In this document: positions 1 to 62,803 of the stretch, in pieces
Layout: every line of letters begins with the position of its first letter
Numbering within the stretch: position 1 is the stretch's first letter
Assembly: GCA_028874195.1 (NCBI GenBank)
Contig: JAPPLM010000009.1
Location: 1-62,803, forward strand
Direction of reading: 5' to 3'
DNA: 62,803 nt
Source: Chloroflexota bacterium
GTDB lineage: Bacteria > Chloroflexota > UBA11872 > VXOZ01
Translations under genes and position numbers: made by a program
Notes under the pieces: model-generated
The model's input: only the letters and a program-made list of their open reading frames with translations
Told to the model about the DNA's origin: nothing
Databases searched by the model: none

Positions 1-221
1 AACCTATTGTACCAAACAGGTTATAGGTAGTCAAGTCATATTCTTATCATTCCGAGTAAATTAGGAACAAATCGCCTATAGAAAGCCTAGAGGGTGTTGC
101 TCAACCGCCGGACTTCGCCCAAAAAGGCGGAAACGGCCGTCTCCGGCACGTATCGAACATCTGTTCCGCCGAAGAGAAACTACGCGCTATCAGTCCGCAG
201 CCCGCAGCCAAAGTGTCACAG

Positions 222-1784
222 TCAGTCGAGTGGATCGAAAAACGTCAGTTCAGCGCCGAAGTTGTCCATCGCCACCACCGCGTCTCCTGCAAGGACCGTC
301 CTGATGTTGCGCGTGCGGTGAGCGAGCACAATGTCAGTCCGTGCCGCCGGGTATTCCAATGAAATCGGTTTGCCCGGTTCAGGTTGGGGGACGAACAGGT
401 AGTCTCCCAAGAATCGATAGTCCTCCGTCTCCCTGACCTGCGATGACGCCCTGTCGGCCCACCGCGGCAATCTGATCCAAAGCGCCGCCGCGTGTCTGGG
501 CGTTACGCTGACGCGGCCTGGCAATTTGCCTGCCTTCACGAGCGCGTCCGGCGAGTCCTGGTCCAGCAGCAGGTTCACCCGTACGCCATCGGGCCCTTTC
601 ACGACGCCCTCCCTGAGAACTTCGCAGAGGGTACCGACCACCCCGCCGACTATGTCCATGTTGAAGCTGACCCGCTCGAGCCCAAGCGGGCGGTGGCCGT
701 ACGGCGCTGGAAACCCAAACGCTCCCAGGTGCCGATCTCTCACACTTCTCAGACCATCTTCCTCTGCCGGATTGGCAGGTTCAGGGATGAAATCCGCGTC
801 GCGCAGTTGGGACGGCAACAGGTGCCCGCGAAGTATCCTTTCGGCATCCTGGTAGTACCCGGGATAGCCGTGCCGGCCGAGTATCAGGTCTGTCTCGACG
901 ATGTCGCCGGTGTTGTTGCCCTCTCCCTTGTCAGGCGGGCTGTCGTCGGCGCTGCTCTCAATCACCCAGCCCAGTTCGTCGCGGATCTCCCGCAGCCCGT
1001 TGTCGGCAAAGGCCCGTACTCGCTCCAGGAGTGCGGCGTCTCCGGTCAGGTCCGCAAGCTGCGCCAGCGAGGACATGACGCAGGTCGTCGAGTGCGTGTG
1101 TACGCCGAACTTCTCGCGGTCATACGACCCGTCCGGCAAGAAGAACTCGGACGTGGCCTTCTCCGCCAGAAGAGACGCCAGTTCGAGCGCTTTGCCCGAG
1201 CCGGTGGCGCGGTAGTACTTGACCAGCGGGCCGATAGCGCGGGCGACGCCCGTAATGAACGTGGTTTGCCGGGTCCAGCGAATGCCGTGGGCCGCCGAAA
1301 TCCCTTCGCGGTCCCAGCCGTCCACGGGATCCCACGCATCGAGAATGAATGCGATGCTTGATTCGGCTACTTCTCTCGCCCTTTCGGAGTTTCTATAGCG
1401 GACCAAGGCGTAGAGGGCATGCATGCCCTCACGCACGTTGTGATCGTTGAAGTTCTCAATTGGTCCGTCCACGCGGTCGCGGTTCATGGGCAGCGGCACG
1501 GGGCCGGAATATGAGAAGAAGGCCGCTGCGGCGTGTTTTTCAATCGCCTCTTCCGAAATCGAGACGCCCGCAGCGTCCTCCGCGTTCAGCAGGGCGTTCA
1601 GGTGCCTGCCCGGCACATGCGACTCGGAGTGGACGTTGCTGAATCTCAGCCGGGGGTCAGGAAGGACTTCAGAACCGAAGAATGGGATGTCATTGTCATC
1701 GGCGTTAAACACGTTAGACATCGTCCCGCAGCCAAGTTCGATGGCCGCCCTGATGTTGTGGGTGTTGACGTTGGATACCTTCAC
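222..1784 (-). CDS. Putative GH127/DUF1680-like (alpha/alpha)6-barrel glycoside hydrolase
   Basis: The 520-residue protein has no signal peptide. The middle (about residues 110-260) reads as paired helices of a six-hairpin toroid with conserved His/Trp-rich turns such as WDREGISAAHG. The C-terminus (about 410-515) looks like the beta-sandwich cap of the beta-L-arabinofuranosidase (GH127) type, including the phrase LWIRLPRWAD, which resembles the IPxWA element of that family. The start is GTG at 1784, preceded by AGGAG at seven bases. A TATAAT -10-like box lies about 60 bases upstream on the minus strand at 1842-1847, but with no good -35. The gene is divergent from the propeller gene at 2342. 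The fold class is fairly secure; sugar specificity cannot be read from the sequence. Confidence 0.55.
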   Translation of the reverse strand: MKVSNVNTHNIRAAIELGCGTMSNVFNADDNDIPFFGSEVLPDPRLRFSNVHSESHVPGRHLNALLNAEDAAGVSISEEAIEKHAAAAFFSYSGPVPLPMNRDRVDGPIENFNDHNVREGMHALYALVRYRNSERAREVAESSIAFILDAWDPVDGWDREGISAAHGIRWTRQTTFITGVARAIGPLVKYYRATGSGKALELASLLAEKATSEFFLPDGSYDREKFGVHTHSTTCVMSSLAQLADLTGDAALLERVRAFADNGLREIRDELGWVIESSADDSPPDKGEGNNTGDIVETDLILGRHGYPGYYQDAERILRGHLLPSQLRDADFIPEPANPAEEDGLRSVRDRHLGAFGFPAPYGHRPLGLERVSFNMDIVGGVVGTLCEVLREGVVKGPDGVRVNLLLDQDSPDALVKAGKLPGRVSVTPRHAAALWIRLPRWADRASSQVRETEDYRFLGDYLFVPQPEPGKPISLEYPAARTDIVLAHRTRNIRTVLAGDAVVAMDNFGAELTFFDPLD

Positions 1785-2341
1785 GTTGGCGCTCCTGTGG
1801 TCCGCCCGAAAATAGTCAATCCAGGTTGATTTACACTTTGCATTATAGACAATAGATCATACCGGCGGGCGGCTCATCCAACCTCCTGCACCTGCGCGAT
1901 TTTGAGCCCGACTAACGTAGCTGCCGAAATCTTCGCGAGCCCTCCCACCTCTATTGCAAGGCAATAGTTACTTTCATTTGTCCCTCTAGGGGTACGAAGA
2001 GATAAGGCTCACTGCTAGTTCCAAGCAGTGAGACCACACCGCGCGTGAAGAGCGTTCGCAGTGCTAAGGTCCGTTGAATCCCGCTCAAATACTGCTCAAT
2101 TCGTGTTAATCTTGAAGGTCTGGTAGCATTACAGTAATATACCTAGCGGCCATTTGCTGCGCGCCCGAGAAGAGCGTGCGGTTTAATTGTGTTTTGGAAG
2201 GTCTGCTACGGAGAGAATTTCTGAAGAGGTGAACGCGTTTCGCGGCGCGCATTTCTATGTGTACCTCGCATCGAGACCGCATGGTTTCGGCCCGCAAGAC
2301 TTTATTGCATATGAGTGTGACTCGCTATGGAAGGAGAATCG
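1785..2341. other. 557-base intergenic region between divergent genes
   Basis: There is no convincing gene here. It holds a -10-like box for the leftward gene (1842-1847) and a perfect 9-bp hairpin at 2008-2032 (arms CTCACTGCT and AGCAGTGAG, 7-base loop, no T-run). It also holds a candidate rightward promoter: TTGAAG at 2112-2117, a 17-base spacer, and TAATAT at 2135-2140. If that promoter is used, the downstream gene has a leader of about 195 bases. Confidence 0.4.
2112..2140 (+). promoter_or_regulatory. Candidate sigma70-type promoter for the 2342 propeller gene
   Basis: TTGAAG (4/6 match) and TAATAT (4/6 match) are separated by 17 bases on the plus strand. It is the best-spaced pair found by eye in this intergenic region. 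It implies a long 5' leader before the ATG at 2342. Confidence 0.3.
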
Positions 2342-4327
2342 ATGAGTAACTCCGGGCCCGCAGTGATGGAAAAACAAGCATGGGAGGTGGTTGGCCAGCG
2401 CCTTGGTGGCACAGTTGCGTCACTTGCAGTTTCGCCAAGCTTTAACGAAAACAACCTGGTACTGGCCGGTACCATGGCCGGAGTATTCTGCTCCGAAGAC
2501 AGGGGCAAGACGTGGAAGATCTCCAACGAAGGCATCACGAGCCCTTACATCCAAGCGCTCGCGTTCGCGCCCAACGTTGCCAATCATGAGGTCGCCTTTG
2601 CAGGTGCCTTAGAGGGCGGGGTTTATCGCTCCGATAACGGCGGTCAGACCTGGCAGCAACTCGACTTTTGGCAGGGTGCCGCCTCGGTGACGTGCTTGGC
2701 TGTGTCGCCAAATTTCGCCGACGACGGCGTGATGCTGGCCGGCACTCAGGAAGACGGCGTGTTCAAGTCGACAAACCGCGGCCGTACCTGGAATTCGGCG
2801 AACTTCGGCATCATGGAACTGAGCATTCAGGCCGTGGCAATCTCGCCGGACTTTGCGGAAGACCAGACAGCGTTTATTGCAGGCGGCGACGGCCTTTACC
2901 GAACGCTCGACGAAGGCCGCGCGTGGCGGCTCGTGGATAGAGGGCTGGATAGCATGGCGATCCAGGCCATTGCTGTCTCGCCGAATTTCGCGGAAGACCG
3001 CACAATCCTGGTCGGCACTGAAGACATGGGCGTTTTCAAGTCTACAGACGGCGGCACGAATTGGCAGGAAGCCAATAGCGGGCTGGATAGCGTCTCTATA
3101 AATGCACTTTGTCTTTCGCCTGATTTTGGCGCGGACGGTCTCGCCTACGCCGGAACGGCAGAGGGATCGATCTACCGCTCAACAGACGGTGGCACGACCT
3201 GGGAGAGCGCCATTGACCAGGACTCGTCCGTGCTGTGCTTGCTTACTACCGGAACCGGAGAGGATGACATCGTCCTGGCAGGCGTGCACCGCGAAGGCGC
3301 CCTGCGCGCTGGCGGCGACGCTGCCAACTGGGAACCGGCCGTGGCGGGACTTGCCGCGCGCTCTCTGCTCGGCACCGCGCTTTCACCAAACTGCCACCAG
3401 GACGGTACGCTCTTTGCGACCAGTCTGGAAGACGGAATGCTGCGTTCCACTGACGAGGGGGTTTCGTGGGAGCCGGCCGGGGCCGGCATTGAAGAAATGC
3501 AAGTGGCGTCACTCCTGATATCACCGGATTATGCTAACGACTCGACCGTTTTTGCGGCCACGCATCAAGGTATTGCGATTTCTGCCGACGGCGGACAGAG
3601 CTGGCAAGCGAGCAACGCCGGCATAGACGATGAAACGCAAGACCTCCGCGTGCTTGCCGTGTCCAACACCTTTGCCGATGACCGCCTCATCGTTGCCGGC
3701 GGACCTGGCGGCGCGCTGTACTTCAGCCGCGACGCGGGTCAGTCTTGGGAAAGAGCCGAAGAGACGTTTGGTGAGGAGGACGTGATCGGCGTAACGCTCT
3801 CACCGAATTTCGCCGATGACAATACGCTGCTGCTGGGCACTTTCCGCGCTTCACAAGGCGATTACGCGAGCACCATTACCGTGTGGCGTTCCGCCGACGG
3901 TGGTGAAATTTGGAAGCGCATTCTCGTTCATGCGACAGGAGCGCAGTGGATCAGCTTTGCCATGCCACCGAACTACTCGGGCACCGAAGAGGACTACAGC
4001 AACTTCTTCATTGCCACCGCGACGCGCTTCTTCCGCCCCATGTGGCGCGGCAAGAATCTCTGGGTCGGCGATGCCATTGGCGAAGCGACGGCGGCAGTGG
4101 TCTGCCTAGCGATATCCCCTAACTATGAAGAGGATACGACGATCTATGCCGGCACCAGCCGGGGTGTCTACAAGTCCGCTGACGAAGGGCTTACGTGGCA
4201 GAACATCAACGAAGGGCTGGACAACAAGGCGATTGTCTCCTTGCTGGTCTCACCCAATTATGCCGAAGACCACGCGGTGTGGGCCGTCTCGCTGGGCGGC
4301 ACCGTCTGGCGGTACGTTGACGCCTAG
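2342..4327 (+). CDS. Asp-box (BNR/sortilin-type) beta-propeller protein
   Basis: The 661-residue protein is built almost wholly of repeats of about 45-60 residues. Each repeat pairs a strand of the form L-A-x-S-P-N-F with a turn S-x-D-G-G-x-T-W. I count eleven Asp-box turns, for example STDGGTTW, SADGGQSW and SADEGLTW. This is the fold of sialidase, Vps10 and photosynthesis-factor HCF136-like propellers, but the catalytic Arg triad and Tyr/Glu of true sialidases are not evident, so binding or scaffolding is more likely than glycosidase activity. No signal peptide is seen. The ATG at 2342 is preferred over the in-frame ATG at 2327 because GGAG lies five bases before it. A strong terminator follows at 4380. 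A shorter protein of the same class lies at 11822-12799. Confidence 0.75.
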   Translation: MSNSGPAVMEKQAWEVVGQRLGGTVASLAVSPSFNENNLVLAGTMAGVFCSEDRGKTWKISNEGITSPYIQALAFAPNVANHEVAFAGALEGGVYRSDNGGQTWQQLDFWQGAASVTCLAVSPNFADDGVMLAGTQEDGVFKSTNRGRTWNSANFGIMELSIQAVAISPDFAEDQTAFIAGGDGLYRTLDEGRAWRLVDRGLDSMAIQAIAVSPNFAEDRTILVGTEDMGVFKSTDGGTNWQEANSGLDSVSINALCLSPDFGADGLAYAGTAEGSIYRSTDGGTTWESAIDQDSSVLCLLTTGTGEDDIVLAGVHREGALRAGGDAANWEPAVAGLAARSLLGTALSPNCHQDGTLFATSLEDGMLRSTDEGVSWEPAGAGIEEMQVASLLISPDYANDSTVFAATHQGIAISADGGQSWQASNAGIDDETQDLRVLAVSNTFADDRLIVAGGPGGALYFSRDAGQSWERAEETFGEEDVIGVTLSPNFADDNTLLLGTFRASQGDYASTITVWRSADGGEIWKRILVHATGAQWISFAMPPNYSGTEEDYSNFFIATATRFFRPMWRGKNLWVGDAIGEATAAVVCLAISPNYEEDTTIYAGTSRGVYKSADEGLTWQNINEGLDNKAIVSLLVSPNYAEDHAVWAVSLGGTVWRYVDA

Positions 4328-4379
4328 TGCGTTTGGCGTTAAGTAGTCTTGCGTGAGCCACACATTTGCGATAACTGAA

Positions 4380-4421
4380 AGGCTGCGTGCTCCCTTGGGC
4401 AGCACGCAGCCTCTTGCTTTT
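4380..4421 (+). terminator. Rho-independent terminator after the propeller gene
   Basis: A perfect 12-bp stem (arm AGGCTGCGTGCT at 4380-4391, partner 4401-4412) encloses a 9-base loop and is followed by a T-rich tail ending in TTTT. It starts about 50 bases after the stop codon of the propeller gene and separates it from the gene at 4469. Confidence 0.85.
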
Positions 4422-4468
4422 GAGCGCTTGCTCCCCGGAATTCCGCTGGCGCAAAAGGGCTTTGCGGT

Positions 4469-5620
4469 ATGAGTAACGTAACGTGGTCCCAGGTACATGC
4501 CTTTCGGCTCCAACGCCATTTTCTCGGACAGCCAGCCCTGACAGAAGACTTGCTCGACATTGTCAGCGGAACGTGTGGCATGCAAGCGCAGGTCATGTCT
4601 GCCGCCCAGTTGGCGCTGCGGGCACGGATTCACGGCCTTACCGCCCCAGAGATCGAACGTGCGCTCTGGCAGGACCGCACTCTCGTGAAAGTCTGGTGCA
4701 TGCGGGGCACGCTGCATGTGCTCCCCGCGCACGAACTCCCCCTCTACGTGGCTGCGCTCAAACCGTATCGGCTGAAACAGGAACAACGCTGGATGGCGCG
4801 GTATGGTGTGGATGCCGCGGCCATTGAGACAATGGCAGACGCTATCTTCACGGCCCTGAGCGCTTACCCGCTGACCCGCCGCGAAATCTCACAGGCTATC
4901 TTGCCGCGTCTGCGCAAAAGCGCCCCGCAGATCCAGGAATTGCTCGAGCACGGTTGGGGCGGGCTAGGGAAGTACGTCTGCTTGCAGGGCAAACTGTGCC
5001 TCGGCCCGAATCAAGGTCAGGAAGCAACGTTTGTGCGACGTGACCAATGGCTACCGGACTGGGAAGACGTACATGGTGAAAAGGCCGAAAACTGGCTGCT
5101 TCAGCGCTACCTCCAAGCGTACGGTCCTGCTACTGTTCAAGATTTCGCCGCCTGGGCGGGCATAGCCATCAGGGATGCGTCCCGGATCTGGGACAGGCTG
5201 CAAGATAAGATGTGCACTGTCCATATTGGAGGAAGTCAGGCCGCCATCCTTGAACGTGACCTGCGCATATTACGCGAGGCGGCGCTTGCTGCCGGGAACG
5301 TGCGCCTGCTGCCGCACTTCGACGTTTACCTGCTCGGACACCGTAGCAAGTCACACCTCATAGACGACGCCTCCTACAAGCGCGTCTACCGTGCGGCCGG
5401 CTGGATTTCTCCCGTGGTGCTGATCAACGGCCGTATCGCCGGGGTGTGGTCCCACCGCAAGCGAGGAAAGCGCTTGCAAGTCTCGATTGAGCCCTTCTCC
5501 CCGCTATCACAGTCTCAACGTGCTGCAATCGAAGAGCGCGCAGCGGATATAGCTGAGTTCTTTGAGTCTTCCCTGGAGCTTGCTTGCACTGGCACGGCAG
5601 CGCGATATCCTGCAAACTAG
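4469..5620 (+). CDS. Winged-helix DNA-binding domain protein (HTH_42/YcaQ-like)
   Basis: The 383-residue protein matches the PF06224 (HTH_42) pattern. The N-terminal part has the R-L-x-R-H-x-L/F and GMQAQ elements, followed by the CMRGTLHVLPAHEL stretch (about residues 75-90), which is a hallmark of this family. The C-terminal third carries LLPHFDVYLLGHR and a GVWSHRKRGKRL stretch, as in family members. Relatives include actinobacterial winged-helix proteins and the DNA interstrand-crosslink glycosylases AlkX/YcaQ and AlkD2-like AlkZ. AlkZ has a QxQ/QxD catalytic motif, and the N-terminal MQAQV segment is similar to it, so glycosylase activity is possible but unproven. No clear Shine-Dalgarno precedes the ATG. 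It lies 62 bases before the ceramidase-like gene. Confidence 0.75.
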   Translation: MSNVTWSQVHAFRLQRHFLGQPALTEDLLDIVSGTCGMQAQVMSAAQLALRARIHGLTAPEIERALWQDRTLVKVWCMRGTLHVLPAHELPLYVAALKPYRLKQEQRWMARYGVDAAAIETMADAIFTALSAYPLTRREISQAILPRLRKSAPQIQELLEHGWGGLGKYVCLQGKLCLGPNQGQEATFVRRDQWLPDWEDVHGEKAENWLLQRYLQAYGPATVQDFAAWAGIAIRDASRIWDRLQDKMCTVHIGGSQAAILERDLRILREAALAAGNVRLLPHFDVYLLGHRSKSHLIDDASYKRVYRAAGWISPVVLINGRIAGVWSHRKRGKRLQVSIEPFSPLSQSQRAAIEERAADIAEFFESSLELACTGTAARYPAN

Positions 5621-5682
5621 GGACAGGTGTTCAAGCAATCTCAGAATCGACAAGTAAGATCCTTTAGCGCAAGGAGCAGGTC

Positions 5683-7020
5683 ATGGCGAACCAAGTGCAG
5701 TTGGGGGCGGCGAGCATCAACATCACGCCGTCCGTCGGTACGTGGATGGGCGGATACAGCGGTCGCGACCACGGGGCGACGGACATCCACGACGACCTTT
5801 ACGCCAAGGTCCTCGTGTTTTCGGATGGTGAGACGAAAGCTGCCATCGTCACGTGCGATCTGATCGGCATTACCGAAGAGAGCACTGCCTCCGTGCGCGG
5901 TCTCGTGGAAGAGCAGACGGACATTCCCGGCAGCCATGTGATGATCGCATGCTCTCACACACACTCAGGACCTACGACGCGAGAGTGGCGGTATGACGCG
6001 CCGTTCAACGACGCCTACATGCACGAGCTCGAGCGCAAGCTGGCAGGCGGCGTGCAAGTGGCAAATCGCCGCTTGCAGACTGTCGTGGCGGGGCTGGGAA
6101 CTGGCAGTTTTCCTCTTGCCGTTAACCGACGCCTGACCGTGGATGGCAAGACGCGAATGCAGGCTAATCCTGAAGGCGTTGTGGACCGCACCGTATCCGT
6201 TCTGAGGTTTGATGCGGAGGACGGCACGCCGTTCGCAACGGCGCTCCACTACGCGTGCCATTCAACCAGCATGGGCGCCTCTAACTACGCCATCAGTGCC
6301 GACTACGCAGGCGGCGCCAAGGCGTTTGTCGAACATACCTACGGTGGGGATCACACCGCAGCTTTCCTGTTGGGTTGCTGCGGCAACACCCGGCCCAATT
6401 TCACCAGCGATGGCAGAAGTTTTCGCTCCGCGACGTTTGAAGAACTCGAAAGCGTTTGGCGCGGCTTGGGCGCCGAAGTGGTAAGCGTGCGAGAGTCGAT
6501 TGATTGTGCTCCGCTGGAAGGCGTGGCCGTTGCAAGCCGTGAAGTGACGGTCCCAATTCGGGAAGTTCCCGATGTCTCCTTCTACAAGGAGGCACTTGAG
6601 AAGGAAGTGTGGCCTGACACCGGAGAACGCATCAGCCGCGACTCCTTGAAGTGGGTACGCAATCGCGTCGCGGAGTACGAATCCGACTCGTTGCTCCTCG
6701 ATCCAAAGGCGGAGATCCAAGTGATTCGCGTTGGCAATCTCGTCTTTGCCAGTTTCCCCGGCGAGATCTTCATCGAGTTCGGAATGGCGGTCCAAGAGCG
6801 TGTGAAGGCGGAATTGGGCCTGGATGCCCTGCACGTCGAACTCGCCAACGGCATGATCGGCTACGTGCCGACAGCCGAAGCAATTCCCGACGGCGGCTAC
6901 GAAGTCATGGCGTATCGCCACGGGTCACAGACGCCGTCAGGGTACTCCGGTGACGCTGAGAAGATCTTCGTCGATACTGCCTTGGAACTCGCTCACGAAA
7001 CGGCAGCAGCCGGAGGGTAG
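5683..7020 (+). CDS. Neutral/alkaline ceramidase-like hydrolase (N-terminal domain only)
   Basis: The 445 residues follow the catalytic domain of neutral/alkaline non-lysosomal ceramidases (PF04734). Visible elements are an early GAASINITP start, DDLYAKVLVF (about 37-46), the zinc-binding CSHTHSGP segment (about 90-97), a second His/Ser segment YACHSTS near 190, and LANGMIGYVPT near 390. Classical ceramidases carry an extra C-terminal Ig-like domain that is missing here, and there is no signal peptide, so this is the short cytoplasmic-looking type. Such short homologues are common in uncultivated bacteria and often have unknown amide or ester substrates. The start is ATG with AAGGAG ten bases upstream. 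The substrate is not predictable. Confidence 0.8.
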   Translation: MANQVQLGAASINITPSVGTWMGGYSGRDHGATDIHDDLYAKVLVFSDGETKAAIVTCDLIGITEESTASVRGLVEEQTDIPGSHVMIACSHTHSGPTTREWRYDAPFNDAYMHELERKLAGGVQVANRRLQTVVAGLGTGSFPLAVNRRLTVDGKTRMQANPEGVVDRTVSVLRFDAEDGTPFATALHYACHSTSMGASNYAISADYAGGAKAFVEHTYGGDHTAAFLLGCCGNTRPNFTSDGRSFRSATFEELESVWRGLGAEVVSVRESIDCAPLEGVAVASREVTVPIREVPDVSFYKEALEKEVWPDTGERISRDSLKWVRNRVAEYESDSLLLDPKAEIQVIRVGNLVFASFPGEIFIEFGMAVQERVKAELGLDALHVELANGMIGYVPTAEAIPDGGYEVMAYRHGSQTPSGYSGDAEKIFVDTALELAHETAAAGG

Positions 7021-7075
7021 TCTCAGATTAACACACACCCTGAGTGGATACGAACCTGCAGAGACACTAACTGCC

Positions 7076-7747
7076 ATGCGCTTTGATAGGACCATCACGG
7101 TGCCGGAGGGAGGCTTGGCTACCGGACGCGACGACCCGTTGCCAACGAGCCTGGCAGACAGAGTAGATTGCCTCCTCATTCCCGAAGAAGTGCTGCAAGA
7201 ACGGGTCTCGGGTCTGGCGCAGCAGATTCATGCTGCTTGCAAGGAGAGCAGCGAGCTCATCCTACTGGTAGTGCTAAAGGGCGCATTTGTCTTTGCCGCA
7301 GACCTTGGCCGTGAAATCTCGCGGCTTGGCGGTCTGGAGTTCCGCTACGACTTCATTCGCACGAGCACCTACGGCAACACCATCAAGCAGCCCGATGAAA
7401 AGGTGCGCGAGGTGAGTATGGCGAGGCTGCCCGCAGACCTCGCGGGCAAGGACGTGCTCTTGGTTGAAGACCTGATAGACCAGGGCTTTACGCTCACTGC
7501 CCTGAAGCAGCGCGTGCTCGCTGCAGGCGTACGCTCCGTGCGCATTTGCGCCCTCCTGTCAAAACGCCTTGAGCAACCGTCGCCGGCGGTGGCACGCAAT
7601 CGCTCCGAATTGACCCTTGATTTTGTCGGATTCGACGTGCCTGATCGCTGGGTTGCAGGCTACGGTACCGACGCCAGCGAGGACTTCCGCATGCTGCCAT
7701 ACACCGTAACGGTGCGGGAGCAGCTCTATGCAAGCAGCGCAGAGTAA
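7076..7747 (+). CDS. hpt: Hypoxanthine phosphoribosyltransferase
   Basis: This purine-salvage enzyme converts hypoxanthine or guanine plus PRPP to IMP or GMP. The 223-residue form starting at ATG 7076 has the LKGAF loop (about residues 67-72), a Y-D-F-I-R strand, the PRPP-binding loop VEDLIDQGFTL (about 130-140; consensus EDIIDTG, here with Gln for Thr), and the VGFDVPDRWVAGYG segment that closes the base site. The frame stays open upstream to 6950, inside the ceramidase gene, but that part is out-of-character sequence. The N-terminal extension of about 28 residues before the core is longer than usual. It overlaps adenine deaminase by one base, so the two genes form a salvage operon. Confidence 0.88.
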   Translation: MRFDRTITVPEGGLATGRDDPLPTSLADRVDCLLIPEEVLQERVSGLAQQIHAACKESSELILLVVLKGAFVFAADLGREISRLGGLEFRYDFIRTSTYGNTIKQPDEKVREVSMARLPADLAGKDVLLVEDLIDQGFTLTALKQRVLAAGVRSVRICALLSKRLEQPSPAVARNRSELTLDFVGFDVPDRWVAGYGTDASEDFRMLPYTVTVREQLYASSAE

Positions 7748-9522
7748 TGAGCGTTGATCTGATTCTGCGGGGCGGCACGATTGTCGACGTGGTAGCAAAG
7801 CGCTGCTACGGCGGCGATATCCTCATCAAAGATGGTCTCATCCAAGACGTCACGCACACCTCCTCGACAATAGCGGCAGCAGAGACTCTCGATGTGACGG
7901 GGCAGTACGTCATTCCTGGATTCATTGACCCGCATCTGCACATCGAGAGCAGCTTGCTTAGCCCGCTTGAGTTCGCCCACACCGCCGTGAGTCACGGCAC
8001 GACCGCTGTCTTCGTAGATCCCCACGAGATTGCCAACGTAGCCGGCAAAGACGGCATCAGTCTATTCCTCCAACAGGCGGAAGCCGCTCCCATCGACATC
8101 TTCATCGGCGTGCCGTCGTGCGTGCCGGCTACGTCCTTCGAGGATACCGGGGCGGAGCTATCTCTTGCCGATATCAAGGAACTCCTGCCCCATCCGCGCG
8201 TCTACGGGCTGGCGGAGATGATGAACTTTCCCGGCATCATCCATGACCTTGGAGAGGCGCGCGCCAAAGTCGATAGCGCATACAACCTGGGAAAAGTCGT
8301 TGACGGACACGCGCCGGGCGTATCGGGTCGCGATCTCGCCCTCTACGTTACCAATGGCAGAGACGATGGCACGGTCAGGATTATGTCCGACCACGAGTCG
8401 AGGACGGGCGAAGAGGCGCTGGAGAAGCGCCAAGCCGGCATGACCGTGGCTATTCGCTACGGCAGCGCCACGAAAGACCTGGACGTTATTCTTCCCTACC
8501 TGGTAGAGCGGGGGGAATGCCTGGAAGGGTTCATGCTCTGCAGTGACGACCTAGACGCAGAGGAGTTGCGCGAGCACGGTCACGTAGACCGCATTGTGCG
8601 GCGCGCCCGGGACATACTGGTGCAGCATGGCAACATAGACAATGAGCAAGCGACGATCCAGGCGATTGCCATGGCCACGCTGCATCCTGGGCGTTACTTC
8701 TCACGCTTCTTTCGCCACCACGGCTACCCCGAGATGGGAGCAATTGTACTCGGGAGTGTTGCCAATCTTGCTGTCCTGGACTCCCTGGAGACCCTGGAGT
8801 GTTCAACCGTAATCCGGCGTGGCGAGGTAGTTGTAGCCAATGGCATCGTAGAGCGGCGTGAGGTACCTGGCGACTACGGCGGGCTTTTGCGTTCGGTAAC
8901 GGTCAAGGAGCCTCTGTCGGCATCTGATTTCATCGTCCCCTATAACAGCCCGGAAAGAGAGGTGGCCGCTCGCGTCATCGGCGCAGAGGACGGGAGTCTG
9001 ACTACGCAGATAAGAATTATCGACCTTCCCGTGAGCGATGGGGCGATCAAGGCCGACCTCGCTAGAGATGTCATAAAGATTGCCGTGATCGAGCGTCACC
9101 ACAATACTGGCATGCATGCGGTCGGCTTCGTCAGCGGGCTTGGCATGCAACGGGGAGCGGTTGCTTCAACCGTGGGTCACGACAGTCACAATCTCATCGT
9201 GGTCGGTGTCGATGAGCATGCAATGGCGCAAGCGGCCAATCACGTGATCGAGATCGGCGGCGGCATGGCAGTAGCAGTCGGCAACGAAATCAAATCTCTA
9301 CCGCTACCAATCTGCGGGCTTATGTCAACAGGCGGTGTCGATGCCGTTGTGGCGGACTACCGCTCGCTACAGGCCGCAGCAAGCCGCACCGGCACGACGA
9401 GCAAGAGCATCTTCCTGCTGCTCTCGTTCCTCGCCCTTCCCGTGATCCCCCATCTCAAGATCACCAATCGCGGCCTGGTGGATGTGGACGCCTTTGAACC
9501 GGTGCCGCTCCTCGTTGACTAG
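7747..9522 (+). CDS. ade: Adenine deaminase
   Basis: It hydrolyses adenine to hypoxanthine and ammonia, feeding the product to the phosphoribosyltransferase encoded just before it. The 591-residue length fits bacterial Ade. Features in order are the amidohydrolase entry PGFIDPHLHIESS (about residues 57-69, with metal ligands H63 and H65), DPHEIANV (91-98), the VDGHAPG segment near 185, and SDHES near 216. The C-terminal adenine-deaminase domain follows, with HHNTG and GHDSHN motifs. The ATG shares its first base with the stop codon of hpt, indicating translational coupling. A convergent gene (thrB) follows, with a dispersed repeat in between. Confidence 0.93.
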   Translation: MSVDLILRGGTIVDVVAKRCYGGDILIKDGLIQDVTHTSSTIAAAETLDVTGQYVIPGFIDPHLHIESSLLSPLEFAHTAVSHGTTAVFVDPHEIANVAGKDGISLFLQQAEAAPIDIFIGVPSCVPATSFEDTGAELSLADIKELLPHPRVYGLAEMMNFPGIIHDLGEARAKVDSAYNLGKVVDGHAPGVSGRDLALYVTNGRDDGTVRIMSDHESRTGEEALEKRQAGMTVAIRYGSATKDLDVILPYLVERGECLEGFMLCSDDLDAEELREHGHVDRIVRRARDILVQHGNIDNEQATIQAIAMATLHPGRYFSRFFRHHGYPEMGAIVLGSVANLAVLDSLETLECSTVIRRGEVVVANGIVERREVPGDYGGLLRSVTVKEPLSASDFIVPYNSPEREVAARVIGAEDGSLTTQIRIIDLPVSDGAIKADLARDVIKIAVIERHHNTGMHAVGFVSGLGMQRGAVASTVGHDSHNLIVVGVDEHAMAQAANHVIEIGGGMAVAVGNEIKSLPLPICGLMSTGGVDAVVADYRSLQAAASRTGTTSKSIFLLLSFLALPVIPHLKITNRGLVDVDAFEPVPLLVD

Positions 9523-9540
9523 GGTGTGTTTACGCGAAAT

Positions 9541-9570
9541 GTCATTCCAAGCGCAGCGAGGAATCTAGAG
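9541..9570 (+). repeat. Dispersed intergenic repeat (CATTCC...GAGGAATC type)
   Basis: The stretch contains CATTCC, a GCGCAGCGAG core and GGAATC, an imperfect inverted repeat. I know this kind of intergenic element from many environmental bacterial genomes. It lies between the convergent ade and thrB genes. A degenerate relative is seen on the minus strand near 58382-58405. There is no coding potential. Confidence 0.5.
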
Positions 9571-9714
9571 TACGTTCCCACGTCTGTTTACAACCGGTAA
9601 CTCCAATGCATAATGCGTGGGTCTTCTCCCTTGCTGACGTGAAATCACTAAACAGCGCTACTCAATTGCGCAATTGGCGGCACGAACAAAGTGGCCCGGC
9701 TACACTCTCCCGTC

Positions 9715-10644
9715 TCAACCAAGATCCAACGGCACCACAGAGGCGCCGTGCTCCGCGCAGGAAAGGATGAGACTACGCGCAGGTGTATCGTGAGCGTACG
9801 CCGCCGCAAGCATAGCAGCCGCAATAGCATCGGGATTGCGGAAGGTCAGCGCCAAGATTGAAGACCCTGCACCGGAGAGGGCGCTGCCGCACGCCCCCGC
9901 CGCTAGAGCAGCATCCATGATCGGCTGCATAGCGGGAAAGATGGTGGCGCGGTAAGGCTGATGGAGGCGATCCTGCATGCCAGCGCGAATGCTCTCTTCA
10001 TTGGATTGCATGATTCCCGTGAGTAACAGGGCGGCGCGACCGACACTAAAAACAGCGTCGCCGAGCGACACCTCTTGTGGCACAACACTGCGGGCAAGCT
10101 CCGTGGGCAAATGCTGATCAGGAACACAGACCACCGCGTGGAGGTTGGGCGGCACGGGGATACGCGCATACGCCGGTATGTCTCCGCCTTCCGCCGCGCA
10201 GACTATTAGGCCCCCGAACAGGGCGGCGGCCACGTTATCCGGATGGCCTTCAATATCACACGCGAGCTGCAGCAGCTTTTCCTCAGAGAGCGACTTCTCC
10301 AGCATGTGATTGGCAGCCACTAGACCGCCGACTGTCGCGCTCGCGCTGCTGCCGAGCCCCCGATAGAGCGGAATGTCATTTTGCATGTGGAGGCTGATAG
10401 CAGGTGGGCTTTCACCTGCTTCAGAGAAGCCACGGGCAAAGGCGTGCAGGAAGAGATTGTCCGCGGCGTGCGACAGTTCCGTCTCACCCTCACCCGTGAC
10501 CGTTACTTCCGATTCGCCCGTTGTGGCCTGCACCGTGAACGCATTGTAGACCGTGAGCGCCATGCCGAAGGCATCGAAACCCGGCCCCAGATTGGCGGTG
10601 CTCGCCGGCACGCGCACGCGAATATCGGGAAAGTCACTTGCCAT
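9715..10644 (-). CDS. thrB: Homoserine kinase
   Basis: It phosphorylates homoserine, the first committed step to threonine. The 309-residue GHMP-kinase protein opens with RVRVPASTANLGPGFD (about residues 8-23). It carries the ATP-binding PLYRGLGSSAS loop (about 92-102) and the C-terminal ALSGAGSSILAL motif near 255-266, all diagnostic for ThrB. The start is ATG at 10644 with GAGGT eight bases upstream. A plausible promoter lies at 10702-10729. No other threonine genes are adjacent, so the gene stands alone, convergent with ade and divergent from the hydrolase at 10820. Confidence 0.92.
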   Translation of the reverse strand: MASDFPDIRVRVPASTANLGPGFDAFGMALTVYNAFTVQATTGESEVTVTGEGETELSHAADNLFLHAFARGFSEAGESPPAISLHMQNDIPLYRGLGSSASATVGGLVAANHMLEKSLSEEKLLQLACDIEGHPDNVAAALFGGLIVCAAEGGDIPAYARIPVPPNLHAVVCVPDQHLPTELARSVVPQEVSLGDAVFSVGRAALLLTGIMQSNEESIRAGMQDRLHQPYRATIFPAMQPIMDAALAAGACGSALSGAGSSILALTFRNPDAIAAAMLAAAYAHDTPARSLILSCAEHGASVVPLDLG

Positions 10645-10701
10645 AGAGAACTACCTCGAAAGAGAGTGCAATCCGGAGAGCGGCCTGTTTGCGGAGGCTT
10701 T

Positions 10702-10729
10702 AGTGTACCATAAAGATACCGTCCTCCAA
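10702..10729 (-). promoter_or_regulatory. Candidate promoter for thrB
   Basis: On the minus strand TTGGAG (10729-10724) and TACACT (10707-10702) are separated by 16 bases, and TG precedes the -10, giving an extended -10 look. It ends about 58 bases upstream of the thrB ATG. Confidence 0.4.
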
Positions 10730-10819
10730 GAAGCAACAGGAGCCGCAACTGAGTGGTATCCAGCACCACAACCTGGCAGAAACGTGCAATCAGCTTTGAA
10801 AAGTGAGTGGGGATAGCGC

Positions 10820-11800
10820 ATGCTTAGTTGGCTAAAACGCGGGATTATTGTGACAATCGCGGCCGTCGTTGCCTATGTGGCGTATACGCGCCTCAAACCG
10901 CGGCCGATTTCGATAGAGTCGCTACGTACCGACGGTCAATTCGTCTCGGTAGAGGGACTGCAGATTCACTACCGCACCGCCGGCTCCGGCCCGCCGCTGA
11001 TCTTGATTCACGGCATCTTTGCCAACCTCTTCGGCTGGCGGCATGTGTTCAATCAACTTGCCCAAGAACACACCGTATACGCCCTTGATCTCAAGGGGCA
11101 CGGTCTCTCCGACAAACCCGCCAACAGCGACTATTCACCGTTCGGCATGGCCGACCTGGTAGCGCACTTCATGGATGCCGTCGGCATTGAGTCTGCCTCA
11201 GTCATTGGCCAGTCTATGGGAGGCGCAATCGCGGCTGCGCTGGCAGTGAGGCATCCAACACGGGTGCAGCGATTAGTGCTGGTAGATGCCGCCGGATACG
11301 CGCTCAATTACCACATTATGCCGCTGCTGACCCGAGTTGCCGGCAGTGCGGCGGCAGGATTCGTGTTTCGCCACAGCGCGCCCCACCGCGGTCTTGCCGC
11401 GAGACTCCTGCGCAATTGCTACTACGAGCCGGACCGCACGTGCACGCCCGACGTGGTTGACGGCTACTTCTTGCCGCTTTTGACACCGGGCGCCAGCGAT
11501 GTCATAACACCGCTCGCCCGCGACTTTGGTCAAACGAGCATCACGCATCGCCTGAAGAAGATTCAAGCGCCAACCCTCATCATCTGGGGACAGCACGACG
11601 CCGTGATTCCCATGCACTGGGGCTACCGCTTCCAGCAAGACATCGCCAATGCCGAACTCGTCATCTTTCCCAAGTGCGGGCACTGTCCCCACGAGGAAGA
11701 ACCGGAACAATTCCTGGAGACGGTGAACGAATTCTTGCAGCGTGCTGACACCGTAGACTCTGACCCACAGAGCGAGAGTAGCACCGCTGCAAACACCTAG
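10820..11800 (+). CDS. Membrane-anchored alpha/beta-fold hydrolase
   Basis: The 326-residue protein has one N-terminal hydrophobic segment (about residues 8-24) with positive residues before it, so it is probably anchored with the catalytic domain outside. The alpha/beta-hydrolase features are the oxyanion HGIF (64-67), the nucleophile elbow GQSMGG with Ser132, the acid Asp260 in WGQHD, and His288 in CGHCPH. The cap region (about 165-235) is short. The family includes esterases, lipases, epoxide hydrolases and C-C hydrolases; the Ser nucleophile points to an esterase or C-C hydrolase rather than a dehalogenase or epoxide hydrolase. The substrate is unknown. The gene is divergent from thrB. 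Confidence 0.85.
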   Translation: MLSWLKRGIIVTIAAVVAYVAYTRLKPRPISIESLRTDGQFVSVEGLQIHYRTAGSGPPLILIHGIFANLFGWRHVFNQLAQEHTVYALDLKGHGLSDKPANSDYSPFGMADLVAHFMDAVGIESASVIGQSMGGAIAAALAVRHPTRVQRLVLVDAAGYALNYHIMPLLTRVAGSAAAGFVFRHSAPHRGLAARLLRNCYYEPDRTCTPDVVDGYFLPLLTPGASDVITPLARDFGQTSITHRLKKIQAPTLIIWGQHDAVIPMHWGYRFQQDIANAELVIFPKCGHCPHEEEPEQFLETVNEFLQRADTVDSDPQSESSTAANT

Positions 11801-11821
11801 ACCCGCTTTACTGGTACGGCA

Positions 11822-12799
11822 CTAGGAGACGATGGCAGCGCAGGTGGGAGACGGGAGATCATCTCCGACCGGTTTCCAGGCGAGATCAGTGAAGGACGCG
11901 TGGTAGACTGCGTCATCCAACACCACCGCGAAGACGTCTTGCGCATCGCAGATAATGTGTTCACACATGCGGTCGAGGGGAAAGGTGAGGTTCTGCTCCG
12001 CGTCCTGCCAGGTGTCGCCGCCGTCATTTGAAACCATCATGCGTCCGAGCCTTCCAACTCGGCGCGAGGGTCCAACGACAACCGTAGCAGGGTCGTCCGC
12101 CTTGATGCACACCCCGCGGGTATAGTCATCGATGAGATGCTGCCACGACCGGCCGCGATCAGTGGAACGAAATACCCCGCCGCCCGTGGCCGCCATGACC
12201 GTATCCGGTTGGCCGGGATGGATGTCGATGCTGTGCACGTCCGGGTGGAGGCCGTTGGCGGGATACTCCCATTGGCCGACCTTCTCGGAGATGTCCCACG
12301 TCTCGCCGTCGTTGCGACTCTCGGCAAGACCACCGACCTCGATAGCGGCCCAGACAGCCTCCTCAGCGCCATCCAGCATGATGATCTTGCGCACAGCGCC
12401 GGCGCGCGGCGAGTAAGGCAGAAACCACTCCGCGCAACCCGGCAGGGCGGTGAAGCCTTGCTCTTCCGCCCACGTGGCACCGCCGTCTCGGCTGCACCAC
12501 ACGCGGGCCGGTTCGGTGCCCACACGCACGATCAGTGGGTCATGGGGATGGTAGGAAACCGAGCGTATGTACGGGCTGCCCTGCCAGCCGGAGATGGGCT
12601 CCCAACGCTCGCCCCCGTCGGCGGTGATGAAAAGCCCGGATCCGTGTGTTCCGGCTACGGCGTGCTGTCCGTCCGGATGGGAGGCTACGGCCTCAATCTC
12701 CTGATCGCCTAGGCTAGATGCCTGCAATGCCCAAGCGTCACCTTCACGCCTAAGCCGAAAGAGGCCTTTCTCCGTGCCGACGTATATCTGCTTTGCCAT
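11822..12799 (-). CDS. Short Asp-box beta-propeller protein
   Basis: The 325-residue protein is predicted to be a propeller with five Asp-box turns (TADGGERW, SRDGGATW, SRNDGETW, STDRGRSW, SNDGGDTW). It begins MAKQIYVGTEKGLFRL, typical of WD40/YVTN/BNR-repeat-like glycosyl-hydrolase-fold proteins. The start at 12799 is chosen because GGAGG lies seven bases upstream; the in-frame codon at 12826 has no such site. No signal peptide is seen. It is about half the length of the related protein at 2342 and is convergent with the hydrolase gene, which ends 21 bases away. Enzymatic activity is not supported. Confidence 0.75.
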   Translation of the reverse strand: MAKQIYVGTEKGLFRLRREGDAWALQASSLGDQEIEAVASHPDGQHAVAGTHGSGLFITADGGERWEPISGWQGSPYIRSVSYHPHDPLIVRVGTEPARVWCSRDGGATWAEEQGFTALPGCAEWFLPYSPRAGAVRKIIMLDGAEEAVWAAIEVGGLAESRNDGETWDISEKVGQWEYPANGLHPDVHSIDIHPGQPDTVMAATGGGVFRSTDRGRSWQHLIDDYTRGVCIKADDPATVVVGPSRRVGRLGRMMVSNDGGDTWQDAEQNLTFPLDRMCEHIICDAQDVFAVVLDDAVYHASFTDLAWKPVGDDLPSPTCAAIVS

Positions 12800-12876
12800 G
12801 ACATATGCCTCCGCTAACTGCAACACGAACAGTTAGTAGCTCGCTCCGGGTCGCATGCGTCGCTAAGACCCCACTT

Positions 12877-13098
12877 CTATTGGGTAAACACTTCCAAAAC
12901 GGCCAAGATTGCCACCCCTGCTGCTACCAGTCCACCCAAGCGGATTGTCATGCGTTGCTCCAAGTCTCGGAGGTCAGCCTTCGTAGCTAGTGATTTCCCC
13001 GTTTCGCCGAGAGTATCCAATATAGCCTCCGCCTTTTCCTTGTCAAAGCCAGCCGCAGTCAAACGCTCGAATGCTTTATGCGTATCGATGATTGCCGT
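12877..13098 (-). CDS. DUF1640/CCDC90-like small coiled-coil membrane protein with a non-standard start
   Basis: The frame reads a short helix (DTHKAFERLTAAGF), a coiled coil with LATKADLRDLEQR, and a C-terminal membrane segment of about 18 residues. This is the layout of bacterial DUF1640 (CCDC90-like) proteins. The only usual start codon in frame is TTG at 13062, which would remove the conserved IDTHKAFER portion and has no Shine-Dalgarno. The frame stays open upstream to a TAG at 13110-13108. An AGGAG at 13109-13105 is followed after six bases by ACG (13098-13096), exactly where an ATG would be expected. The gene may therefore use ACG, or it may have lost its start by a single base change. 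It lies just 3' of ispG on the same strand; the stop is at 12877. Confidence 0.55.
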   Translation of the reverse strand, partial: TAIIDTHKAFERLTAAGFDKEKAEAILDTLGETGKSLATKADLRDLEQRMTIRLGGLVAAGVAILAVLEVFTQ

Positions 13099-13117
13099 CT
13101 GCGACTCCTATCGTGGT

Positions 13118-14230
13118 CTAATTCGCAACGGCCCGCTCGGCCTGCTTCTGCGCCACGATCTCATCGACTTCTTCAATAAGCAGATCGAAGAGTTCCTCTT
13201 CCTTGCAACTGCGCACCGGCTTGCCCTTGCGGAAGAGCGCTCCCTTGCCGCGCCCGCCGGCGATACCCACGTCGGCATCGCGCGCCTCGCCGGGACCATT
13301 TACCACGCAGCCCATCACAGCGACTTTCACCGGCTCCTTGACGCTTTGGAGGAAGCTTTCAACGCGCTCCGCCAACTCGATGAGTTCGATTTCGCAGCGT
13401 CCACATGTAGGGCACGCGATGAGGGTCGGCCCGTGCTCGCGCAGCCCAAGCGACTTGAGAATCTCGTACCCGGCAAAGACCTCTTCCGTCGACTCGGCAG
13501 CCAAGGAGACGCGCAACGTGTCGCCAATTCCCTGGTACAGCAGCACGCCAAGTCCCACGGCGCTCTTGACCATACCCGCCTTTGGCGTGCCAGCCTCGGT
13601 GATGCCCAGGTGCAGCGGGTATTCGACGCGGTCGGCGATGAGCTGGTACGCCAGGATCGTCGTCGGCACATCCGAGGCTTTGAGGGAAATCTTGATGTCG
13701 GTGAAGTCCATGTCTTCCAGTATCTTAACGTGGTCGAGCGCGGATTCCACCATTGCCGCCGCTGTCTTCTCGATCTTCTCATCGCCCTCGAGCATCATGA
13801 GCTCGGGGATGAGGCGAGACTCCAACGACCCGACGTTTACGCCGATGCGCATCGGCACCTGGCGGTCCTTCGCTTCTTTGACCACCATGCGGGTCTTCTC
13901 TTTACTGCCGATATTGCCGGGGTTCAAACGCAGCCCGTCCACACCGGCTTCCAGTGCGCGCAACGCCAGGCGATAATCGAAGTGAATGTCGGCAATCACT
14001 GGAATCGGCGAACGCTTGCGGATCTCAGGCAGCGCGTCGGCATCCTCCTTGTGGGGCACGGCCACGCGCACGATCTCGCATCCCGCCTCAGCCAGACCAA
14101 GTATCTCGGCCACGCTCGCTTCTACGTCCCGCGTGAAGGCGGTGGTCATGGACTGCACGCGAATAGGCGCGCCGCCGCCAATGGTGACATCGCCGACTTT
14201 GAGTTGCTTGGAAACACGTCGGGGGATCAT
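13118..14230 (-). CDS. ispG: 4-hydroxy-3-methylbut-2-enyl diphosphate synthase (flavodoxin)
   Basis: This enzyme of the MEP isoprenoid pathway reduces MEcPP to HMBPP using a [4Fe-4S] cluster. The 370-residue bacterial form has the N-terminal TIM barrel with VQSMTT (25-30), ADIHFD (80-85) and LNPGNIG (102-108). The C-terminal cluster domain carries CPTCGRC (C273, C276) and GCVVNGPGEA (C308), with Glu315 as the third-cysteine-linked catalytic residue. It lacks the insert of plant-type enzymes. Neighbours do not belong to the pathway. It is one of the best markers in the window for phylogenetic placement. Confidence 0.96.
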   Translation of the reverse strand: MIPRRVSKQLKVGDVTIGGGAPIRVQSMTTAFTRDVEASVAEILGLAEAGCEIVRVAVPHKEDADALPEIRKRSPIPVIADIHFDYRLALRALEAGVDGLRLNPGNIGSKEKTRMVVKEAKDRQVPMRIGVNVGSLESRLIPELMMLEGDEKIEKTAAAMVESALDHVKILEDMDFTDIKISLKASDVPTTILAYQLIADRVEYPLHLGITEAGTPKAGMVKSAVGLGVLLYQGIGDTLRVSLAAESTEEVFAGYEILKSLGLREHGPTLIACPTCGRCEIELIELAERVESFLQSVKEPVKVAVMGCVVNGPGEARDADVGIAGGRGKGALFRKGKPVRSCKEEELFDLLIEEVDEIVAQKQAERAVAN

Positions 14231-14347
14231 GGGGTGGTCAATCTACCTTGATTCTTCACACCTGACCTGCGTTAAGTGTGACGTATCCTGCGATGAGACG
14301 CAAGGGAGCTCTAGCGCCAAAACATCCTGCAACACTTCTCAACCATA

Positions 14348-15142
14348 TCAAATTCCGCTACCTACGGAGCTATAGTGTCTGAGAGCCAGAACATAGGTAA
14401 CATAGGCGAGACCAAATACCAGCAACCCTACGCCTAAGCTGAAAGCGCCGGGCCAGGCATACTCACCGCCCCGCAATGCAAACGCCACCGGATAGAATGT
14501 GGTGAAACCAAAGGGTATCACGGTAAGCAGAGTCTTTAGCGGCACTGGAAAGATATCGAGCGGGTATTTCACGTAGTCATTGAGCGCAGAGAACGATTGC
14601 CACAGGGAAAACGTACGTCCCACCCACACGGTGATACAAGAAATGAGCGTGGCAATTCCCAACCAGACTAATGCCGAAGCCGCAAGCGCGACTACTAATA
14701 GCAGCATAGTCACGGGCTGTACGTAAAGCTCCAGCCGTACAACGGCAATTGCGAAAGCCACTCCGAAGAAGACCATGTTCAACAGGGATTCAAGAGGCAT
14801 TTCCCTTGCCGATTCTTGTGTAAAGACCGGCAGCGGACGTACTAATGCATAGTCCAACCTACCGTTATAGAAATGGATCTTGGATTGAGTAGCAAAACAG
14901 AAGAAGGCGTCTTGAATGTAAAATCCGATGACACCCGTGCACCACATGAGCACTACTTCCCAGGGTGACCAGTCGCCCAAACGATCAACAAAGCTGAAGG
15001 CTATGCCCAAGAAAGCGAGCTGCAAGCCAAAGCGAAGAAGCCGCATCGTAAGTTGGAGCCAAGCATCCACGCGGTATTGCGCATATTGCTTTAGTCGCAG
15101 CGTAATGCTCACTCCATACACGTGTATGAGATGTCCCAACAT
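14348..15142 (-). CDS. ABC-2 family (DUF990-type) transporter permease
   Basis: The protein is very hydrophobic, with about six membrane segments, and matches the pattern of PF06182 ABC-2 permeases, including a conserved FY-x-G-R-LDYALVRPLP element (about residues 90-105). I prefer the ATG at 15142, which gives 264 residues with GAGG upstream; the frame also allows a TTG at 15172 without a good ribosome site. It forms an exporter operon with the permease and ATPase encoded upstream (45-75 base gap). The ATPase and two unlike permeases probably make one heteromeric export complex. The substrate is unknown; characterised relatives include antibiotic and lipid exporters. Confidence 0.8.
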   Translation of the reverse strand: MLGHLIHVYGVSITLRLKQYAQYRVDAWLQLTMRLLRFGLQLAFLGIAFSFVDRLGDWSPWEVVLMWCTGVIGFYIQDAFFCFATQSKIHFYNGRLDYALVRPLPVFTQESAREMPLESLLNMVFFGVAFAIAVVRLELYVQPVTMLLLVVALAASALVWLGIATLISCITVWVGRTFSLWQSFSALNDYVKYPLDIFPVPLKTLLTVIPFGFTTFYPVAFALRGGEYAWPGAFSLGVGLLVFGLAYVTYVLALRHYSSVGSGI

Positions 15143-15217
15143 CAGGTGATTAACCTCGGCAAGCGCGCGCAACGTGAGGTGCTTTGATTTGAGATGCGTA
15201 CGCTTCTGTGAGCAGAT

Positions 15218-16045
15218 TCATCCGCCCTGAATCTCCAGTTTGGGCGCGGCGCGTCCCCAAAGCCAGCGGCCGGCCAACAGCAACGCCACACCCCATGCCG
15301 CTTGGAGACCAAGGGCAAAGATGAGCTCCTGTCCTTGCAGTCGCCCCAAGTAGATGGAAACCGGGGTATACACAACGGCTTGAAAAGGCATAATGGCGGC
15401 GAGCACAGCCAGTGGTGCCGGCATAAGCGCAAGCGGGATGAGAGTACCCCCAAAAAATTCTTGGATGGCCGTACGCACCATCAAAAGCCCAATTTCGTCG
15501 TAGGTCCAAACGATGAGAAGGGAAACCAGAAAGTGGATACCACACATGACGAACCACGCCAATGCCACGCTCACGAAGAAGAACACTGCGTCTACGGGCG
15601 AGGCCGGTAATGCCAGGCTGCCGCTAACGTACCACACTAACCAGACTGGTACCGCTACCAAAAGCAAGTCCACCACAAATACCGCCGCCCACTCCACGTA
15701 TCGCAACACTTGCAGGTCGATTGGTCGTGCTAAGTCGAGCGCTATCAGCCCAGTGCGCACGTGTCTCAGCGACCGATAGACGATATTGCGATTTATCCAC
15801 CCCATGCGCGCGAGGTTTACCACCTGAGCAACGATCACATAGGTCACGAGCTCCTGTTCCCCAAAGACTCCTTGGACAGTAGTGCTGCCGCCATGAATTA
15901 TCCGCCACACACTCACCAGCACCCAACTAGCGACAAGTGTAACCAGCAGACTCATGAAGAAGTTGAATCGCATGGCCAAGCCCACTTTGAGGAAGGCAAT
16001 CACCGCTCCCCAACAGGGCATCAGCACGTCACGCACTCGGTTCAT
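15218..16045 (-). CDS. ABC-2 family (DUF990-type) transporter permease
   Basis: The protein has 275 residues with about six membrane helices and belongs to the same PF06182 class as its downstream neighbour. The cytoplasmic loop with the R-T-G-L-I-A-L-D-L-A-RPID motif (near residue 95) corresponds to the FY-x-G-R-x-D-x-LL-RP element of the family. The ATG at 16045 is chosen because GGGAGG stands five bases upstream; another ATG at 16069 lies within the ATPase gene. It overlaps the 3' end of the ATPase gene by 17 bases, indicating translational coupling. It is the second permease of the exporter. Confidence 0.82.
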   Translation of the reverse strand: MNRVRDVLMPCWGAVIAFLKVGLAMRFNFFMSLLVTLVASWVLVSVWRIIHGGSTTVQGVFGEQELVTYVIVAQVVNLARMGWINRNIVYRSLRHVRTGLIALDLARPIDLQVLRYVEWAAVFVVDLLLVAVPVWLVWYVSGSLALPASPVDAVFFFVSVALAWFVMCGIHFLVSLLIVWTYDEIGLLMVRTAIQEFFGGTLIPLALMPAPLAVLAAIMPFQAVVYTPVSIYLGRLQGQELIFALGLQAAWGVALLLAGRWLWGRAAPKLEIQGG

Positions 16046-17057
16046 CAATGCCTCCCTCGCGAAAGACATTGCGAATTACCTCTTCCACCCGTGGCTCAGT
16101 GATAGTGAGATTGCCCACCTCGGAGAGGCTAAGCAGGGCACGTGCAACATCGGTCGCGCCGCCGGCATCCGCCAGACCGGAGACGCGTATCATGCTGCCG
16201 AGTAGCTCAACTGTGGCGTCCGGCCAATGCGTTTGCACGGTCTGCTTAATCATCTGCTGGGCGGAGGCGGAGGCTTCCACCTGCACGGCTTTGGAGGCAG
16301 CGAAACGGTTGATGAGACGGCGCAGGCTGCCGTCGTAGACCACGCGTCCTTTGTCGATTAGTATCACGCGCTCGCAGAGCTCTTCGATGTCCGCCAAGTC
16401 GTGGGTAGTAAGAATGACGGCGACCCCGTGCAAATCCCGCATCGAGGCTATGAAACGGCGGATGGACTGTTTCGCCTCGACGTCAAGGCCAACAGTGGGT
16501 TCATCCAGAAAGACGACTCTGGGGCGGTGTAGAAATGTCGCCGCCACGTCGCAGCGTGTGCGTTGCCCTGAGCTAAGCGTGCGCACCGGCTGGCCCAGTA
16601 ATGGTCCCAGTTCCAGCACCTCTGTGAGTTCATCCAATCGCTGCTGAAATTCACTTTGCGGTATTCGGTAGACTGCTCGCAAATATTGGAAGGAGTCGAT
16701 TGCCGGCAATTCATCGATCAGCTGGCTGCGTTGACCGAAAAGCACACCGATTTCCCGTGCATTCTGAATACGCTGACGGTGGGGATCACGAGCCAGCACT
16801 CGTACTTCGCCTTCATTGGGATACATGATCCCGGCCACGATTTTCACCGTCGTCGACTTGCCTGCGCCGTTTGGCCCAAGTAGTCCCACCACCTCCCCCG
16901 GCGGAATCGTAAAAGAGATACCGTCCAGCGCTCGGATGTACTGGTAGTTTGGCGTGACAAAGGAGCGCAGCCAGCCCAAGCGTCCTTCTCGCCGTTGCTC
17001 AACGCGGTAGGTCTTGATCAAGTTTCGAACTGCAATGGCCTGAGAATCAGATTCCAT
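16029..17057 (-). CDS. ABC exporter ATP-binding protein (DUF990-linked)
   Basis: The 342-residue ATPase has Walker A GPNGAGKS (about residues 58-66), Q-loop FGQRSQL, signature LSSGQR (about 150-155), Walker B VVFLDEP and H-loop TTHD. The Q-loop and signature wording and the C-terminal extension of about 90 residues are typical of ATPases that work with PF06182 permeases. The ATG at 17057 is preferred to an upstream TTG. It is the first gene of the three-gene exporter operon; its stop overlaps the next start. The RDD gene ends about 118 bases upstream on the same strand. Confidence 0.92.
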   Translation of the reverse strand: MESDSQAIAVRNLIKTYRVEQRREGRLGWLRSFVTPNYQYIRALDGISFTIPPGEVVGLLGPNGAGKSTTVKIVAGIMYPNEGEVRVLARDPHRQRIQNAREIGVLFGQRSQLIDELPAIDSFQYLRAVYRIPQSEFQQRLDELTEVLELGPLLGQPVRTLSSGQRTRCDVAATFLHRPRVVFLDEPTVGLDVEAKQSIRRFIASMRDLHGVAVILTTHDLADIEELCERVILIDKGRVVYDGSLRRLINRFAASKAVQVEASASAQQMIKQTVQTHWPDATVELLGSMIRVSGLADAGGATDVARALLSLSEVGNLTITEPRVEEVIRNVFREGGIDEPSA

Positions 17058-17174
17058 CAAGAAAGCAGCCTTCGAATCGATGAATACATCCGGACGAAGA
17101 ATTAAGGGCAACGAGGTTACGGGGAACTACTGAACCGCACAGGTGATAGCTGACGAAATCAGTGATCTTGGTCG

Positions 17175-18686
17175 CTACCACACGTCCGGATCGCGCACGA
17201 CAACCGTGCCGACCATCTTGTCGTGCCACGTCTGGGCGTTCTTGTCCCAGAAGGCTGACAAGAAGCCCCACGTCAGGGGCAGCAGGCTGACGAATTTGCC
17301 GACCACCTCACGCCGCAGCATGGTCTTGAAACCAGGGTATCGTTGTTGTCCCAGTAGGATCACTTCCAACCCAAATAATGACTTGCCCGGCGTAGTACCA
17401 CGAACCAAGAAAGTGACGAAGAATATGCCGTAGACGAGAGGCATAAAGATGTATTGCCAGAAAATGGTGAGAAAGTTGTATCCGTCCGCCGGATTAAAGC
17501 CGGTGAGTCCGAACAGAAGGATGAGCCCTACCGGCACACTTAGGTCCAGCGACGCCGCAAGAAAGCGCGGGAGAAAGTGCGCCCGGTGGCCGAGGTCTTC
17601 GTTCTGCACAAACGTCTTGCATTCCTTGCAGAATAAACGCCCATCCGGCACTACAGTGCGGCACTTCGGGCACCGCAGCATGCCGATAGCCCCATCGTCA
17701 AGTGCCAACTCCTCCTCGGCCTCTTTGACGGCGAGGTCTTCCACCTCCACCGCAGTCAGCCCGCGAATGCGCATGGCACTCTCTTGCACGCGCTTCATCT
17801 GGTCCGGGTGCCGGAAGTAGCCCTTTACGTGCGCAACCATACTGTCCGAATCCACTCCAGCCGACATGAATGTGGCGCCCGTGAGGTCGGAGTCCTCTCC
17901 CTGCAGAAGTTCCATCAGACCGATGTTGCGGCGAAACCAGACTTCCTGGCCGACGCGTCTGTCCAGCACGCGCAGCATGAGCGGCCGCCAATACGTTTGG
18001 AAGAGAAAGCCGGCCTGAACCCACACTGGCGTCAAGACGACTGAGGCCGACAGACCTGCAACCAATGGCGGAGAGAAAGCAGCAGTAATGGCGCTGATTG
18101 CCAACACATTGCCGCCCATTATGGCGAGAAACGTGTGCGGTTCCACATCAACCGTGAAGATTGAAGTGAAGTACAGGCGCATGCGCTTTTCTTTCTGCAA
18201 GGCGTCCCGCTGCACCGCAGCTACCACTGTCCCGAGTATCCCACCGGCCAGCACAACCACCCACAGCCGGCCAATGAGCACCGGAATGCCGAGCGCGATC
18301 TTGAGCAGCAGTCCCCCAGTATCGGTAAACACGGTCGGACCCGTCGTATCTGCCATGAGCGCAGCCACGGCGAAGACCAGCACCACCATGATGAGAATGA
18401 AGACTCCCACAACTCTCGCATTGAGGAGTTCCGGGATGAAATACCCGGTGATGCCAAGAAACGCGACAAAGATTACGAGCCCAACAGCGGCAATGAGAAT
18501 GCCGAAGTAGAAGGGGCGCAAGAGCTCCCAAAGGCTGGCGAAGACTACGGCTGCCCCAATGAAGGCGCTCATTATGCCTATACCCCCCACAAACCCTGCT
18601 AACAGGGTCGAGCGAGTATCCGACACCATGATCAAGACGTCGTCTTCGGTCGCCGCTACGAGTTCTCGCCGATTGAAGTCACGCAT
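17175..18686 (-). CDS. Membrane protein with zinc ribbon and C-terminal RDD domain
   Basis: The 503-residue protein has several membrane helices in the N-terminal half (four clear ones within residues 25-210). A cytoplasmic segment follows, with a four-cysteine zinc ribbon (CPKC and CKEC near residues 335-352), then an RDD domain (about 365-500). The RDD domain opens with RFLAASLD and has the family hallmark TPGKSLFGL near 440. RDD proteins are linked to ion exchange or small-molecule transport, but few are characterised. The zinc ribbon between the two membrane parts is unusual. The ATG at 18686 has GGAGG nine bases upstream; an in-frame GTG at 18704 has no such site. Confidence 0.75.
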   Translation of the reverse strand: MRDFNRRELVAATEDDVLIMVSDTRSTLLAGFVGGIGIMSAFIGAAVVFASLWELLRPFYFGILIAAVGLVIFVAFLGITGYFIPELLNARVVGVFILIMVVLVFAVAALMADTTGPTVFTDTGGLLLKIALGIPVLIGRLWVVVLAGGILGTVVAAVQRDALQKEKRMRLYFTSIFTVDVEPHTFLAIMGGNVLAISAITAAFSPPLVAGLSASVVLTPVWVQAGFLFQTYWRPLMLRVLDRRVGQEVWFRRNIGLMELLQGEDSDLTGATFMSAGVDSDSMVAHVKGYFRHPDQMKRVQESAMRIRGLTAVEVEDLAVKEAEEELALDDGAIGMLRCPKCRTVVPDGRLFCKECKTFVQNEDLGHRAHFLPRFLAASLDLSVPVGLILLFGLTGFNPADGYNFLTIFWQYIFMPLVYGIFFVTFLVRGTTPGKSLFGLEVILLGQQRYPGFKTMLRREVVGKFVSLLPLTWGFLSAFWDKNAQTWHDKMVGTVVVRDPDVW

Positions 18687-18796
18687 TGCGCGTGCCCTCC
18701 CCACAGTATTGGCACTGCATCTTTTCTGTGCCTATCTTACCCCATTTTTCTACAGTCTATGCGTCTCAGGGCATGCAAATGCAGAAGAAAACACAA

Positions 18797-20185
18797 TCAT
18801 TCGCTAATGTAAGATTGCAGCCAGTTTTGCGCCTGTTGCGCGGCCTGCTCCACGCCAATCTCTCCGCGCGCCAGTGGCAGTGTCAGATTCTTAAGAAGCC
18901 AGCTATTGATTGCATTGCTGCTCGCCAAGTAGGACGGGTGCGCAGTGCTGAGGATATCAAGGATGACTTCCCGCTGATGTTCGAGAAAGAGAAGATCAAG
19001 ATGATCTCTTGAACCTGGCGTCGAGATGTACTTCAGGCTAGATTTGACAGTTGGCAAACGACTGCGTTCACCAAAATGCAGAGCCAGGGGAGCCAACACC
19101 TGGTACGAGAGGTCAAGATCTCTTGCACCCGCGGGAATGGCGGTCACATCAAAGAGCATAAGCGGCGTGCCTGCCATCGGCCCTGCAGGGATGGACGCCA
19201 CTTCACGGTCACCAGTACTGCTGATCTCAAAGGCAGTTTGAAAGAGGATGCCAGTCCGGTTGGCACGATACGGGCGACGGATTCCCGGAGGGTGAGATGA
19301 AATCACTTGCCCATAGGGCATAATCTTGTGCTCACGTCCGAGTTCATCCCAAAAGTTAAGCCCGCGCAATGCCGCTGGATCGGTAAGGCGAACTGCACCA
19401 GTTTCCAAGTCAACAACGTCTTTGCCTGTCTCCTGCAATACGAAGGGCAGCCAGTCTGCATAGTAGTGGCTAATGCCAAAGCCCCACTGGTCCACTGTGC
19501 CATCGCCGTTCGTATCCTGCGTGAGTTGCTTTGCGGCAGCGACAAAGTCATCACGCGTCCAACCCAACTGCGGTGGGGCAACATTTGCCTGGGAGAAGAA
19601 GTCGGGAAGATACTGGGCTACGCCAGCGGTTACCCTGGTTGGCAGTGCCATCGTCTGTCCCTGATATCGTACAAGCTTGACGGATTGAGGAAAAAACTGT
19701 TCCAGAGGTTGGTTTGCGTCATTCTGAATGAAGCGATCTAAGGGTTGCAGGAGATTGCTCTTAAAGAGCCACGGAAAGTCAGCCAGCCAGGCAAATACCA
19801 TCAGGTCCGGCACCGTACCTGCAGAGACACTTGCGGAAAGGGCAGCAGCTACTGCATCCTGTGTGGCTTCTAGATTTCCAGTGCTAGAAAACGTCAGTTC
19901 AGCCTCTTGCAGTTCAATATTGGCTGGGACACCAGCCACTCTACCCTCATTCAACTGACGAATTGCCCCCAACATCGGGCCCTGTCTGCGAAACATGGCA
20001 AGTGTCACTATCTCTTTTTCTTTTGAGGGTTGCGGCACGGAGCCCTGAGGCGCAGTCGGCGCAGCACGCGCTTCCTGGTCGTCGTCTTCATCATCGCCAC
20101 CACAAGCAGCCAGCAAGAGAAGCTGAGCACCGAGCAGTGCCCGTCCAAGCCATTCTCGCCTTGTCAGTCGTTTAGCTATAGTCAC
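18797..20185 (-). CDS. Orphan extracellular solute-binding lipoprotein (paralogue 1)
   Basis: The 462-residue family-1 type ABC solute-binding protein has a twin-arginine-like start (TRREWLGRALLG), a hydrophobic stretch and a lipobox LLAAC at about 24-28, followed by a D/E-rich linker. The mature part carries an EF-hand-like loop DTNGDGTVDQWGF, as in other members of this cluster, plus the WLPFVLQE and DPAALRGL segments that follow it. The C-terminus is LPLARGEIGVEQAAQQAQNWL. The start is GTG at 20185 with GGAGG six bases before it. It is the last of four tandem paralogues; no permease or ATPase of an importer is adjacent. The ligand is unknown, possibly a carbohydrate. Confidence 0.85.
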   Translation of the reverse strand: MTIAKRLTRREWLGRALLGAQLLLLAACGGDDEDDDQEARAAPTAPQGSVPQPSKEKEIVTLAMFRRQGPMLGAIRQLNEGRVAGVPANIELQEAELTFSSTGNLEATQDAVAAALSASVSAGTVPDLMVFAWLADFPWLFKSNLLQPLDRFIQNDANQPLEQFFPQSVKLVRYQGQTMALPTRVTAGVAQYLPDFFSQANVAPPQLGWTRDDFVAAAKQLTQDTNGDGTVDQWGFGISHYYADWLPFVLQETGKDVVDLETGAVRLTDPAALRGLNFWDELGREHKIMPYGQVISSHPPGIRRPYRANRTGILFQTAFEISSTGDREVASIPAGPMAGTPLMLFDVTAIPAGARDLDLSYQVLAPLALHFGERSRLPTVKSSLKYISTPGSRDHLDLLFLEHQREVILDILSTAHPSYLASSNAINSWLLKNLTLPLARGEIGVEQAAQQAQNWLQSYISE

Positions 20186-20341
20186 TCGAATCCTCCGGCT
20201 AGCTTAGCCACAAGAAATGTGTTAAAACGTCACTCTTTGAAATGCATTCCGTTGTTCAATAAGCGTTCAGGAAACCGTTTGAGACCGATCCACATTTGGG
20301 CACCGGCGTTTCATTGAATAGGGTCCAGACAAACGGACCGC

Positions 20342-21745
20342 CTACGGCTCATTCAGGTTGGACTCCAGCCAGTCCTGCCCCCGCTGGGCTGCCTGCACAA
20401 CATCCATCTCGCCGCGCGCGAGGGGTAGCGTCAGTCTTTCGAATAATTCAAACGTCATGGAGAAGCTGCTCGCTAGTTGCGATGGTCTGGCGGTATCGAG
20501 CAGGTGAAAGACGAGCTCCCGGTCATAGGGCGGCAACATGAGATCCAAATAGCCGGTGCTGGGCTTTTCTATATGCTGCTGTCCCGCGATTACGGGTGGC
20601 ACGAGGAGACGCGAACCTAGATCAAGCGCGAAAGGCACTAGAGTCTCGTAGGAAAGGGCGGGATCGGGCGCGACGAACGGGATTGCCGCAGCCTGTGACA
20701 CCGATAGCGGCGTTACGTCCCGCGGCCCGGCCGGCAACGGGGCTTGTTGGCCCGCCAGCATGTTGCTGGGAGGAACGTACCGGAAAAAGAGAATGCCGTT
20801 AAGCAGGGTAGTGAAGTCAACATCGAATTGGTCTGCCGTCACTGTCGCGCCATAGGGCATGATGCCGTGCACGCGCCCCAGTTCGTCCCAAAATTGCAGC
20901 CCGCGCAGCGCCGCCGGATCCGTAAGACGCACAGTGCCAGTGTGTGGGTCGAGAATATCCTTGTCCAGTTCCTGCAAAACAAACGGCAACCAGTCTATGA
21001 AGTATCTATTTGGATTGAATCCCCACTCATCCACTGTGCCATCACTGTCGGTATCCTCGGTCAATTTTTGAGAGGCGGCGACAAATGCCTCACGGGTCCA
21101 GCCCTTTTCAGGTAAAGGCAGTCCGGCATCTGCGAATTGCTTAGCTTTGTACCGTGCCACGCCGGCCTCCAGCGCGATGGGCAGGGCCATCGTCTGATTT
21201 TGATAGCGGACCAACTCCAGGGCAGGGGGAAGGAACTTCTCTGAAGGCTCCGAGCGATCTTGCTGCAAATACCGGTCTATCGGCTGGACAAGCCCGCTGC
21301 GCAACACCCAGGGAATGTCGAAAAAGATGCTAACCAAGAGCAGGTCCGGCGGCGTGCCGGCAGAATCCTGCTCGCTCAGAAACGCCGAGAGTGCAACCTG
21401 CGCGCCTTTGATGAGTTCCAATGGGTCGCGCGGTCTCCCGATGTTTATCCGGACGCGCTCCAATTGAACGTCTTCCGGCGCACCTGGCACTGCACCTGCA
21501 TTCCACCGCTCAATGGCATCGTCGACAGCCCTGGCGTACCCGTCCTGCGTGGCGGCCAGCCGCAGCGTTACGGGCTCTCGCGAGACCTTTGGCACAGCGG
21601 CCTGCGGCGCCTCCGGCGCCGAAGCCTTCGGAGCATCCGGCGCCGCGCGTGGCTGATCTTCGTCATCGTCATCACCGCCACAGGCGACTAGGAGCACTAT
21701 CTGTGCACCCACGAGCGTGCGACCGAGTATTTCTCGTCTAGTCAC
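20342..21745 (-). CDS. Orphan extracellular solute-binding lipoprotein (paralogue 2)
   Basis: The 467-residue protein shares layout with its three tandem neighbours: a TRREILGR Tat-like motif, lipobox LLVAC, a DDDDE-rich linker followed by an Ala/Pro spacer, and the loop DTDSDGTVDEWGF. It also has DWLPFVLQELD, DPAALRGLQFWDELGRVHGIMPYG and a C-terminal LPLARGEMDVVQAAQRGQDWL. The start is taken as GTG at 21745, eight bases after AAGGAGG; an in-frame TTG at 21751 lies only two bases from that site. About 155 bases separate it from paralogue 1, enough room for a separate promoter. The ligand is unknown. Confidence 0.85.
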   Translation of the reverse strand: MTRREILGRTLVGAQIVLLVACGGDDDDEDQPRAAPDAPKASAPEAPQAAVPKVSREPVTLRLAATQDGYARAVDDAIERWNAGAVPGAPEDVQLERVRINIGRPRDPLELIKGAQVALSAFLSEQDSAGTPPDLLLVSIFFDIPWVLRSGLVQPIDRYLQQDRSEPSEKFLPPALELVRYQNQTMALPIALEAGVARYKAKQFADAGLPLPEKGWTREAFVAASQKLTEDTDSDGTVDEWGFNPNRYFIDWLPFVLQELDKDILDPHTGTVRLTDPAALRGLQFWDELGRVHGIMPYGATVTADQFDVDFTTLLNGILFFRYVPPSNMLAGQQAPLPAGPRDVTPLSVSQAAAIPFVAPDPALSYETLVPFALDLGSRLLVPPVIAGQQHIEKPSTGYLDLMLPPYDRELVFHLLDTARPSQLASSFSMTFELFERLTLPLARGEMDVVQAAQRGQDWLESNLNEP

Positions 21746-21920
21746 AAGCAAGACCTCCTTAATTCCTAACGAGACATTTAGTCGCCGATAAACTAGAGTG
21801 AGAGATCAGCTCTGCAGTTAAGGGTCTCTCAACCTCGGTACAATTTTCGCATGGGTTGAAGAACCGCCCCACAAGAATTGATGCTTCTGCGCGCAAGGGA
21901 CTCCTCCGCATCCTTGTACG

Positions 21921-23303
21921 CTACTTGCTGAGGTAGGATTGCAGCCAGTCTTGCGCCTGCTGCGCAGCCTGCTCCACGCCCACCTCTCCGCGCGCTAGCG
22001 GCAGTACCATCCTTTCAAAAAGCTGATACGTCATGTAAAAGCTCGTCGCCAGCAAGGATGGACGGGCAGTATCGAGCAGGTTGAGGACCAGTTGCCGTTC
22101 GTATTCCGGCAACACGAGTTCCAGATAGTCCGCACTGGGATTCTGAATGAACTGCTGTCCCGCAATCACGGGCGGCAAGGAGAGACGCTCTCCCAAGGTC
22201 AGTGCCAGGGGCCTCAATGCTGCATAAGACAGAGCCGCGTCGGAGGCAACGGTAGGAATTGCCAACGCTCCGTTGAGCATCAATGGCGTACCCTCCCTGG
22301 CCCCGCCCGGCAGTGGCGCCTGTTGGACGGGCGAGCTCTGACTGGGAGGCAGGAAATTCCAGAAAAGAATACTAGTGTCTAGGGGCGCAGAGTTAGCGCT
22401 AAAGTGGTCCGCAGTTACCGTTGAGCCATGTGGCATGACGTTGTGCACTCGGCCCAAGTCGTCCCAGAACTGTAGGCCGCGCAATGCCGCCGGATCCGCG
22501 AGGCGAACGACGCCCGTGTCGAGATCAACCACATCTTCGTCCATCTCCTGCAAGACGAAGGGCAACCAATTCGCGAATAAGTAAATGGGCCGGAATCCCC
22601 ACGCATCCACCTTGCCGTCGTCGTTTGTATCCCGTGTCAGACGTTGGGCAGCCTCGACGAATTCTTCGCGCGCCCAGCCCTTGTCCGGCAAGGAAATGCC
22701 CGCATCGGTGAATTGCCTGGGATTGTACCGCGCTATACCAACATCCAAGGCTATCGGCAGCGCCATCGTCCGGCTATGGTAACGCACCAATTCAAGCGCG
22801 GGTGGCAGGAATTCCTCCAATGGTTCCGTCTGGTCCTGCTGCAGGTAGCGGTCAAGAGACTGGATAAGGCCGCTGCGAAAGACCCAGGGAAAGTCAAAGT
22901 ACCGATTGAACACGATCAAGTCCGGCGGCGTGCCGGCAGAATCCTGCTCGTTCAGAAAAGTAGTCGCTCCGGCTTGGGCCCGCTCGGTGAACGCCAGAAC
23001 ATCACTCGATGGCGCTACCCTCGGACCTTCCACTTGCTCTAGTTGGATGTCTGCGGGAGCGCTGGGGACCCCGCCCTCGTTCCACTGCTCGACAGTCCGC
23101 TCGACAGTACGAGCAAACTGGTCTTGCACTGAGGCGAGCCTCAGTTTCACGGAATCGCGTGTGCCCTTGGGAACTGAGGCCTGCGGCGCCGTCGGCGCAG
23201 CGCGCGGTTGCTCCGCCTCCTCTTCGTCATCGCCGCCACAAGCGGCTAACAGGAGCACTTGCGCGCCAATGAACGCGCGGCCAAGTAATTCACGTCTCGT
23301 CAT
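21921..23303 (-). CDS. Orphan extracellular solute-binding lipoprotein (paralogue 3)
   Basis: The 460-residue protein has a TRRELLGRAFIG start, lipobox LLAAC and an acidic linker. It carries the Ca-type loop DTNDDGKVDAWGF, NWLPFVLQEMDEDVVD and DPAALRGLQFWDDLGRVH. The C-terminus LPLARGEVGVEQAAQQAQDWLQ is nearly identical to that of paralogue 1. The ATG at 23303 has GGAGG eight bases upstream. By eye paralogues 2, 3 and 4 are the most alike. The gaps of 150-175 bases on both sides contain no permease gene. Divergence is mostly in the middle ligand-facing parts, which suggests different ligands for one scaffold. Confidence 0.85.
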   Translation of the reverse strand: MTRRELLGRAFIGAQVLLLAACGGDDEEEAEQPRAAPTAPQASVPKGTRDSVKLRLASVQDQFARTVERTVEQWNEGGVPSAPADIQLEQVEGPRVAPSSDVLAFTERAQAGATTFLNEQDSAGTPPDLIVFNRYFDFPWVFRSGLIQSLDRYLQQDQTEPLEEFLPPALELVRYHSRTMALPIALDVGIARYNPRQFTDAGISLPDKGWAREEFVEAAQRLTRDTNDDGKVDAWGFRPIYLFANWLPFVLQEMDEDVVDLDTGVVRLADPAALRGLQFWDDLGRVHNVMPHGSTVTADHFSANSAPLDTSILFWNFLPPSQSSPVQQAPLPGGAREGTPLMLNGALAIPTVASDAALSYAALRPLALTLGERLSLPPVIAGQQFIQNPSADYLELVLPEYERQLVLNLLDTARPSLLATSFYMTYQLFERMVLPLARGEVGVEQAAQQAQDWLQSYLSK

Positions 23304-23475
23304 GAGATGAGCCTCCGTATGTCTACATGGAACCCTGCTTTGCCGCTGAAGCTTTCAGGCTCCAGCTTTGATATCAGATGCTTCTACCCCGGCTACGGGT
23401 ACCACGCCAACTGGCGAACACTTCTCTGAGACCAGTTCCCTTGAGCCGGAGGGGTGCGGCAACTCACACGGTACG

Positions 23476-24945
23476 TCACCGGTTCAAATAGGCTTGCAGC
23501 CAGTTCTGCGCTTCTTGAGCGGCTTGTTCTACCGCCACTTCACCACGGGCCAACGGTATCGAGAACTGCTCAAACAACTGAAAGAGCATCGTAGCGCTAC
23601 TGGCGAGATGCGAGGGACGGCCAGTTTGGAGCAGCCACAGTGCAAGCTGCCGTTCGTGTTCGGGCAGCAAGAGCTCGATATAACCACTGGTGGGATTCTC
23701 AATGAACTCTTGGCCGGAAATCACCGTCGGTAATAAGAAGTGTTCGCCCAAGTAAAGCGCGAGCGGCGCCAGTGCTTCATAGGACTTTGCGGTGTCCCGA
23801 GCACCGGCCGGAATGGCCAAGCAGGCGCCCAACATCAACGGCGAGACGTCCCGCGGTCCGGCAGGGAGTGGGGCTTGCTTGCCCGTAGCGGTACTGCTGG
23901 GCGTAGCAAAGTAGTAGAAGAATGTGCTGGGATGCCGATTCCAGAATGGAAACCTGAAAAGATCAGCCGTTACGTCGGCGCCATGGGGCATAATGCCATG
24001 TTTATTCCCCAATTCATGCCAGAACTGCAGGCCGCGCAGAGCCGCGGGGTCCAAGAGACGCACCTCGCCGGTGTTCACGTCTACCACGTCCCTGTCCAAT
24101 TCCTGCATGACGAATGGCAGCCAGTTTACGAAATTCCATATCGGTCGAAAGCCCCAGGAGTCGATCTTGCCGTCATTGTCGGTATCCTGCGTGAGCCGCA
24201 GGGCTGCGGCTATGAACTCTTCACGAGTCCAGCCGTTATCGGGCACAGGCAGGCCTGCATCCTCGAAGTGCTTAGGGTTGTACCGCGTCACGCCGGCGCC
24301 CAGGGAAACGGGCAGAGCCATCATCTGGCCCCGAAAGCGCGTCAATTCCAAGGCCGACGGCATAAACCTTGCTGATGGATCATTGCCGTCTTGCTGTAAA
24401 AGACGATCAAGTGGTTGGAGAATGCCGCTGCGGAAGGCCCAGGGGAAATCAAAGAGACGATTGACTATGAGCAAGTCCAACGGCGTACCGGCAGACTCCC
24501 GCTCGGCTAAAAACGTCTGAGCTCGCTCTTGTATATGCTCAGTAGTCTCCTCTGGTCCGCCTCGCGAGGAAATCTGAATCGTGAGGCGTTCTAGTTGGAT
24601 GTCCTCCGATGCGCCGGGGAACTCACCCCTATTCCACTCGTCAACGGCCTTGTCTATCACAGGAGCGAATGAAACCAGCATCGAGGCGAGCGTCAGTGTA
24701 GTCGGCTCGCCCGCCGGTTTCGGCAGCGAAGCCTGTGGCGCGGTTGGCGCGGCGCGCGGTTGCTCCTCCTCGTTCTCGTCACCGCCTCCGCAAGCAGCCA
24801 ACAGCACAACCTGTGCCCCAATGAGAGCACGCCCAAAGAGTGCCCGGCGTGTCAGCGGTCTTGTCCCGGTCGGTGCCGCATTTGAATTATCCGGAGATGG
24901 CGATGTCTTTGGATAAAGCAAAGCACGCGGTTCTACCGCACTCAT
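23476..24945 (-). CDS. Orphan extracellular solute-binding lipoprotein (paralogue 4)
   Basis: The 489-residue protein differs from its neighbours by a preceding extension of about 30 residues rich in Pro, Ser and Asn before the Tat-like LTRRALFGRALIG segment and lipobox LLAAC. The mature part has DTDNDGKIDSWGF, NWLPFVMQELDRDVVD, DPAALRGLQFWHELG and the C-terminal PLARGEVAVEQAAQEAQNWL. The start at ATG 24945 follows AAGGAG by seven bases; an in-frame TTG at 24966 has no such site. It is the first of the tandem array, 336 bases downstream of the histidine kinase gene on the same strand. An extended n-region is compatible with Tat export. Confidence 0.83.
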   Translation of the reverse strand: MSAVEPRALLYPKTSPSPDNSNAAPTGTRPLTRRALFGRALIGAQVVLLAACGGGDENEEEQPRAAPTAPQASLPKPAGEPTTLTLASMLVSFAPVIDKAVDEWNRGEFPGASEDIQLERLTIQISSRGGPEETTEHIQERAQTFLAERESAGTPLDLLIVNRLFDFPWAFRSGILQPLDRLLQQDGNDPSARFMPSALELTRFRGQMMALPVSLGAGVTRYNPKHFEDAGLPVPDNGWTREEFIAAALRLTQDTDNDGKIDSWGFRPIWNFVNWLPFVMQELDRDVVDVNTGEVRLLDPAALRGLQFWHELGNKHGIMPHGADVTADLFRFPFWNRHPSTFFYYFATPSSTATGKQAPLPAGPRDVSPLMLGACLAIPAGARDTAKSYEALAPLALYLGEHFLLPTVISGQEFIENPTSGYIELLLPEHERQLALWLLQTGRPSHLASSATMLFQLFEQFSIPLARGEVAVEQAAQEAQNWLQAYLNR

Positions 24946-25281
24946 GCGGAAACTCCTTGTTCGCAAATTACTCTCCCAAGCGGGAGAAACCCCTTTCTCA
25001 AGTATCTATCGGCTCAATTGCAACGTCAAGGGGTGTAACGGGCCGAGGCGCAAGAGACCGCCTCAGCAAGGGTCTAAAGAAAGCGCTAAAGAGAACGCGC
25101 TTAGTGGCGGCGAATCTGTCACCAGGAGCGCCGGTGTTTGGTAGCCTGAGTGGAGCTTTGCCTTCCCATTGCCTTCAAGCGGTTCGCCAGAAACTGCACA
25201 GACAATCCGCTCGCAACACGCTGTCGCAGCGCGAACGGCTTATCTTGCTCAAGGAAAGGCTATGAGGAATCTACGGGAGGT
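24946..25281. other. 336-base spacer between histidine kinase gene and binding-protein array
   Basis: There is no convincing gene. It has a small hairpin with arms CTCCC and GGGAG near 24972-24986. The spacer is large enough for a promoter driving paralogue 4, and it separates the two-component genes from the array. Confidence 0.4.
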
Positions 25282-26706
25282 TTACCAATCGAGCGGCAGA
25301 GTAAACGTGAATTTGCTGCCTTTATCAAGTGTGCTCTCCACGCGAATGGCGCCGGCGTGCGCCTCCACCAACTGCTTGGCGATGGTCAGTCCCAGCCCCA
25401 CGCCGCCGGTGCTGCGGGTGCGCGAGGGATCGACGCGGTAGAGCCTATCGAACACATGGGGCAGCTCATCGCTGTGAATGCCTTCGCCGGTATCGGCAAC
25501 CGTCACAGAGACAGCTTCTTCACTTTCTTCGATAGACACGTCAACGCGTCCTTCAGCGGGCGTGTGCGCTATTGCGTTCTGCAGGAGATTGCTCATGACT
25601 TGCTCAATGCGCGTGCGGTCCATGTTCACTTGGCGTTCTGGCGTCGCGCGGTCAGGGCCAGGAGCGAACGTGATAGTTATCCCTTTCGCCTGCGCCTGGG
25701 GGCGGAACGCATCCAGCGAGCGCGCCACCACCTCGCTGAGAGAGGCCGGTGCAAGATCAAGCTGAAAGTCGGCTGCCTCGGTCTCCGCAAGTAAACGCAA
25801 GTCTTCGATCAGATTCGAGAGATGCATCGTCTGTTGGTGGATGTTCTGAATTGTCGCCTCATCGGCCTCCAATACTCCATCCTGCATCGCCTCGACATAG
25901 CCGCGGATGTTCGTAAGCGGGGTCCGCAATTCGTGAGCCACGTCAGCAACCATATTGCGGCGCTGCCGCTCGGCGTTCTCAAGGCCTTCGGCCATGGCAT
26001 TGAACGTGCTTGTCAGTTCTCCGATTTCGTCTCGCCCAGAGACGGCAACCCGTTGCGAAAGATCGCCTTTGCCCAATTCTTGGGCCGCGTCCGTCAGTCT
26101 GCGCACCGACCGCAGCATCCTGCGCGAGAGCAACGAGACGAGCAGAATGCCTCCCAGTCCCGCGCCAAGACCCGACCACAGCAGCGACCGGAAGGCGGTA
26201 TCGGTGAACCGCCGCAGTGAAGGCTCTTGAATTTCACGCAACGCTTCTCCTTGAACAGGGCCCCGTGCCGGGACTCGGTATGGTCTAAACGTCGGTCGTG
26301 ACGCCGCCGGTCCCACGAGGATAGAGGCTACGTGACCGCCGTCTACAACGATGCGCGATGTCGTGTAGTCTTCCTTCTCACGGGGACGATCACCTCTACT
26401 CGACCGTTTCGCGGCAACGATAGGATCGCCTGCCGTGTCGAGGAGGGCGATGTCTCGTCCCGTCAGATAGCTCACCCGCTCGACAGTGCCCGCGACACCG
26501 CTCCAATTACCTTTGGCCGCATAGTACTCAGTGAAAGCTTCGTGAATTCTGGCAAGAAGGGCCTCGTCCGAAGCCTTGCGCACATCCCGCACCTCGCGTT
26601 CCGCCGCAAGGCCGCTATACATGCCAACCGCCGCCAGCGCCAACATGAGTACGAAAGCGAAGGCGACGATGAGACGAAACTGGAGGCTGAAGAACCACCT
26701 AGTCAT
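25282..26706 (-). CDS. HAMP-domain sensor histidine kinase
   Basis: The 474-residue kinase has a first membrane helix at about residues 10-30 and an extracytoplasmic sensor region of about 140 residues with no domain I can name. A second membrane helix (about 175-195) precedes a HAMP linker (to about 245), an H-box VADVAHELRTPL with phospho-acceptor His258, an N-box NLLQNAIAHT, and G-boxes DTGEGI and GGVGLGL. It overlaps the response-regulator gene by eight bases, so the two are made together. The position between the RND/DUF2680 genes and the binding-protein array suggests envelope or nutrient sensing, but the signal is unknown. Confidence 0.93.
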   Translation of the reverse strand: MTRWFFSLQFRLIVAFAFVLMLALAAVGMYSGLAAEREVRDVRKASDEALLARIHEAFTEYYAAKGNWSGVAGTVERVSYLTGRDIALLDTAGDPIVAAKRSSRGDRPREKEDYTTSRIVVDGGHVASILVGPAASRPTFRPYRVPARGPVQGEALREIQEPSLRRFTDTAFRSLLWSGLGAGLGGILLVSLLSRRMLRSVRRLTDAAQELGKGDLSQRVAVSGRDEIGELTSTFNAMAEGLENAERQRRNMVADVAHELRTPLTNIRGYVEAMQDGVLEADEATIQNIHQQTMHLSNLIEDLRLLAETEAADFQLDLAPASLSEVVARSLDAFRPQAQAKGITITFAPGPDRATPERQVNMDRTRIEQVMSNLLQNAIAHTPAEGRVDVSIEESEEAVSVTVADTGEGIHSDELPHVFDRLYRVDPSRTRSTGGVGLGLTIAKQLVEAHAGAIRVESTLDKGSKFTFTLPLDW

Positions 26707-27385
26707 TGCTAAATCTATACCCTACGCCGTAGACGGTTTGAATGTGGTCCGGACCTTCCAAAGGCCTGATCTTGCGCCTAATGTTGGCCACGTGGGCGTC
26801 CACCGTCCGGTCGAACCCCTGAAAGTCGAACCCAAAGACCCGGTCTATGATCTGCTCGCGCGAAAACGTCCGTTCCGGCTCTTTGATGAGCATGACGAGG
26901 ATGCGAAACTCAGTAGGTGTGAGGGACGCCTTTTGGTCGTCCACCAGAACCGTGCGGCGATGAAGGTCGACAGTGACGCCATTCCACGCCACCTCCGCCG
27001 GGCCGCGTTCGAGTTCATCCTTGGCGGTACGGCGGAGCACAGCCCTGATTCTTGCTGCCAACTCCCGCGGACTGAAAGGTTTGGTCACGTAGTCATCCGC
27101 GCCCAAGTCCAGCCCCCTCAGCCGATCCTCTTCCTCGACGCGAGCTGTCACCATGACAATTGGCACGGTGGATTCCTGCCGCAGTGTGTGGCAGACCTCA
27201 ATACCGCCTAGCTTCGGCAGCATCAGATCCAAGACGACCAAATCGGGCCGCGCCTTTCTGGCTAGCCGCAAGCCTTCGATCCCATCATGGGCACACAAGA
27301 CTTTGTGCCCGTCGCGTTGTAGGTAGAGGCTGACGAGCTTGACGGTGTCGCGATCATCTTCGACTATCAGCACCGTGCTGGCCAT
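26699..27385 (-). CDS. OmpR/PhoB-family response regulator
   Basis: The 228-residue protein has a receiver domain with the acidic pair ED (9-10), phospho-acceptor Asp53 in VLDLMLP, Thr80 and Lys102 in TKPF. A winged-helix DNA-binding domain follows from about residue 130, ending in the family-typical RTVDAHVANIRRKI segment and a final GVGYRF. The ATG at 27385 is chosen because it begins the conserved STVLIVEDD; sequence further upstream in frame is not conserved in character. It is the first gene of the pair, and its stop lies inside the start of the kinase gene. Confidence 0.94.
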   Translation of the reverse strand: MASTVLIVEDDRDTVKLVSLYLQRDGHKVLCAHDGIEGLRLARKARPDLVVLDLMLPKLGGIEVCHTLRQESTVPIVMVTARVEEEDRLRGLDLGADDYVTKPFSPRELAARIRAVLRRTAKDELERGPAEVAWNGVTVDLHRRTVLVDDQKASLTPTEFRILVMLIKEPERTFSREQIIDRVFGFDFQGFDRTVDAHVANIRRKIRPLEGPDHIQTVYGVGYRFSND

Positions 27386-27765
27386 GGGTTTCTCTCTCCA
27401 CACTCTTCTAATTGGATTTGCAAATGCTGCTGCGGTGCTTGCTTGCCTCTGTGCCCTCCGGCAAAGCCGGTGGTACACCCTCTATTGCGATCATCGCGCA
27501 TATGAGAAAAGCTGCAATTCTTCGATCAACGACAACGACGCTTCAGTCAAGTACGGTGAATTGGTTAGCGAGGGTATTCTATAGTTACTTAGACGTATAG
27601 CTTAAAGGATAGCAACAAATTTGAAGAAATTATGAAGGCGGCTTACCATAGTGAAGCCCCCGGCAAGCCAGCGAGAGTGCCGCTTGCCGGGGGCGTATGC
27701 GTTGCGGTATGAGGTTTCGAGCACTTCATCTTGCGAGGCGGTTGACCGTGCTCTCGCCTCCAGCG
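27386..27765. other. 380-base intergenic region upstream of the response regulator
   Basis: The part from about 27480 to 27650 is AT-rich and probably holds the promoter of the two-component genes, although I found no well-matched -35/-10 pair. The hairpin at 27656-27694 marks the end of the preceding gene. There is no coding potential. Confidence 0.4.
27656..27694 (-). terminator. Strong GC hairpin after the DUF2680-like gene
   Basis: The 13-bp arms GCCCCCGGCAAGC (27656-27668) and GCTTGCCGGGGGC (27682-27694) enclose a 13-base loop. It starts about 70 bases 3' of the minus-strand gene ending at 27766. There is no T-run on either side, so it may be an RNA-stabilising or Rho-assisted 3' end rather than a classical intrinsic terminator. 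Confidence 0.5.
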
Positions 27766-28287
27766 CTAATTGTCGTCTGAGGAGTCGGCGGGAGCTGTCG
27801 GTGTTGCCGCAGGTGCCTCTGGTGTGGAAGTGGCCGGTGCAGTCTCGCCCTTGCCAGAACAGTCACCTCTGTGGAAGGAGTTTCCCTTGAAGGAGAAGTG
27901 ACCCTTGCCCCGTCCTCCATGTCGACCGAAGCCCTTGCCGCGGTCGGAGCCTGCGGCCAGCCAGAAAGAATCCGGCCGCTCTGCATACCACGCGCGCATT
28001 TCGTCGGCCTGTTCCTGTGTGATACGTCCGCTCTCCACCAATGCGTCCAGCCGTTGGCCGACCATCTCTTCGAATCGTGCGTCGCGGATCTCCTGACGCG
28101 CCTGGTCGAAAGCAGCTTGGACCTGTTGCTCCTCCAGACCCAGGATCGTAGCGACCCGCGCTATGACGCCTTGGATCGGTTTCTCCGCTTTCTCCCCATT
28201 CTCCTGTGCCAGCGCTGTGCCGCTGCCAACTCCAACGACCAATGCGAGCAAAGCCATTAGCCCGATTATCCAATGTTTCTTTCTCAT
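27766..28287 (-). CDS. Secreted DUF2680-like protein
   Basis: The 173-residue protein has an Sec-type signal peptide (MRKKHWIIGLMALLALVVG, cleavage after ALA near residue 22). A helical region (about 30-110) follows, with the pattern VATILGLEEQQVQAAFDQA ... GRITQEQADEMRAWYAERP seen in DUF2680 and similar YckD-like proteins. The C-terminal tail is rich in Gly, Lys, His and Phe, then Ala/Pro/Thr, and ends SSDDN. The ATG at 28287 has GGAGG six bases upstream. The His/Gly tail could bind metal or anionic surface polymers (inference). It lies between the RND pump and the two-component genes on the same strand, and hairpins on both sides suggest its own transcript. Confidence 0.7.
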   Translation of the reverse strand: MRKKHWIIGLMALLALVVGVGSGTALAQENGEKAEKPIQGVIARVATILGLEEQQVQAAFDQARQEIRDARFEEMVGQRLDALVESGRITQEQADEMRAWYAERPDSFWLAAGSDRGKGFGRHGGRGKGHFSFKGNSFHRGDCSGKGETAPATSTPEAPAATPTAPADSSDDN

Positions 28288-28409
28288 GCGGTACCTCCAG
28301 TACTGCAACCAACCTTGTCCGCCTCTGATTCGAGCGTACTGAAGGAATGTCAAGGAAATGCGAATGGGAAACACATGCCTCGTAAAAGAGGTCTAAGTGA
28401 TCCATACGC

Positions 28410-28441
28410 AAAAGCCCTTCCTGGATTTAGGAAGGGCTTTT
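28410..28441 (-). terminator. Perfect bidirectional terminator after the RND gene
   Basis: A 13-bp perfect stem (AAAAGCCCTTCCT at 28410-28422 with its exact partner at 28429-28441) closes a 6-base loop. A-runs and T-runs on both sides make it work in either direction. It stands 128 bases 3' of the RND gene and 123 bases 5' of the DUF2680-like start. Confidence 0.9.
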
Positions 28442-28568
28442 CAACAATGGTCTTTATTCGCCCGCATTGTTCTCGAATGCAATGCGGCAGCTCAACCGAT
28501 AAAAACAGCTACACAAGGAGAACCAGCTTGCGCCTCCTACACGCACCGCTTGCTCTGCCTGCGGGCAA

Positions 28569-31500
28569 TCATCCCGTGATCTCCACTCGCTCGATGGGAG
28601 ACCGGCGCAGCGAACCTCGGCGGAACAGGCCGGGTATGCTCTGGTTTGCCAGTGTATAGACCACAGGCACGACCAATAGTGTCAGAAACGTCGAACTCAC
28701 TAAGCCACCGATGACGACCGTCGCCAGTTCTGCTCCCAGGATGCCGCCCGAATCCTCAGAGAATGCCGCCAAGGGGATTAGGGCGAAACTCGTTGTAATG
28801 GCGGTCATCAGGATGGGCCGCAGCCGAATGCGCCCGCCCTGCATGAGCGCATCGTACACACTCATCCCGCGCTCCCGCAGTTGCTCCACAAAGGACACGA
28901 GCACCACGGCGTTGGTGACGACGATACCAATCAGCAAGAGTATCCCCATCATCCCCGGCAGGCCCAGCGAACGACCGGTAATCGCCAGCGCCGCCAGCGC
29001 GCCGATCAAGGCAAGCGGCAGGCTGGTTACGATGACGAATGGGTTCCGCAACGATCCGAGGCTGCCGACCATTACGAGGTAGACCAGCACCACGCCGACG
29101 GCCATGGCTATGAAGATGTCCTCAAAGCCTTCCGTGATCTGCGAAAACACGCCGGCGTTGGTCACCGTCACACCCGGAGGCAGGTCGAGAGCGTCGATCT
29201 TCTCCTGTATCAGTGCGCCAATTGCCTGTGTGTCATCTACGGTAATGTCGCCGCTGATTCCTGCCGACCGCAAGCGGTCGGTGCGATTGATAGCAACGGG
29301 CCCTTCTACTACCTCCACCGAAGCAATGTCACTCAGGGAAGCGATACCCAACGGCCCGGCAATTATCAGCGACCTGATGGTCTCAACACTGTTGATCCTA
29401 TCTGCAGGCCCACTCAAGATCACGTCTACCGGGCTGCCGTCTACGTCGATCTGCGTGACGGTCTGACCCACCAGGAACTGGTTGATTTGAAAAGCCACCG
29501 TCTGGGTGCTCAAGCCGAGCGCGGCAGCACGCTCAGGATCAACGTTAACAATCACCTCATCTCGCGCATCGCTTACATCGCTGGTAACGTCTTCGATACC
29601 CTCAATAGACTGTAGTTCGCTGGCGAGCAGGAGTGCAATGGGCGCAATTTCGCGATAATCGTTGCCGGTGATACTGATCTCCAAGCCGGCGGCAGGAGGC
29701 CCGCCACCAACATCCACAATGGTAACCCTGCGGTCAGCCGTGGTTGGCAGCCGCTGGCGGAGAATGTCAACGATGTTTTCCGGTACATCCTCCTTCAGTT
29801 GAACGAACGTGGAAGACTCGTTGAAACCAGTAGTGAAGCTTTGAGCCGACGCGCCGGCAGCGGCGCCGACAGTAGAGCTATAAATGGCCGAGAACTCACT
29901 AATCTGGTCCTCCAAGGCGATGACCTCGTCAAGAGTGGATTCCGCGCGGGCGCCTGGCGGCAACTCCATGTTGATGGTGACAAATTCAGTGTCCCCGGAT
30001 GAAAAGAGGTTTATCGGGATGAAGCGCAGCAACCCAAAGCTGCCTCCGGCGATCACGATGGCCGCCAGCAGCGTGAGCGTCTTGTGCCCAAGAGACCACC
30101 GCAGCATCGGCACGTAGATGCGCTGCATCCACGTATTCGTCTCCGGGAGTTCCTCTACTTCGCCCGCGCCTTCGGGGAGATCGCCCGGGCGCAGCAGGTA
30201 GGCGCCCAATACGGGCACCGCTGTCAACGCCACCACGAGTGAAGCGATAAGGGCAAAACTGACCGCCAACGCAAAGGGGAAGAAAAACGCTCCAACCAAA
30301 CCCTGGATAAAGGCCAAAGGCGCGAATACGACAATCGTTGCCAACGTGGAGGCGGTAATGGCGGGACCTACTTCCACGGTTGCATCCAACGCAGCGCGCC
30401 AGCGCTCCCTGCCGCCCTCGATATTCCGGTAGACGTTTTCCAGCACCACAATACTGTCATCTACCACGCGGCCGACAGAGATAGCCAGACCACCCAATGT
30501 CATGAAGTTCAACGCTAGGCCTTGCCAGTTCATGAGCAAGACGCCGGTGAAGATACTGAGCGGGATGGACAGGACAATAACCAGCGTCGGCCGCAAGGTC
30601 CGAAAGACGCCCCTGAAGACACTCGGACGCACCGTTAGGAAGAAGGCAAAGACGACGATTGAGGCGAGTGTTAGACCCAAAACCGCCTCGCGCTCCAGCG
30701 TGTCGATTTGTGCCTGGATTTGAGGTCCATCGTTGTAGACGATGATCACGTCAACATCCGGCGGCAGAATATCCAGGTCTGCCAGGGCTTCTTCCACGGC
30801 AGTTGTGACGTCGATCGTGTTGGCGTCCGGCTCCTTGAAGACGGAAATGCCAATGCTGGGCTTGCCGTTCGTGCGCGAGATGCTACGGGCGGTGCCCGCG
30901 CCTAGCTGCACCTCCGCTACGTCGGCTAACCGCAATGGTTGCGGTTGGTCACCTGTCTGCGCTGGCGGACCTGTGGGAGTGCGGGGTATGACCAACTGCC
31001 GCAGATCGTCCAGCGAACCGAATTTGTTGATCGTCTTCACCGGCAGGACTTGACCGTTACTCGTAATAGTCCCACCGGGAAAGGTAATGTTGTTCTCCCG
31101 CAGCGCCTGCGAGACCTGGAACAACGAGATACGCTCTTCCAAGAGTCGGTCCGGGTCTACCGTGATGATGACTTGCTGCTCCACGTCACCTGTGACATCG
31201 ATGCTGGCAATGCCGTCAATGCTGGAGATCTTTGGCAATACGCTGGTCTCTAGGATTTCCTGTAACTCGATTATTTCCCTCTCGCCCGAGACACTAATGC
31301 GCAAGACGGGAATCGAATCCGGGTCTATGCGACCGACATTGGGAGCATTCACACCCTCAGGGAGTGAGACACCGGACACTCTGGAATTGACGATGTTTTC
31401 CGCCTCTTCCATGTCGGTGCCGAATGTGAATGTGGCAATGATGACGGAGAGGTTTTCGTTGGAAATGGACTGGATCGTTTCTAAGCCGTCCATCCCGGCA

Positions 31501-31718
31501 ATCGCATCCTCAAGCGGTACCGTTACGTTTTCAGCGACTGACACCGGATTGGAAGAAGGGTAGAAGGTTGACACCGTGACAATCGGAAAATCCACCTCCG
31601 GAAAGAGCTCTACCGGCAATCTGGTGTAGGTGAATATGCCCGATACGAGCACAAGAATGACGGCGAGAACCGTAACAGAACGCCGGCGCAGAGCAAGACC
31701 TGTGATGAATGCGATCAA
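28569..31718 (-). CDS. RND-family (HAE1-type) transporter, apparently without partners
   Basis: The 1049-residue protein follows AcrB-type architecture: a first helix after FITGLALRRRS, a large periplasmic/extracytoplasmic loop with LPVELFPEVDFPIV, and helices 2-6. These include the proton-relay-like VGRVVDDSIVVLEN near residue 400. A second loop and closing helices ending PVVYTLANQSIPGLF follow. The start is TTG at 31718 with GGAGG five bases upstream; the frame runs on to 31817 in AT-rich, unconserved sequence with no ribosome site. No membrane-fusion protein or TolC-like gene is adjacent. In bacteria with a single membrane such RND proteins act alone on hydrophobic compounds or lipids; that role here is inference. 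Confidence 0.9.
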   Translation of the reverse strand: MIAFITGLALRRRSVTVLAVILVLVSGIFTYTRLPVELFPEVDFPIVTVSTFYPSSNPVSVAENVTVPLEDAIAGMDGLETIQSISNENLSVIIATFTFGTDMEEAENIVNSRVSGVSLPEGVNAPNVGRIDPDSIPVLRISVSGEREIIELQEILETSVLPKISSIDGIASIDVTGDVEQQVIITVDPDRLLEERISLFQVSQALRENNITFPGGTITSNGQVLPVKTINKFGSLDDLRQLVIPRTPTGPPAQTGDQPQPLRLADVAEVQLGAGTARSISRTNGKPSIGISVFKEPDANTIDVTTAVEEALADLDILPPDVDVIIVYNDGPQIQAQIDTLEREAVLGLTLASIVVFAFFLTVRPSVFRGVFRTLRPTLVIVLSIPLSIFTGVLLMNWQGLALNFMTLGGLAISVGRVVDDSIVVLENVYRNIEGGRERWRAALDATVEVGPAITASTLATIVVFAPLAFIQGLVGAFFFPFALAVSFALIASLVVALTAVPVLGAYLLRPGDLPEGAGEVEELPETNTWMQRIYVPMLRWSLGHKTLTLLAAIVIAGGSFGLLRFIPINLFSSGDTEFVTINMELPPGARAESTLDEVIALEDQISEFSAIYSSTVGAAAGASAQSFTTGFNESSTFVQLKEDVPENIVDILRQRLPTTADRRVTIVDVGGGPPAAGLEISITGNDYREIAPIALLLASELQSIEGIEDVTSDVSDARDEVIVNVDPERAAALGLSTQTVAFQINQFLVGQTVTQIDVDGSPVDVILSGPADRINSVETIRSLIIAGPLGIASLSDIASVEVVEGPVAINRTDRLRSAGISGDITVDDTQAIGALIQEKIDALDLPPGVTVTNAGVFSQITEGFEDIFIAMAVGVVLVYLVMVGSLGSLRNPFVIVTSLPLALIGALAALAITGRSLGLPGMMGILLLIGIVVTNAVVLVSFVEQLRERGMSVYDALMQGGRIRLRPILMTAITTSFALIPLAAFSEDSGGILGAELATVVIGGLVSSTFLTLLVVPVVYTLANQSIPGLFRRGSLRRSPIERVEITG

Positions 31719-31932
31719 TGCAGCCTCCGCAGATGTTGTATATAGTCTTCTATACCTAGAGTATACACGATATTTTTTGATCTGTTTCGCTCGCAGCACG
31801 TGAAACCATAGGCGCAACCTCCGTTTGCTTCAGAGAGTGTACGTGAAACCCCTGGCACACGGGTAGTCAGGGGATGGCACACAAAGCTGCAATTCCATGG
31901 CAGTTGGATGCTTTTCTCACCTAATGCGCACG

Positions 31933-32541
31933 CTACGTCTCCGCCTCCGGTGCGCTTCCATAGACGACGAAACCATCTTCTCGATCTTCATAGTAGGACT
32001 CAGGCGGATACGTCAGCACTTTCCGTACCAAAAATATGTCGCCCACCGACCCGGCAACGTTCAAACCTGCCATCAAATACGCTGTAAAGGAAAAAACGCT
32101 ATTCACCGGAATGAGCGCTAAGGCGACAAAGAGAGCCACAGTCAGGAGCGTTACCGGTGCTAGGCCCGCTGCAAGATACTCGCCTCTACGCAGATAGTAA
32201 CCCGGGGCGCTCGTGTAGAAGACCGGACCCAATTTCGTCCAAGGCTTGAATCCGAAACGGGGACGGGCGCCACATGCGCGAAAGCCGATTCCGTGAAACA
32301 ACTCATGCAGAACAACGGTCAGCACCGATCCAAGCGAGAGGGAGAGAACCAGCTCGCCTCCTTGTGAACTAACCCCCCATTCACTACCGTGCACGAATGC
32401 AAGTACGATGGGAACTATCAACCAAGTAACTAGGAGAGCCGCCAGTGAGAAGGCGGCCATGACCACCCAAAACCACTTTGGCGCTTGAGCGATTTCCCAG
32501 CGGCCAATCTCGGCATAGCCTTGCGGCAAGTTCTTTGCCAT
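31933..32541 (-). CDS. DUF3267-type integral membrane zincin-like protein
   Basis: The 202-residue protein has about four membrane helices and an HELFH zinc-binding motif at residues 79-83, preceded by a hydrophobic segment. A GLAPVTLLTVALF helix follows, with a later Gly-Asp pair (GSVGDIFL) that can give the third ligand. This is the layout of DUF3267 putative metalloproteases, which resemble site-2-type proteases. Start ATG 32541 gives MAKNLPQGYAEIGRWEI; an in-frame codon at 32574 adds residues of no conserved character. It is divergent from the amidase gene. The substrate is unknown. Confidence 0.75.
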   Translation of the reverse strand: MAKNLPQGYAEIGRWEIAQAPKWFWVVMAAFSLAALLVTWLIVPIVLAFVHGSEWGVSSQGGELVLSLSLGSVLTVVLHELFHGIGFRACGARPRFGFKPWTKLGPVFYTSAPGYYLRRGEYLAAGLAPVTLLTVALFVALALIPVNSVFSFTAYLMAGLNVAGSVGDIFLVRKVLTYPPESYYEDREDGFVVYGSAPEAET

Positions 32542-32966
32542 ACTGCTCACTCCGTCCATGGCTGGGAAGTACACCCATCAGCGCGGCGGTCAACGCGCCG
32601 TGCGCTGCATTCCATCCGCGCATTCCGCTGAGTATCGCGGTAGTGCGTAATGCTTTGAGTAGTTCCCCTATTGGGTCGCGCATCTCTCGCTACGCCGTAA
32701 GCGATGCCCACTAGTTTCAGGATACATGAAGTAATCCTGAAGCACTCGGCCATCTCATCCAGACAGCGCTCGGCTGTCAGTCACGCACTGCCGGGACCAC
32801 TACCTACGCCCTACAGGTATCACCCTTGCGACCGGCGACGGGCGGCGAATGTCTAAGAGTGTGCGGCAAAGCGCGCGAACTCCTCGGCCTTCTCCGAATT
32901 AGCGCTCCAATCCGCGCAGCCGCACCTGAAGTTCATCCCAACCAATTCACTGAGGAGTGTGGAACG
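32542..32966. other. 425-base intergenic region between divergent genes
   Basis: I see no gene, repeat or well-matched promoter pair here. The amidase frame is open from 32826 but the sequence lacks protein-like character before the ATG at 32967. Confidence 0.35.
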
Positions 32967-33755
32967 ATGAAGATTCTCTTGGATCCCGGTCACGGCGGCC
33001 GCGACCCGGGTGCAGTTGGATTAGCGCTGCCAAAGTCAACGTCAGACACTAAACCATTAGAGCGGCTGCAAGAGAAAGACGTCACGCTCGCAGTGGCGCA
33101 GCGCGCCGCGGCGGCACTGCGCGAGCACGGCTACACGGTGCTGCTAACCCGCGAAACGGACATAGATGTCCCGCTTTACGCGCGCACCGGCATGGCCCTG
33201 GCGGAGCAGGTAGACGCTTACATCAGTATTCATGCCAATGCCGGCGGCGGCACGGGCTGTGAGGTCTGGTACCAGGAAGGTGACGATTCCTCACGAGCGC
33301 TTGCCGCGGCACTGGAGAAGGGCATGTGCGAGATGAATCTGGTACCAAACCGAGGGTTGAAGGTAGGGAGTTCAGCCACGCGCACCAACTGGTACACCTT
33401 CTCGCAACTTGCCAACGACGCGTTGCTGGAATTAGCGTTTCTCGACCACGAGAGCGATGCATTACAGCTTCAGCAGCACCCGGACCGCTTTGCCCAGGGC
33501 ATTGTGAGGGCAATTCGAGCGCACTTTCCCCTTGACACCAACGCGCACACGGAATGCGCGTTGGAGAAGCAGCAGCTCATCGCCCAACGGGACGCTATGC
33601 TCCAGCAAATGTACGGGGAATTGATGTCAGACCGCACCGACTTGGCCTATGCGATCCGCATCGCCAACGGCGCCAGGCACCCCGACGATCTGGGCGGCAT
33701 GCCGCGTGAGGAACGGCTGCGCGAGCTCAATGAGAAGTGGGCCGGCAAGATCTAA
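32967..33755 (+). CDS. N-acetylmuramoyl-L-alanine amidase (Amidase_3)
   Basis: This zinc amidase cleaves the bond between MurNAc and L-alanine in peptidoglycan. The 262-residue protein begins MKILLDPGHGGRDPG (zinc His9). It has the second ligand Glu in EKDVTLAVAQ, a third in YISIHANAG, and the catalytic Glu in LLELAFLDHESD, after which the usual long final helix begins. There is no signal peptide or cell-wall-binding domain. A C-terminal tail of about 60 residues after the catalytic domain is helical, with a WAGKI end. The ATG follows GAGGAG by nine bases. It is followed after 140 bases by a small holin-like membrane protein gene. Confidence 0.9.
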   Translation: MKILLDPGHGGRDPGAVGLALPKSTSDTKPLERLQEKDVTLAVAQRAAAALREHGYTVLLTRETDIDVPLYARTGMALAEQVDAYISIHANAGGGTGCEVWYQEGDDSSRALAAALEKGMCEMNLVPNRGLKVGSSATRTNWYTFSQLANDALLELAFLDHESDALQLQQHPDRFAQGIVRAIRAHFPLDTNAHTECALEKQQLIAQRDAMLQQMYGELMSDRTDLAYAIRIANGARHPDDLGGMPREERLRELNEKWAGKI

Positions 33756-33895
33756 GCCGGCTTCTTTACAGAATCCCTCTTCGGCAACGAAAGCCTTATT
33801 CCTTCAGCCGCAACGCGCTTTGGCGCTGCGGAGAAACCGGACACAGCGCTGCGCACATCGTATTGACACCGTACTCAAGAAAGAGAAGCAACGAC

Positions 33896-34165
33896 ATGAC
33901 TGGGATTGAATTAGCCGGACTGGGCGGCATTACCGTCGGCGTACGAATTATCGTCTCAGCGCTCAAGCAAGCCGGGTTGCCCAAGCGCTTCGCTCCGCTC
34001 ACGGCGGTGGCGCTCGGCGCAATTGCCGGCAGCATCGGCGGCAACATCACCGGCGCGGACTGGTACACGAGCCTGGTGCTGGGCATCCTAGCCGGCGGCG
34101 CAGCCGTCGGGCTCTACGAGATCGGCCGGCAAGCTACCAAGCACCGGTCGGAAGAGTTGCTGTAA
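33896..34165 (+). CDS. Small holin-like membrane protein
   Basis: The 89-residue protein has two hydrophobic segments (about residues 5-22 and 35-80, the latter split by GADWY). It has Gly/Ala-rich packing (GAIAGSIGGNITG) and a short charged C-terminal end (RQATKHRSEELL). Size, topology and position directly after a signal-less amidase resemble phage holins that release endolysin, and similar annotated holin families exist. I cannot assign a specific family from sequence alone. The upstream sequence AAAGAGAAG is a plausible ribosome site. A very stable hairpin follows at 34242. No other phage gene is nearby, so a domesticated lysis or muralytic-secretion pair is possible (inference). Confidence 0.55.
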   Translation: MTGIELAGLGGITVGVRIIVSALKQAGLPKRFAPLTAVALGAIAGSIGGNITGADWYTSLVLGILAGGAAVGLYEIGRQATKHRSEELL

Positions 34166-34241
34166 GCGCGGCCAATGCGCTCCCGCCAGCCTATGCACGA
34201 GCCTGGTAACAAGCTGTCGCGGGAGACGTCTGCAATAAAGC

Positions 34242-34278
34242 ATGTGTGAAGACCGTCCTTGGGACGGTCTTCACACAT
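34242..34278. terminator. Perfect 17-bp hairpin with 3-base loop
   Basis: The 17-base arms at 34242-34258 and 34262-34278 are exact complements around the loop TTG (core GAAGACCGTCC). It stands 77 bases after the holin-like stop. There is no T-run, so it may be a terminator, a 3'-end stabiliser or a repeat element. A degenerate relative lies on the other side of the toxin-antitoxin genes at 35167-35196. Confidence 0.55.
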
Positions 34279-34330
34279 AGAACAGATAGTCATGCTCACT
34301 GAGCTTCGCTCTATTGCAGCAAGGCTGCGT

Positions 34331-34398
34331 CTGACTTTGCCAAAGTCAGGCATCCATGATATTATCTAACCGGTTATATTGACTGGTTTGATATTGCC
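34331..34398 (+). promoter_or_regulatory. Possible operator/promoter region of the toxin-antitoxin pair
   Basis: A 9+9 inverted repeat with one central base (arms CTGACTTTG and CAAAGTCAG, 34331-34349) is followed by AT-rich DNA. That DNA has the palindrome AACCGGTT (34369-34376) and two TGATATT copies. The antitoxin ATG at 34399 has no Shine-Dalgarno, so its mRNA may have a very short leader. Antitoxins of this class usually bind palindromes at their own promoter, which fits this layout. Confidence 0.4.
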
Positions 34399-34650
34399 AT
34401 GAAAAAGATCCAAACCACCGAGGCCAAGGCACGTCTTGCAGACCTTTTGCGCATGGTCGAGCGCGGCGAGACCGTTGCCATCACGCGCCACGGCAAGACG
34501 ATAGCCCATCTGGTGCCGGCTCATGTGCAAGAAAGCGACTCCCGTAAGCTGGCGGTAGAGCGCTTCCGGCAACGTCGCGCGGGGTGGCGCCGCGTCGCTA
34601 TGACGACGGCAGAGATACTGGCTGCGCGCCATGAGGGTCATCGCTCTTGA
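34399..34650 (+). CDS. Phd/YefM-type antitoxin
   Basis: The 83-residue protein has the N-terminal Phd/YefM fold pattern: TTEAKARLADLLRMVERGETVAITRHGKTIAHLVP, in which the KAR-L-x-x-L helix and the V-x-I-TRHGK strand are typical. A basic, disordered C-terminal tail follows and would wrap the toxin. The stop overlaps the toxin start by four bases (TTGA). It probably neutralises the PIN toxin and autorepresses through the palindromes upstream. Confidence 0.9.
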   Translation: MKKIQTTEAKARLADLLRMVERGETVAITRHGKTIAHLVPAHVQESDSRKLAVERFRQRRAGWRRVAMTTAEILAARHEGHRS

Positions 34651-35054
34651 GTGTGCTGATTCTCGATGCGTCTATCGCCGCGGCATGGCTCTTTAGTGAC
34701 GAAACCGAGCCGCAAGCTGAGGCGGTGCTCGCGCGCCTCGCAGAAGACACTGCATATGTGCCGCAACTCTGGCACCTCGAAGTTCGTAATGTACTCCTTG
34801 TCGCAGAACGGCGCGGTCGAATCGCAGCGGAGCATGCGCTGGAACTCCTTGAGACCTTGGGTGAATTGCCCATCCGAACCGACACAACGCCAGACCTCGC
34901 GGTCGCTTTCGCGCTGGCTCGCGCGCACGGCCTCTCCTTCTACGATGCGCTCTATCTCGAACTGGCGCAACGGCGCGATGGGACACTTGCCACTCTGGAT
35001 TCCGCACTCGCACGCGCCGCGGCAGCCGTAGGTCTGTCACTTTCTGAGAAGTAA
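34647..35054 (+). CDS. vapC: VapC-type PIN-domain toxin ribonuclease
   Basis: The 135-residue PIN domain has the acidic residues expected for Mg-dependent RNA cleavage: Asp7 (LILDASIA), Glu45 (HLEVRN), Asp100 (SFYDALYLELA) and Asp118 (LATLDSAL). The start is TTG at 34647, overlapping the antitoxin stop by four bases, giving coupled translation. A GTG at 34653 would be an alternative but would drop the first residues of the strand. Family members cut tRNA or rRNA; the target here is unknown. Confidence 0.92.
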   Translation: MSVLILDASIAAAWLFSDETEPQAEAVLARLAEDTAYVPQLWHLEVRNVLLVAERRGRIAAEHALELLETLGELPIRTDTTPDLAVAFALARAHGLSFYDALYLELAQRRDGTLATLDSALARAAAAVGLSLSEK

Positions 35055-35369
35055 CTAGAGTCGTTCGCGCCGCAGTAGACGGGTATGGCTCCCATTCCTC
35101 ATGGCAGCAACCCGTCCAATTCGGCATAACTCATCGGCTAGCTCTTAGAGAAAACCAGACCTGCAAGTGAAGACCACCCCAACGGACGATCTTCGCTCCT
35201 CCATGCCGTCAGGTAATTGGCAAAGCAAGGTCACGTTCGCGGTTGGACAAGCACTGCGCTGGCTCTAGTCATGTGACCACACGCTTGCTATCATGCAGTC
35301 ACACGCGTCTCTCGTGCGACTCCTGTGAGAAGGCGAATACCGCAAGACCACAACCGGGAGAGTTCTGCT
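35055..35369. other. 315-base spacer between toxin gene and binding-protein gene
   Basis: There is no gene. It has an imperfect hairpin at 35167-35196 (outer arms GTGAAGA... and ...TCTTCGC) that resembles the hairpin at 34242-34278. I found no well-matched promoter pair for the downstream gene. Confidence 0.4.
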
Positions 35370-36731
35370 ATGACACGACGCGAATGGCTTTCCCTGGCAC
35401 TGCTCGGCGCCCAAGTGGCGCTCATGGCAAGCTGCGGCGGCGATGATGACGACTCGCCTGCAGACGACGCGCCATCGCGACGGGTAGGTACTGGCAGCGA
35501 TGCTGTCAAGGAGTCCCAGCCCATCACATTGGCGGTCCTCGATAATGAGCAGACAATTCGCGATGCCGAGGATGTCTTGCAGGCATGGGAGAAAGGCAGC
35601 ATTCCCGGTTTGCCTGAGGGGGCGGTCTTGCAGCACGTCGCCATGCCGGTTCCTGCCGGAGACAATTACGCAGATCGAGCCACGCTCGGCGTCCGTGACT
35701 TTCTGGCCGCCGGCGAGGCGGGCGGCGTAACCGCCGACGTGGTCTGGCTGCCTTTCTTTGTGGACATCATGGACCTCTGCATGATGCGGGCGCTGGCGCC
35801 GCTTGATCGCTGGCTGCAAGCAGATAAGCACAAACCCTTTGAGGCTTTCGTAGAAGAGGCCCGCAGCCTCGTGCGTGTTCGCGGTGAGACCCAAGTGCTG
35901 CCGGTACAGATAGCTCCGGCGATTCTCGAACACAACGCCATACGGTTCCGGCGCGCAAATCTCGCGGCGCCAACACACGAATGGACGTGGGATGACTTCA
36001 TCGCGGCGGCAGGGCAACTCACCGTAGATACCGACGGTGACGGCGCCACGAACCGGTGGGGCTTTGCCTCGGCCGGATGGTATCCGGACTGGCTGCATCT
36101 CCTAATGCAGGAAGGCGGCGTGGGCGTTGATCTCAATTCCGGCAAGATCGACATGGACGAGCCGGCCGCGTTTCGCGCGCTAAACGCCTGGGATGAATTG
36201 GGCCGGGTACACGGTATCCTGCCCCACGGGCCTGACGTAACGCTAGAACAGTTGGAGGCTTTGAAAGACTTCTACGAAAGGGGCATGCACTTTTCACCGT
36301 TCTTCGGCCACACCTGGGAACCCTTTGGGCCCGTGACCCCGTTGCCACAGGGCACATCTGACACCACGCCCCTCGGACTGATAGAGGCTCTGGGCATGCC
36401 GCCTGCCGCGCAGGATGAGAAGTCTTATGCAACCTTGGTAGCATTGGCGCTCTGGCTTGGCGAACGCCGGGTCCTACCGACCACGACTGCGGGCTGGAAA
36501 TTCGTCGAGCGCCCGGATGGCGATCACTTCGATCTGGTCTTCCCCGATCCGGTGAAAGCGACGGCTCTGGAATCCATGGCCAGAGCGAAAGCGTCTCACG
36601 TGGCAAGCGGTTGGAAGATCAATCAATGGCTTCACCACAATGTTACTTTTCCGCTCGCTCGCGAAGAAATGGTGATAGAACAGGCAATTCAGCAAGCCAC
36701 AAACTGGCTGCGCAGCTACGTGTATCATTAG
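35370..36731 (+). CDS. Extracellular solute-binding lipoprotein (paralogue 5)
   Basis: The 453-residue protein belongs to the same family as the four tandem genes at 18.8-24.9 kb but lies on the other strand, about 10 kb away. It has a TRREWLSLALLG start, lipobox LMASC and an acidic linker. The loop DTDGDGATNRWGF has Asn in place of the ninth-position Asp, and DWLHLLMQE, AWDELGRVHGILPHG and a C-terminal FPLAREEMVIEQAIQQATNWL follow. Start ATG 35370 follows GGGAG by nine bases. No importer permease or ATPase is nearby; the genes that follow encode an exporter. It is the most divergent copy by eye. Confidence 0.85.
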   Translation: MTRREWLSLALLGAQVALMASCGGDDDDSPADDAPSRRVGTGSDAVKESQPITLAVLDNEQTIRDAEDVLQAWEKGSIPGLPEGAVLQHVAMPVPAGDNYADRATLGVRDFLAAGEAGGVTADVVWLPFFVDIMDLCMMRALAPLDRWLQADKHKPFEAFVEEARSLVRVRGETQVLPVQIAPAILEHNAIRFRRANLAAPTHEWTWDDFIAAAGQLTVDTDGDGATNRWGFASAGWYPDWLHLLMQEGGVGVDLNSGKIDMDEPAAFRALNAWDELGRVHGILPHGPDVTLEQLEALKDFYERGMHFSPFFGHTWEPFGPVTPLPQGTSDTTPLGLIEALGMPPAAQDEKSYATLVALALWLGERRVLPTTTAGWKFVERPDGDHFDLVFPDPVKATALESMARAKASHVASGWKINQWLHHNVTFPLAREEMVIEQAIQQATNWLRSYVYH

Positions 36732-36978
36732 CGCCGCTTGAAGCTTGGCATTGCTTTCCACTTTAGGAGATTGGATCCGTATGCAGCCTATTGCGCGCCA
36801 ATGCCCCGACACCTTAAGAACCTACCGATTTGCTAGAACTGAAGACATACCCAATCGCCACTTAAGTCTTAGCGATTGCTATAACACGGTGGTGTTCCTG
36901 CAAGACTACACGTCAAACCGCAGACATAGGATTCACATACCTAAGCCCCATTGACTGACAATATCGGCAGGCGAATCT

Positions 36979-38841
36979 ATGGTCTCACACCATGAACGGT
37001 CATTCTTCAAGCGGGCGCCGGAGACGCTGCATCTCTGCCGTCTGGCCGTCTGGCTAGCGTGGCGGGCGCAGCCGTTGCTGGCCAGTCTCATGCTGCTGCT
37101 GATTGCAGTGCAGGCCGCGCTCCCGCCTTTGTTGCTATGGTTCACGCAAGCTCTGGTAGAGCGTCTTACGCTTGACCTTGGCTTGATTGCGCAAGCTCCG
37201 GACATAGTGCGGCTGCTGCCCTTGGGCGCGTGGATCGGCCTCGCGGCCGGCGCAGTGGCCCTCTCCCAGTTCCTGCAGCCCCTATCCGCCACGTTTCAAG
37301 TCATGGTAGATGACCGTATCACGGGCTTTGTCGGCCGCGAACTTATCCATGTGGCCAATAGCTGGCAGGGCCTCGCCCGTTTCGAAGACCCGGAGTTTGC
37401 CGACGATCTGGCGCACGCGCGAAGGTACGTTAGCGGCAGAGGCATAGACGTCATGCGATCGGGCGAATGGGCAGCGCTATCTCTTTTCACCGCCTTTGGC
37501 ATGGCAGTGGTTTTAGCGGCTTTGCACCCTCTAATACCTATTGCCCTAATCCTCCTCACGCTCCCCGCCATTGGGCAGCGTTGGGACTTTTCCGACCGCA
37601 TGGGCAGCCATCTCTATGTACAGACACCGGAGACACGGCGCCTAGAGTATAACCGCGGCATGATGCTCGAGCCCGAACCTGCCAAGGACGTACGCCTTTA
37701 CGGATTGCTTGGTTTTTTTGCCCAGCGCTACCAGACAATCTTCAACCGCACCATGGCGAGGCTCTACCGCGTGCGCCGCGGCATGGTGCCGCGCGTAACG
37801 CTGGCGAACGTAGTGGCGGTCGTAGGAGTTGGGGCACTTTGGGTCTGGCTGGCGTGGCGTGTGTTTCTGGGCGAAGAGTCCCTGGGTGCCTTCGTGCTAT
37901 ATAGCGGCGCTGCCGCTATACTCCACCAGCAACTGCACTTTGTGGGGTTTCAAATTGGCTTTCTCCCGCACCCTTTTAGCAGACTGCGCACCCTGAAGCG
38001 CATCTTGGAAGCGCCGCCGGACCTCGCCCAATCCAGCCAATCCAAACCGGCGCCAAGCCAAATCCAGGAAGGCATCGTCTTCGAGCGGGTGCGCTTTACC
38101 TATCCGGGCACCGACAGGCAAGTGTTGGATGATGTCTCATTTCACCTTAGGCCCGGTCAATCCACGGCACTGGTAGGACACAACGGCGCCGGCAAGACCA
38201 CCATTATCAAGTTGCTGTTGCGCTTCTACGATCCCACCCGCGGGCGCATTCTGCTGGATGGCGTCGATCTTCGTGAGTATGACCTCGCCGAACTGCGGCG
38301 CAGCATGGGGGTCATTTTCCAGGACTTCGTGCAGTACGAACTGGCTGCAGGCGAGAATGTGGGACTAGGCAAGGTGGAATCGCTTCACGACGAAGAGCAA
38401 ATCCTCGCCGCTGCCGCCAAGTCCGGAGCCGACGACGTCATTTCGAAGCTGCCGGAGGGTCTTGAGACCCAATTGGGCAGGGAGTTCGGCGGGCGTGAGC
38501 TCTCCGGCGGTGAGTGGCAAAGACTCGCGCTGGCGCGGGGCTTCATGCGGGACGCCCCGCTAATTGTCCTGGACGAACCGACCGCTGCTCTGGATGTGGA
38601 GACCGAGTACGCCGTGTACCAGCGGTTCCATGCGCTAACGCGGGACAAGATCACCGTGCTCATCAGTCATCGCTTTTCCACCGTGCGCATGGCCGACCGC
38701 ATCTTGTACCTGTCGGACGGACGCATTGCCGAGGAGGGCGCCCACGACGAACTCATGGCGCAGGACGGCGGGTACGCTCGCCTCTACACCTTGCAGGCAG
38801 AGCAGTATGCGGACGTAACAGACGAGGCAGGCGAGCAATGA
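36979..38841 (+). CDS. ABC exporter half-transporter (permease plus ATPase), first subunit
   Basis: The 620-residue fused transporter has membrane helices in about residues 30-330 and an ATPase domain from about 360. That domain has Walker A GHNGAGKT (about 399-406), signature ELSGGEWQR near 507, Walker B PLIVLDEP near 528 and H-loop ISHRFSTV. All catalytic residues are present. It overlaps the next half-transporter gene by four bases (ATGA), so the two make a heterodimer. The substrate is unknown. Ribosome-site strength at ATG 36979 is weak. The upstream binding-protein gene is not expected to work with an exporter. Confidence 0.92.
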   Translation: MVSHHERSFFKRAPETLHLCRLAVWLAWRAQPLLASLMLLLIAVQAALPPLLLWFTQALVERLTLDLGLIAQAPDIVRLLPLGAWIGLAAGAVALSQFLQPLSATFQVMVDDRITGFVGRELIHVANSWQGLARFEDPEFADDLAHARRYVSGRGIDVMRSGEWAALSLFTAFGMAVVLAALHPLIPIALILLTLPAIGQRWDFSDRMGSHLYVQTPETRRLEYNRGMMLEPEPAKDVRLYGLLGFFAQRYQTIFNRTMARLYRVRRGMVPRVTLANVVAVVGVGALWVWLAWRVFLGEESLGAFVLYSGAAAILHQQLHFVGFQIGFLPHPFSRLRTLKRILEAPPDLAQSSQSKPAPSQIQEGIVFERVRFTYPGTDRQVLDDVSFHLRPGQSTALVGHNGAGKTTIIKLLLRFYDPTRGRILLDGVDLREYDLAELRRSMGVIFQDFVQYELAAGENVGLGKVESLHDEEQILAAAAKSGADDVISKLPEGLETQLGREFGGRELSGGEWQRLALARGFMRDAPLIVLDEPTAALDVETEYAVYQRFHALTRDKITVLISHRFSTVRMADRILYLSDGRIAEEGAHDELMAQDGGYARLYTLQAEQYADVTDEAGEQ

Positions 38842-40661
38842 AGGCCATATTGAAGCAACTCCGCCTAGCCCGGTCCACCATCCTTCTCTTCGGTCGCGGC
38901 CTTCACTTGGGCCTTGCGCCGGAACCGGCCGTGGCGACGGTCTTCGTGGCGTTGGTGTTGCTCACTTCAGCCATGCCGGTGGTGCAAGTGTGGCTCGGCA
39001 AGGTGCTCTTGGACCAACTCGCGCTGGCGGTGGGCGGCAGCGCTGTGGTGCTGTCTGCCATCTTGATCACGGCCGCGCTCTATGCGTTGATCATGGTCTT
39101 GGAGACAGCTCTAGAGCCCGTTCAGGAAGCCATCACCGCGAGAATGGAGGAAAGAGCCCTCGGCGAATTCGACCGCCGTCTCATGGCCGCAGGCGGCCGC
39201 ATGGTGGATCTCTATGACGTTGAGCGGCCGTCCTTCCAGGAGAGGCTAGCCCATGCCAAGTTTGGCAGCTTAATCGTGCCGCGTCTGGTGACATTCGTGC
39301 AAAGTGGGTTGCGACCCTTTCTCACGCTGGCAGGACTGCTCGTTTTGCTCGTGCGGCTGCACCCACTCATCCCGGTCGCTCTCGTGTGCGCAACCATACC
39401 CTATCTCATAAGCGAGCGGCGCATGGCACGCAATAGACACGCGGCCATCGAAGAACAGTCGCGCGCGGCGCGGCAGATGGCATATTACACCGAGGTGACA
39501 ACTGATCCTCAATCCGCTAAAGAAGTGCGTGTGTTCGGACTTGGCAACCTCTTCCTCCAACGCTTCGAAGAACGGCGAATACGGGCTTTGCATCAGCTTG
39601 ATCGGGTGCGCCTTGTCCACCTGCGCAGCACCGGGTTCTTCGGCGCGCTCTATGCCCTGGCCCTGGGCGGCGGGTTCTGGTACGTGGCGGCCCAAGCCAG
39701 CGCGGGCCAACTCTCCGTGGGAGACATCGCCCTCTACCTTGGGGCAATCACGCAGTCTCAAACGGCACTCAAGTACATCGGCAATTGGGGAGGGATGCTC
39801 TATGAAATTACGCTGCGGCTGGACTCGATCTTCAGCTTTATGGACCGCAGCGGGCCGCACATTGCGCTCGCCCCGGCTGTAGACGCTCTCGACGCGCCTC
39901 GCCTTCTCGAAGAAGGCCTTGCACTCCGGGACGTCACGTTTCAATACCCGGAAGGTGAATCAAACGTGCTGCATGAGATCTGCGCTACGCTGCCGGCAGG
40001 CAAGGTGACGGCATTAGTAGGCGTTAATGGCGCTGGCAAGAGCACGCTCGTCAAGCTCATCACCCGCATGTACGACCCTGCGGCAGGAGAAATATTGCTG
40101 GATGGCAAGCCTCTACACGCCTATGACCTGGAAAGCCTGCGGCGGCGCATTGCCGTCGTCTACCAGGATTTTGCTCAGTTTTCCTTGAGCCTGGGCGAGA
40201 ACATTACGGTAGGCGCCGGCGGACTGGACCCAAGCGAGGAACGCATGCGGCAGGCGGCTGTCTGGGCGGGAGCCGACCAAGTCGCCGCCAACCTGGCACA
40301 GGGCTACGACACGCAACTCACGCGGCGCTTCTCAGGTGGTGTGGAACTCTCCGGCGGCGAGTGGCAGAAGGTAGCCTTAGCGCGCGGCTTCATGCGCGAC
40401 GCCGCCTTCGTCATCCTGGACGAGCCCACCGCCGCTCTGGACGCCGAAGCCGAATACCATCTCTTCCAACGCTTCCGCGAGTTGGTGTCCGGCAAGACCG
40501 CCCTCATCATCTCCCACCGCTTCTCTACTGTGCGCATGGCGGACAACATCCTCGTCCTTGAAGATGGCGCCATCATCGAAAACGGCTCCCACGCTGAACT
40601 CATAGCCGCCAACGGCCGCTACGCCACCCTCTACGCGATGCAGGCCAGTTGGTATCAATAG
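38838..40661 (+). CDS. ABC exporter half-transporter (permease plus ATPase), second subunit
   Basis: The 607-residue partner of the preceding gene has six predicted helices in about residues 15-320. The ATPase domain has Walker A GVNGAGKS near 394, signature ELSGGEWQK near 503, Walker B VILDEPTAAL near 524 and H-loop ISHRFSTV. Both heterodimer members keep the catalytic Glu after Walker B, so neither site is visibly degenerate, unlike many heterodimeric exporters. Start ATG 38838 lies in the overlap with the stop of the first subunit. The reading frame is open far upstream, but that is antisense to domain logic. Confidence 0.92.
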   Translation: MKAILKQLRLARSTILLFGRGLHLGLAPEPAVATVFVALVLLTSAMPVVQVWLGKVLLDQLALAVGGSAVVLSAILITAALYALIMVLETALEPVQEAITARMEERALGEFDRRLMAAGGRMVDLYDVERPSFQERLAHAKFGSLIVPRLVTFVQSGLRPFLTLAGLLVLLVRLHPLIPVALVCATIPYLISERRMARNRHAAIEEQSRAARQMAYYTEVTTDPQSAKEVRVFGLGNLFLQRFEERRIRALHQLDRVRLVHLRSTGFFGALYALALGGGFWYVAAQASAGQLSVGDIALYLGAITQSQTALKYIGNWGGMLYEITLRLDSIFSFMDRSGPHIALAPAVDALDAPRLLEEGLALRDVTFQYPEGESNVLHEICATLPAGKVTALVGVNGAGKSTLVKLITRMYDPAAGEILLDGKPLHAYDLESLRRRIAVVYQDFAQFSLSLGENITVGAGGLDPSEERMRQAAVWAGADQVAANLAQGYDTQLTRRFSGGVELSGGEWQKVALARGFMRDAAFVILDEPTAALDAEAEYHLFQRFRELVSGKTALIISHRFSTVRMADNILVLEDGAIIENGSHAELIAANGRYATLYAMQASWYQ

Positions 40662-40723
40662 GCGATACGCCCACAACTTACTCCCTCTAAGAGGTTGTGC
40701 GAGAATCTCTCGCTAATAACCCT

Positions 40724-40840
40724 TCATGGTTCGACAGGCTCACCACGAACGCAAGAGGCAACCATCGGTTTGAAAAGCCAGCACCCGGGTTAGAAAAGTA
40801 AATACCCGTTCGTCCTGAGCTTGTCGAAGGATGAACGGGT
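40724..40840. repeat. Dispersed TTCGACAAGCTCAG-type repeats, including a 13-bp hairpin
   Basis: Two relatives of one element occur. The first is around 40724-40750 (GGTTCGACAGGCTCACCACG). The second, at 40804-40840, is a hairpin with 13-base arms ACCCGTTCGTCCT and AGGATGAACGGGT (one G-T pair) around GAGCTTGTCGA. It lies between the convergent exporter and HIT genes and may end both transcripts. Relatives lie at 61684-61727 and 62749-62772. Confidence 0.7.
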
Positions 40841-40882
40841 ACTGAGCCAGTCAAAAGATAGATGGATGATCTTTCACATGCC

Positions 40883-41368
40883 TCATCCAATATCCATTGC
40901 CCCGCGAATTCTCGCCGCAAGCGCTGCCATCTCACCATACGAAATCTCCAGGATGCCGTTTTCGGCTCGCAACGCTTCATACTGCTGCTCTCCATAGGGC
41001 ACACCAGGCGGCAGCGGGGCTATGTGCCAGTGCACGTGGCTGTTTCCCTGCTGGCTGCCCAACGACAGGATGTACACACGCTCCGCTGGCACTACCTTCT
41101 TTATGGCCTCTGCGACCGCGTAGATGAGTTTCTGCATAGCGAGATACTCTTCCATCGAGAAGCCACCGATAACGTGTTCCCGGTGGTCACGCGGCGCAAC
41201 CAAGGCATAGCCATAGAGTGTCGGATACTTGTTCAAGAAGACGACGTGCCTGTCATCTTCGTAGATGATGTGGTGGGGTTTGCGACCCGCGAGCATCTCA
41301 CAAATGAAGCAGGGGCCACGCTGCGCTCGCTCGACATAGCGCTGAATGTCGATGTGTGTTCGCTTCAC
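40883..41368 (-). CDS. HIT-family hydrolase/nucleotidyltransferase
   Basis: The 161-residue histidine-triad protein has the catalytic HVHWH at residues 111-115, after the GNS segment that begins the loop. Near the N-terminus CFIC (C20, C23) is the typical zinc pair of the larger HIT branch. YEDDRHVVFLNKYPTLYGYALVAPRDH is the conserved strand region that binds nucleotide. Members hydrolyse AMP-lysine-like or dinucleoside polyphosphates, or act as ADP/AP4A transferases; the extended C-terminal tail fits the Ap4A phosphorylase-like branch. The start is GTG at 41368. It is convergent with the exporter gene. Confidence 0.88.
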   Translation of the reverse strand: MKRTHIDIQRYVERAQRGPCFICEMLAGRKPHHIIYEDDRHVVFLNKYPTLYGYALVAPRDHREHVIGGFSMEEYLAMQKLIYAVAEAIKKVVPAERVYILSLGSQQGNSHVHWHIAPLPPGVPYGEQQYEALRAENGILEISYGEMAALAARIRGAMDIG

Positions 41369-41445
41369 ACTGCATCCTCAAGGCGCACGGAACTGCGCAA
41401 CTCCCGCGCTTCCACTCGCCCGTTCCATCAAATCGCATCATGCAC

Positions 41446-41481
41446 GATTCTGGCACATACCGTCGGCAATGTGCCAGAATC
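41446..41481. repeat. Perfect 13-bp inverted repeat upstream of the ABC operon
   Basis: The arms GATTCTGGCACAT (41446-41458) and ATGTGCCAGAATC (41469-41481) are exact complements around a 10-base centre. There is no T-run. The spacing would suit a dimeric regulator or a terminator for the leftward HIT gene promoter region. It ends about 120 bases upstream of the promoter -35. Confidence 0.55.
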
Positions 41482-41571
41482 TGCGGGCGACCTACAACTG
41501 CCACTTGCAGATTCACGTGACCACGACACTACATCTCTGTGGCTGTCAAGAGTAAATGCAATTAAATACTG

Positions 41572-41630
41572 GATGATTTATATATCATCGCAAATTTCCT
41601 TGACTTATTTAACACATCTAAGTTTATAAT
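41572..41630 (+). promoter_or_regulatory. Promoter with adjacent palindrome for the four-gene ABC operon
   Basis: TTGACT (41600-41605) and a perfect TATAAT (41625-41630) are 19 bases apart, slightly long. Ten bases before the -35, the palindrome GATGAT-TTATAT-ATCATC (41572-41589) could be an operator. The first start codon (41729) is about 98 bases downstream of the -10. Confidence 0.6.
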
Positions 41631-41728
41631 TCTAAAAAGAATGTCTATCCTTGTTGAGTGGCATGATGTATAGCACAAGAGAACACGGCGCTAGCTGAGC
41701 AGCCTTCACGTGAATGACCGGAGTTACG

Positions 41729-42634
41729 GTGAACCAGCCCCTTCTCGAAGCACACAACCTCACCAAGCATTACGGCCAAACGATCGCCCTGCACGATGTT
41801 GACATGCACGTGCGCGAGGGCATAACCGGTCTGCTGGGTCCCAATGGCGCGGGCAAGAGCACGGCCATGAAGCTCTTCTTGGGACTCCTTCAGCCCACGG
41901 CCGGTTCGGCCACGGTCTTAGGCGAGAAGCCCTACGAGAATATCACCATTCGCATGCGTCTGGGCTACATGCCGGAACACGACTGCCTCCCGGACTTCAT
42001 GACCGCGTCCGAGTTTCTCAGCCACATGGCGCAGGTGAGCGGCATTCCGGCGAAGCACGCCCGCACCCGCGCCGCCGACATGCTCCGGCACGTGGGCTTG
42101 GACGAAGAACGCTACCGCCACATCAAAGAGTATTCCACCGGCATGAAGCAGCGGGTGAAGCTTGCGCAGGCGCTTGTGCACGACCCGGTGCTGGTGCTGC
42201 TCGACGAACCGACCGCCGGCCTTGACCCAGGCGGGCGTGAAGAGATGCTGCAACTGGTGCGGCGCACCGGCCAGGAATTCGGCATCAACATCATGCTTTC
42301 GTCGCATCTCATGGGCGACGTCGAGAGCACCTGCGACCGCATCATCGTGATCGAAGGCGGCGCCATCATCGAACAGGGCGACGTTTCAGAGTTTACGCAG
42401 GAAACCGAGACGTTCTACATCGACGTGGACGACCGCCGCGCAGAGGTGATCGCCGCGCTTGAAGCCCGCGGCATCAAGGCAAGGATCAGTGGGGGGGCGG
42501 TGGTCGTCCGGCTGCATCGTGACGAGCAACTGGACGACATCCGCGACGCGCTCGTTGCAGCAGAGGCGCGGCTGCGCAGACTTGCTCCCAGCCGCGGCGA
42601 GCTCTCAGACATCTTTCGAAGGAGCACGGGGTGA
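41729..42634 (+). CDS. ABC transporter ATP-binding protein (first ATPase of operon)
   Basis: The 301-residue ATPase has Walker A GPNGAGKS (37-44), a signature read as YSTGMKQR rather than LSGGQ, Walker B VLLDEPTAGLDP and H-loop SSHL. A C-terminal extension of about 85 residues with a beta-alpha fold is found in CcmA-like ATPases of ABC-2 exporters. GTG at 41729 is preferred over ATG 41714 because GGAG lies five bases upstream. It overlaps the next gene by four bases (GTGA). Operon order ATPase-permease-ATPase-permease suggests two transporters or one four-part complex. Confidence 0.92.
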   Translation: MNQPLLEAHNLTKHYGQTIALHDVDMHVREGITGLLGPNGAGKSTAMKLFLGLLQPTAGSATVLGEKPYENITIRMRLGYMPEHDCLPDFMTASEFLSHMAQVSGIPAKHARTRAADMLRHVGLDEERYRHIKEYSTGMKQRVKLAQALVHDPVLVLLDEPTAGLDPGGREEMLQLVRRTGQEFGINIMLSSHLMGDVESTCDRIIVIEGGAIIEQGDVSEFTQETETFYIDVDDRRAEVIAALEARGIKARISGGAVVVRLHRDEQLDDIRDALVAAEARLRRLAPSRGELSDIFRRSTG

Positions 42635-43587
42635 GCCAAGCGCAAGCCGAAATCTACGATCTGGGTTACCAGCACTACGACGGCCCGCGCGGCGGTAGAA
42701 TGCAGGCCGTCAAATCACTGTGGGTGAACAGCTTCCGAACCACTATTGGTCTGGGGCGCGGCGCCCGGGCCAAGATCCTGCCGGTGCTCATGTCGCTCTT
42801 CGTCATCGCTCCACCCGCCGTTTTTCTTGTCATAGCGGCGGTGTCGCCGGTAGCGGCACAAGTCAGCCACGCCGATTTCTACACGGCTACGTCAATCCTC
42901 CTGCTGCTCTTCTCGGCCATCATCGCCCCGGAACTGCTCATACCTGATCGGCGAAACGGCGTCACCACTCTCTATCTGGTGCGGCCGCTCACTGCCTTCG
43001 ATTACGTCATTGCGCGTTGGTCCGCTTTTCTCACGGTAGCGCTTCTGGTCACGCTCTTCGGGCAAGTGCTCGTTCTTATCGCTAACTCACTGGCGGCTGA
43101 ACAAGCAAGAGAATTCCTGCAAGAGAACTGGCTCGACATACCGCGATTCATCTTGGCAGGCGTCATCATTACCGTATTCGTCACGACAATTCCCATGGCT
43201 GTCGCGGCGTTTACCGACCGGCGGGCGTATGCCGCCGCGTTTGTCATTGCCGCCTTTGTGATCACGACACCCATGTCTGGACTGCTCACGACAGAGTGGT
43301 GCGAGAGGTCGATGACGTTTGCCGTCGAAAGCGGCGAGATTGTCGAAGAGTTAGGCCCAGAAGAATGCCGGCGCATTACCGGCGACTACGCCAAGTGGTT
43401 TGTGCTGCTCGACGTTGGCCAAGCGCCCACGCATCTCGGCGACATGTTGTTCGACGATGACACTCCTGACGACGCCTCCATCCTAGTGGCAGAATTGCCT
43501 CCGGCCGTGCCCATCGTCTGGTATGGCCTTTTGGTTGTCGGACCGGGCGCACTGCTGCTGTGGCGGTACCGGAGCATGAGCATATGA
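42631..43587 (+). CDS. ABC-2 type permease (first permease of operon)
   Basis: The 318-residue membrane protein starts GTG at 42631 within the preceding stop. The N-terminus carries IYDLGYQHYDGPR, a motif that recurs in ABC-2 permeases paired with CcmA-like ATPases. About six membrane helices follow (near residues 50, 90, 140, 180, 200 and 300). A soluble loop of about 75 residues with WCERSMTF and ECRRITGDYAKW lies before the last helix, perhaps outside the membrane and with two Cys that could pair. It overlaps the next ATPase gene by four bases (ATGA). Confidence 0.82.
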   Translation: MSQAQAEIYDLGYQHYDGPRGGRMQAVKSLWVNSFRTTIGLGRGARAKILPVLMSLFVIAPPAVFLVIAAVSPVAAQVSHADFYTATSILLLLFSAIIAPELLIPDRRNGVTTLYLVRPLTAFDYVIARWSAFLTVALLVTLFGQVLVLIANSLAAEQAREFLQENWLDIPRFILAGVIITVFVTTIPMAVAAFTDRRAYAAAFVIAAFVITTPMSGLLTTEWCERSMTFAVESGEIVEELGPEECRRITGDYAKWFVLLDVGQAPTHLGDMLFDDDTPDDASILVAELPPAVPIVWYGLLVVGPGALLLWRYRSMSI

Positions 43588-44513
43588 ACAGTCCCAATGT
43601 CCCCGTCATTGCCGTGAAAGGCATCTCGAAGTGGTTCGGCAGCGTCGTTGCCGTGAACGATGTCTCACTCTCAATTGACCCGGGAATAACCGGTCTGTTG
43701 GGACCAAACGGCGCCGGCAAGACCACCCTGCTCAAGATGATCGAAGGCTTGGCTTCGCCGTCAGACGGCACCGTTACTATCTTTGGCCAGACGCCCCGCA
43801 ACAACCCGGCGCTGCATCGCCGCATTGGCGTTATGTCAGAGCACGAGGCAGTGTACGGTTTTCAAACCGGCAGACAATTCGTGGAGTGGTCGGCCAAACT
43901 GCATGGCGTGGCTGCCACCGCAGAAGCAACCGCTCTCGCAATCGAGCGGGTGGGATTGGCAGACGCGCAAAACCGCCCTCTTGGCACTTACTCGCGTGGC
44001 ATGCGCCAGCGCATGCGGTTGGCGGCAACTATTGTGCACGAACCAGAGGCAATCATCCTCGATGAACCTCTGAACGGCACCGATCCCCGCCAGCGCATTG
44101 AGTTCCACGATCTCATGCGCCAGTTGGCCGACGAGGGCCGCACGATTCTGATCTCCTCGCACATTCTGGAAGAAGTGGAGACGCTAGCAGACCGCATTCT
44201 ACTCATGGTCAGCGGCAAGTTGGCCGCATCCGGCGATTATCGGGCAATTCGTGCGAAGCTCGACGAACAACCGTACAGCGTTCGCATCGTAACGAGCGAC
44301 TCGCGCAAGATCGCGGCTGCGCTCGTTGAACTGGATAGCATCGAATCGGTATCAATTGGGGCAGAAGACGACGTAATCGTCCTCAGTAAGAACGTGGCAG
44401 TCCTGCAACGGTCGCTCCCGCGCATCGCCAAGGATCGCGGCATACGCCTGGAGCGGGTGGAGCCACTGGACGAGTCGCTCGAGAGCGTCTTCAGCTACAT
44501 CGTGGAGAGCTAG
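43584..44513 (+). CDS. ABC transporter ATP-binding protein (second ATPase of operon)
   Basis: The 309-residue ATPase has Walker A GPNGAGKT (40-47), a modified signature YSRGMRQR, Walker B AIILDEP followed by LNGTDP (in place of TAGLDP), and H-loop SSHI. The C-terminal extension has repeated KLDEQPYSVRIV-like strands. Start ATG 43584 overlaps the permease stop. It ends immediately before the ATG of the final permease, with no gap. The Leu-Asn-Gly D-loop change is a variant seen in this ABC-2 subgroup and does not by itself mean inactivity. Confidence 0.92.
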   Translation: MNSPNVPVIAVKGISKWFGSVVAVNDVSLSIDPGITGLLGPNGAGKTTLLKMIEGLASPSDGTVTIFGQTPRNNPALHRRIGVMSEHEAVYGFQTGRQFVEWSAKLHGVAATAEATALAIERVGLADAQNRPLGTYSRGMRQRMRLAATIVHEPEAIILDEPLNGTDPRQRIEFHDLMRQLADEGRTILISSHILEEVETLADRILLMVSGKLAASGDYRAIRAKLDEQPYSVRIVTSDSRKIAAALVELDSIESVSIGAEDDVIVLSKNVAVLQRSLPRIAKDRGIRLERVEPLDESLESVFSYIVES

Positions 44514-45236
44514 ATGGCTGAGATATTTCTTCTTTCCCTTAGGCAGCTCTTGGGACGTTGGCGCCTGATTGTCATTCTATTGCTCGCCGCCCTGCCGTCG
44601 CTGCTTGTGCTCCTGATCAGAGCCATTGGTGAAGGCGAGATGGCCTTTCATGGCGAGTTCGTAGGAGTCGTTATTGACGCCATGATTACCGGCGGCATCA
44701 TGCCAATCGTGACGATGACGCTGGCAACCGCGGCCTTCGGCAACGAGCTGGAAGATAAAACGCTCTACTTCCTAGTCTTGAAGCCGGTATCGCGGGTTTC
44801 TATCGTGCTCGCAAAACTGCTGGCAGTCTTAGTAGTTGCCTTGCCGCTGGTGATAGCGAGTGGCGTCGTAGCTTCCGCACTCGTAAACGCGGAGGCGCAA
44901 CAGATGGGAATCCTCGCCATCGCGCTGGCCGCGGGTGTGACCGCCTACGCCTCAGTCTTTACTTTGGCTGGCCTCTTGACCCCACGCGCGCTGGCCTACG
45001 GCCTGGTGTACGTGTTGGTTTGGGAAGGTTTGCTGAGCACGATCGTGAGCGGCATTGGCTACCTGAGCGTCCGGGGCTACACGCTCGCGCTGCTGCACGG
45101 CATGGATGAGAGCAGCTTTGCAGTATTCGAGGGGCGCGTGATCGAGTTCCCCGCCGCCATTGTCGGCACGGTTGTCGTGATTGCGGCCTTCTTCCTGCTG
45201 GCGCTCTATCGCCTGCGCACGATGGACGTGCCTTAG
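44514..45236 (+). CDS. ABC-2 type permease (second permease of operon)
   Basis: The 240-residue, six-helix protein begins straight after the preceding stop codon, and GGAG within the previous gene can serve as its ribosome site. The EDKTLYFLVLKPVSR segment near residue 82 is the conserved loop of ABC-2 permeases that couples to the ATPase, and LIVGR-like helix ends frame it. It closes the operon; an HAD gene converges from the right. The substrate is unknown. Confidence 0.85.
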   Translation: MAEIFLLSLRQLLGRWRLIVILLLAALPSLLVLLIRAIGEGEMAFHGEFVGVVIDAMITGGIMPIVTMTLATAAFGNELEDKTLYFLVLKPVSRVSIVLAKLLAVLVVALPLVIASGVVASALVNAEAQQMGILAIALAAGVTAYASVFTLAGLLTPRALAYGLVYVLVWEGLLSTIVSGIGYLSVRGYTLALLHGMDESSFAVFEGRVIEFPAAIVGTVVVIAAFFLLALYRLRTMDVP

Positions 45237-45355
45237 GGACGAATGGGCTAGACACTGTAAAGTGCCGCACGTCTCAAGGCTGTGAAATACCTGCCGTAAG
45301 TTCTGCCCGTTCGATTATATCCGGCTGCGGACCGCATGGTGTCGGAGCGATCCAG

Positions 45356-46102
45356 TCATCGCACTCCCCGCAAGATATAGGGAGTTAAGTCAGCGAGCGA
45401 TGTGACTTCCAAGTCGGGTTGGGCATCACTCTTGCCCCGTTCTTTGCCGCCGCGATTCAACCACACCGAGGTAAGACCTGCCGCATTCGCGCCCGCAACG
45501 TCAGTCGCCAGGCTATCTCCCACGTGCCACACATGCTTGCCGGATTCACCAAGAGCCTTGAGCACAACTGCAAACGCACGTTTGTCCGGTTTGGCCACGC
45601 CGGTCTCACCTGAGATGGAAAGAGCACTAAAACTGCTAGCAATACCTAAAGCCTCGATCTTAATTCGCTGCGTGTCGGCGGCGCCATTCGTTACCAGGGC
45701 TATCGGGACGCGTGCCTGCCGCACTGCACTCATGAGTCCCGCTACGTCAGGGAAAGGCTGATAGGATTCCCAGGCAAAGCGCAAGTGTGTCTTGGCTGCA
45801 AATTGAGCGAGCGCGTCGTCATGGTTGCCACAGGCCTGAAGCGTCCTACGCCAGGCCTCGACAGCAAGTTCTGCACCGCTCAATCTGCCCAGTGTCCAAG
45901 CATCAAGTCTCTCTGGCCCGTAATTGGCGAAGACTGTGTGATTGGCTTCCTGCAATTGCCTGGCCTCTAGCCCTGTCCGCAGCGACGCGAGCTCCTCGCA
46001 GGTGCGCGTGACGGTCTGCGGGAATGAGCTGCCGTCCAGCAATGTATCGTCCAAGTCAAGAAGAAGCGCGCACACTCGTTTCACATACAGCCTCAGCGTC
46101 AT
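45356..46102 (-). CDS. HAD-superfamily hydrolase
   Basis: The 248-residue haloacid-dehalogenase-type phosphatase has motif I DLDDTLLDG (Asp16 and Asp18), an alpha-helical cap in about residues 30-105, motif II LVTNGAA, motif III Lys in VAKPDKRAF, and motif IV HVGDSLATDVAGANAAG. Length and cap resemble phosphoglycolate phosphatase or YjjG-like nucleotide phosphatases. The exact substrate cannot be read. The frame starts with an ATG at 46102; a GTG at residue 8 is an alternative start. Confidence 0.88.
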   Translation of the reverse strand: MTLRLYVKRVCALLLDLDDTLLDGSSFPQTVTRTCEELASLRTGLEARQLQEANHTVFANYGPERLDAWTLGRLSGAELAVEAWRRTLQACGNHDDALAQFAAKTHLRFAWESYQPFPDVAGLMSAVRQARVPIALVTNGAADTQRIKIEALGIASSFSALSISGETGVAKPDKRAFAVVLKALGESGKHVWHVGDSLATDVAGANAAGLTSVWLNRGGKERGKSDAQPDLEVTSLADLTPYILRGVR

Positions 46103-46176
46103 CTTGCTTCTACATTAGAGAGAGGCATCCGTCCACATGTCACCAATCTCTTCTCTCCCACTATCGCTGCCCAGTC

Positions 46177-47103
46177 TTAGCCAGTCTCAATGCGGCCGAA
46201 GTCGCGCAGCACTCTCAGATTCTTCAAGGTAATGCGAGCCTGCCATTCGCGTTTGGCTATCTCCCAGGCCTCCGGATGCTGGTCTCCCCACGAAAAATTC
46301 GGCGACCACGCGCCATCCGCGCCTTGCTGCTCGATCTCGAAGTCTAGGTTCATTGCCACTTCTGCCGCGAACCGCTCCGCCAAAGCCGCCACTGGAGAAG
46401 ATACCACATACAGCGGCTTCAGTACATAGCCCGCCAGTTGCTCCGGCTCCCGGGCAACGCCATGCTCCGCCGCCTTGGCAATTTTCTCCCAAATGCGGTC
46501 TCTTTGCACTTGCGGTAGCGCTGCCGTCTCCGCGAGGCCGACAAAGCAGATGAGGTCGTGCATCTCCATCTCGTCGGGCAGAGAGTCCAAGTGCGCAAAA
46601 ACCGCAGTCGTCACTGACGCCAGCAGGTCCGCCGGCACTGACGCACTATAGTCGTGCAAGTATCCCACAATCTCCACCCGTGGGTTGCTCAAGAACCCAC
46701 CAAAGCCCGCTTCACTGCCGGCATAGTCCCACCACGGCGCGTGAGGCGCGTCTTCAACCTCGGGCGGAATAATCGGCCACACCTGCCGGGACGCGTCAAA
46801 GGTGTCGAGAAGGTAATCAAGCCCCCTACGCACCAGCGGATGCTCTGCGGGCACGCCCAATGTCCGGAAATTCTGAAAGGCTACGGTGGTCGCAATCACC
46901 GACGACGCCGGCGTGCGAAGATCGGGTTCCAGGCCGTGGCCGAAACCACCGTCGTCGTTTTGATACGCCGCCAGCGCGTCAAGCACCTGCTCGGTGGTCC
47001 CATCTTCAAAATGGAACTCCAGCAGCGCTCGATCCAAATCCCTCCCCTGCTCCATAACAATTGCCTTGGCACGCTCGAAAGCCGCTGCAGTGAGTCTTTT
47101 CAT
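46177..47103 (-). CDS. Alpha/alpha-toroid protein (prenyltransferase/squalene-cyclase-like fold), function unknown
   Basis: The 308-residue protein has the QNDDGGFGHGLEPD segment near residues 45-60, which resembles the QW/GGF turn of terpene-cyclase, prenyltransferase beta-subunit and alpha-macroglobulin toroids. The rest alternates amphipathic helices with WDYAG, GFGGF and SWGDQHPE turns. No DxDD catalytic motif of squalene cyclases and no zinc triad of prenyltransferases is seen, so it may be non-catalytic or a distinct enzyme. No signal peptide. The ATG at 47103 follows GAGGA by nine bases. It stands alone between the HAD and solute-binding genes. Confidence 0.55.
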   Translation of the reverse strand: MKRLTAAAFERAKAIVMEQGRDLDRALLEFHFEDGTTEQVLDALAAYQNDDGGFGHGLEPDLRTPASSVIATTVAFQNFRTLGVPAEHPLVRRGLDYLLDTFDASRQVWPIIPPEVEDAPHAPWWDYAGSEAGFGGFLSNPRVEIVGYLHDYSASVPADLLASVTTAVFAHLDSLPDEMEMHDLICFVGLAETAALPQVQRDRIWEKIAKAAEHGVAREPEQLAGYVLKPLYVVSSPVAALAERFAAEVAMNLDFEIEQQGADGAWSPNFSWGDQHPEAWEIAKREWQARITLKNLRVLRDFGRIETG

Positions 47104-47607
47104 TTTGTCCAGTCCTCGTTGATCAAGAATGCAGAGCCGACTGTTTCGTCACTTGGCCGTGTCGAAGAATTCACTTTGTGGGTCGTCAGCGCAATGTTAG
47201 CCATTGGATTACCGCTTAAGAATCAAAAAGCCATGGTGCGCAACAATACTGTAGACGATGGGGCGGAGGCATGCCAAAGAGGGAAGTTTCGGGCGCAACC
47301 TCAATTAGGCTGAAAACTGCCACAATGGAATCCGCGTCCAACGCCTATCGCCTAAGGAGAGAGTTCGACCGTGAATGCCGTGGAAATTGGACCTTATGTC
47401 AAATCTCAGAGAGTAGAAGGCCGCCCGCTTTTCTGACACAACCAAGACTGTCAAGTCCTTAACAATTGCAGATATTAGCAGACTCCTGCTATAGTGATGC
47501 CCAAGCGGCTTGATGGAGCGAAAGGAGGGTGAGTACGACGAGTCTACGGCCGCACAATGACCAGTGTCTTTCCATAGACGGTCAATCCCTTTAAGAGGAG
47601 GGAAACG
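47104..47607. other. 504-base intergenic region with a promoter for the solute-binding gene
   Basis: No gene is evident. A candidate promoter has TTGCAG at 47466-47471, an 18-base spacer and TATAGT at 47490-47495 with TGC before it, giving an extended -10 look. Near 47541 a possible hairpin with arms GTCTACGG and CCATAGAC precedes the start region. The leader carries a GGAGG followed at once by GTG (47524-47531), too close to serve as a start. Confidence 0.45.
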
Positions 47608-48957
47608 ATGGCGGATACACTATCTCGGCGATCAATACTACGCGGCGCGCTGGTAGGCGGCGCAGTCGCGATTTCGGCAGCCTGCGGCGCGGTGCCGGCA
47701 ACACCTACCGATGTGGGACAAGAGGGCGAGGCCCCGAAGGCAGCAGAGGCCGCACCCAAAGACGAAGGCCCCAAGACGGTTAACTTCCTCCACGTGCTGG
47801 AAGGCCAGAACGAGACCTGGCGCAACGGTTGGGCAGAGGTGGTAGAGACGTTCGAAACGAAGAACCCGGATCAGAAGATTGCAATCGCTGACTCCGCGTT
47901 CGGTGAACTGCCAACCAAAGCGGCAGCGGCGCAAGCCGGCGGAATCAAATTCGACATCATTTACGGCTACTTTGGATGGGTAGGAACTTTTGTGGCGGGC
48001 AACATTGTCCAGCCGCTCGATCCCATCATTGCGACGGACCCGGAAATTGATCCCGCGAACTTCCACGAGGCCGCCAAATGGATCCACAAGGGCCAAAACT
48101 ACGGCGTCGCCTGGTGGATCAACTCGCGCGAAATCTGGTACAACAAGAGCCTCATCGTCAATGCCGGCCTCAAGACTCCCACCGAGCTCGAGGCTGAGGG
48201 TAATTGGACCTGGGATGCCGCTTTGGAAGCGGCCATAAAGCTGACCAAGGTCGAAGGCGATGAAGTAGTGGTAGGCGGCATGGGCACCCAGCCGCACGTT
48301 CCCTCTGTGCTGACGTACTATTCTTGGGCTTGGGGGGCCGAATTCTGGAATCCGGATTGTAGCCAAGGCGGTTTTGGCAGCGATGCCTTCCGCGATGCGG
48401 TGCAGTTTCAGGCGGATACCTTCACCAAGCACCGCGTGCAGGGCGGCAACTATTTCGAGGGCAACACGGCCATCTATCACACCGGTCACTTCCAGATCCG
48501 GCGCATCAACGAGCAGGTCACGCCGACGAATCTGTTTGAAGTCGGCATGGCGCCAACTCCAAATGGGCCCGGCGGGCGTAAAGCCGCCTATGCCGTGGTC
48601 GCCATCCACCTCGGATCACAGGCGGAAAACCCCGAGGGCGGCTGGGATTTCATCAAGCACACGGTGATCGGCGACCTGCAGGAAATCTGGGTGCCGCAAG
48701 GCGGCGGGCGCTATCCGGCGGACTTGCGGCGTGAGCCGATCACGACTAAGGACTATGAGGACGCCAGCGTCTATAAGACGATGGCGTCTATCGCCAACGC
48801 GACGCCCACGCTCATCCAGCAAGGCGACTTCAACGATATCTGGCGCAACGAGACGTGGCCGGCAATCTTGGAAGGCGCCATAACGGTGCCGGAGGCACTG
48901 CAAAAGACGCAGGACCAAGTCCAAGGCTGGCTGGACGACCGCGGTTGTCTCTGGTAA
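47608..48957 (+). CDS. Tat-exported extracellular solute-binding lipoprotein
   Basis: The 449-residue protein has a clear Tat motif (SRRSILRG at 6-13), a hydrophobic core and lipobox SAAC near residue 23. It is a family-1 solute-binding protein with WWINSREIWYNKSLIVNAG near 168-186, typical of sugar-binding ABC components. It lacks the DxDxDG loop and the LPLARGE tail of the five paralogues, so it is a separate family member. ATG 47608 is preceded by GAGGAGG at seven bases. A strong terminator follows (48970), and no importer permease genes lie beside it. The ligand is unknown. Confidence 0.88.
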   Translation: MADTLSRRSILRGALVGGAVAISAACGAVPATPTDVGQEGEAPKAAEAAPKDEGPKTVNFLHVLEGQNETWRNGWAEVVETFETKNPDQKIAIADSAFGELPTKAAAAQAGGIKFDIIYGYFGWVGTFVAGNIVQPLDPIIATDPEIDPANFHEAAKWIHKGQNYGVAWWINSREIWYNKSLIVNAGLKTPTELEAEGNWTWDAALEAAIKLTKVEGDEVVVGGMGTQPHVPSVLTYYSWAWGAEFWNPDCSQGGFGSDAFRDAVQFQADTFTKHRVQGGNYFEGNTAIYHTGHFQIRRINEQVTPTNLFEVGMAPTPNGPGGRKAAYAVVAIHLGSQAENPEGGWDFIKHTVIGDLQEIWVPQGGGRYPADLRREPITTKDYEDASVYKTMASIANATPTLIQQGDFNDIWRNETWPAILEGAITVPEALQKTQDQVQGWLDDRGCLW

Positions 48958-48969
48958 ACAGGGATTCGC

Positions 48970-49006
48970 AACCAGGGGAGCGAAGTTCGCTCCCCTGGTT
49001 CATTTT
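48970..49006 (+). terminator. Rho-independent terminator after the solute-binding gene
   Basis: Near-perfect arms AACCAGGGGAGCGAA (48970-48984) and TTCGCTCCCCTGGTT (48986-49000) flank one base, so a real hairpin of at least 11 bp forms. CATTTTG follows. It sits 13 bases after the stop codon and argues that the nitrilase gene is mainly transcribed separately. Confidence 0.9.
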
Positions 49007-49103
49007 GTACAATGCAAGGGCTGGGCCATGATGCACGCGCTCGACCGCAAGCGAACCGGGCCCTGCTTGTGCCCGGTAACCTGAGAACGGGGAGTAGAGG
49101 AAT

Positions 49104-50036
49104 ATGGCTCGTCTTGCGAAAGTTGCCGTCTGTTCTACGCCAAATTCGGTTGTCGGCGAGGACGACGAGGAACGCCATGAGTTTAACCTGCGTAAGGCCG
49201 AGGAACTGCTCCACGAGGCCGCGGCGCAAGGGGCGGACATTGCCTGCCTACCTGAGGCCTTTCCAGTGCGCGGCATTAACTCCGGCGGTACCGACGACCG
49301 TTGGTACGAGCCGGTGCCCGGCGGCGAGACCTATCAGCGCATGGCGGCGGTGGCGCGGCAGCACGGCATGTACGTTGTCGCCCCAGTCCTTGGCCTGGAT
49401 GACGATGGACTGCGGCGCAATGTGGCCATGGTAATCGACCGCAACGGCAACTACGTCGGCGGTTACAACAAAGTCCACCTGACCGTTACCGAAATCGAAC
49501 AGTGGGGGATCACCGCCGGCGATTCCTGGCCGGTCTTCGACCTGGACTTCGGCAAGATTGGCATCACCATCTGCTATGACGTTTTCTTCCCGGAGGGATA
49601 CCGCATCCTCGCCCTCAAGGGCGCTGACATTATCTACCACCCGACCATGTACAGCATGTACGGCGAGGTCGGTTGGGAGGCGGTGATCCATTCCCGCGCC
49701 ATCGATAACTGCGTTTACGTCTGTCCGGTGAACTATGGGTTCACCGACCACGAGCCCTGGATGCCGGGCATGTGCCTCAACCGCAGCAGCGTGATCGGAC
49801 CCGACGGCATAACCCTGGCAGACCGCGGCCGCTACTGGGGCGTGGCCATGGCAGAACTCGACCTCGACCGCCCGCGCATGGTCTACCGAGGCGGCACCAC
49901 CGGCTTAGCCAGCTTCCGCGAAGATGCCTGGAACCACCGCCGGCCGGATACCTACCAGGAACTCTTGGACTACGGGTATTGGGTAGACGGGCTGCACGAG
50001 AAATCAGTTGAGCAGCCCGTTGAAACAGAGGCCTAG
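49104..50036 (+). CDS. Nitrilase-superfamily carbon-nitrogen hydrolase
   Basis: The 310-residue amidase-type enzyme has the catalytic triad Glu51 (CLPEAFP), Lys123 (GGYNKVHL) and Cys157 (TICYDVFFPE). The wording and a long insert in the C-terminal third (the NRSSVIGPDGITL region) are like beta-ureidopropionase or N-carbamoyl amino acid amidohydrolase branches. It would act in the cytoplasm on an amide or carbamoyl compound. ATG 49104 has GGGGAG eleven bases upstream. It follows the solute-binding gene but after a terminator. Confidence 0.88.
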   Translation: MARLAKVAVCSTPNSVVGEDDEERHEFNLRKAEELLHEAAAQGADIACLPEAFPVRGINSGGTDDRWYEPVPGGETYQRMAAVARQHGMYVVAPVLGLDDDGLRRNVAMVIDRNGNYVGGYNKVHLTVTEIEQWGITAGDSWPVFDLDFGKIGITICYDVFFPEGYRILALKGADIIYHPTMYSMYGEVGWEAVIHSRAIDNCVYVCPVNYGFTDHEPWMPGMCLNRSSVIGPDGITLADRGRYWGVAMAELDLDRPRMVYRGGTTGLASFREDAWNHRRPDTYQELLDYGYWVDGLHEKSVEQPVETEA

Positions 50037-50252
50037 TCTGCCCGTCCTCGCCAACTAAGCGATTGGAATTGGTCGAGGTGCTCTTTCCAGCAACAGGGTG
50101 ATAGACTCATCGCAATACCCCCAAATGGTCAACCCTGCCGTGTGTAATGTGGGGCTAACCCACATCGCCTAGCCTGTCTGTTGTGGTCTGGGTGGGTGAG
50201 GTGCGGGGTAAACCAATGCCGCTGAGGTAACGAATAGAGTGCAAGGTTGACA

Positions 50253-50705
50253 GTGTCACCGGATCGTTGGGCACATTTCCTGTTTGCCGTCATGTGTGCA
50301 GGCATCTACGCTGCGATCCTTTATGCACGTCATGGAAAAGCGAGTACCGGCCGGATCGCGTCAATCGCGCTTGCGTTCCCGTTCCTGTTCCTCGGTAGCG
50401 CCGTGCCCGACCTCGATATTTCCCTGTTCGGCATCGGTGGCCACCGCAACATCCTCTTTCACAGTGCCTTGCCGTACTTCGCATTTGCTTGGCTCTGCAA
50501 CCGCACAAGCTACCGCAGCGAGATACTGACAGCCGTGAAGGTTGCCTTTGCCCTGGGCTTGGGCAGTCACCTAATCATGGACTTCCCACAAGGCAGGATC
50601 GTCGGGATGCCTACGTCGTTCCTCGATCCCCTTTGGCTGCTGGGCAACGGGATTGCGGTCGTGCTAGTCTCCGTGAGGGAGCACGGGAGAGGAGTGTGCG
50701 TGTAG
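50253..50705 (+). CDS. Small membrane protein, YdjM/LexA-regulated hydrolase-like
   Basis: The 150-residue protein has about four membrane helices. HRNILFHS near residue 70 and LGLGSHLIMDFPQG near 110 resemble the conserved His/Asp elements of YdjM-like inner-membrane proteins (PF04307), which may bind metal. SAVPDLDIS at about residue 50 also fits the DxD pattern of that family. GTG at 50253 is preferred to TTG at 50247 because AAGG lies six bases upstream. Function is unproven. Confidence 0.5.
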   Translation: MSPDRWAHFLFAVMCAGIYAAILYARHGKASTGRIASIALAFPFLFLGSAVPDLDISLFGIGGHRNILFHSALPYFAFAWLCNRTSYRSEILTAVKVAFALGLGSHLIMDFPQGRIVGMPTSFLDPLWLLGNGIAVVLVSVREHGRGVCV

Positions 50706-50941
50706 GTTTGCGAAAGCGTGCTATTGTCTACTTATTTCAATACTTTTCTCTGATCTTTCCTAACTGTGTGATGCGGCAGTGTTGAAGATCGAGCTTCGTC
50801 AACAGACTGCGATACGGAGGCTTATCCCCGCTTCTTAGCGAGAAAAGCAAACACCGTCTCAGGCAAGTGATCAGATCTCTCTTGTCACGGCGGTTTATGC
50901 TAATGCCAGGTGTACCGACCTATTTCAAGGGAGACAATCGC

Positions 50942-51610
50942 ATGCTCATTGATACCGACGACTTTGTTACCCAGCGTATCGCTGAAAACGAGGTCCTCGC
51001 ACCCGAAAAGACCGCCCTCATCATCATCGACATGATGAACCGCTTCTGCAATCCGGTCTGGCTGGCCCAAGGCAACCACGAGAGAGCCGAGTGGTTCGCC
51101 CGCGAGCTCGACTACGTGATTCCCAACGTCACCGACGCGCTTCACATCTTTCGCGAGGCCGGCGCCCTCGTCGTCCATGCCGTTTGCGCCAGGTGGACGC
51201 TGGACAAGCGCGATGCGCCGCTCCACATGCGTGAACGAGACTACGACCTATTCGATACCCCCGCCATGTCGGTGATCGAACAGTTGGCGCCGCTGCCTGG
51301 CGAGATGCTCATCCGCAAGACGACAGGCTCTGTCTTTACAGGCACGGGCCTTGACTACCTGCTGCACCAAGCCGGCATCGAAAACGTGGTGCTGTGCGGG
51401 CAGTACGGCAGCGCCTGCGTCTTCTACTCCCTGATACAAAGCCGGGAACTCGGTTTCAAGCAGCGGGTCTGGCTGGAGGACTGCATCCTCTACAGCAGCG
51501 AGGTAAGCAAACACCTCTTCCCCGCCCTCGTCGGCCAGCATTGGGCCACCCTGGCAAACCGGGAGGAAGTTGCCCGCGCTCTCGTCCCGGTGTCCGCACC
51601 TGCAGGCTGA
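50942..51610 (+). CDS. Isochorismatase-family cysteine hydrolase
   Basis: The 222-residue protein has the Asp30-Lys126-Cys159 triad of this superfamily (IIIDMMNRF, IRKTTGS, YGSACVFYS). Members hydrolyse amides such as nicotinamide, N-carbamoyl compounds or biuret; the CGQYGSAC wording is a variant of the usual GxxTxxCV. Start ATG 50942 follows GGGAG by eight bases. With the nitrilase 900 bases upstream it could form an amide- or carbamoyl-degrading pair, which is inference. Confidence 0.85.
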   Translation: MLIDTDDFVTQRIAENEVLAPEKTALIIIDMMNRFCNPVWLAQGNHERAEWFARELDYVIPNVTDALHIFREAGALVVHAVCARWTLDKRDAPLHMRERDYDLFDTPAMSVIEQLAPLPGEMLIRKTTGSVFTGTGLDYLLHQAGIENVVLCGQYGSACVFYSLIQSRELGFKQRVWLEDCILYSSEVSKHLFPALVGQHWATLANREEVARALVPVSAPAG

Positions 51611-51803
51611 CCGAGAGCAAGAGAAGCTGGTATGCTGACCGCAAATGCGGGTGCAAAAGACCTTGGTTTGGCGGCTTGGCTCCTGACGCACAAGTCGCCA
51701 AGATTAGTTGGCGGCTGATCAAGATTGCGCTAGCGCAACTACCCTTGCACGGCAGCAGGACAGCAATTCTCTCGATACGACCCATTTACGAGGGACGCCA
51801 GTC

Positions 51804-52334
51804 ATGAGGGACCCCAATGCTGAGAGAAAGCAAGAGTTAGAACGCAGGCGCCGGGCGCTTTCTGAGAGACAGAAGGAGTTCGAAGCGCGCCGCCTTGAAC
51901 TGGAAGACCGCAAGCAGCTCTTTCAGGAACGCGAAGCATTAGGTAGAGAAGAGCAAGAATTAGCCGAAGAAGAGGAAAAGCTGCTTCGTGAAAATGAGAG
52001 GCTCGACCATCTTGAAGTAGGACTGGATTACGCGGATGACACGGAATCGCCAGAATCCGAGAAGGCAGCAACAGCAGACGGACCCCGCAGATCTCCCAAG
52101 CATACCGTAGGGCTGATCATAGCCTTCTTGGGCATCTTCATAATCTTATTTGGCATTGTATTGATCGCAGTGGCCGTAATCACTGAGTTGTTGCGCGGAG
52201 ACATTGGCGAAGGTCTGTGGGGAATCTTCAGCGGCCTGTTCGTGATACTCATAGGCGTTATTGTGCTGGCTATTGGCGGCAGCGTGATGCCGGATTCTGA
52301 TGAGGACCCAGCGGAAACCGAAGATTCCCCATGA
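51804..52334 (+). CDS. Coiled-coil membrane protein of unknown function
   Basis: The 176-residue protein has three parts: a highly charged coiled coil (about residues 5-80, rich in E, R, K and L with heptad spacing), an acidic/basic linker, and two membrane helices (about 100-125 and 135-155), ending in an acidic tail. No catalytic motif is seen. Start ATG 51804 has GAGGG nine bases upstream; upstream codons in frame lack protein character. The soluble coiled coil would face the cytoplasm if both termini are inside. Confidence 0.7.
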   Translation: MRDPNAERKQELERRRRALSERQKEFEARRLELEDRKQLFQEREALGREEQELAEEEEKLLRENERLDHLEVGLDYADDTESPESEKAATADGPRRSPKHTVGLIIAFLGIFIILFGIVLIAVAVITELLRGDIGEGLWGIFSGLFVILIGVIVLAIGGSVMPDSDEDPAETEDSP

Positions 52335-52673
52335 AGCATGGTGGTTGCATAGACCCAAATGCCTTCTACAAGTAACGACACCGGTCGGCAATCACATCCC
52401 CGCAGAGAGGGAACGCTGCACGTCGGCCGCTCTCGCCATGATGTGATCACAAATCACCCTGGCGTTAGGACCCTCACACACTGCCAGCATGGGCGCTGTA
52501 ATCTGTTTGAATCAACAAGAAGTAGCAGAAATCCACTCTACGTGCCTCGCGGGCGGGATAAGGGGGGCCGCTTCTGCGACGTGGCTGGCGACTACTGCGC
52601 CTGCACATGCGGCATCCCAGGACTGACTTCGGCTCTGGCGAATGTCGAAGGCGCGCGGCAGCCGTCGTCCCTC
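52335..52673. other. 339-base intergenic region between convergent genes
   Basis: I see no gene, strong hairpin or repeat in this stretch. Confidence 0.35.
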
Positions 52674-53366
52674 TTAACCTCCGCTGCGGTTGAGGTCGGT
52701 CAAGGACAGTTGCCGCTCCGGGTTGTGATAGAGCCAAGTCTCGAAGTTTCGTTTGATGAGCGGCCATTCGCTGTCCAGCATGGCGAACCACGCCGTATCG
52801 CGATTGCGGCCCTTACGAATCATGTGCTGTCGAAAGATGCCCTCAAAGCTGAAACCGAGACGCAGAGCCGCCGCACGTGACCGCGCGTTCAGAGAGTCGC
52901 ACTTCCACTCGACCCGCCGGTAGTGCAGCCGGTCGAACGCCTCACAGAGCATCAGGTACGCAGCTTCCGTGTTTGCTTGCGTCCGCTGCGCCTCCGGTGT
53001 ATACCAGATGTTCCCGATTTCCAGGCGACGCATCTCCTCCGCGATATTTACCAAGCTCACCATTCCCACGCGCCGCTGGGACTCGTGCTGGTGAACGGTA
53101 AAGAAGAGCGGATCGTCTGGGGCCACCCACTGCGTAAGCCACTCCCGCATAGACTCTACGCTGTCAAAGGGACCGTACGGCAAATACGTCCACACCTGCT
53201 CCTTGGTAGCGGAGCCGTGCGTGCCTGCGAAGAGCTGCTCCACGTCTGCTTGGGGATTCACCGGCGACAGCGTGACAAACTCGCCTATGTAGTCCGTTCT
53301 GCGCGGGACGTCAACATGCGCGATGGGTTCTACGGCATTCCCAACCGGCAGAGACGAATCTGCCAT
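52674..53366 (-). CDS. RimJ/RimL-type GNAT acetyltransferase
   Basis: The 230-residue protein matches the ribosomal-protein-acetyltransferase-like GNAT branch. Strand LVNIAEEMRRLEIGNIWYTPEAQRTQANTEA near residues 110-140 carries the acetyl-CoA-binding Q-R-T-Q-A-N-T stretch (consensus Q/RxxGxG/A, here without Gly). Near the C-terminus CDSLNARSRAAALRLGFSFEGIFRQHM is the typical N-x-R-S-x-x-x-x-x-x-LGF element. The target may be a protein N-terminus or a small molecule. The ATG has only a weak ribosome site. Confidence 0.85.
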   Translation of the reverse strand: MADSSLPVGNAVEPIAHVDVPRRTDYIGEFVTLSPVNPQADVEQLFAGTHGSATKEQVWTYLPYGPFDSVESMREWLTQWVAPDDPLFFTVHQHESQRRVGMVSLVNIAEEMRRLEIGNIWYTPEAQRTQANTEAAYLMLCEAFDRLHYRRVEWKCDSLNARSRAAALRLGFSFEGIFRQHMIRKGRNRDTAWFAMLDSEWPLIKRNFETWLYHNPERQLSLTDLNRSGG

Positions 53367-53403
53367 AACAATTCCAATCCAGAGACTTCACACACTAAAG
53401 GAC

Positions 53404-53727
53404 CTACTTCCACTCGTCGTCCGACGGCCAAATGTTGGTGCTCCCCGCGCCGGCGCCGGCTCCCTCGGGCCGCTCCTCCATCCAGTCCTTGACCGTATCC
53501 CGCCACTTGATGAAGTGTGGCGTCTGCAGATGCGCTTGGAATGCGGCCTCGTCCACGTAGACCTCGTAGAGCCAGATGCGGTTCGGGTCGCCGCCGTCCT
53601 GGACCACGTCGAACCGCAGGCAGCCGGGCTCGTCGTTCACCGAACCCTTGGCGTCACCCAACATCGCCTCGATGAAGGCCTCTTTGTATCCTTCCTTGAT
53701 CTTGATCGGCGCGACGATAATGTACAT
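53404..53727 (-). CDS. Antibiotic biosynthesis monooxygenase (ABM)-fold protein
   Basis: The 107-residue ferredoxin-like alpha+beta protein begins MYIIVAPIKIKEGYKEAF, has the CLRFDVVQDGGDPNRIWLYEVYVDEAAFQAH pattern in the middle, and ends with a loop that contains HFIKW. These are typical of the dimeric ABM/YgiN group, which includes quinol monooxygenases and heme-degrading enzymes. Start ATG 53727 follows AAGGAG by seven bases; a GTG just before would be too close to that site. The gene lies 37 bases 3' of the acetyltransferase start region, on the same strand. The substrate is unknown. Confidence 0.85.
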   Translation of the reverse strand: MYIIVAPIKIKEGYKEAFIEAMLGDAKGSVNDEPGCLRFDVVQDGGDPNRIWLYEVYVDEAAFQAHLQTPHFIKWRDTVKDWMEERPEGAGAGAGSTNIWPSDDEWK

Positions 53728-53873
53728 GCTCACACTCCTTTATGTAAATGCGATCCTCAACTCTTTTTGCCAATGCTACGGCCATGATAATGCGGGACGG
53801 GTACACCTTACAAAGCGCTATCGCCATGAAGTTTAGATCGGGAGGTCAGGTTGGCACCCCGTTCCCCCACTCC

Positions 53874-54749
53874 TCACTGATGCATGCGGTACCCACCGCC
53901 GACGTAGAGCAATTGGCCGGTCAACCAGCCACCCTGCTCCGACACCAAGAAGACCACCGTATGCGCAATGTCCTCCGGCCTGCCGACGCGGCCCAGCGGC
54001 GTTTCGGCCTCAATCTCTCGCTCCATTGCGGGCGTGATGTAGCCCGTCTGAATAGGGCCCGGCGCCACGATGTTGACCGTAATGCCGTATTGGCCCAACT
54101 CCGAGGCGGCTGAGCGGCTGTACGACTCGATAGCGTGCTTGCTGGCGGCGTAGCTCACGTTATTGCCGTGGGCGTGGGCCGCATCAGTGCTGATGTTGAC
54201 GATCCGTCCCCAATCAGCCCTCCTCCCAATGTGTCTCTCAACGAACTCGCGCATGAGCAGCACCGTTGCCCGCACGTTCACGGCCATGTGTTGATCGATG
54301 CCCTCAGCCGACGTGAGCGTGATGCCGCTTCCTGAATCGTTAGCTCCGACATTGGCCGGATCAAAGGTCTCAGGAGCGCAGTAGGCATGATTGTTGATGA
54401 GTATCTCTACCGGGCCCAGTTGAGCCTCACAGCGGTCAAAGAGGCTAGGGATCGCATCAGAGTCGGAGAGGTCCAACTCCACCGCCGTTGCAGTACCGCC
54501 AGCTTTCCTGATCGCGGAAACAACATGGTCGGCGCTCTGCTGCTGCTGTGCCCGATAGAGCCGGTCACCGCCAATGCCGGCGTCCAGAGCAGCCTGCAGT
54601 TCATTCTCCGCATAGGCGGTCTCCAGACGGAAATAGGTGATAAGCACTTTCACGCCCTGTGCCGCCAGCGCCTGCGCAATCACAGCCCCGATGCCGTGAT
54701 TGCCGCCGGTGACCAGTGCGACCTTTCCATCAATTCCCGTTTCAGTCAA
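53874..54749 (-). CDS. SDR-family NAD(P)-dependent oxidoreductase
   Basis: The 291-residue short-chain dehydrogenase has a cofactor motif TGGNHGIG (14-21) and a structural motif NNHAY that replaces the usual NNAG. The catalytic Ser is in IVNIS, and YAASK holds the Tyr-Lys pair near residue 200. The C-terminal PGPIQTGYITP stretch and final VSEQGGWLTGQLLYVGGGYRMHQ fit classical 3-oxoacyl reductase-like SDRs. The start is TTG at 54749 with GAGGGGG six bases upstream. The substrate is unknown. Confidence 0.9.
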   Translation of the reverse strand: MTETGIDGKVALVTGGNHGIGAVIAQALAAQGVKVLITYFRLETAYAENELQAALDAGIGGDRLYRAQQQQSADHVVSAIRKAGGTATAVELDLSDSDAIPSLFDRCEAQLGPVEILINNHAYCAPETFDPANVGANDSGSGITLTSAEGIDQHMAVNVRATVLLMREFVERHIGRRADWGRIVNISTDAAHAHGNNVSYAASKHAIESYSRSAASELGQYGITVNIVAPGPIQTGYITPAMEREIEAETPLGRVGRPEDIAHTVVFLVSEQGGWLTGQLLYVGGGYRMHQ

Positions 54750-54929
54750 CTGTCACCCCCTCTTACTGCAAGTTAGATGGCTAATGTTCAAACAGAAGAT
54801 GGATTCGATGCGACTAATGAGATGCGACGACAGGGTTTTTATTGTAGAATTCGAAGTGGGTTAAGAGAGTGACATTGAAAGAACGAAGTTGTACGCGCAC
54901 ACATTGGTACTGGTGGCTTAAGCGACTAC

Positions 54930-55874
54930 TTAGTTCCTTTTGATCGGAAGTTCTCTTAGACTCCATTGATAGCGTCTGGCTACACTTCCCGGACGTACCA
55001 AAATGGCCGCCTTATTTCCAAGGCGTAAGTCATATGACCAAGGCTGAGCATCGTCAGGTCTGGGGTTCGTGTTTGCTGGAAGGTAGCGTGCAATTCGCTG
55101 GTTTTCCTGCCAATGACTCTCCGGCCTCTCAAAATAAGTCCAACCGAGCCCAACATCACAGAGTTGCCATAGGCACCCGTCTTGAGTCTCAAAGATTAGC
55201 ACCTGTGAGTCCTCAGCCATGCCAATTTGCCAAACTCGAACAAGGCGTTCCTGTCTCCTTAGTTTTCTTTGGCTAAGGAACTGCTTTGTGTCTTCATTCC
55301 TCAGTACTTTCTCAAATGACTCTTGGAGGTCTTCATCTGTGACCCCGATCTCATGCAACTTTTCGACACACAGATCCTGCACTTCGGAGTCCACCTTCTC
55401 GAAGTAGTCTTGCATTTCTTCAAGCATAGCGATCATCTCGCCAATTCCCTTTACCGTTGTCATCAAGTTGACTTGCTCAAACCAGAATCTGTGCGCAAGG
55501 TATCTTCGTTTTTCATTTGCGCCCCTGAGCTTCTCAAATAGATCTTGGGACACTTTGGTTTCTAACTTTAGAATCAACTTTCCAAGAGTGAGTGAACTTG
55601 AGTACGAGAGTTTTTCTTCAAGTCGAGGGCGGGTCATGTATCTGGGTTCCCCAAAGTCCAATAGAGCCGCTAGGGTAACAAGGCCAGAGTTCAGACACTC
55701 ACTCAAGTAGTAGGCAAGACCAAATCGAGCGTATACCTCCTTTATGAGGTCCCCATCTGGACTATCGTAGGAGTTCATCTTCCTAACATACTGTTCCTTA
55801 AATAAACTCCTCATGAATTCGTCACTCTTGTTTTCACCAATTTCAACTCGGAAGTCAGTTGCCAATTCGCTCAC
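54930..55874 (-). CDS. HEPN-like domain protein of unknown function, atypical composition
   Basis: The 314-residue protein has an all-helical N-terminal part. FGLAYYLSECLNSGLVTLAAL (about residues 51-71) and later EKRRYLAHRFWFE (121-133) give the RxxxxH motif (Arg123-x4-His128) typical of HEPN RNase or nucleotide-transfer domains. An uncharacterised family with the wording RNxLAHHFF is common in bacteria. The remainder (about 200-314) is predicted beta-rich, starting near LVRVWQIGM. The DNA is visibly poorer in GC than the neighbours (two sample lines give about 37-47 percent). The start is GTG at 55874 with no clear ribosome site. A toxin or defence role is inference from the family. Confidence 0.6.
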   Translation of the reverse strand: MSELATDFRVEIGENKSDEFMRSLFKEQYVRKMNSYDSPDGDLIKEVYARFGLAYYLSECLNSGLVTLAALLDFGEPRYMTRPRLEEKLSYSSSLTLGKLILKLETKVSQDLFEKLRGANEKRRYLAHRFWFEQVNLMTTVKGIGEMIAMLEEMQDYFEKVDSEVQDLCVEKLHEIGVTDEDLQESFEKVLRNEDTKQFLSQRKLRRQERLVRVWQIGMAEDSQVLIFETQDGCLWQLCDVGLGWTYFERPESHWQENQRIARYLPANTNPRPDDAQPWSYDLRLGNKAAILVRPGSVARRYQWSLRELPIKRN

Positions 55875-56053
55875 TTACGACGCATAGCCCTGCGACTTTG
55901 ACAGCATGCGGTCACCGTACTATAGTCATATGGATCCTTGGTACCTTCTAGTATCCGCTTCTATTCCGACGCTGACAAGAGAGACGAAGAGTGCTCTGCA
56001 AGCAGGGCTAGAACAGCAGCCACGAGCTACGCCACAGGAGGTCAACACTAGCC

Positions 56054-57436
56054 ATGATTAGACTTACCGACGAGCAGATGCGCGACTTCATCCGCAACGG
56101 CTATGTCGCGGTCAAGACCGGGCATCCCCGTGAATTCCATCAGGACATCTGGAACCAGACCGAAGCTCTTTTTGAGGAAGATGGCAATCCCGGCAACAAC
56201 CTGATGGCGAGAATCCCCGCCATACGCCAGATCCTCGACGATCCGGCCGTGGACGGCGCGCTGGCGGGCGTGCTGGGCAACAACTATTTCATTCATCCCC
56301 ATCGCCACTGCCATTACCGGCCGCCGCACAGCGAGGGTCAGCAGATCCACCGGGACTCCTTTACCCGGCGGCGGCACCGCACGCGCTGGCTGTTGGCAAT
56401 GTACTATCCCCAGGATACGACCGTGGAGATGGGGCCGACCGGCGTGCTGCCGGGCACGCACTACTACAACTGGTTGGTCGGTCCGATAGGCCTCAACATG
56501 CGGCTGGATACCACCGAGGGTGAGGTCCCCGTGGTGGTAGAGGCCGGGACCATTCTGATGGTCCACTACGATCTCTGGCACCGCGGCATGGGCAACACCA
56601 CCGACAAGAAACGCTATATGATGAAGTTCATGTTTGCCCGCATCGAGGAGCCGCAGGAGCCGAGTTGGGATAGTGAGGACGGTGAGTGGGCGGACGATGA
56701 CGATAGCGCGCTCAACGGCGTGTGGAGCCAAATGTGGCGCTGGTATTCCGGCGCGGCCAACAACGGCGCGCCGTCGGCCAATGGCAATGGCTCGATACCG
56801 GAGCTAATCGCGAATATCAAAGTTGACGACGAGACCACCTGCCTGGCGTCCGCCTACCAACTGGGCTCGCTGGGCGAGGCGGCTATACCCGCCTTGATCG
56901 ATACGCTCCAGCACGAGAATGAAGCCGTGCGGCGCAACGCCAGCTATGCCCTGAGCACCATCGGCGCTGCCGCCGTGCCCTCCCTGTTGGATGCCAGCAA
57001 GGACGACAATGAAGGCACACGCACCATGGCGGTGGAAACCCTGGCCGACCTGGGATTTTTGGGCGATGAAGTCATGCCGACCCTGCAAGCGGCGTTGAAC
57101 GATGATTCCATCGAGGTGCGCCGCCATGCCGTGGACGCGCTCGGCATCTCCTTGCAGAGCTCCGCCAACGGCGTACCGGCCCTCATCGAGGCGCTCGGCG
57201 ATGAAGACGAATTCATGCGCCGCGGCGCGGCACTGGCCCTATCACGCATTGGCGAAAAGTCGGAAGAAGCCGTGCCCGCACTCACGCATGCGCTCAACGA
57301 CGAAAACCGCTACGTGCGCGGCAAGGCCGTCCATGCGCTCCAGCGTATCGGCACCCAGAAAGCGCAAGATGCGCTGGTGCACTTCCTGCTGACCTCCCAG
57401 TGGTGCTACTCCACCAACAAGGACAGCCTGTACTAA
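56054..57436 (+). CDS. Phytanoyl-CoA dioxygenase-like protein fused to HEAT repeats
   Basis: The 460-residue protein has an N-terminal Fe(II)/2-oxoglutarate oxygenase-like domain (about residues 1-200). The likely metal ligands are His99 and Asp101 (QIHRDSF) and His176 (YDLWHRG), with Arg187 a likely 2-oxoglutarate contact. A linker follows, then a run of about six HEAT/PBS-lyase repeats (about 250-450) with AIPALIDTLQ, AVPSLLDAS, VMPTLQAAL and VPALTHAL units. Fusion of these parts is unusual to my knowledge and suggests a protein-bound substrate or a scaffold. ATG 56054 follows AGGAGG by 12 bases. The gene is divergent from the HEPN-like gene. Confidence 0.8.
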   Translation: MIRLTDEQMRDFIRNGYVAVKTGHPREFHQDIWNQTEALFEEDGNPGNNLMARIPAIRQILDDPAVDGALAGVLGNNYFIHPHRHCHYRPPHSEGQQIHRDSFTRRRHRTRWLLAMYYPQDTTVEMGPTGVLPGTHYYNWLVGPIGLNMRLDTTEGEVPVVVEAGTILMVHYDLWHRGMGNTTDKKRYMMKFMFARIEEPQEPSWDSEDGEWADDDDSALNGVWSQMWRWYSGAANNGAPSANGNGSIPELIANIKVDDETTCLASAYQLGSLGEAAIPALIDTLQHENEAVRRNASYALSTIGAAAVPSLLDASKDDNEGTRTMAVETLADLGFLGDEVMPTLQAALNDDSIEVRRHAVDALGISLQSSANGVPALIEALGDEDEFMRRGAALALSRIGEKSEEAVPALTHALNDENRYVRGKAVHALQRIGTQKAQDALVHFLLTSQWCYSTNKDSLY

Positions 57437-57498
57437 GGGGTGTGCAGGCACTGCCCGCCACGCGAAGGGCGTGAGGATCATCACGAAAAGGGATCGTC

Positions 57499-57518
57499 AT
57501 TCCCGCGAAAGCGGGAAT
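57499..57518. repeat. ATTCCCGC-GAAA-GCGGGAAT hairpin repeat
   Basis: The perfect 8-bp arms (57499-57506 and 57511-57518) close a GNRA tetraloop (GAAA). Elements of this form are widespread in intergenic DNA of many environmental bacteria, in my knowledge of such genomes. Confidence 0.6.
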
Positions 57519-57717
57519 CCATCTGATCTGTGCCAGTCTTTCCCGTGAAATCTCGCCCCATGCCGGGGCGCGGACTAGGCCGGGTTTTGCTGGAACCAGA
57601 TATATCCTTGCGTCCTAGCCGTAGCGCGGGGGCTTGTCCCTCCCTCTTTGGCGCCAGAGGCAGATTTCCATTCCGGCACGTCGCTTTGCGCACTGCTACA
57701 CTTCGCACTGCATACAG

Positions 57718-57754
57718 AAGGGTCGAGACCACGCGTTCCGGTCTCGACCTTCTT
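57718..57754. terminator. Hairpin with 10-bp stem and short T-rich tail
   Basis: The arms GGTCGAGACC (57721-57730) and GGTCTCGACC (57740-57749) are exact complements around ACGCGTTCC, with AAG before and TTCTT after. It lies between convergent genes and could end the leftward membrane-protein transcript or the rightward dioxygenase transcript. Confidence 0.6.
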
Positions 57755-57798
57755 GAAATTCGCGCCATTGATGCACTGACTTGACGCACCCGCCCCGC

Positions 57799-58230
57799 CT
57801 AGGCGCTCCCCTCTTTCCAGAAGCGGCGTCCGATCAGCACGCAGAGCACCACAAAGAGCGCATCGACAATCGGGAAGTAGACCAGATGCGAGGTCACCGC
57901 GTCGCCGGTCTCGCTCTCAGGATTCAGGGTCCAGAACCACTCCCAGTAGAAGAGCATCGCCAGCACGACGCTGCCATAGAAGGCGGTGCTCACCCGCAGG
58001 TGCTCAATGAGATCGCTGCTACCACCTTCCCGGGCGTCGCGGTCGCGCCGCATCAGGAACCCCTTGACCAGCATGATCAACACGGCAGCCGCCATGAAAT
58101 AGTTGAGTATCTGCCAATGCGGATACTCCGGCGACCCGTCGTGATACAGCGGCGTCGCTATCAGAAGGGCCCACGCCAAGAACCCGACCGCGACGAGAAA
58201 TACCGCCAAGACCCGATACAATAGAGTCAT
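57799..58230 (-). CDS. Small four-helix membrane protein, function unknown
   Basis: The 143-residue protein has four predicted helices (about residues 5-25, 42-58, 82-100 and 115-135). Short loops contain YHDGSPEYPHWQI and MRRDRDAREGG; the latter is basic and probably cytoplasmic. I recognise no family. Start ATG 58230 has GAGG in the upstream dozen bases; sequence further upstream in frame has no protein character. It is convergent with the dioxygenase gene and divergent from the YfhO-like gene. Confidence 0.65.
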   Translation of the reverse strand: MTLLYRVLAVFLVAVGFLAWALLIATPLYHDGSPEYPHWQILNYFMAAAVLIMLVKGFLMRRDRDAREGGSSDLIEHLRVSTAFYGSVVLAMLFYWEWFWTLNPESETGDAVTSHLVYFPIVDALFVVLCVLIGRRFWKEGSA

Positions 58231-58535
58231 GCTGCCCTTCCTCCTCTGTGGGTTGCTACTGGAAGCTCTGCCGCCCGCCACTGTGCGTACGGTTGTTCAG
58301 CCACCACGCTCTGGTAACTGGCAGGAGTCCACGTAGGTTTATGACACATTTCGCGCGGTATGTCAAGTCGTCTACCTGCCAGACTGCGCTCCGTTTGGAA
58401 TGACAGGATTTCCAACACATCGAAACGGTCAAGCCTGCACCCACTGATGCCAGCGTTGTGTCATTTGCTCCGCTGACAGACCTCTCCTATCATTAATCAG
58501 GGAAGCAGGGAGCCAATCGGGTACGATCTTCATAC

Positions 58536-61500
58536 ATGGCATTTTCGTTTCAGGCATTTTCAGCAAACCCATTCATCCGGCGTCACGGGCCATGGTTGGG
58601 CGCCGCTCTCGTCCTCACGGCGGTCGTTACCGCATTCTTCTGGAAGGCGCTCCTCACCGACCGGGTACTGGCCGGCTACGACCTCTCCACCTACTTCTAC
58701 CCCTATCGCCAGTACGCCGCAATGGCCCTGCGGCAAGCCAACCTGCCGTTGTGGAACCCCTACCTCTTCCAGGGTGTCCCCTTCCTTGCCAACCAACAGA
58801 CGGCTGTGCTCTATCCGCCCAACCTGCTCTACCTCCTCTTTTCTGCCGAGACCGGTTTGGCGCTCTCCATCGCGCTGCACCTCATTTGGGGCGCTCTCGG
58901 CGTGTATGTTTACACCCGTCGCGTGACAGCGCTCATCTGGCCTGCCGCCATGGGAGCTGCCATAACGTTTGGTCTCAGCGGCTTCCTGGGCGCGCAGGTC
59001 GGACACGTCAACCAAGTCAACGCGGCGGTGTGGTTACCCTGGGCCCTCTTTGTCACCCACCACATCTACCACGGGCGCAGCGTGCGCTGGGCGGTGGCGC
59101 TTAGTTGTCTGCTTGCGCTGCAATTCCTCGCCGGACACGCGCAGCCCTCGTACATGACCCTTGTCGCAATAATGCTCTATTGGCTGGGGCACGCCGTGTG
59201 GGACTGGCTTGGCTACAAGGGTTACCGCCCTGCGTTCTTTGCTGTAGCGGGTGATCCCGCCACGCAGCCACGCGCAATCAGGCCAGAACCGTCATCAGCA
59301 CCGGCTTGGTTTGCATACCTCAGAGACTGGTACACACGTTCGCTCTGGCGTCCCGTTGTGGCGCTATTCCTGCTTGGCGGTGCGTTTGCCGGCACGGTGG
59401 CTTTGGCAGCGCCCCAGCTCCTGCCCATGCTCCAACTCACCCACCACTCCATTCGCCAGGGAGGTTTGAGCTATGCGGAAGCCACCGCGTTCTCGCTCTC
59501 GCCGCGCGAGTTCTTGGCCGGCATGCTGCCCACTCCCGACGGATTCGTAAGCACGGATGAATTCTTTGGCTTCGTTGGCATTCTTGCCATCTGCCTTGCG
59601 GTGCTCGCGGTGGCAGCGACGATTCGCCGCCCGGCTACAAGCGGCTTCGCTTTCCTCGCTCTTGCGGGTCTGCTTCTCGCACTGGGCGCATACATACCTG
59701 CATATCAGGCACTGTTCGCAATTCTTCCGGGTTTGGACCTCTTCCGTGTGCCCGCGCGCTGGCTACTGCTCTACACATTTGCCGCCAGCGTTCTCGTCGG
59801 CATCGGCATTGACTGGATAGCGACCACGTCCCGAGACCACGGCCGTTTGCGCGCAACACTGCTGCGGTTTGGCAGCGGTGTAATTCTGTTGGCGATAGTG
59901 ATTGCCGCGCTCACGCCGTTCCAGCACTCGCTTTCACCCGAACTTCCCCTCATCTGGCTCGGTCTCACTGTTGCGAGCGTTGGGCTTATTCTCCTCGCAA
60001 TTCGCGTGCCGTCCCTGGCATTGCTCTTGCCGCTCTTTCTTGGGCTGGAACTCTTCTGGGCGTCACGCCATTTGGAATATAATCAAGCGCCGCCGCCCAT
60101 CGCCTATAGCGAGCCGGGACCCGTAACCGCTACGCTGCGTGACCTCTATCAAGGAGGGCGCATCCTCAGTCTTGCCGGTACCGCCTACGCGCCCGGTGTG
60201 GAGCCGCAGTTGCGGGAGCAGTTCGCCCACCTGGGAGACGGCAGTACCTACAATCTCCTCGTCACACAGAAATACTTCGAGGTCATGACGCCGAACATAC
60301 CGCAGGGGTTTCAGATCGCGACCGTAGACGGCTACGACGGGGGCGTACTGCCCCTGGATGGCTTTGTGCGCATGAAGGAAGTGCTGCAGCCGGGTGCGTC
60401 GGCGCAGCCGGACGCCATCCTGCGCGACCAACTCCGCGCCGTGCCGCCGCCCCGCATTCTCGATCTCTTTGGCGTTGCCTATCTGCTCGATGACAAGATA
60501 CGCGACCCGTGGGTTGACGACGTGTACTACGACACCACGTTTACCCAGGCGATCTCGGCGGAAAGTCCGACCGTTGCCATTCCCAACGTGCCGGACATTG
60601 CCGCCGACCACATCGGCATCATTTCGTACCTGACCGACGCGGCAACGCTCCCTCAGGGGCAGCCTATCGCGACCATCCGCATCACGACCACTGATAACCG
60701 GATGATTGAACGTCCAATTCACGTTGGTGTGCACACCGCTGAGGGCGAATACGAAAAGTCAACGCCGGCGCACCAAGCGGTGCGGGTTGTTGGTTCGTGG
60801 CCGGATAATCCCCAAGGCCGCCACTATCACGCCGTTATCGATCTCGGCGAGACCGTATCCCTCAAGGAAGTCGTCGTAGAGTATCAGGCAACCGGCGGCA
60901 CGCTGCATATGGTTGCCATGAGCGCTATCGGACCTGAGACCCACGCGCCGCTCATCCTTACCACTGAACCCATGACGCTCCTCTTCAGCGGTGACGTAAA
61001 GCTCTACCAACGCGAGCGCGCGCTGGGTCTGCTGTACGCGGTGGGTACGGTCTATCTTGCGGAGAGCACCGACCTTGCCCGGCTCGCTCTTAGTAGTTCG
61101 GCCTTCCGTGTCGGCCAAGACGTGATCCTGGAGCGGGAGGCGGACTTCCTCGAGTTGCCGCCGCGCAATGCCTTGACAGGATTTGCCCGGCCGCTTAAGC
61201 ACCGGCTGCAGCGCATGGATCTGTGGGGCGGCGGCCCGCCGCTTGGTGTCGTTCCCCCGCATCAGGAAGCCCGCTTTGGCGAGAGCACTGCATCGAGCGA
61301 ATTGAACATGCCACGGTACGCGCTGGCGGACGACGCCCAAGCAGTCTCACTTGAAACGGAACGTCCGCAGCCGGAACACCTCATCGTGCGGCTCGAATCG
61401 CCAACACCGCACGTACTCATCTTCGCTGAGACCTTCATTCCCGGCTGGGAAGCGACCCTCGACGGCGAGCCAACGGAAATCTGGCGGGCGAACGCCTATT

Positions 61501-61658
61501 ATCAAGCGGTGTGGGTTCCCGCAGGAACTCATGAGATCGTCTTCCGCTACCAGCCGGTGGCCTTTCGTTTTGGTGTTGTGATCGCCCTCATCGCGTTGCC
61601 CGCCCTGGGTTTCCTCTGGTTTCTCCCCGCTTTGATAAGGCGCCTCGGCTGGGTGTGA
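58536..61658 (+). CDS. YfhO-family large membrane protein
   Basis: The 1040-residue protein has about 12 membrane helices in the first half and one at the C-terminus, with an exported domain in between. Typical YfhO (PF09586) features are the DLSTYFYPYRQYA segment near residue 55 (acidic pair after the first helix), FQGVPFLANQQTAVLYPPNLLY near 84-105, and the C-terminal ETFIPGWEATLDGEPTEI region. YfhO family members are glycosyltransferase-like GT-C proteins involved in teichoic-acid or glycolipid glycosylation in Gram-positive bacteria; substrate here is unknown. It is followed by a dispersed hairpin repeat and the convergent RlmB gene. Confidence 0.85.
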   Translation: MAFSFQAFSANPFIRRHGPWLGAALVLTAVVTAFFWKALLTDRVLAGYDLSTYFYPYRQYAAMALRQANLPLWNPYLFQGVPFLANQQTAVLYPPNLLYLLFSAETGLALSIALHLIWGALGVYVYTRRVTALIWPAAMGAAITFGLSGFLGAQVGHVNQVNAAVWLPWALFVTHHIYHGRSVRWAVALSCLLALQFLAGHAQPSYMTLVAIMLYWLGHAVWDWLGYKGYRPAFFAVAGDPATQPRAIRPEPSSAPAWFAYLRDWYTRSLWRPVVALFLLGGAFAGTVALAAPQLLPMLQLTHHSIRQGGLSYAEATAFSLSPREFLAGMLPTPDGFVSTDEFFGFVGILAICLAVLAVAATIRRPATSGFAFLALAGLLLALGAYIPAYQALFAILPGLDLFRVPARWLLLYTFAASVLVGIGIDWIATTSRDHGRLRATLLRFGSGVILLAIVIAALTPFQHSLSPELPLIWLGLTVASVGLILLAIRVPSLALLLPLFLGLELFWASRHLEYNQAPPPIAYSEPGPVTATLRDLYQGGRILSLAGTAYAPGVEPQLREQFAHLGDGSTYNLLVTQKYFEVMTPNIPQGFQIATVDGYDGGVLPLDGFVRMKEVLQPGASAQPDAILRDQLRAVPPPRILDLFGVAYLLDDKIRDPWVDDVYYDTTFTQAISAESPTVAIPNVPDIAADHIGIISYLTDAATLPQGQPIATIRITTTDNRMIERPIHVGVHTAEGEYEKSTPAHQAVRVVGSWPDNPQGRHYHAVIDLGETVSLKEVVVEYQATGGTLHMVAMSAIGPETHAPLILTTEPMTLLFSGDVKLYQRERALGLLYAVGTVYLAESTDLARLALSSSAFRVGQDVILEREADFLELPPRNALTGFARPLKHRLQRMDLWGGGPPLGVVPPHQEARFGESTASSELNMPRYALADDAQAVSLETERPQPEHLIVRLESPTPHVLIFAETFIPGWEATLDGEPTEIWRANAYYQAVWVPAGTHEIVFRYQPVAFRFGVVIALIALPALGFLWFLPALIRRLGWV

Positions 61659-61683
61659 GAGGGATCCCAAAAAGAGTATCCAT

Positions 61684-61727
61684 TCGGCCTGAGCCTGTCT
61701 TGAGCTTGCCGAAAGATCGAAGGCCGA
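61684..61727. repeat. Degenerate dispersed hairpin repeat between convergent genes
   Basis: The arms TCGGCCT (61684-61690) and AGGCCGA (61721-61727) with the internal string CTTGAGCTTGCCGA relate it to the element at 40804-40840. It lies between the convergent YfhO-like and RlmB genes and may work as a transcription end. Confidence 0.55.
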
Positions 61728-61762
61728 CTTCCCTGCACCCGTCGCACTCCAGTCGCACGAAC

Positions 61763-62506
61763 TCAACCGCTATTCCCGTGTGTGTCTTCCCGTGTGCGCC
61801 AGATGTGATAGAGCAGCAAGGAGCCGGCCACGGCGGCGTTGAGGGATGCCACGCTTCCCGTCATTGGGATGTGCACCAGGTAGTCGCAGGCGCGCCGCAC
61901 TATGGGGCGTAGACCTTTATCCTCGCTTCCCACCACGACCGCCACCGGCCAAGCGTAGTCCAGCGCATCGTACCGGGTCTCCCCGGCGGGATCGAGTCCC
62001 ACCACCCACACGCCGCGCTCCTTGTACCACGCCAACGCGCGCATGAGGTTGATTGTATCACACAGCGCCAGATGCTCTACCGCGCCGCTCGAGGCGCGAG
62101 CGACAGTAGCGTTCACGGGTGCGCTTCTGTCCTTTGGCAGCACCACGCCGTGCACGCCCACGGCCTCAGCGGTACGCAGCAGCGAACCAAGATTCTGCGG
62201 GTCCTGCAGATGGTCCAGGGCCAAGAGAAACGGCTTTTGCCCCCGCTGCTCCGCCACCGCAAGGGGATGGTCGAGGGAGTGCAGCGTGCGGTCGGGAAAA
62301 CGCGCGGCGACGTTCTGGTGGTGACTGCTGCGGCAGAGATCGCCCAACTTCTGCCGCGTGACCGTCTGTGGCAGCACGCCACTCGCGCGCGCCAGCGCCA
62401 CGATCTCGCCCAGCCCCTTTGCCTTCTCTACCACCCACACGACCTCAGGCACGCGCCCGGCGCGCAATGCTTCCCGCACCGGATGGAAACCAAAGAGTAG
62501 TTCCAC
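61763..62506 (-). CDS. rlmB: 23S rRNA 2'-O-methyltransferase RlmB (SpoU family)
   Basis: It methylates the ribose of 23S rRNA guanosine 2251 (E. coli numbering). The 247-residue SPOUT protein has an N-terminal L30-like substrate-binding part (about residues 1-80) and a methyltransferase domain. That domain has motif 1 LDHLQDPQNLGSLLRTAEA near residues 93-112, motif 2 VVVGSEDKGL near 190, and motif 3 IPMTGSVASLNAAVAGSLLLYHI (S-L-N-A is the typical end). The start is GTG at 62506 with AAGGA seven bases upstream. TrmH-type relatives are possible, but length and wording fit RlmB. Confidence 0.9.
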   Translation of the reverse strand: MELLFGFHPVREALRAGRVPEVVWVVEKAKGLGEIVALARASGVLPQTVTRQKLGDLCRSSHHQNVAARFPDRTLHSLDHPLAVAEQRGQKPFLLALDHLQDPQNLGSLLRTAEAVGVHGVVLPKDRSAPVNATVARASSGAVEHLALCDTINLMRALAWYKERGVWVVGLDPAGETRYDALDYAWPVAVVVGSEDKGLRPIVRRACDYLVHIPMTGSVASLNAAVAGSLLLYHIWRTREDTHGNSG

Positions 62507-62748
62507 GAAGCAATCCTTAGGTGTGTCTCATGCTTGCGCTACGGCATAGTATAGAATGAGGGAAGAGGCCCGGCTATGGTTCCGCTTGCGTGACAACGAG
62601 CACGCTGCCAATCCTACTTTAGTGGGTCAGACGCTTTCTCCGTAACTGGTTGCCAAAGCGCCCGCTCGCGCTGCGACAAGTGTTACGCGGAGCCCACTCG
62701 GTACGGACGGATGTGAAACCACTGAGCCAGAGTTGTGTGAATGCTCAT

Positions 62749-62772
62749 CCGTTCACCCTTCGACAAGCTCAG
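62749..62772. repeat. Third copy of the dispersed TTCGACAAGCTCAG repeat
   Basis: CCGTTCACCC followed by TTCGACAAGCTCAG at the right window edge matches one arm and loop of the element at 40804-40840 in the opposite orientation. Its partner arm may lie beyond the window. Confidence 0.5.
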
Positions 62773-62803
62773 AAACTGTCTTGGCTGTCAAGGGCTGGTG
62801 ACC

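Follow-up and report, generated by a model that had tools for sequence, protein, structure and literature searches.

The window, that is, the whole stretch of DNA that was analysed, is the entire contig C4 (62,803 bases) of a 3.5-Mb genome, G000, estimated to be 98.3% complete. On its reverse strand (-), ispG (GcpE; 13118-14230, PF04551 E=7.8e-146) is followed by a CCDC90/DUF1640-like ORF (12877-13098) of 73 codons and a stop, which has a DTHK-type head motif, a putative short coiled coil and a hydrophobic C-terminal stretch. Alignment with the relatives places ACG (13098-13096) in the start-codon position. It lies 19 bases from the ispG stop codon and six bases after a Shine-Dalgarno-like AGGAG (13109-13105), and the open frame that follows, TAIIDTHKAFERLTAAGF...VLEVFTQ, ends at TAG (12879-12877). 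Ribosome site, spacer, ACG and open frame were all re-read as claimed in the original prediction. A start further upstream is ruled out by an in-frame TAG, read directly at 13110-13108. Gene finders that accept ATG, GTG and TTG alone would either overlook the ORF or predict a short form lacking the head. The IspG protein of the window is 97-99% identical to its closest named relatives, which come from metagenome-assembled Chloroflexi/Chloroflexota genomes and mark the source as an uncultured Chloroflexota bacterium. Elsewhere in the window (18800-25005, -) there is a row of four genes of 468-509 codons, stop to stop, and three of them, including one below the cut-off, hit extracellular solute-binding protein families at E<0.001; next to the row are genes for an AcrB-type exporter (28572-31829) and a sensor kinase (25285-26721).

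The genus is represented by six genomes, G000 and five relatives (G001-G005), all of which carry ispG; the ORF behind ispG was taken as the orthologue in each. The ORF is more than a chance open frame: four relatives carry orthologues of 84-93% protein identity in the corresponding position, and the remaining relative has a frameshifted copy there. The G003 copy (ATG, ribosome site GGGAG) and the G002 copy (GTG, weak ribosome site) are intact. The G005 copy has ATG and AGGAG, but its codon 22 is TAG. The G001 copy begins with ATG and has several amino-acid changes and a frameshift at about codon 44. In G004, AGG stands at the start position behind GGGAG, and codons 2 and 3 contain another two changes. 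Comparison of the base at 13097, the check originally proposed, gave T in four of the five relatives (ATG in G003, G005 and G001; GTG in G002) and G in G004. An ordinary start is therefore present at the same codon in four of the five orthologues, as a start-loss would leave it, and the retained ribosome site with proper spacing (AGGAG, six bases) is what an ACG-initiated gene would have. Between the two readings first offered, a rare ACG-initiated gene and a recent start-loss, the second is the better supported: ACG is unique to G000 among the six genomes and recurs in none of the five relatives, the same locus bears a stop in G005 and a frameshift in G001, and other members of the family are broken as well. 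Altogether, four of the six copies at this locus are damaged, in four ways (ACG, AGG, internal TAG and frameshift).

The DUF1640-like label given to the gene holds for the family as a whole: 13 of 14 aligned members match PF07798 (CCDC90-like, DUF1640) at E<=0.01, the best at 4.2e-11, and the family profile matches the CCDC90B chain 6h9m at E=0.0034. The focal protein itself scores 21.6 bits (E=2.2e-4), below the gathering cut-off of 33.5, and formal membership is not claimed for it; its match spans profile positions 1-31, the N-terminal head. A model of the G003 orthologue has helices at 4-15, 20-36 and 46-72, with a mean pLDDT of only 55 (24 aligned sequences). By analogy with CCDC90B and the rest of the family, the protein would formerly have consisted of a small head, a coiled coil and, as its anchor, a C-terminal membrane helix. 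Many members of the family carry a variable number of in-frame coiled-coil repeats (of 11 residues in L132 and 18 in L118; also in L143 and L085), which suggests that length changes by gain and loss of repeats. Yeast DUF1640 proteins are described as having a coiled coil and a membrane segment (PMC7519068).

The protein has been strongly constrained. Among the five copies without frameshift, pairwise NG86 dN/dS is 0.011-0.076 for the nine of ten pairs with a computable dS; G003 and G000, for example, differ by 23 synonymous and 2 nonsynonymous codons. The comparison takes in the part of the ORF between the ACG and the first in-frame TTG at 13062. With G005 as sister, the changes on the G000 branch, leaving aside the ACG, amount to 9 synonymous and 2 nonsynonymous (p=4e-4 if evolution were neutral, with 2.45 nonsynonymous expected per synonymous), and any neutral period occupies at most about 40% of the branch at 95%. 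A star of G000, G004 and G005 gives 14 synonymous and 2 nonsynonymous changes and a limit of about 20%, but it enters five synonymous changes common to G000 and G005 twice, and the count with G005 as sister is the main figure. The choice of sister is unsettled: a three-gene tree joins G004 and G005 instead (IQ-TREE support 55, FastTree 0.97). The synonymous and nonsynonymous counts gave no sign of relaxed constraint on the G000 branch, a result which a start-loss would fit only as a recent lesion. The strong constraint on the ORF thus leaves two options, a recent change to ACG or continued production of some protein. A working ACG does not follow from freshness alone, for the G005 copy with its internal stop appears just as young (7 synonymous and 1 nonsynonymous change besides the stop).

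It is unlikely, on balance, that the gene is still made from ACG, with initiation at a low but useful level by ribosomes that have just finished ispG or by others recruited through AGGAG; the change would then be a deliberate or tolerated down-tuning. The good ribosome site and spacing, the nearby ispG stop and the undiminished constraint on the gene's own branch all agree with such initiation. In an E. coli reporter the level from ACG was in the range of 0.1-1.5% of that from ATG, and in the same work the top zeaxanthin producer has a crtZ that starts with ACG (PMC6925171), so that a weak ACG sufficed in a laboratory construct and can be enough in some settings. Against it stands the lack of conservation, the same codon being AGG in G004 and the G005 gene being interrupted by a stop. 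If ACG does work here, the locus offers a test in nature of how far initiation can do without a proper start codon.

The TTG at 13062-13060 was originally described as the only ordinary start and as lacking a ribosome site. The latter is correct, but two internal codons are better placed: a TTG at 13020-13018 with GGAGG at a 5-base spacer, and an ATG at 12951-12949 with GGAG at a 6-base spacer, both in frame and both possible fallback starts. A conserved short form initiated at TTG 13062, the finding that was to count against the original prediction, is ruled out, as the codon is CTG in all five relatives. The second TTG is TTG also in G005 and CTG in G002, G003 and G004; the ATG is shared by G003, G004 and G005 and is CTG in G002. 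Products from either would be without the conserved N-terminal motif, and the ATG would yield a hydrophobic peptide of 24 aa.

That one of these short forms (coil and membrane helix from TTG 13020, or the helix alone from ATG 12951) is the product that matters, with lesions upstream being tolerated, is very improbable. Both starts have ribosome-like sites at good spacing, and codons 50-73 show 15 synonymous and no nonsynonymous changes among G000, G003, G004 and G005 in the star listing, in which shared changes are counted twice. The head, codons 2-26, is constrained too, however, with 5 nonsynonymous of 24 changes in the same listing (p=5e-7 under neutrality), which speaks against a short form as the only product. 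The pooled-species p-values and the part-by-part counts alike carry the double counting of the star, and the parts of the ORF do not differ significantly (p=0.13 and 0.17, two-sided). Nor is either start conserved in all relatives, and the purine-rich sites before them are simply codons of conserved residues.

The focal gene belongs to an expanded family. Each of the six genomes yields 7-25 matches, versus 0-6 in each of the 35 other genomes of the class that were examined. These are counts of matches, not genes, as a repeat-rich copy can match twice, and the low end, 7 matches, belongs to G005, which is 69% complete. Through N-terminal matches, 72 other members were collected from the six genomes (73 stretches were taken, L098 being without an N-terminal match); at least four further matches lie outside this set (G003:C78:52400, G003:C28:4629, G002:C18:17265 and G002:C27:77175). 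The start position was defined as the codon four before the DTHK aspartate, the same place as the focal ACG. It holds ATG in 51 members, GTG in 7 and TTG in 5. With 63 of 72 carrying one of these codons, the family therefore normally uses ordinary starts, which also weighs against initiation at the focal ACG.

Nine members have other codons at that position, and in four of them (L087, L131, L132 and L152) an ATG lies nearby instead. L096 (TGG) and L129 (TCT) carry frameshifts, so that the codon scored is out of frame; their own start is ATG. Three more are in G000. The member on contig C45 has ATA, with GTG two codons on, and the sole start candidate of the member on C25 is a GTG adjoining the aspartate. 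The member on C27 (L091, 6251-7403) has ACA and no in-frame start before the motif, and its ORF is otherwise open; its ribosome site is weaker than in its closest relatives in G004 and G005, possibly its orthologues, both of which bear ATG, and dN/dS is 0.112 against the G005 relative and 0.124 against the G004 relative. It is doubtful that the small CCDC90-like genes of this genus tolerate non-standard starts, as ACG and ACA in G000, AGG in G004 and perhaps ATA might be read. Were it true, strong protein constraint combined with a drifting start codon would mean that initiation is guided more by the ribosome site and ispG-derived ribosomes than by the start codon.

Broken members number 8 of the 72. 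They comprise the C27 member, the L096 copy on G000:C80 (5954-7169), in which TTTT replaces the TTT of the G004 and G005 relatives just after the start and puts the start out of frame, and six members that a frameshift or stop truncates: G000:C60, G000:C68 (62.6 kb), G003:C24, G003:C74, G003:C5 and G001:C3 (318.6 kb). Damage is more frequent at the focal locus (4 of 6) than among the other members examined (8 of 72; Fisher p=0.004, the copies not being independent). Repair from paralogues, or their mis-assembly, is unlikely: within G000 the top-scoring one is 57% identical over 70 residues, and shorter matches reach 61%.

The ACG could also reflect polymorphism among strains, or an error in the consensus or the assembly of this metagenome-type genome. 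A single-base change that looks fresh and is unaccompanied by decay would suit such an origin, which is nevertheless rated as rather unlikely. Random error is countered by the different lesions that independent genomes show at the same locus, and by a start control on the 33 G000 window genes with at least two usable relatives, in which only the focal ORF was scored without a usable start near its conserved 5' end and the other 32 keep theirs. The control is a loose one: start columns are chosen by vote and sometimes fall far into a gene, any ATG, GTG or TTG before the column is accepted, and relatives whose compared segment contains a stop are omitted. It flagged the focal copies of G002 and G001 as start-less and passed that of G004, all column artefacts, and the focal orthologues were read by eye. 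A true polymorphism is contradicted neither by the differing lesions nor by this control.

The ACG probably means that a single member of a family of small coiled-coil proteins with a membrane anchor, a family both expanded and redundant, has recently lost its start codon. The family would be turning over, and redundancy among paralogues may permit the loss of single copies. The leftover ribosome site could then support at most a trace of full-length protein from ACG or, alternatively, a headless fragment might arise from TTG 13020 or ATG 12951. As the gene's own branch is without relaxed constraint, the loss must be recent. An uncomfortable coincidence, and a point against start-loss, is that several fresh lesions have struck one otherwise conserved locus. 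Fresh lesions with little amino-acid change fit a recent relaxation, or segregating loss alleles captured by metagenome assembly; starts that tolerate change are a less likely cause. Literature searches on ACG and the other possible start codons, MCUR1/CCDC90B/DUF1640, sponge Chloroflexi pseudogenes and start codon loss brought up no report of this case. If start-loss is correct, the locus catches a gene of an expanded small-protein family in the act of dying: across six related species, its copies are variously intact, deprived of a start, interrupted by a stop or frameshifted.

Start-loss pseudogenes are known in general from redundant bacterial families, and the focal ORF resembles them in its changed start, in the ordinary start of its relatives and in the other broken members of its family; it differs in showing no detectable relaxation of constraint yet. 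With genes that use near-cognate ACG starts it shares the ribosome site and its spacing, but the ACG of the focal ORF recurs in none of five relatives and its product is putative. Compared with the PF07798 family (DUF1640; MCUR1/CCDC90B and yeast Put6/Put7), the focal protein is much shorter (73 residues), falls under the Pfam cut-off and belongs to a large paralogous set in which coil length is very variable; the likeness lies in the N-terminal head and, putatively, in a coiled coil and a membrane segment like those of the yeast proteins.
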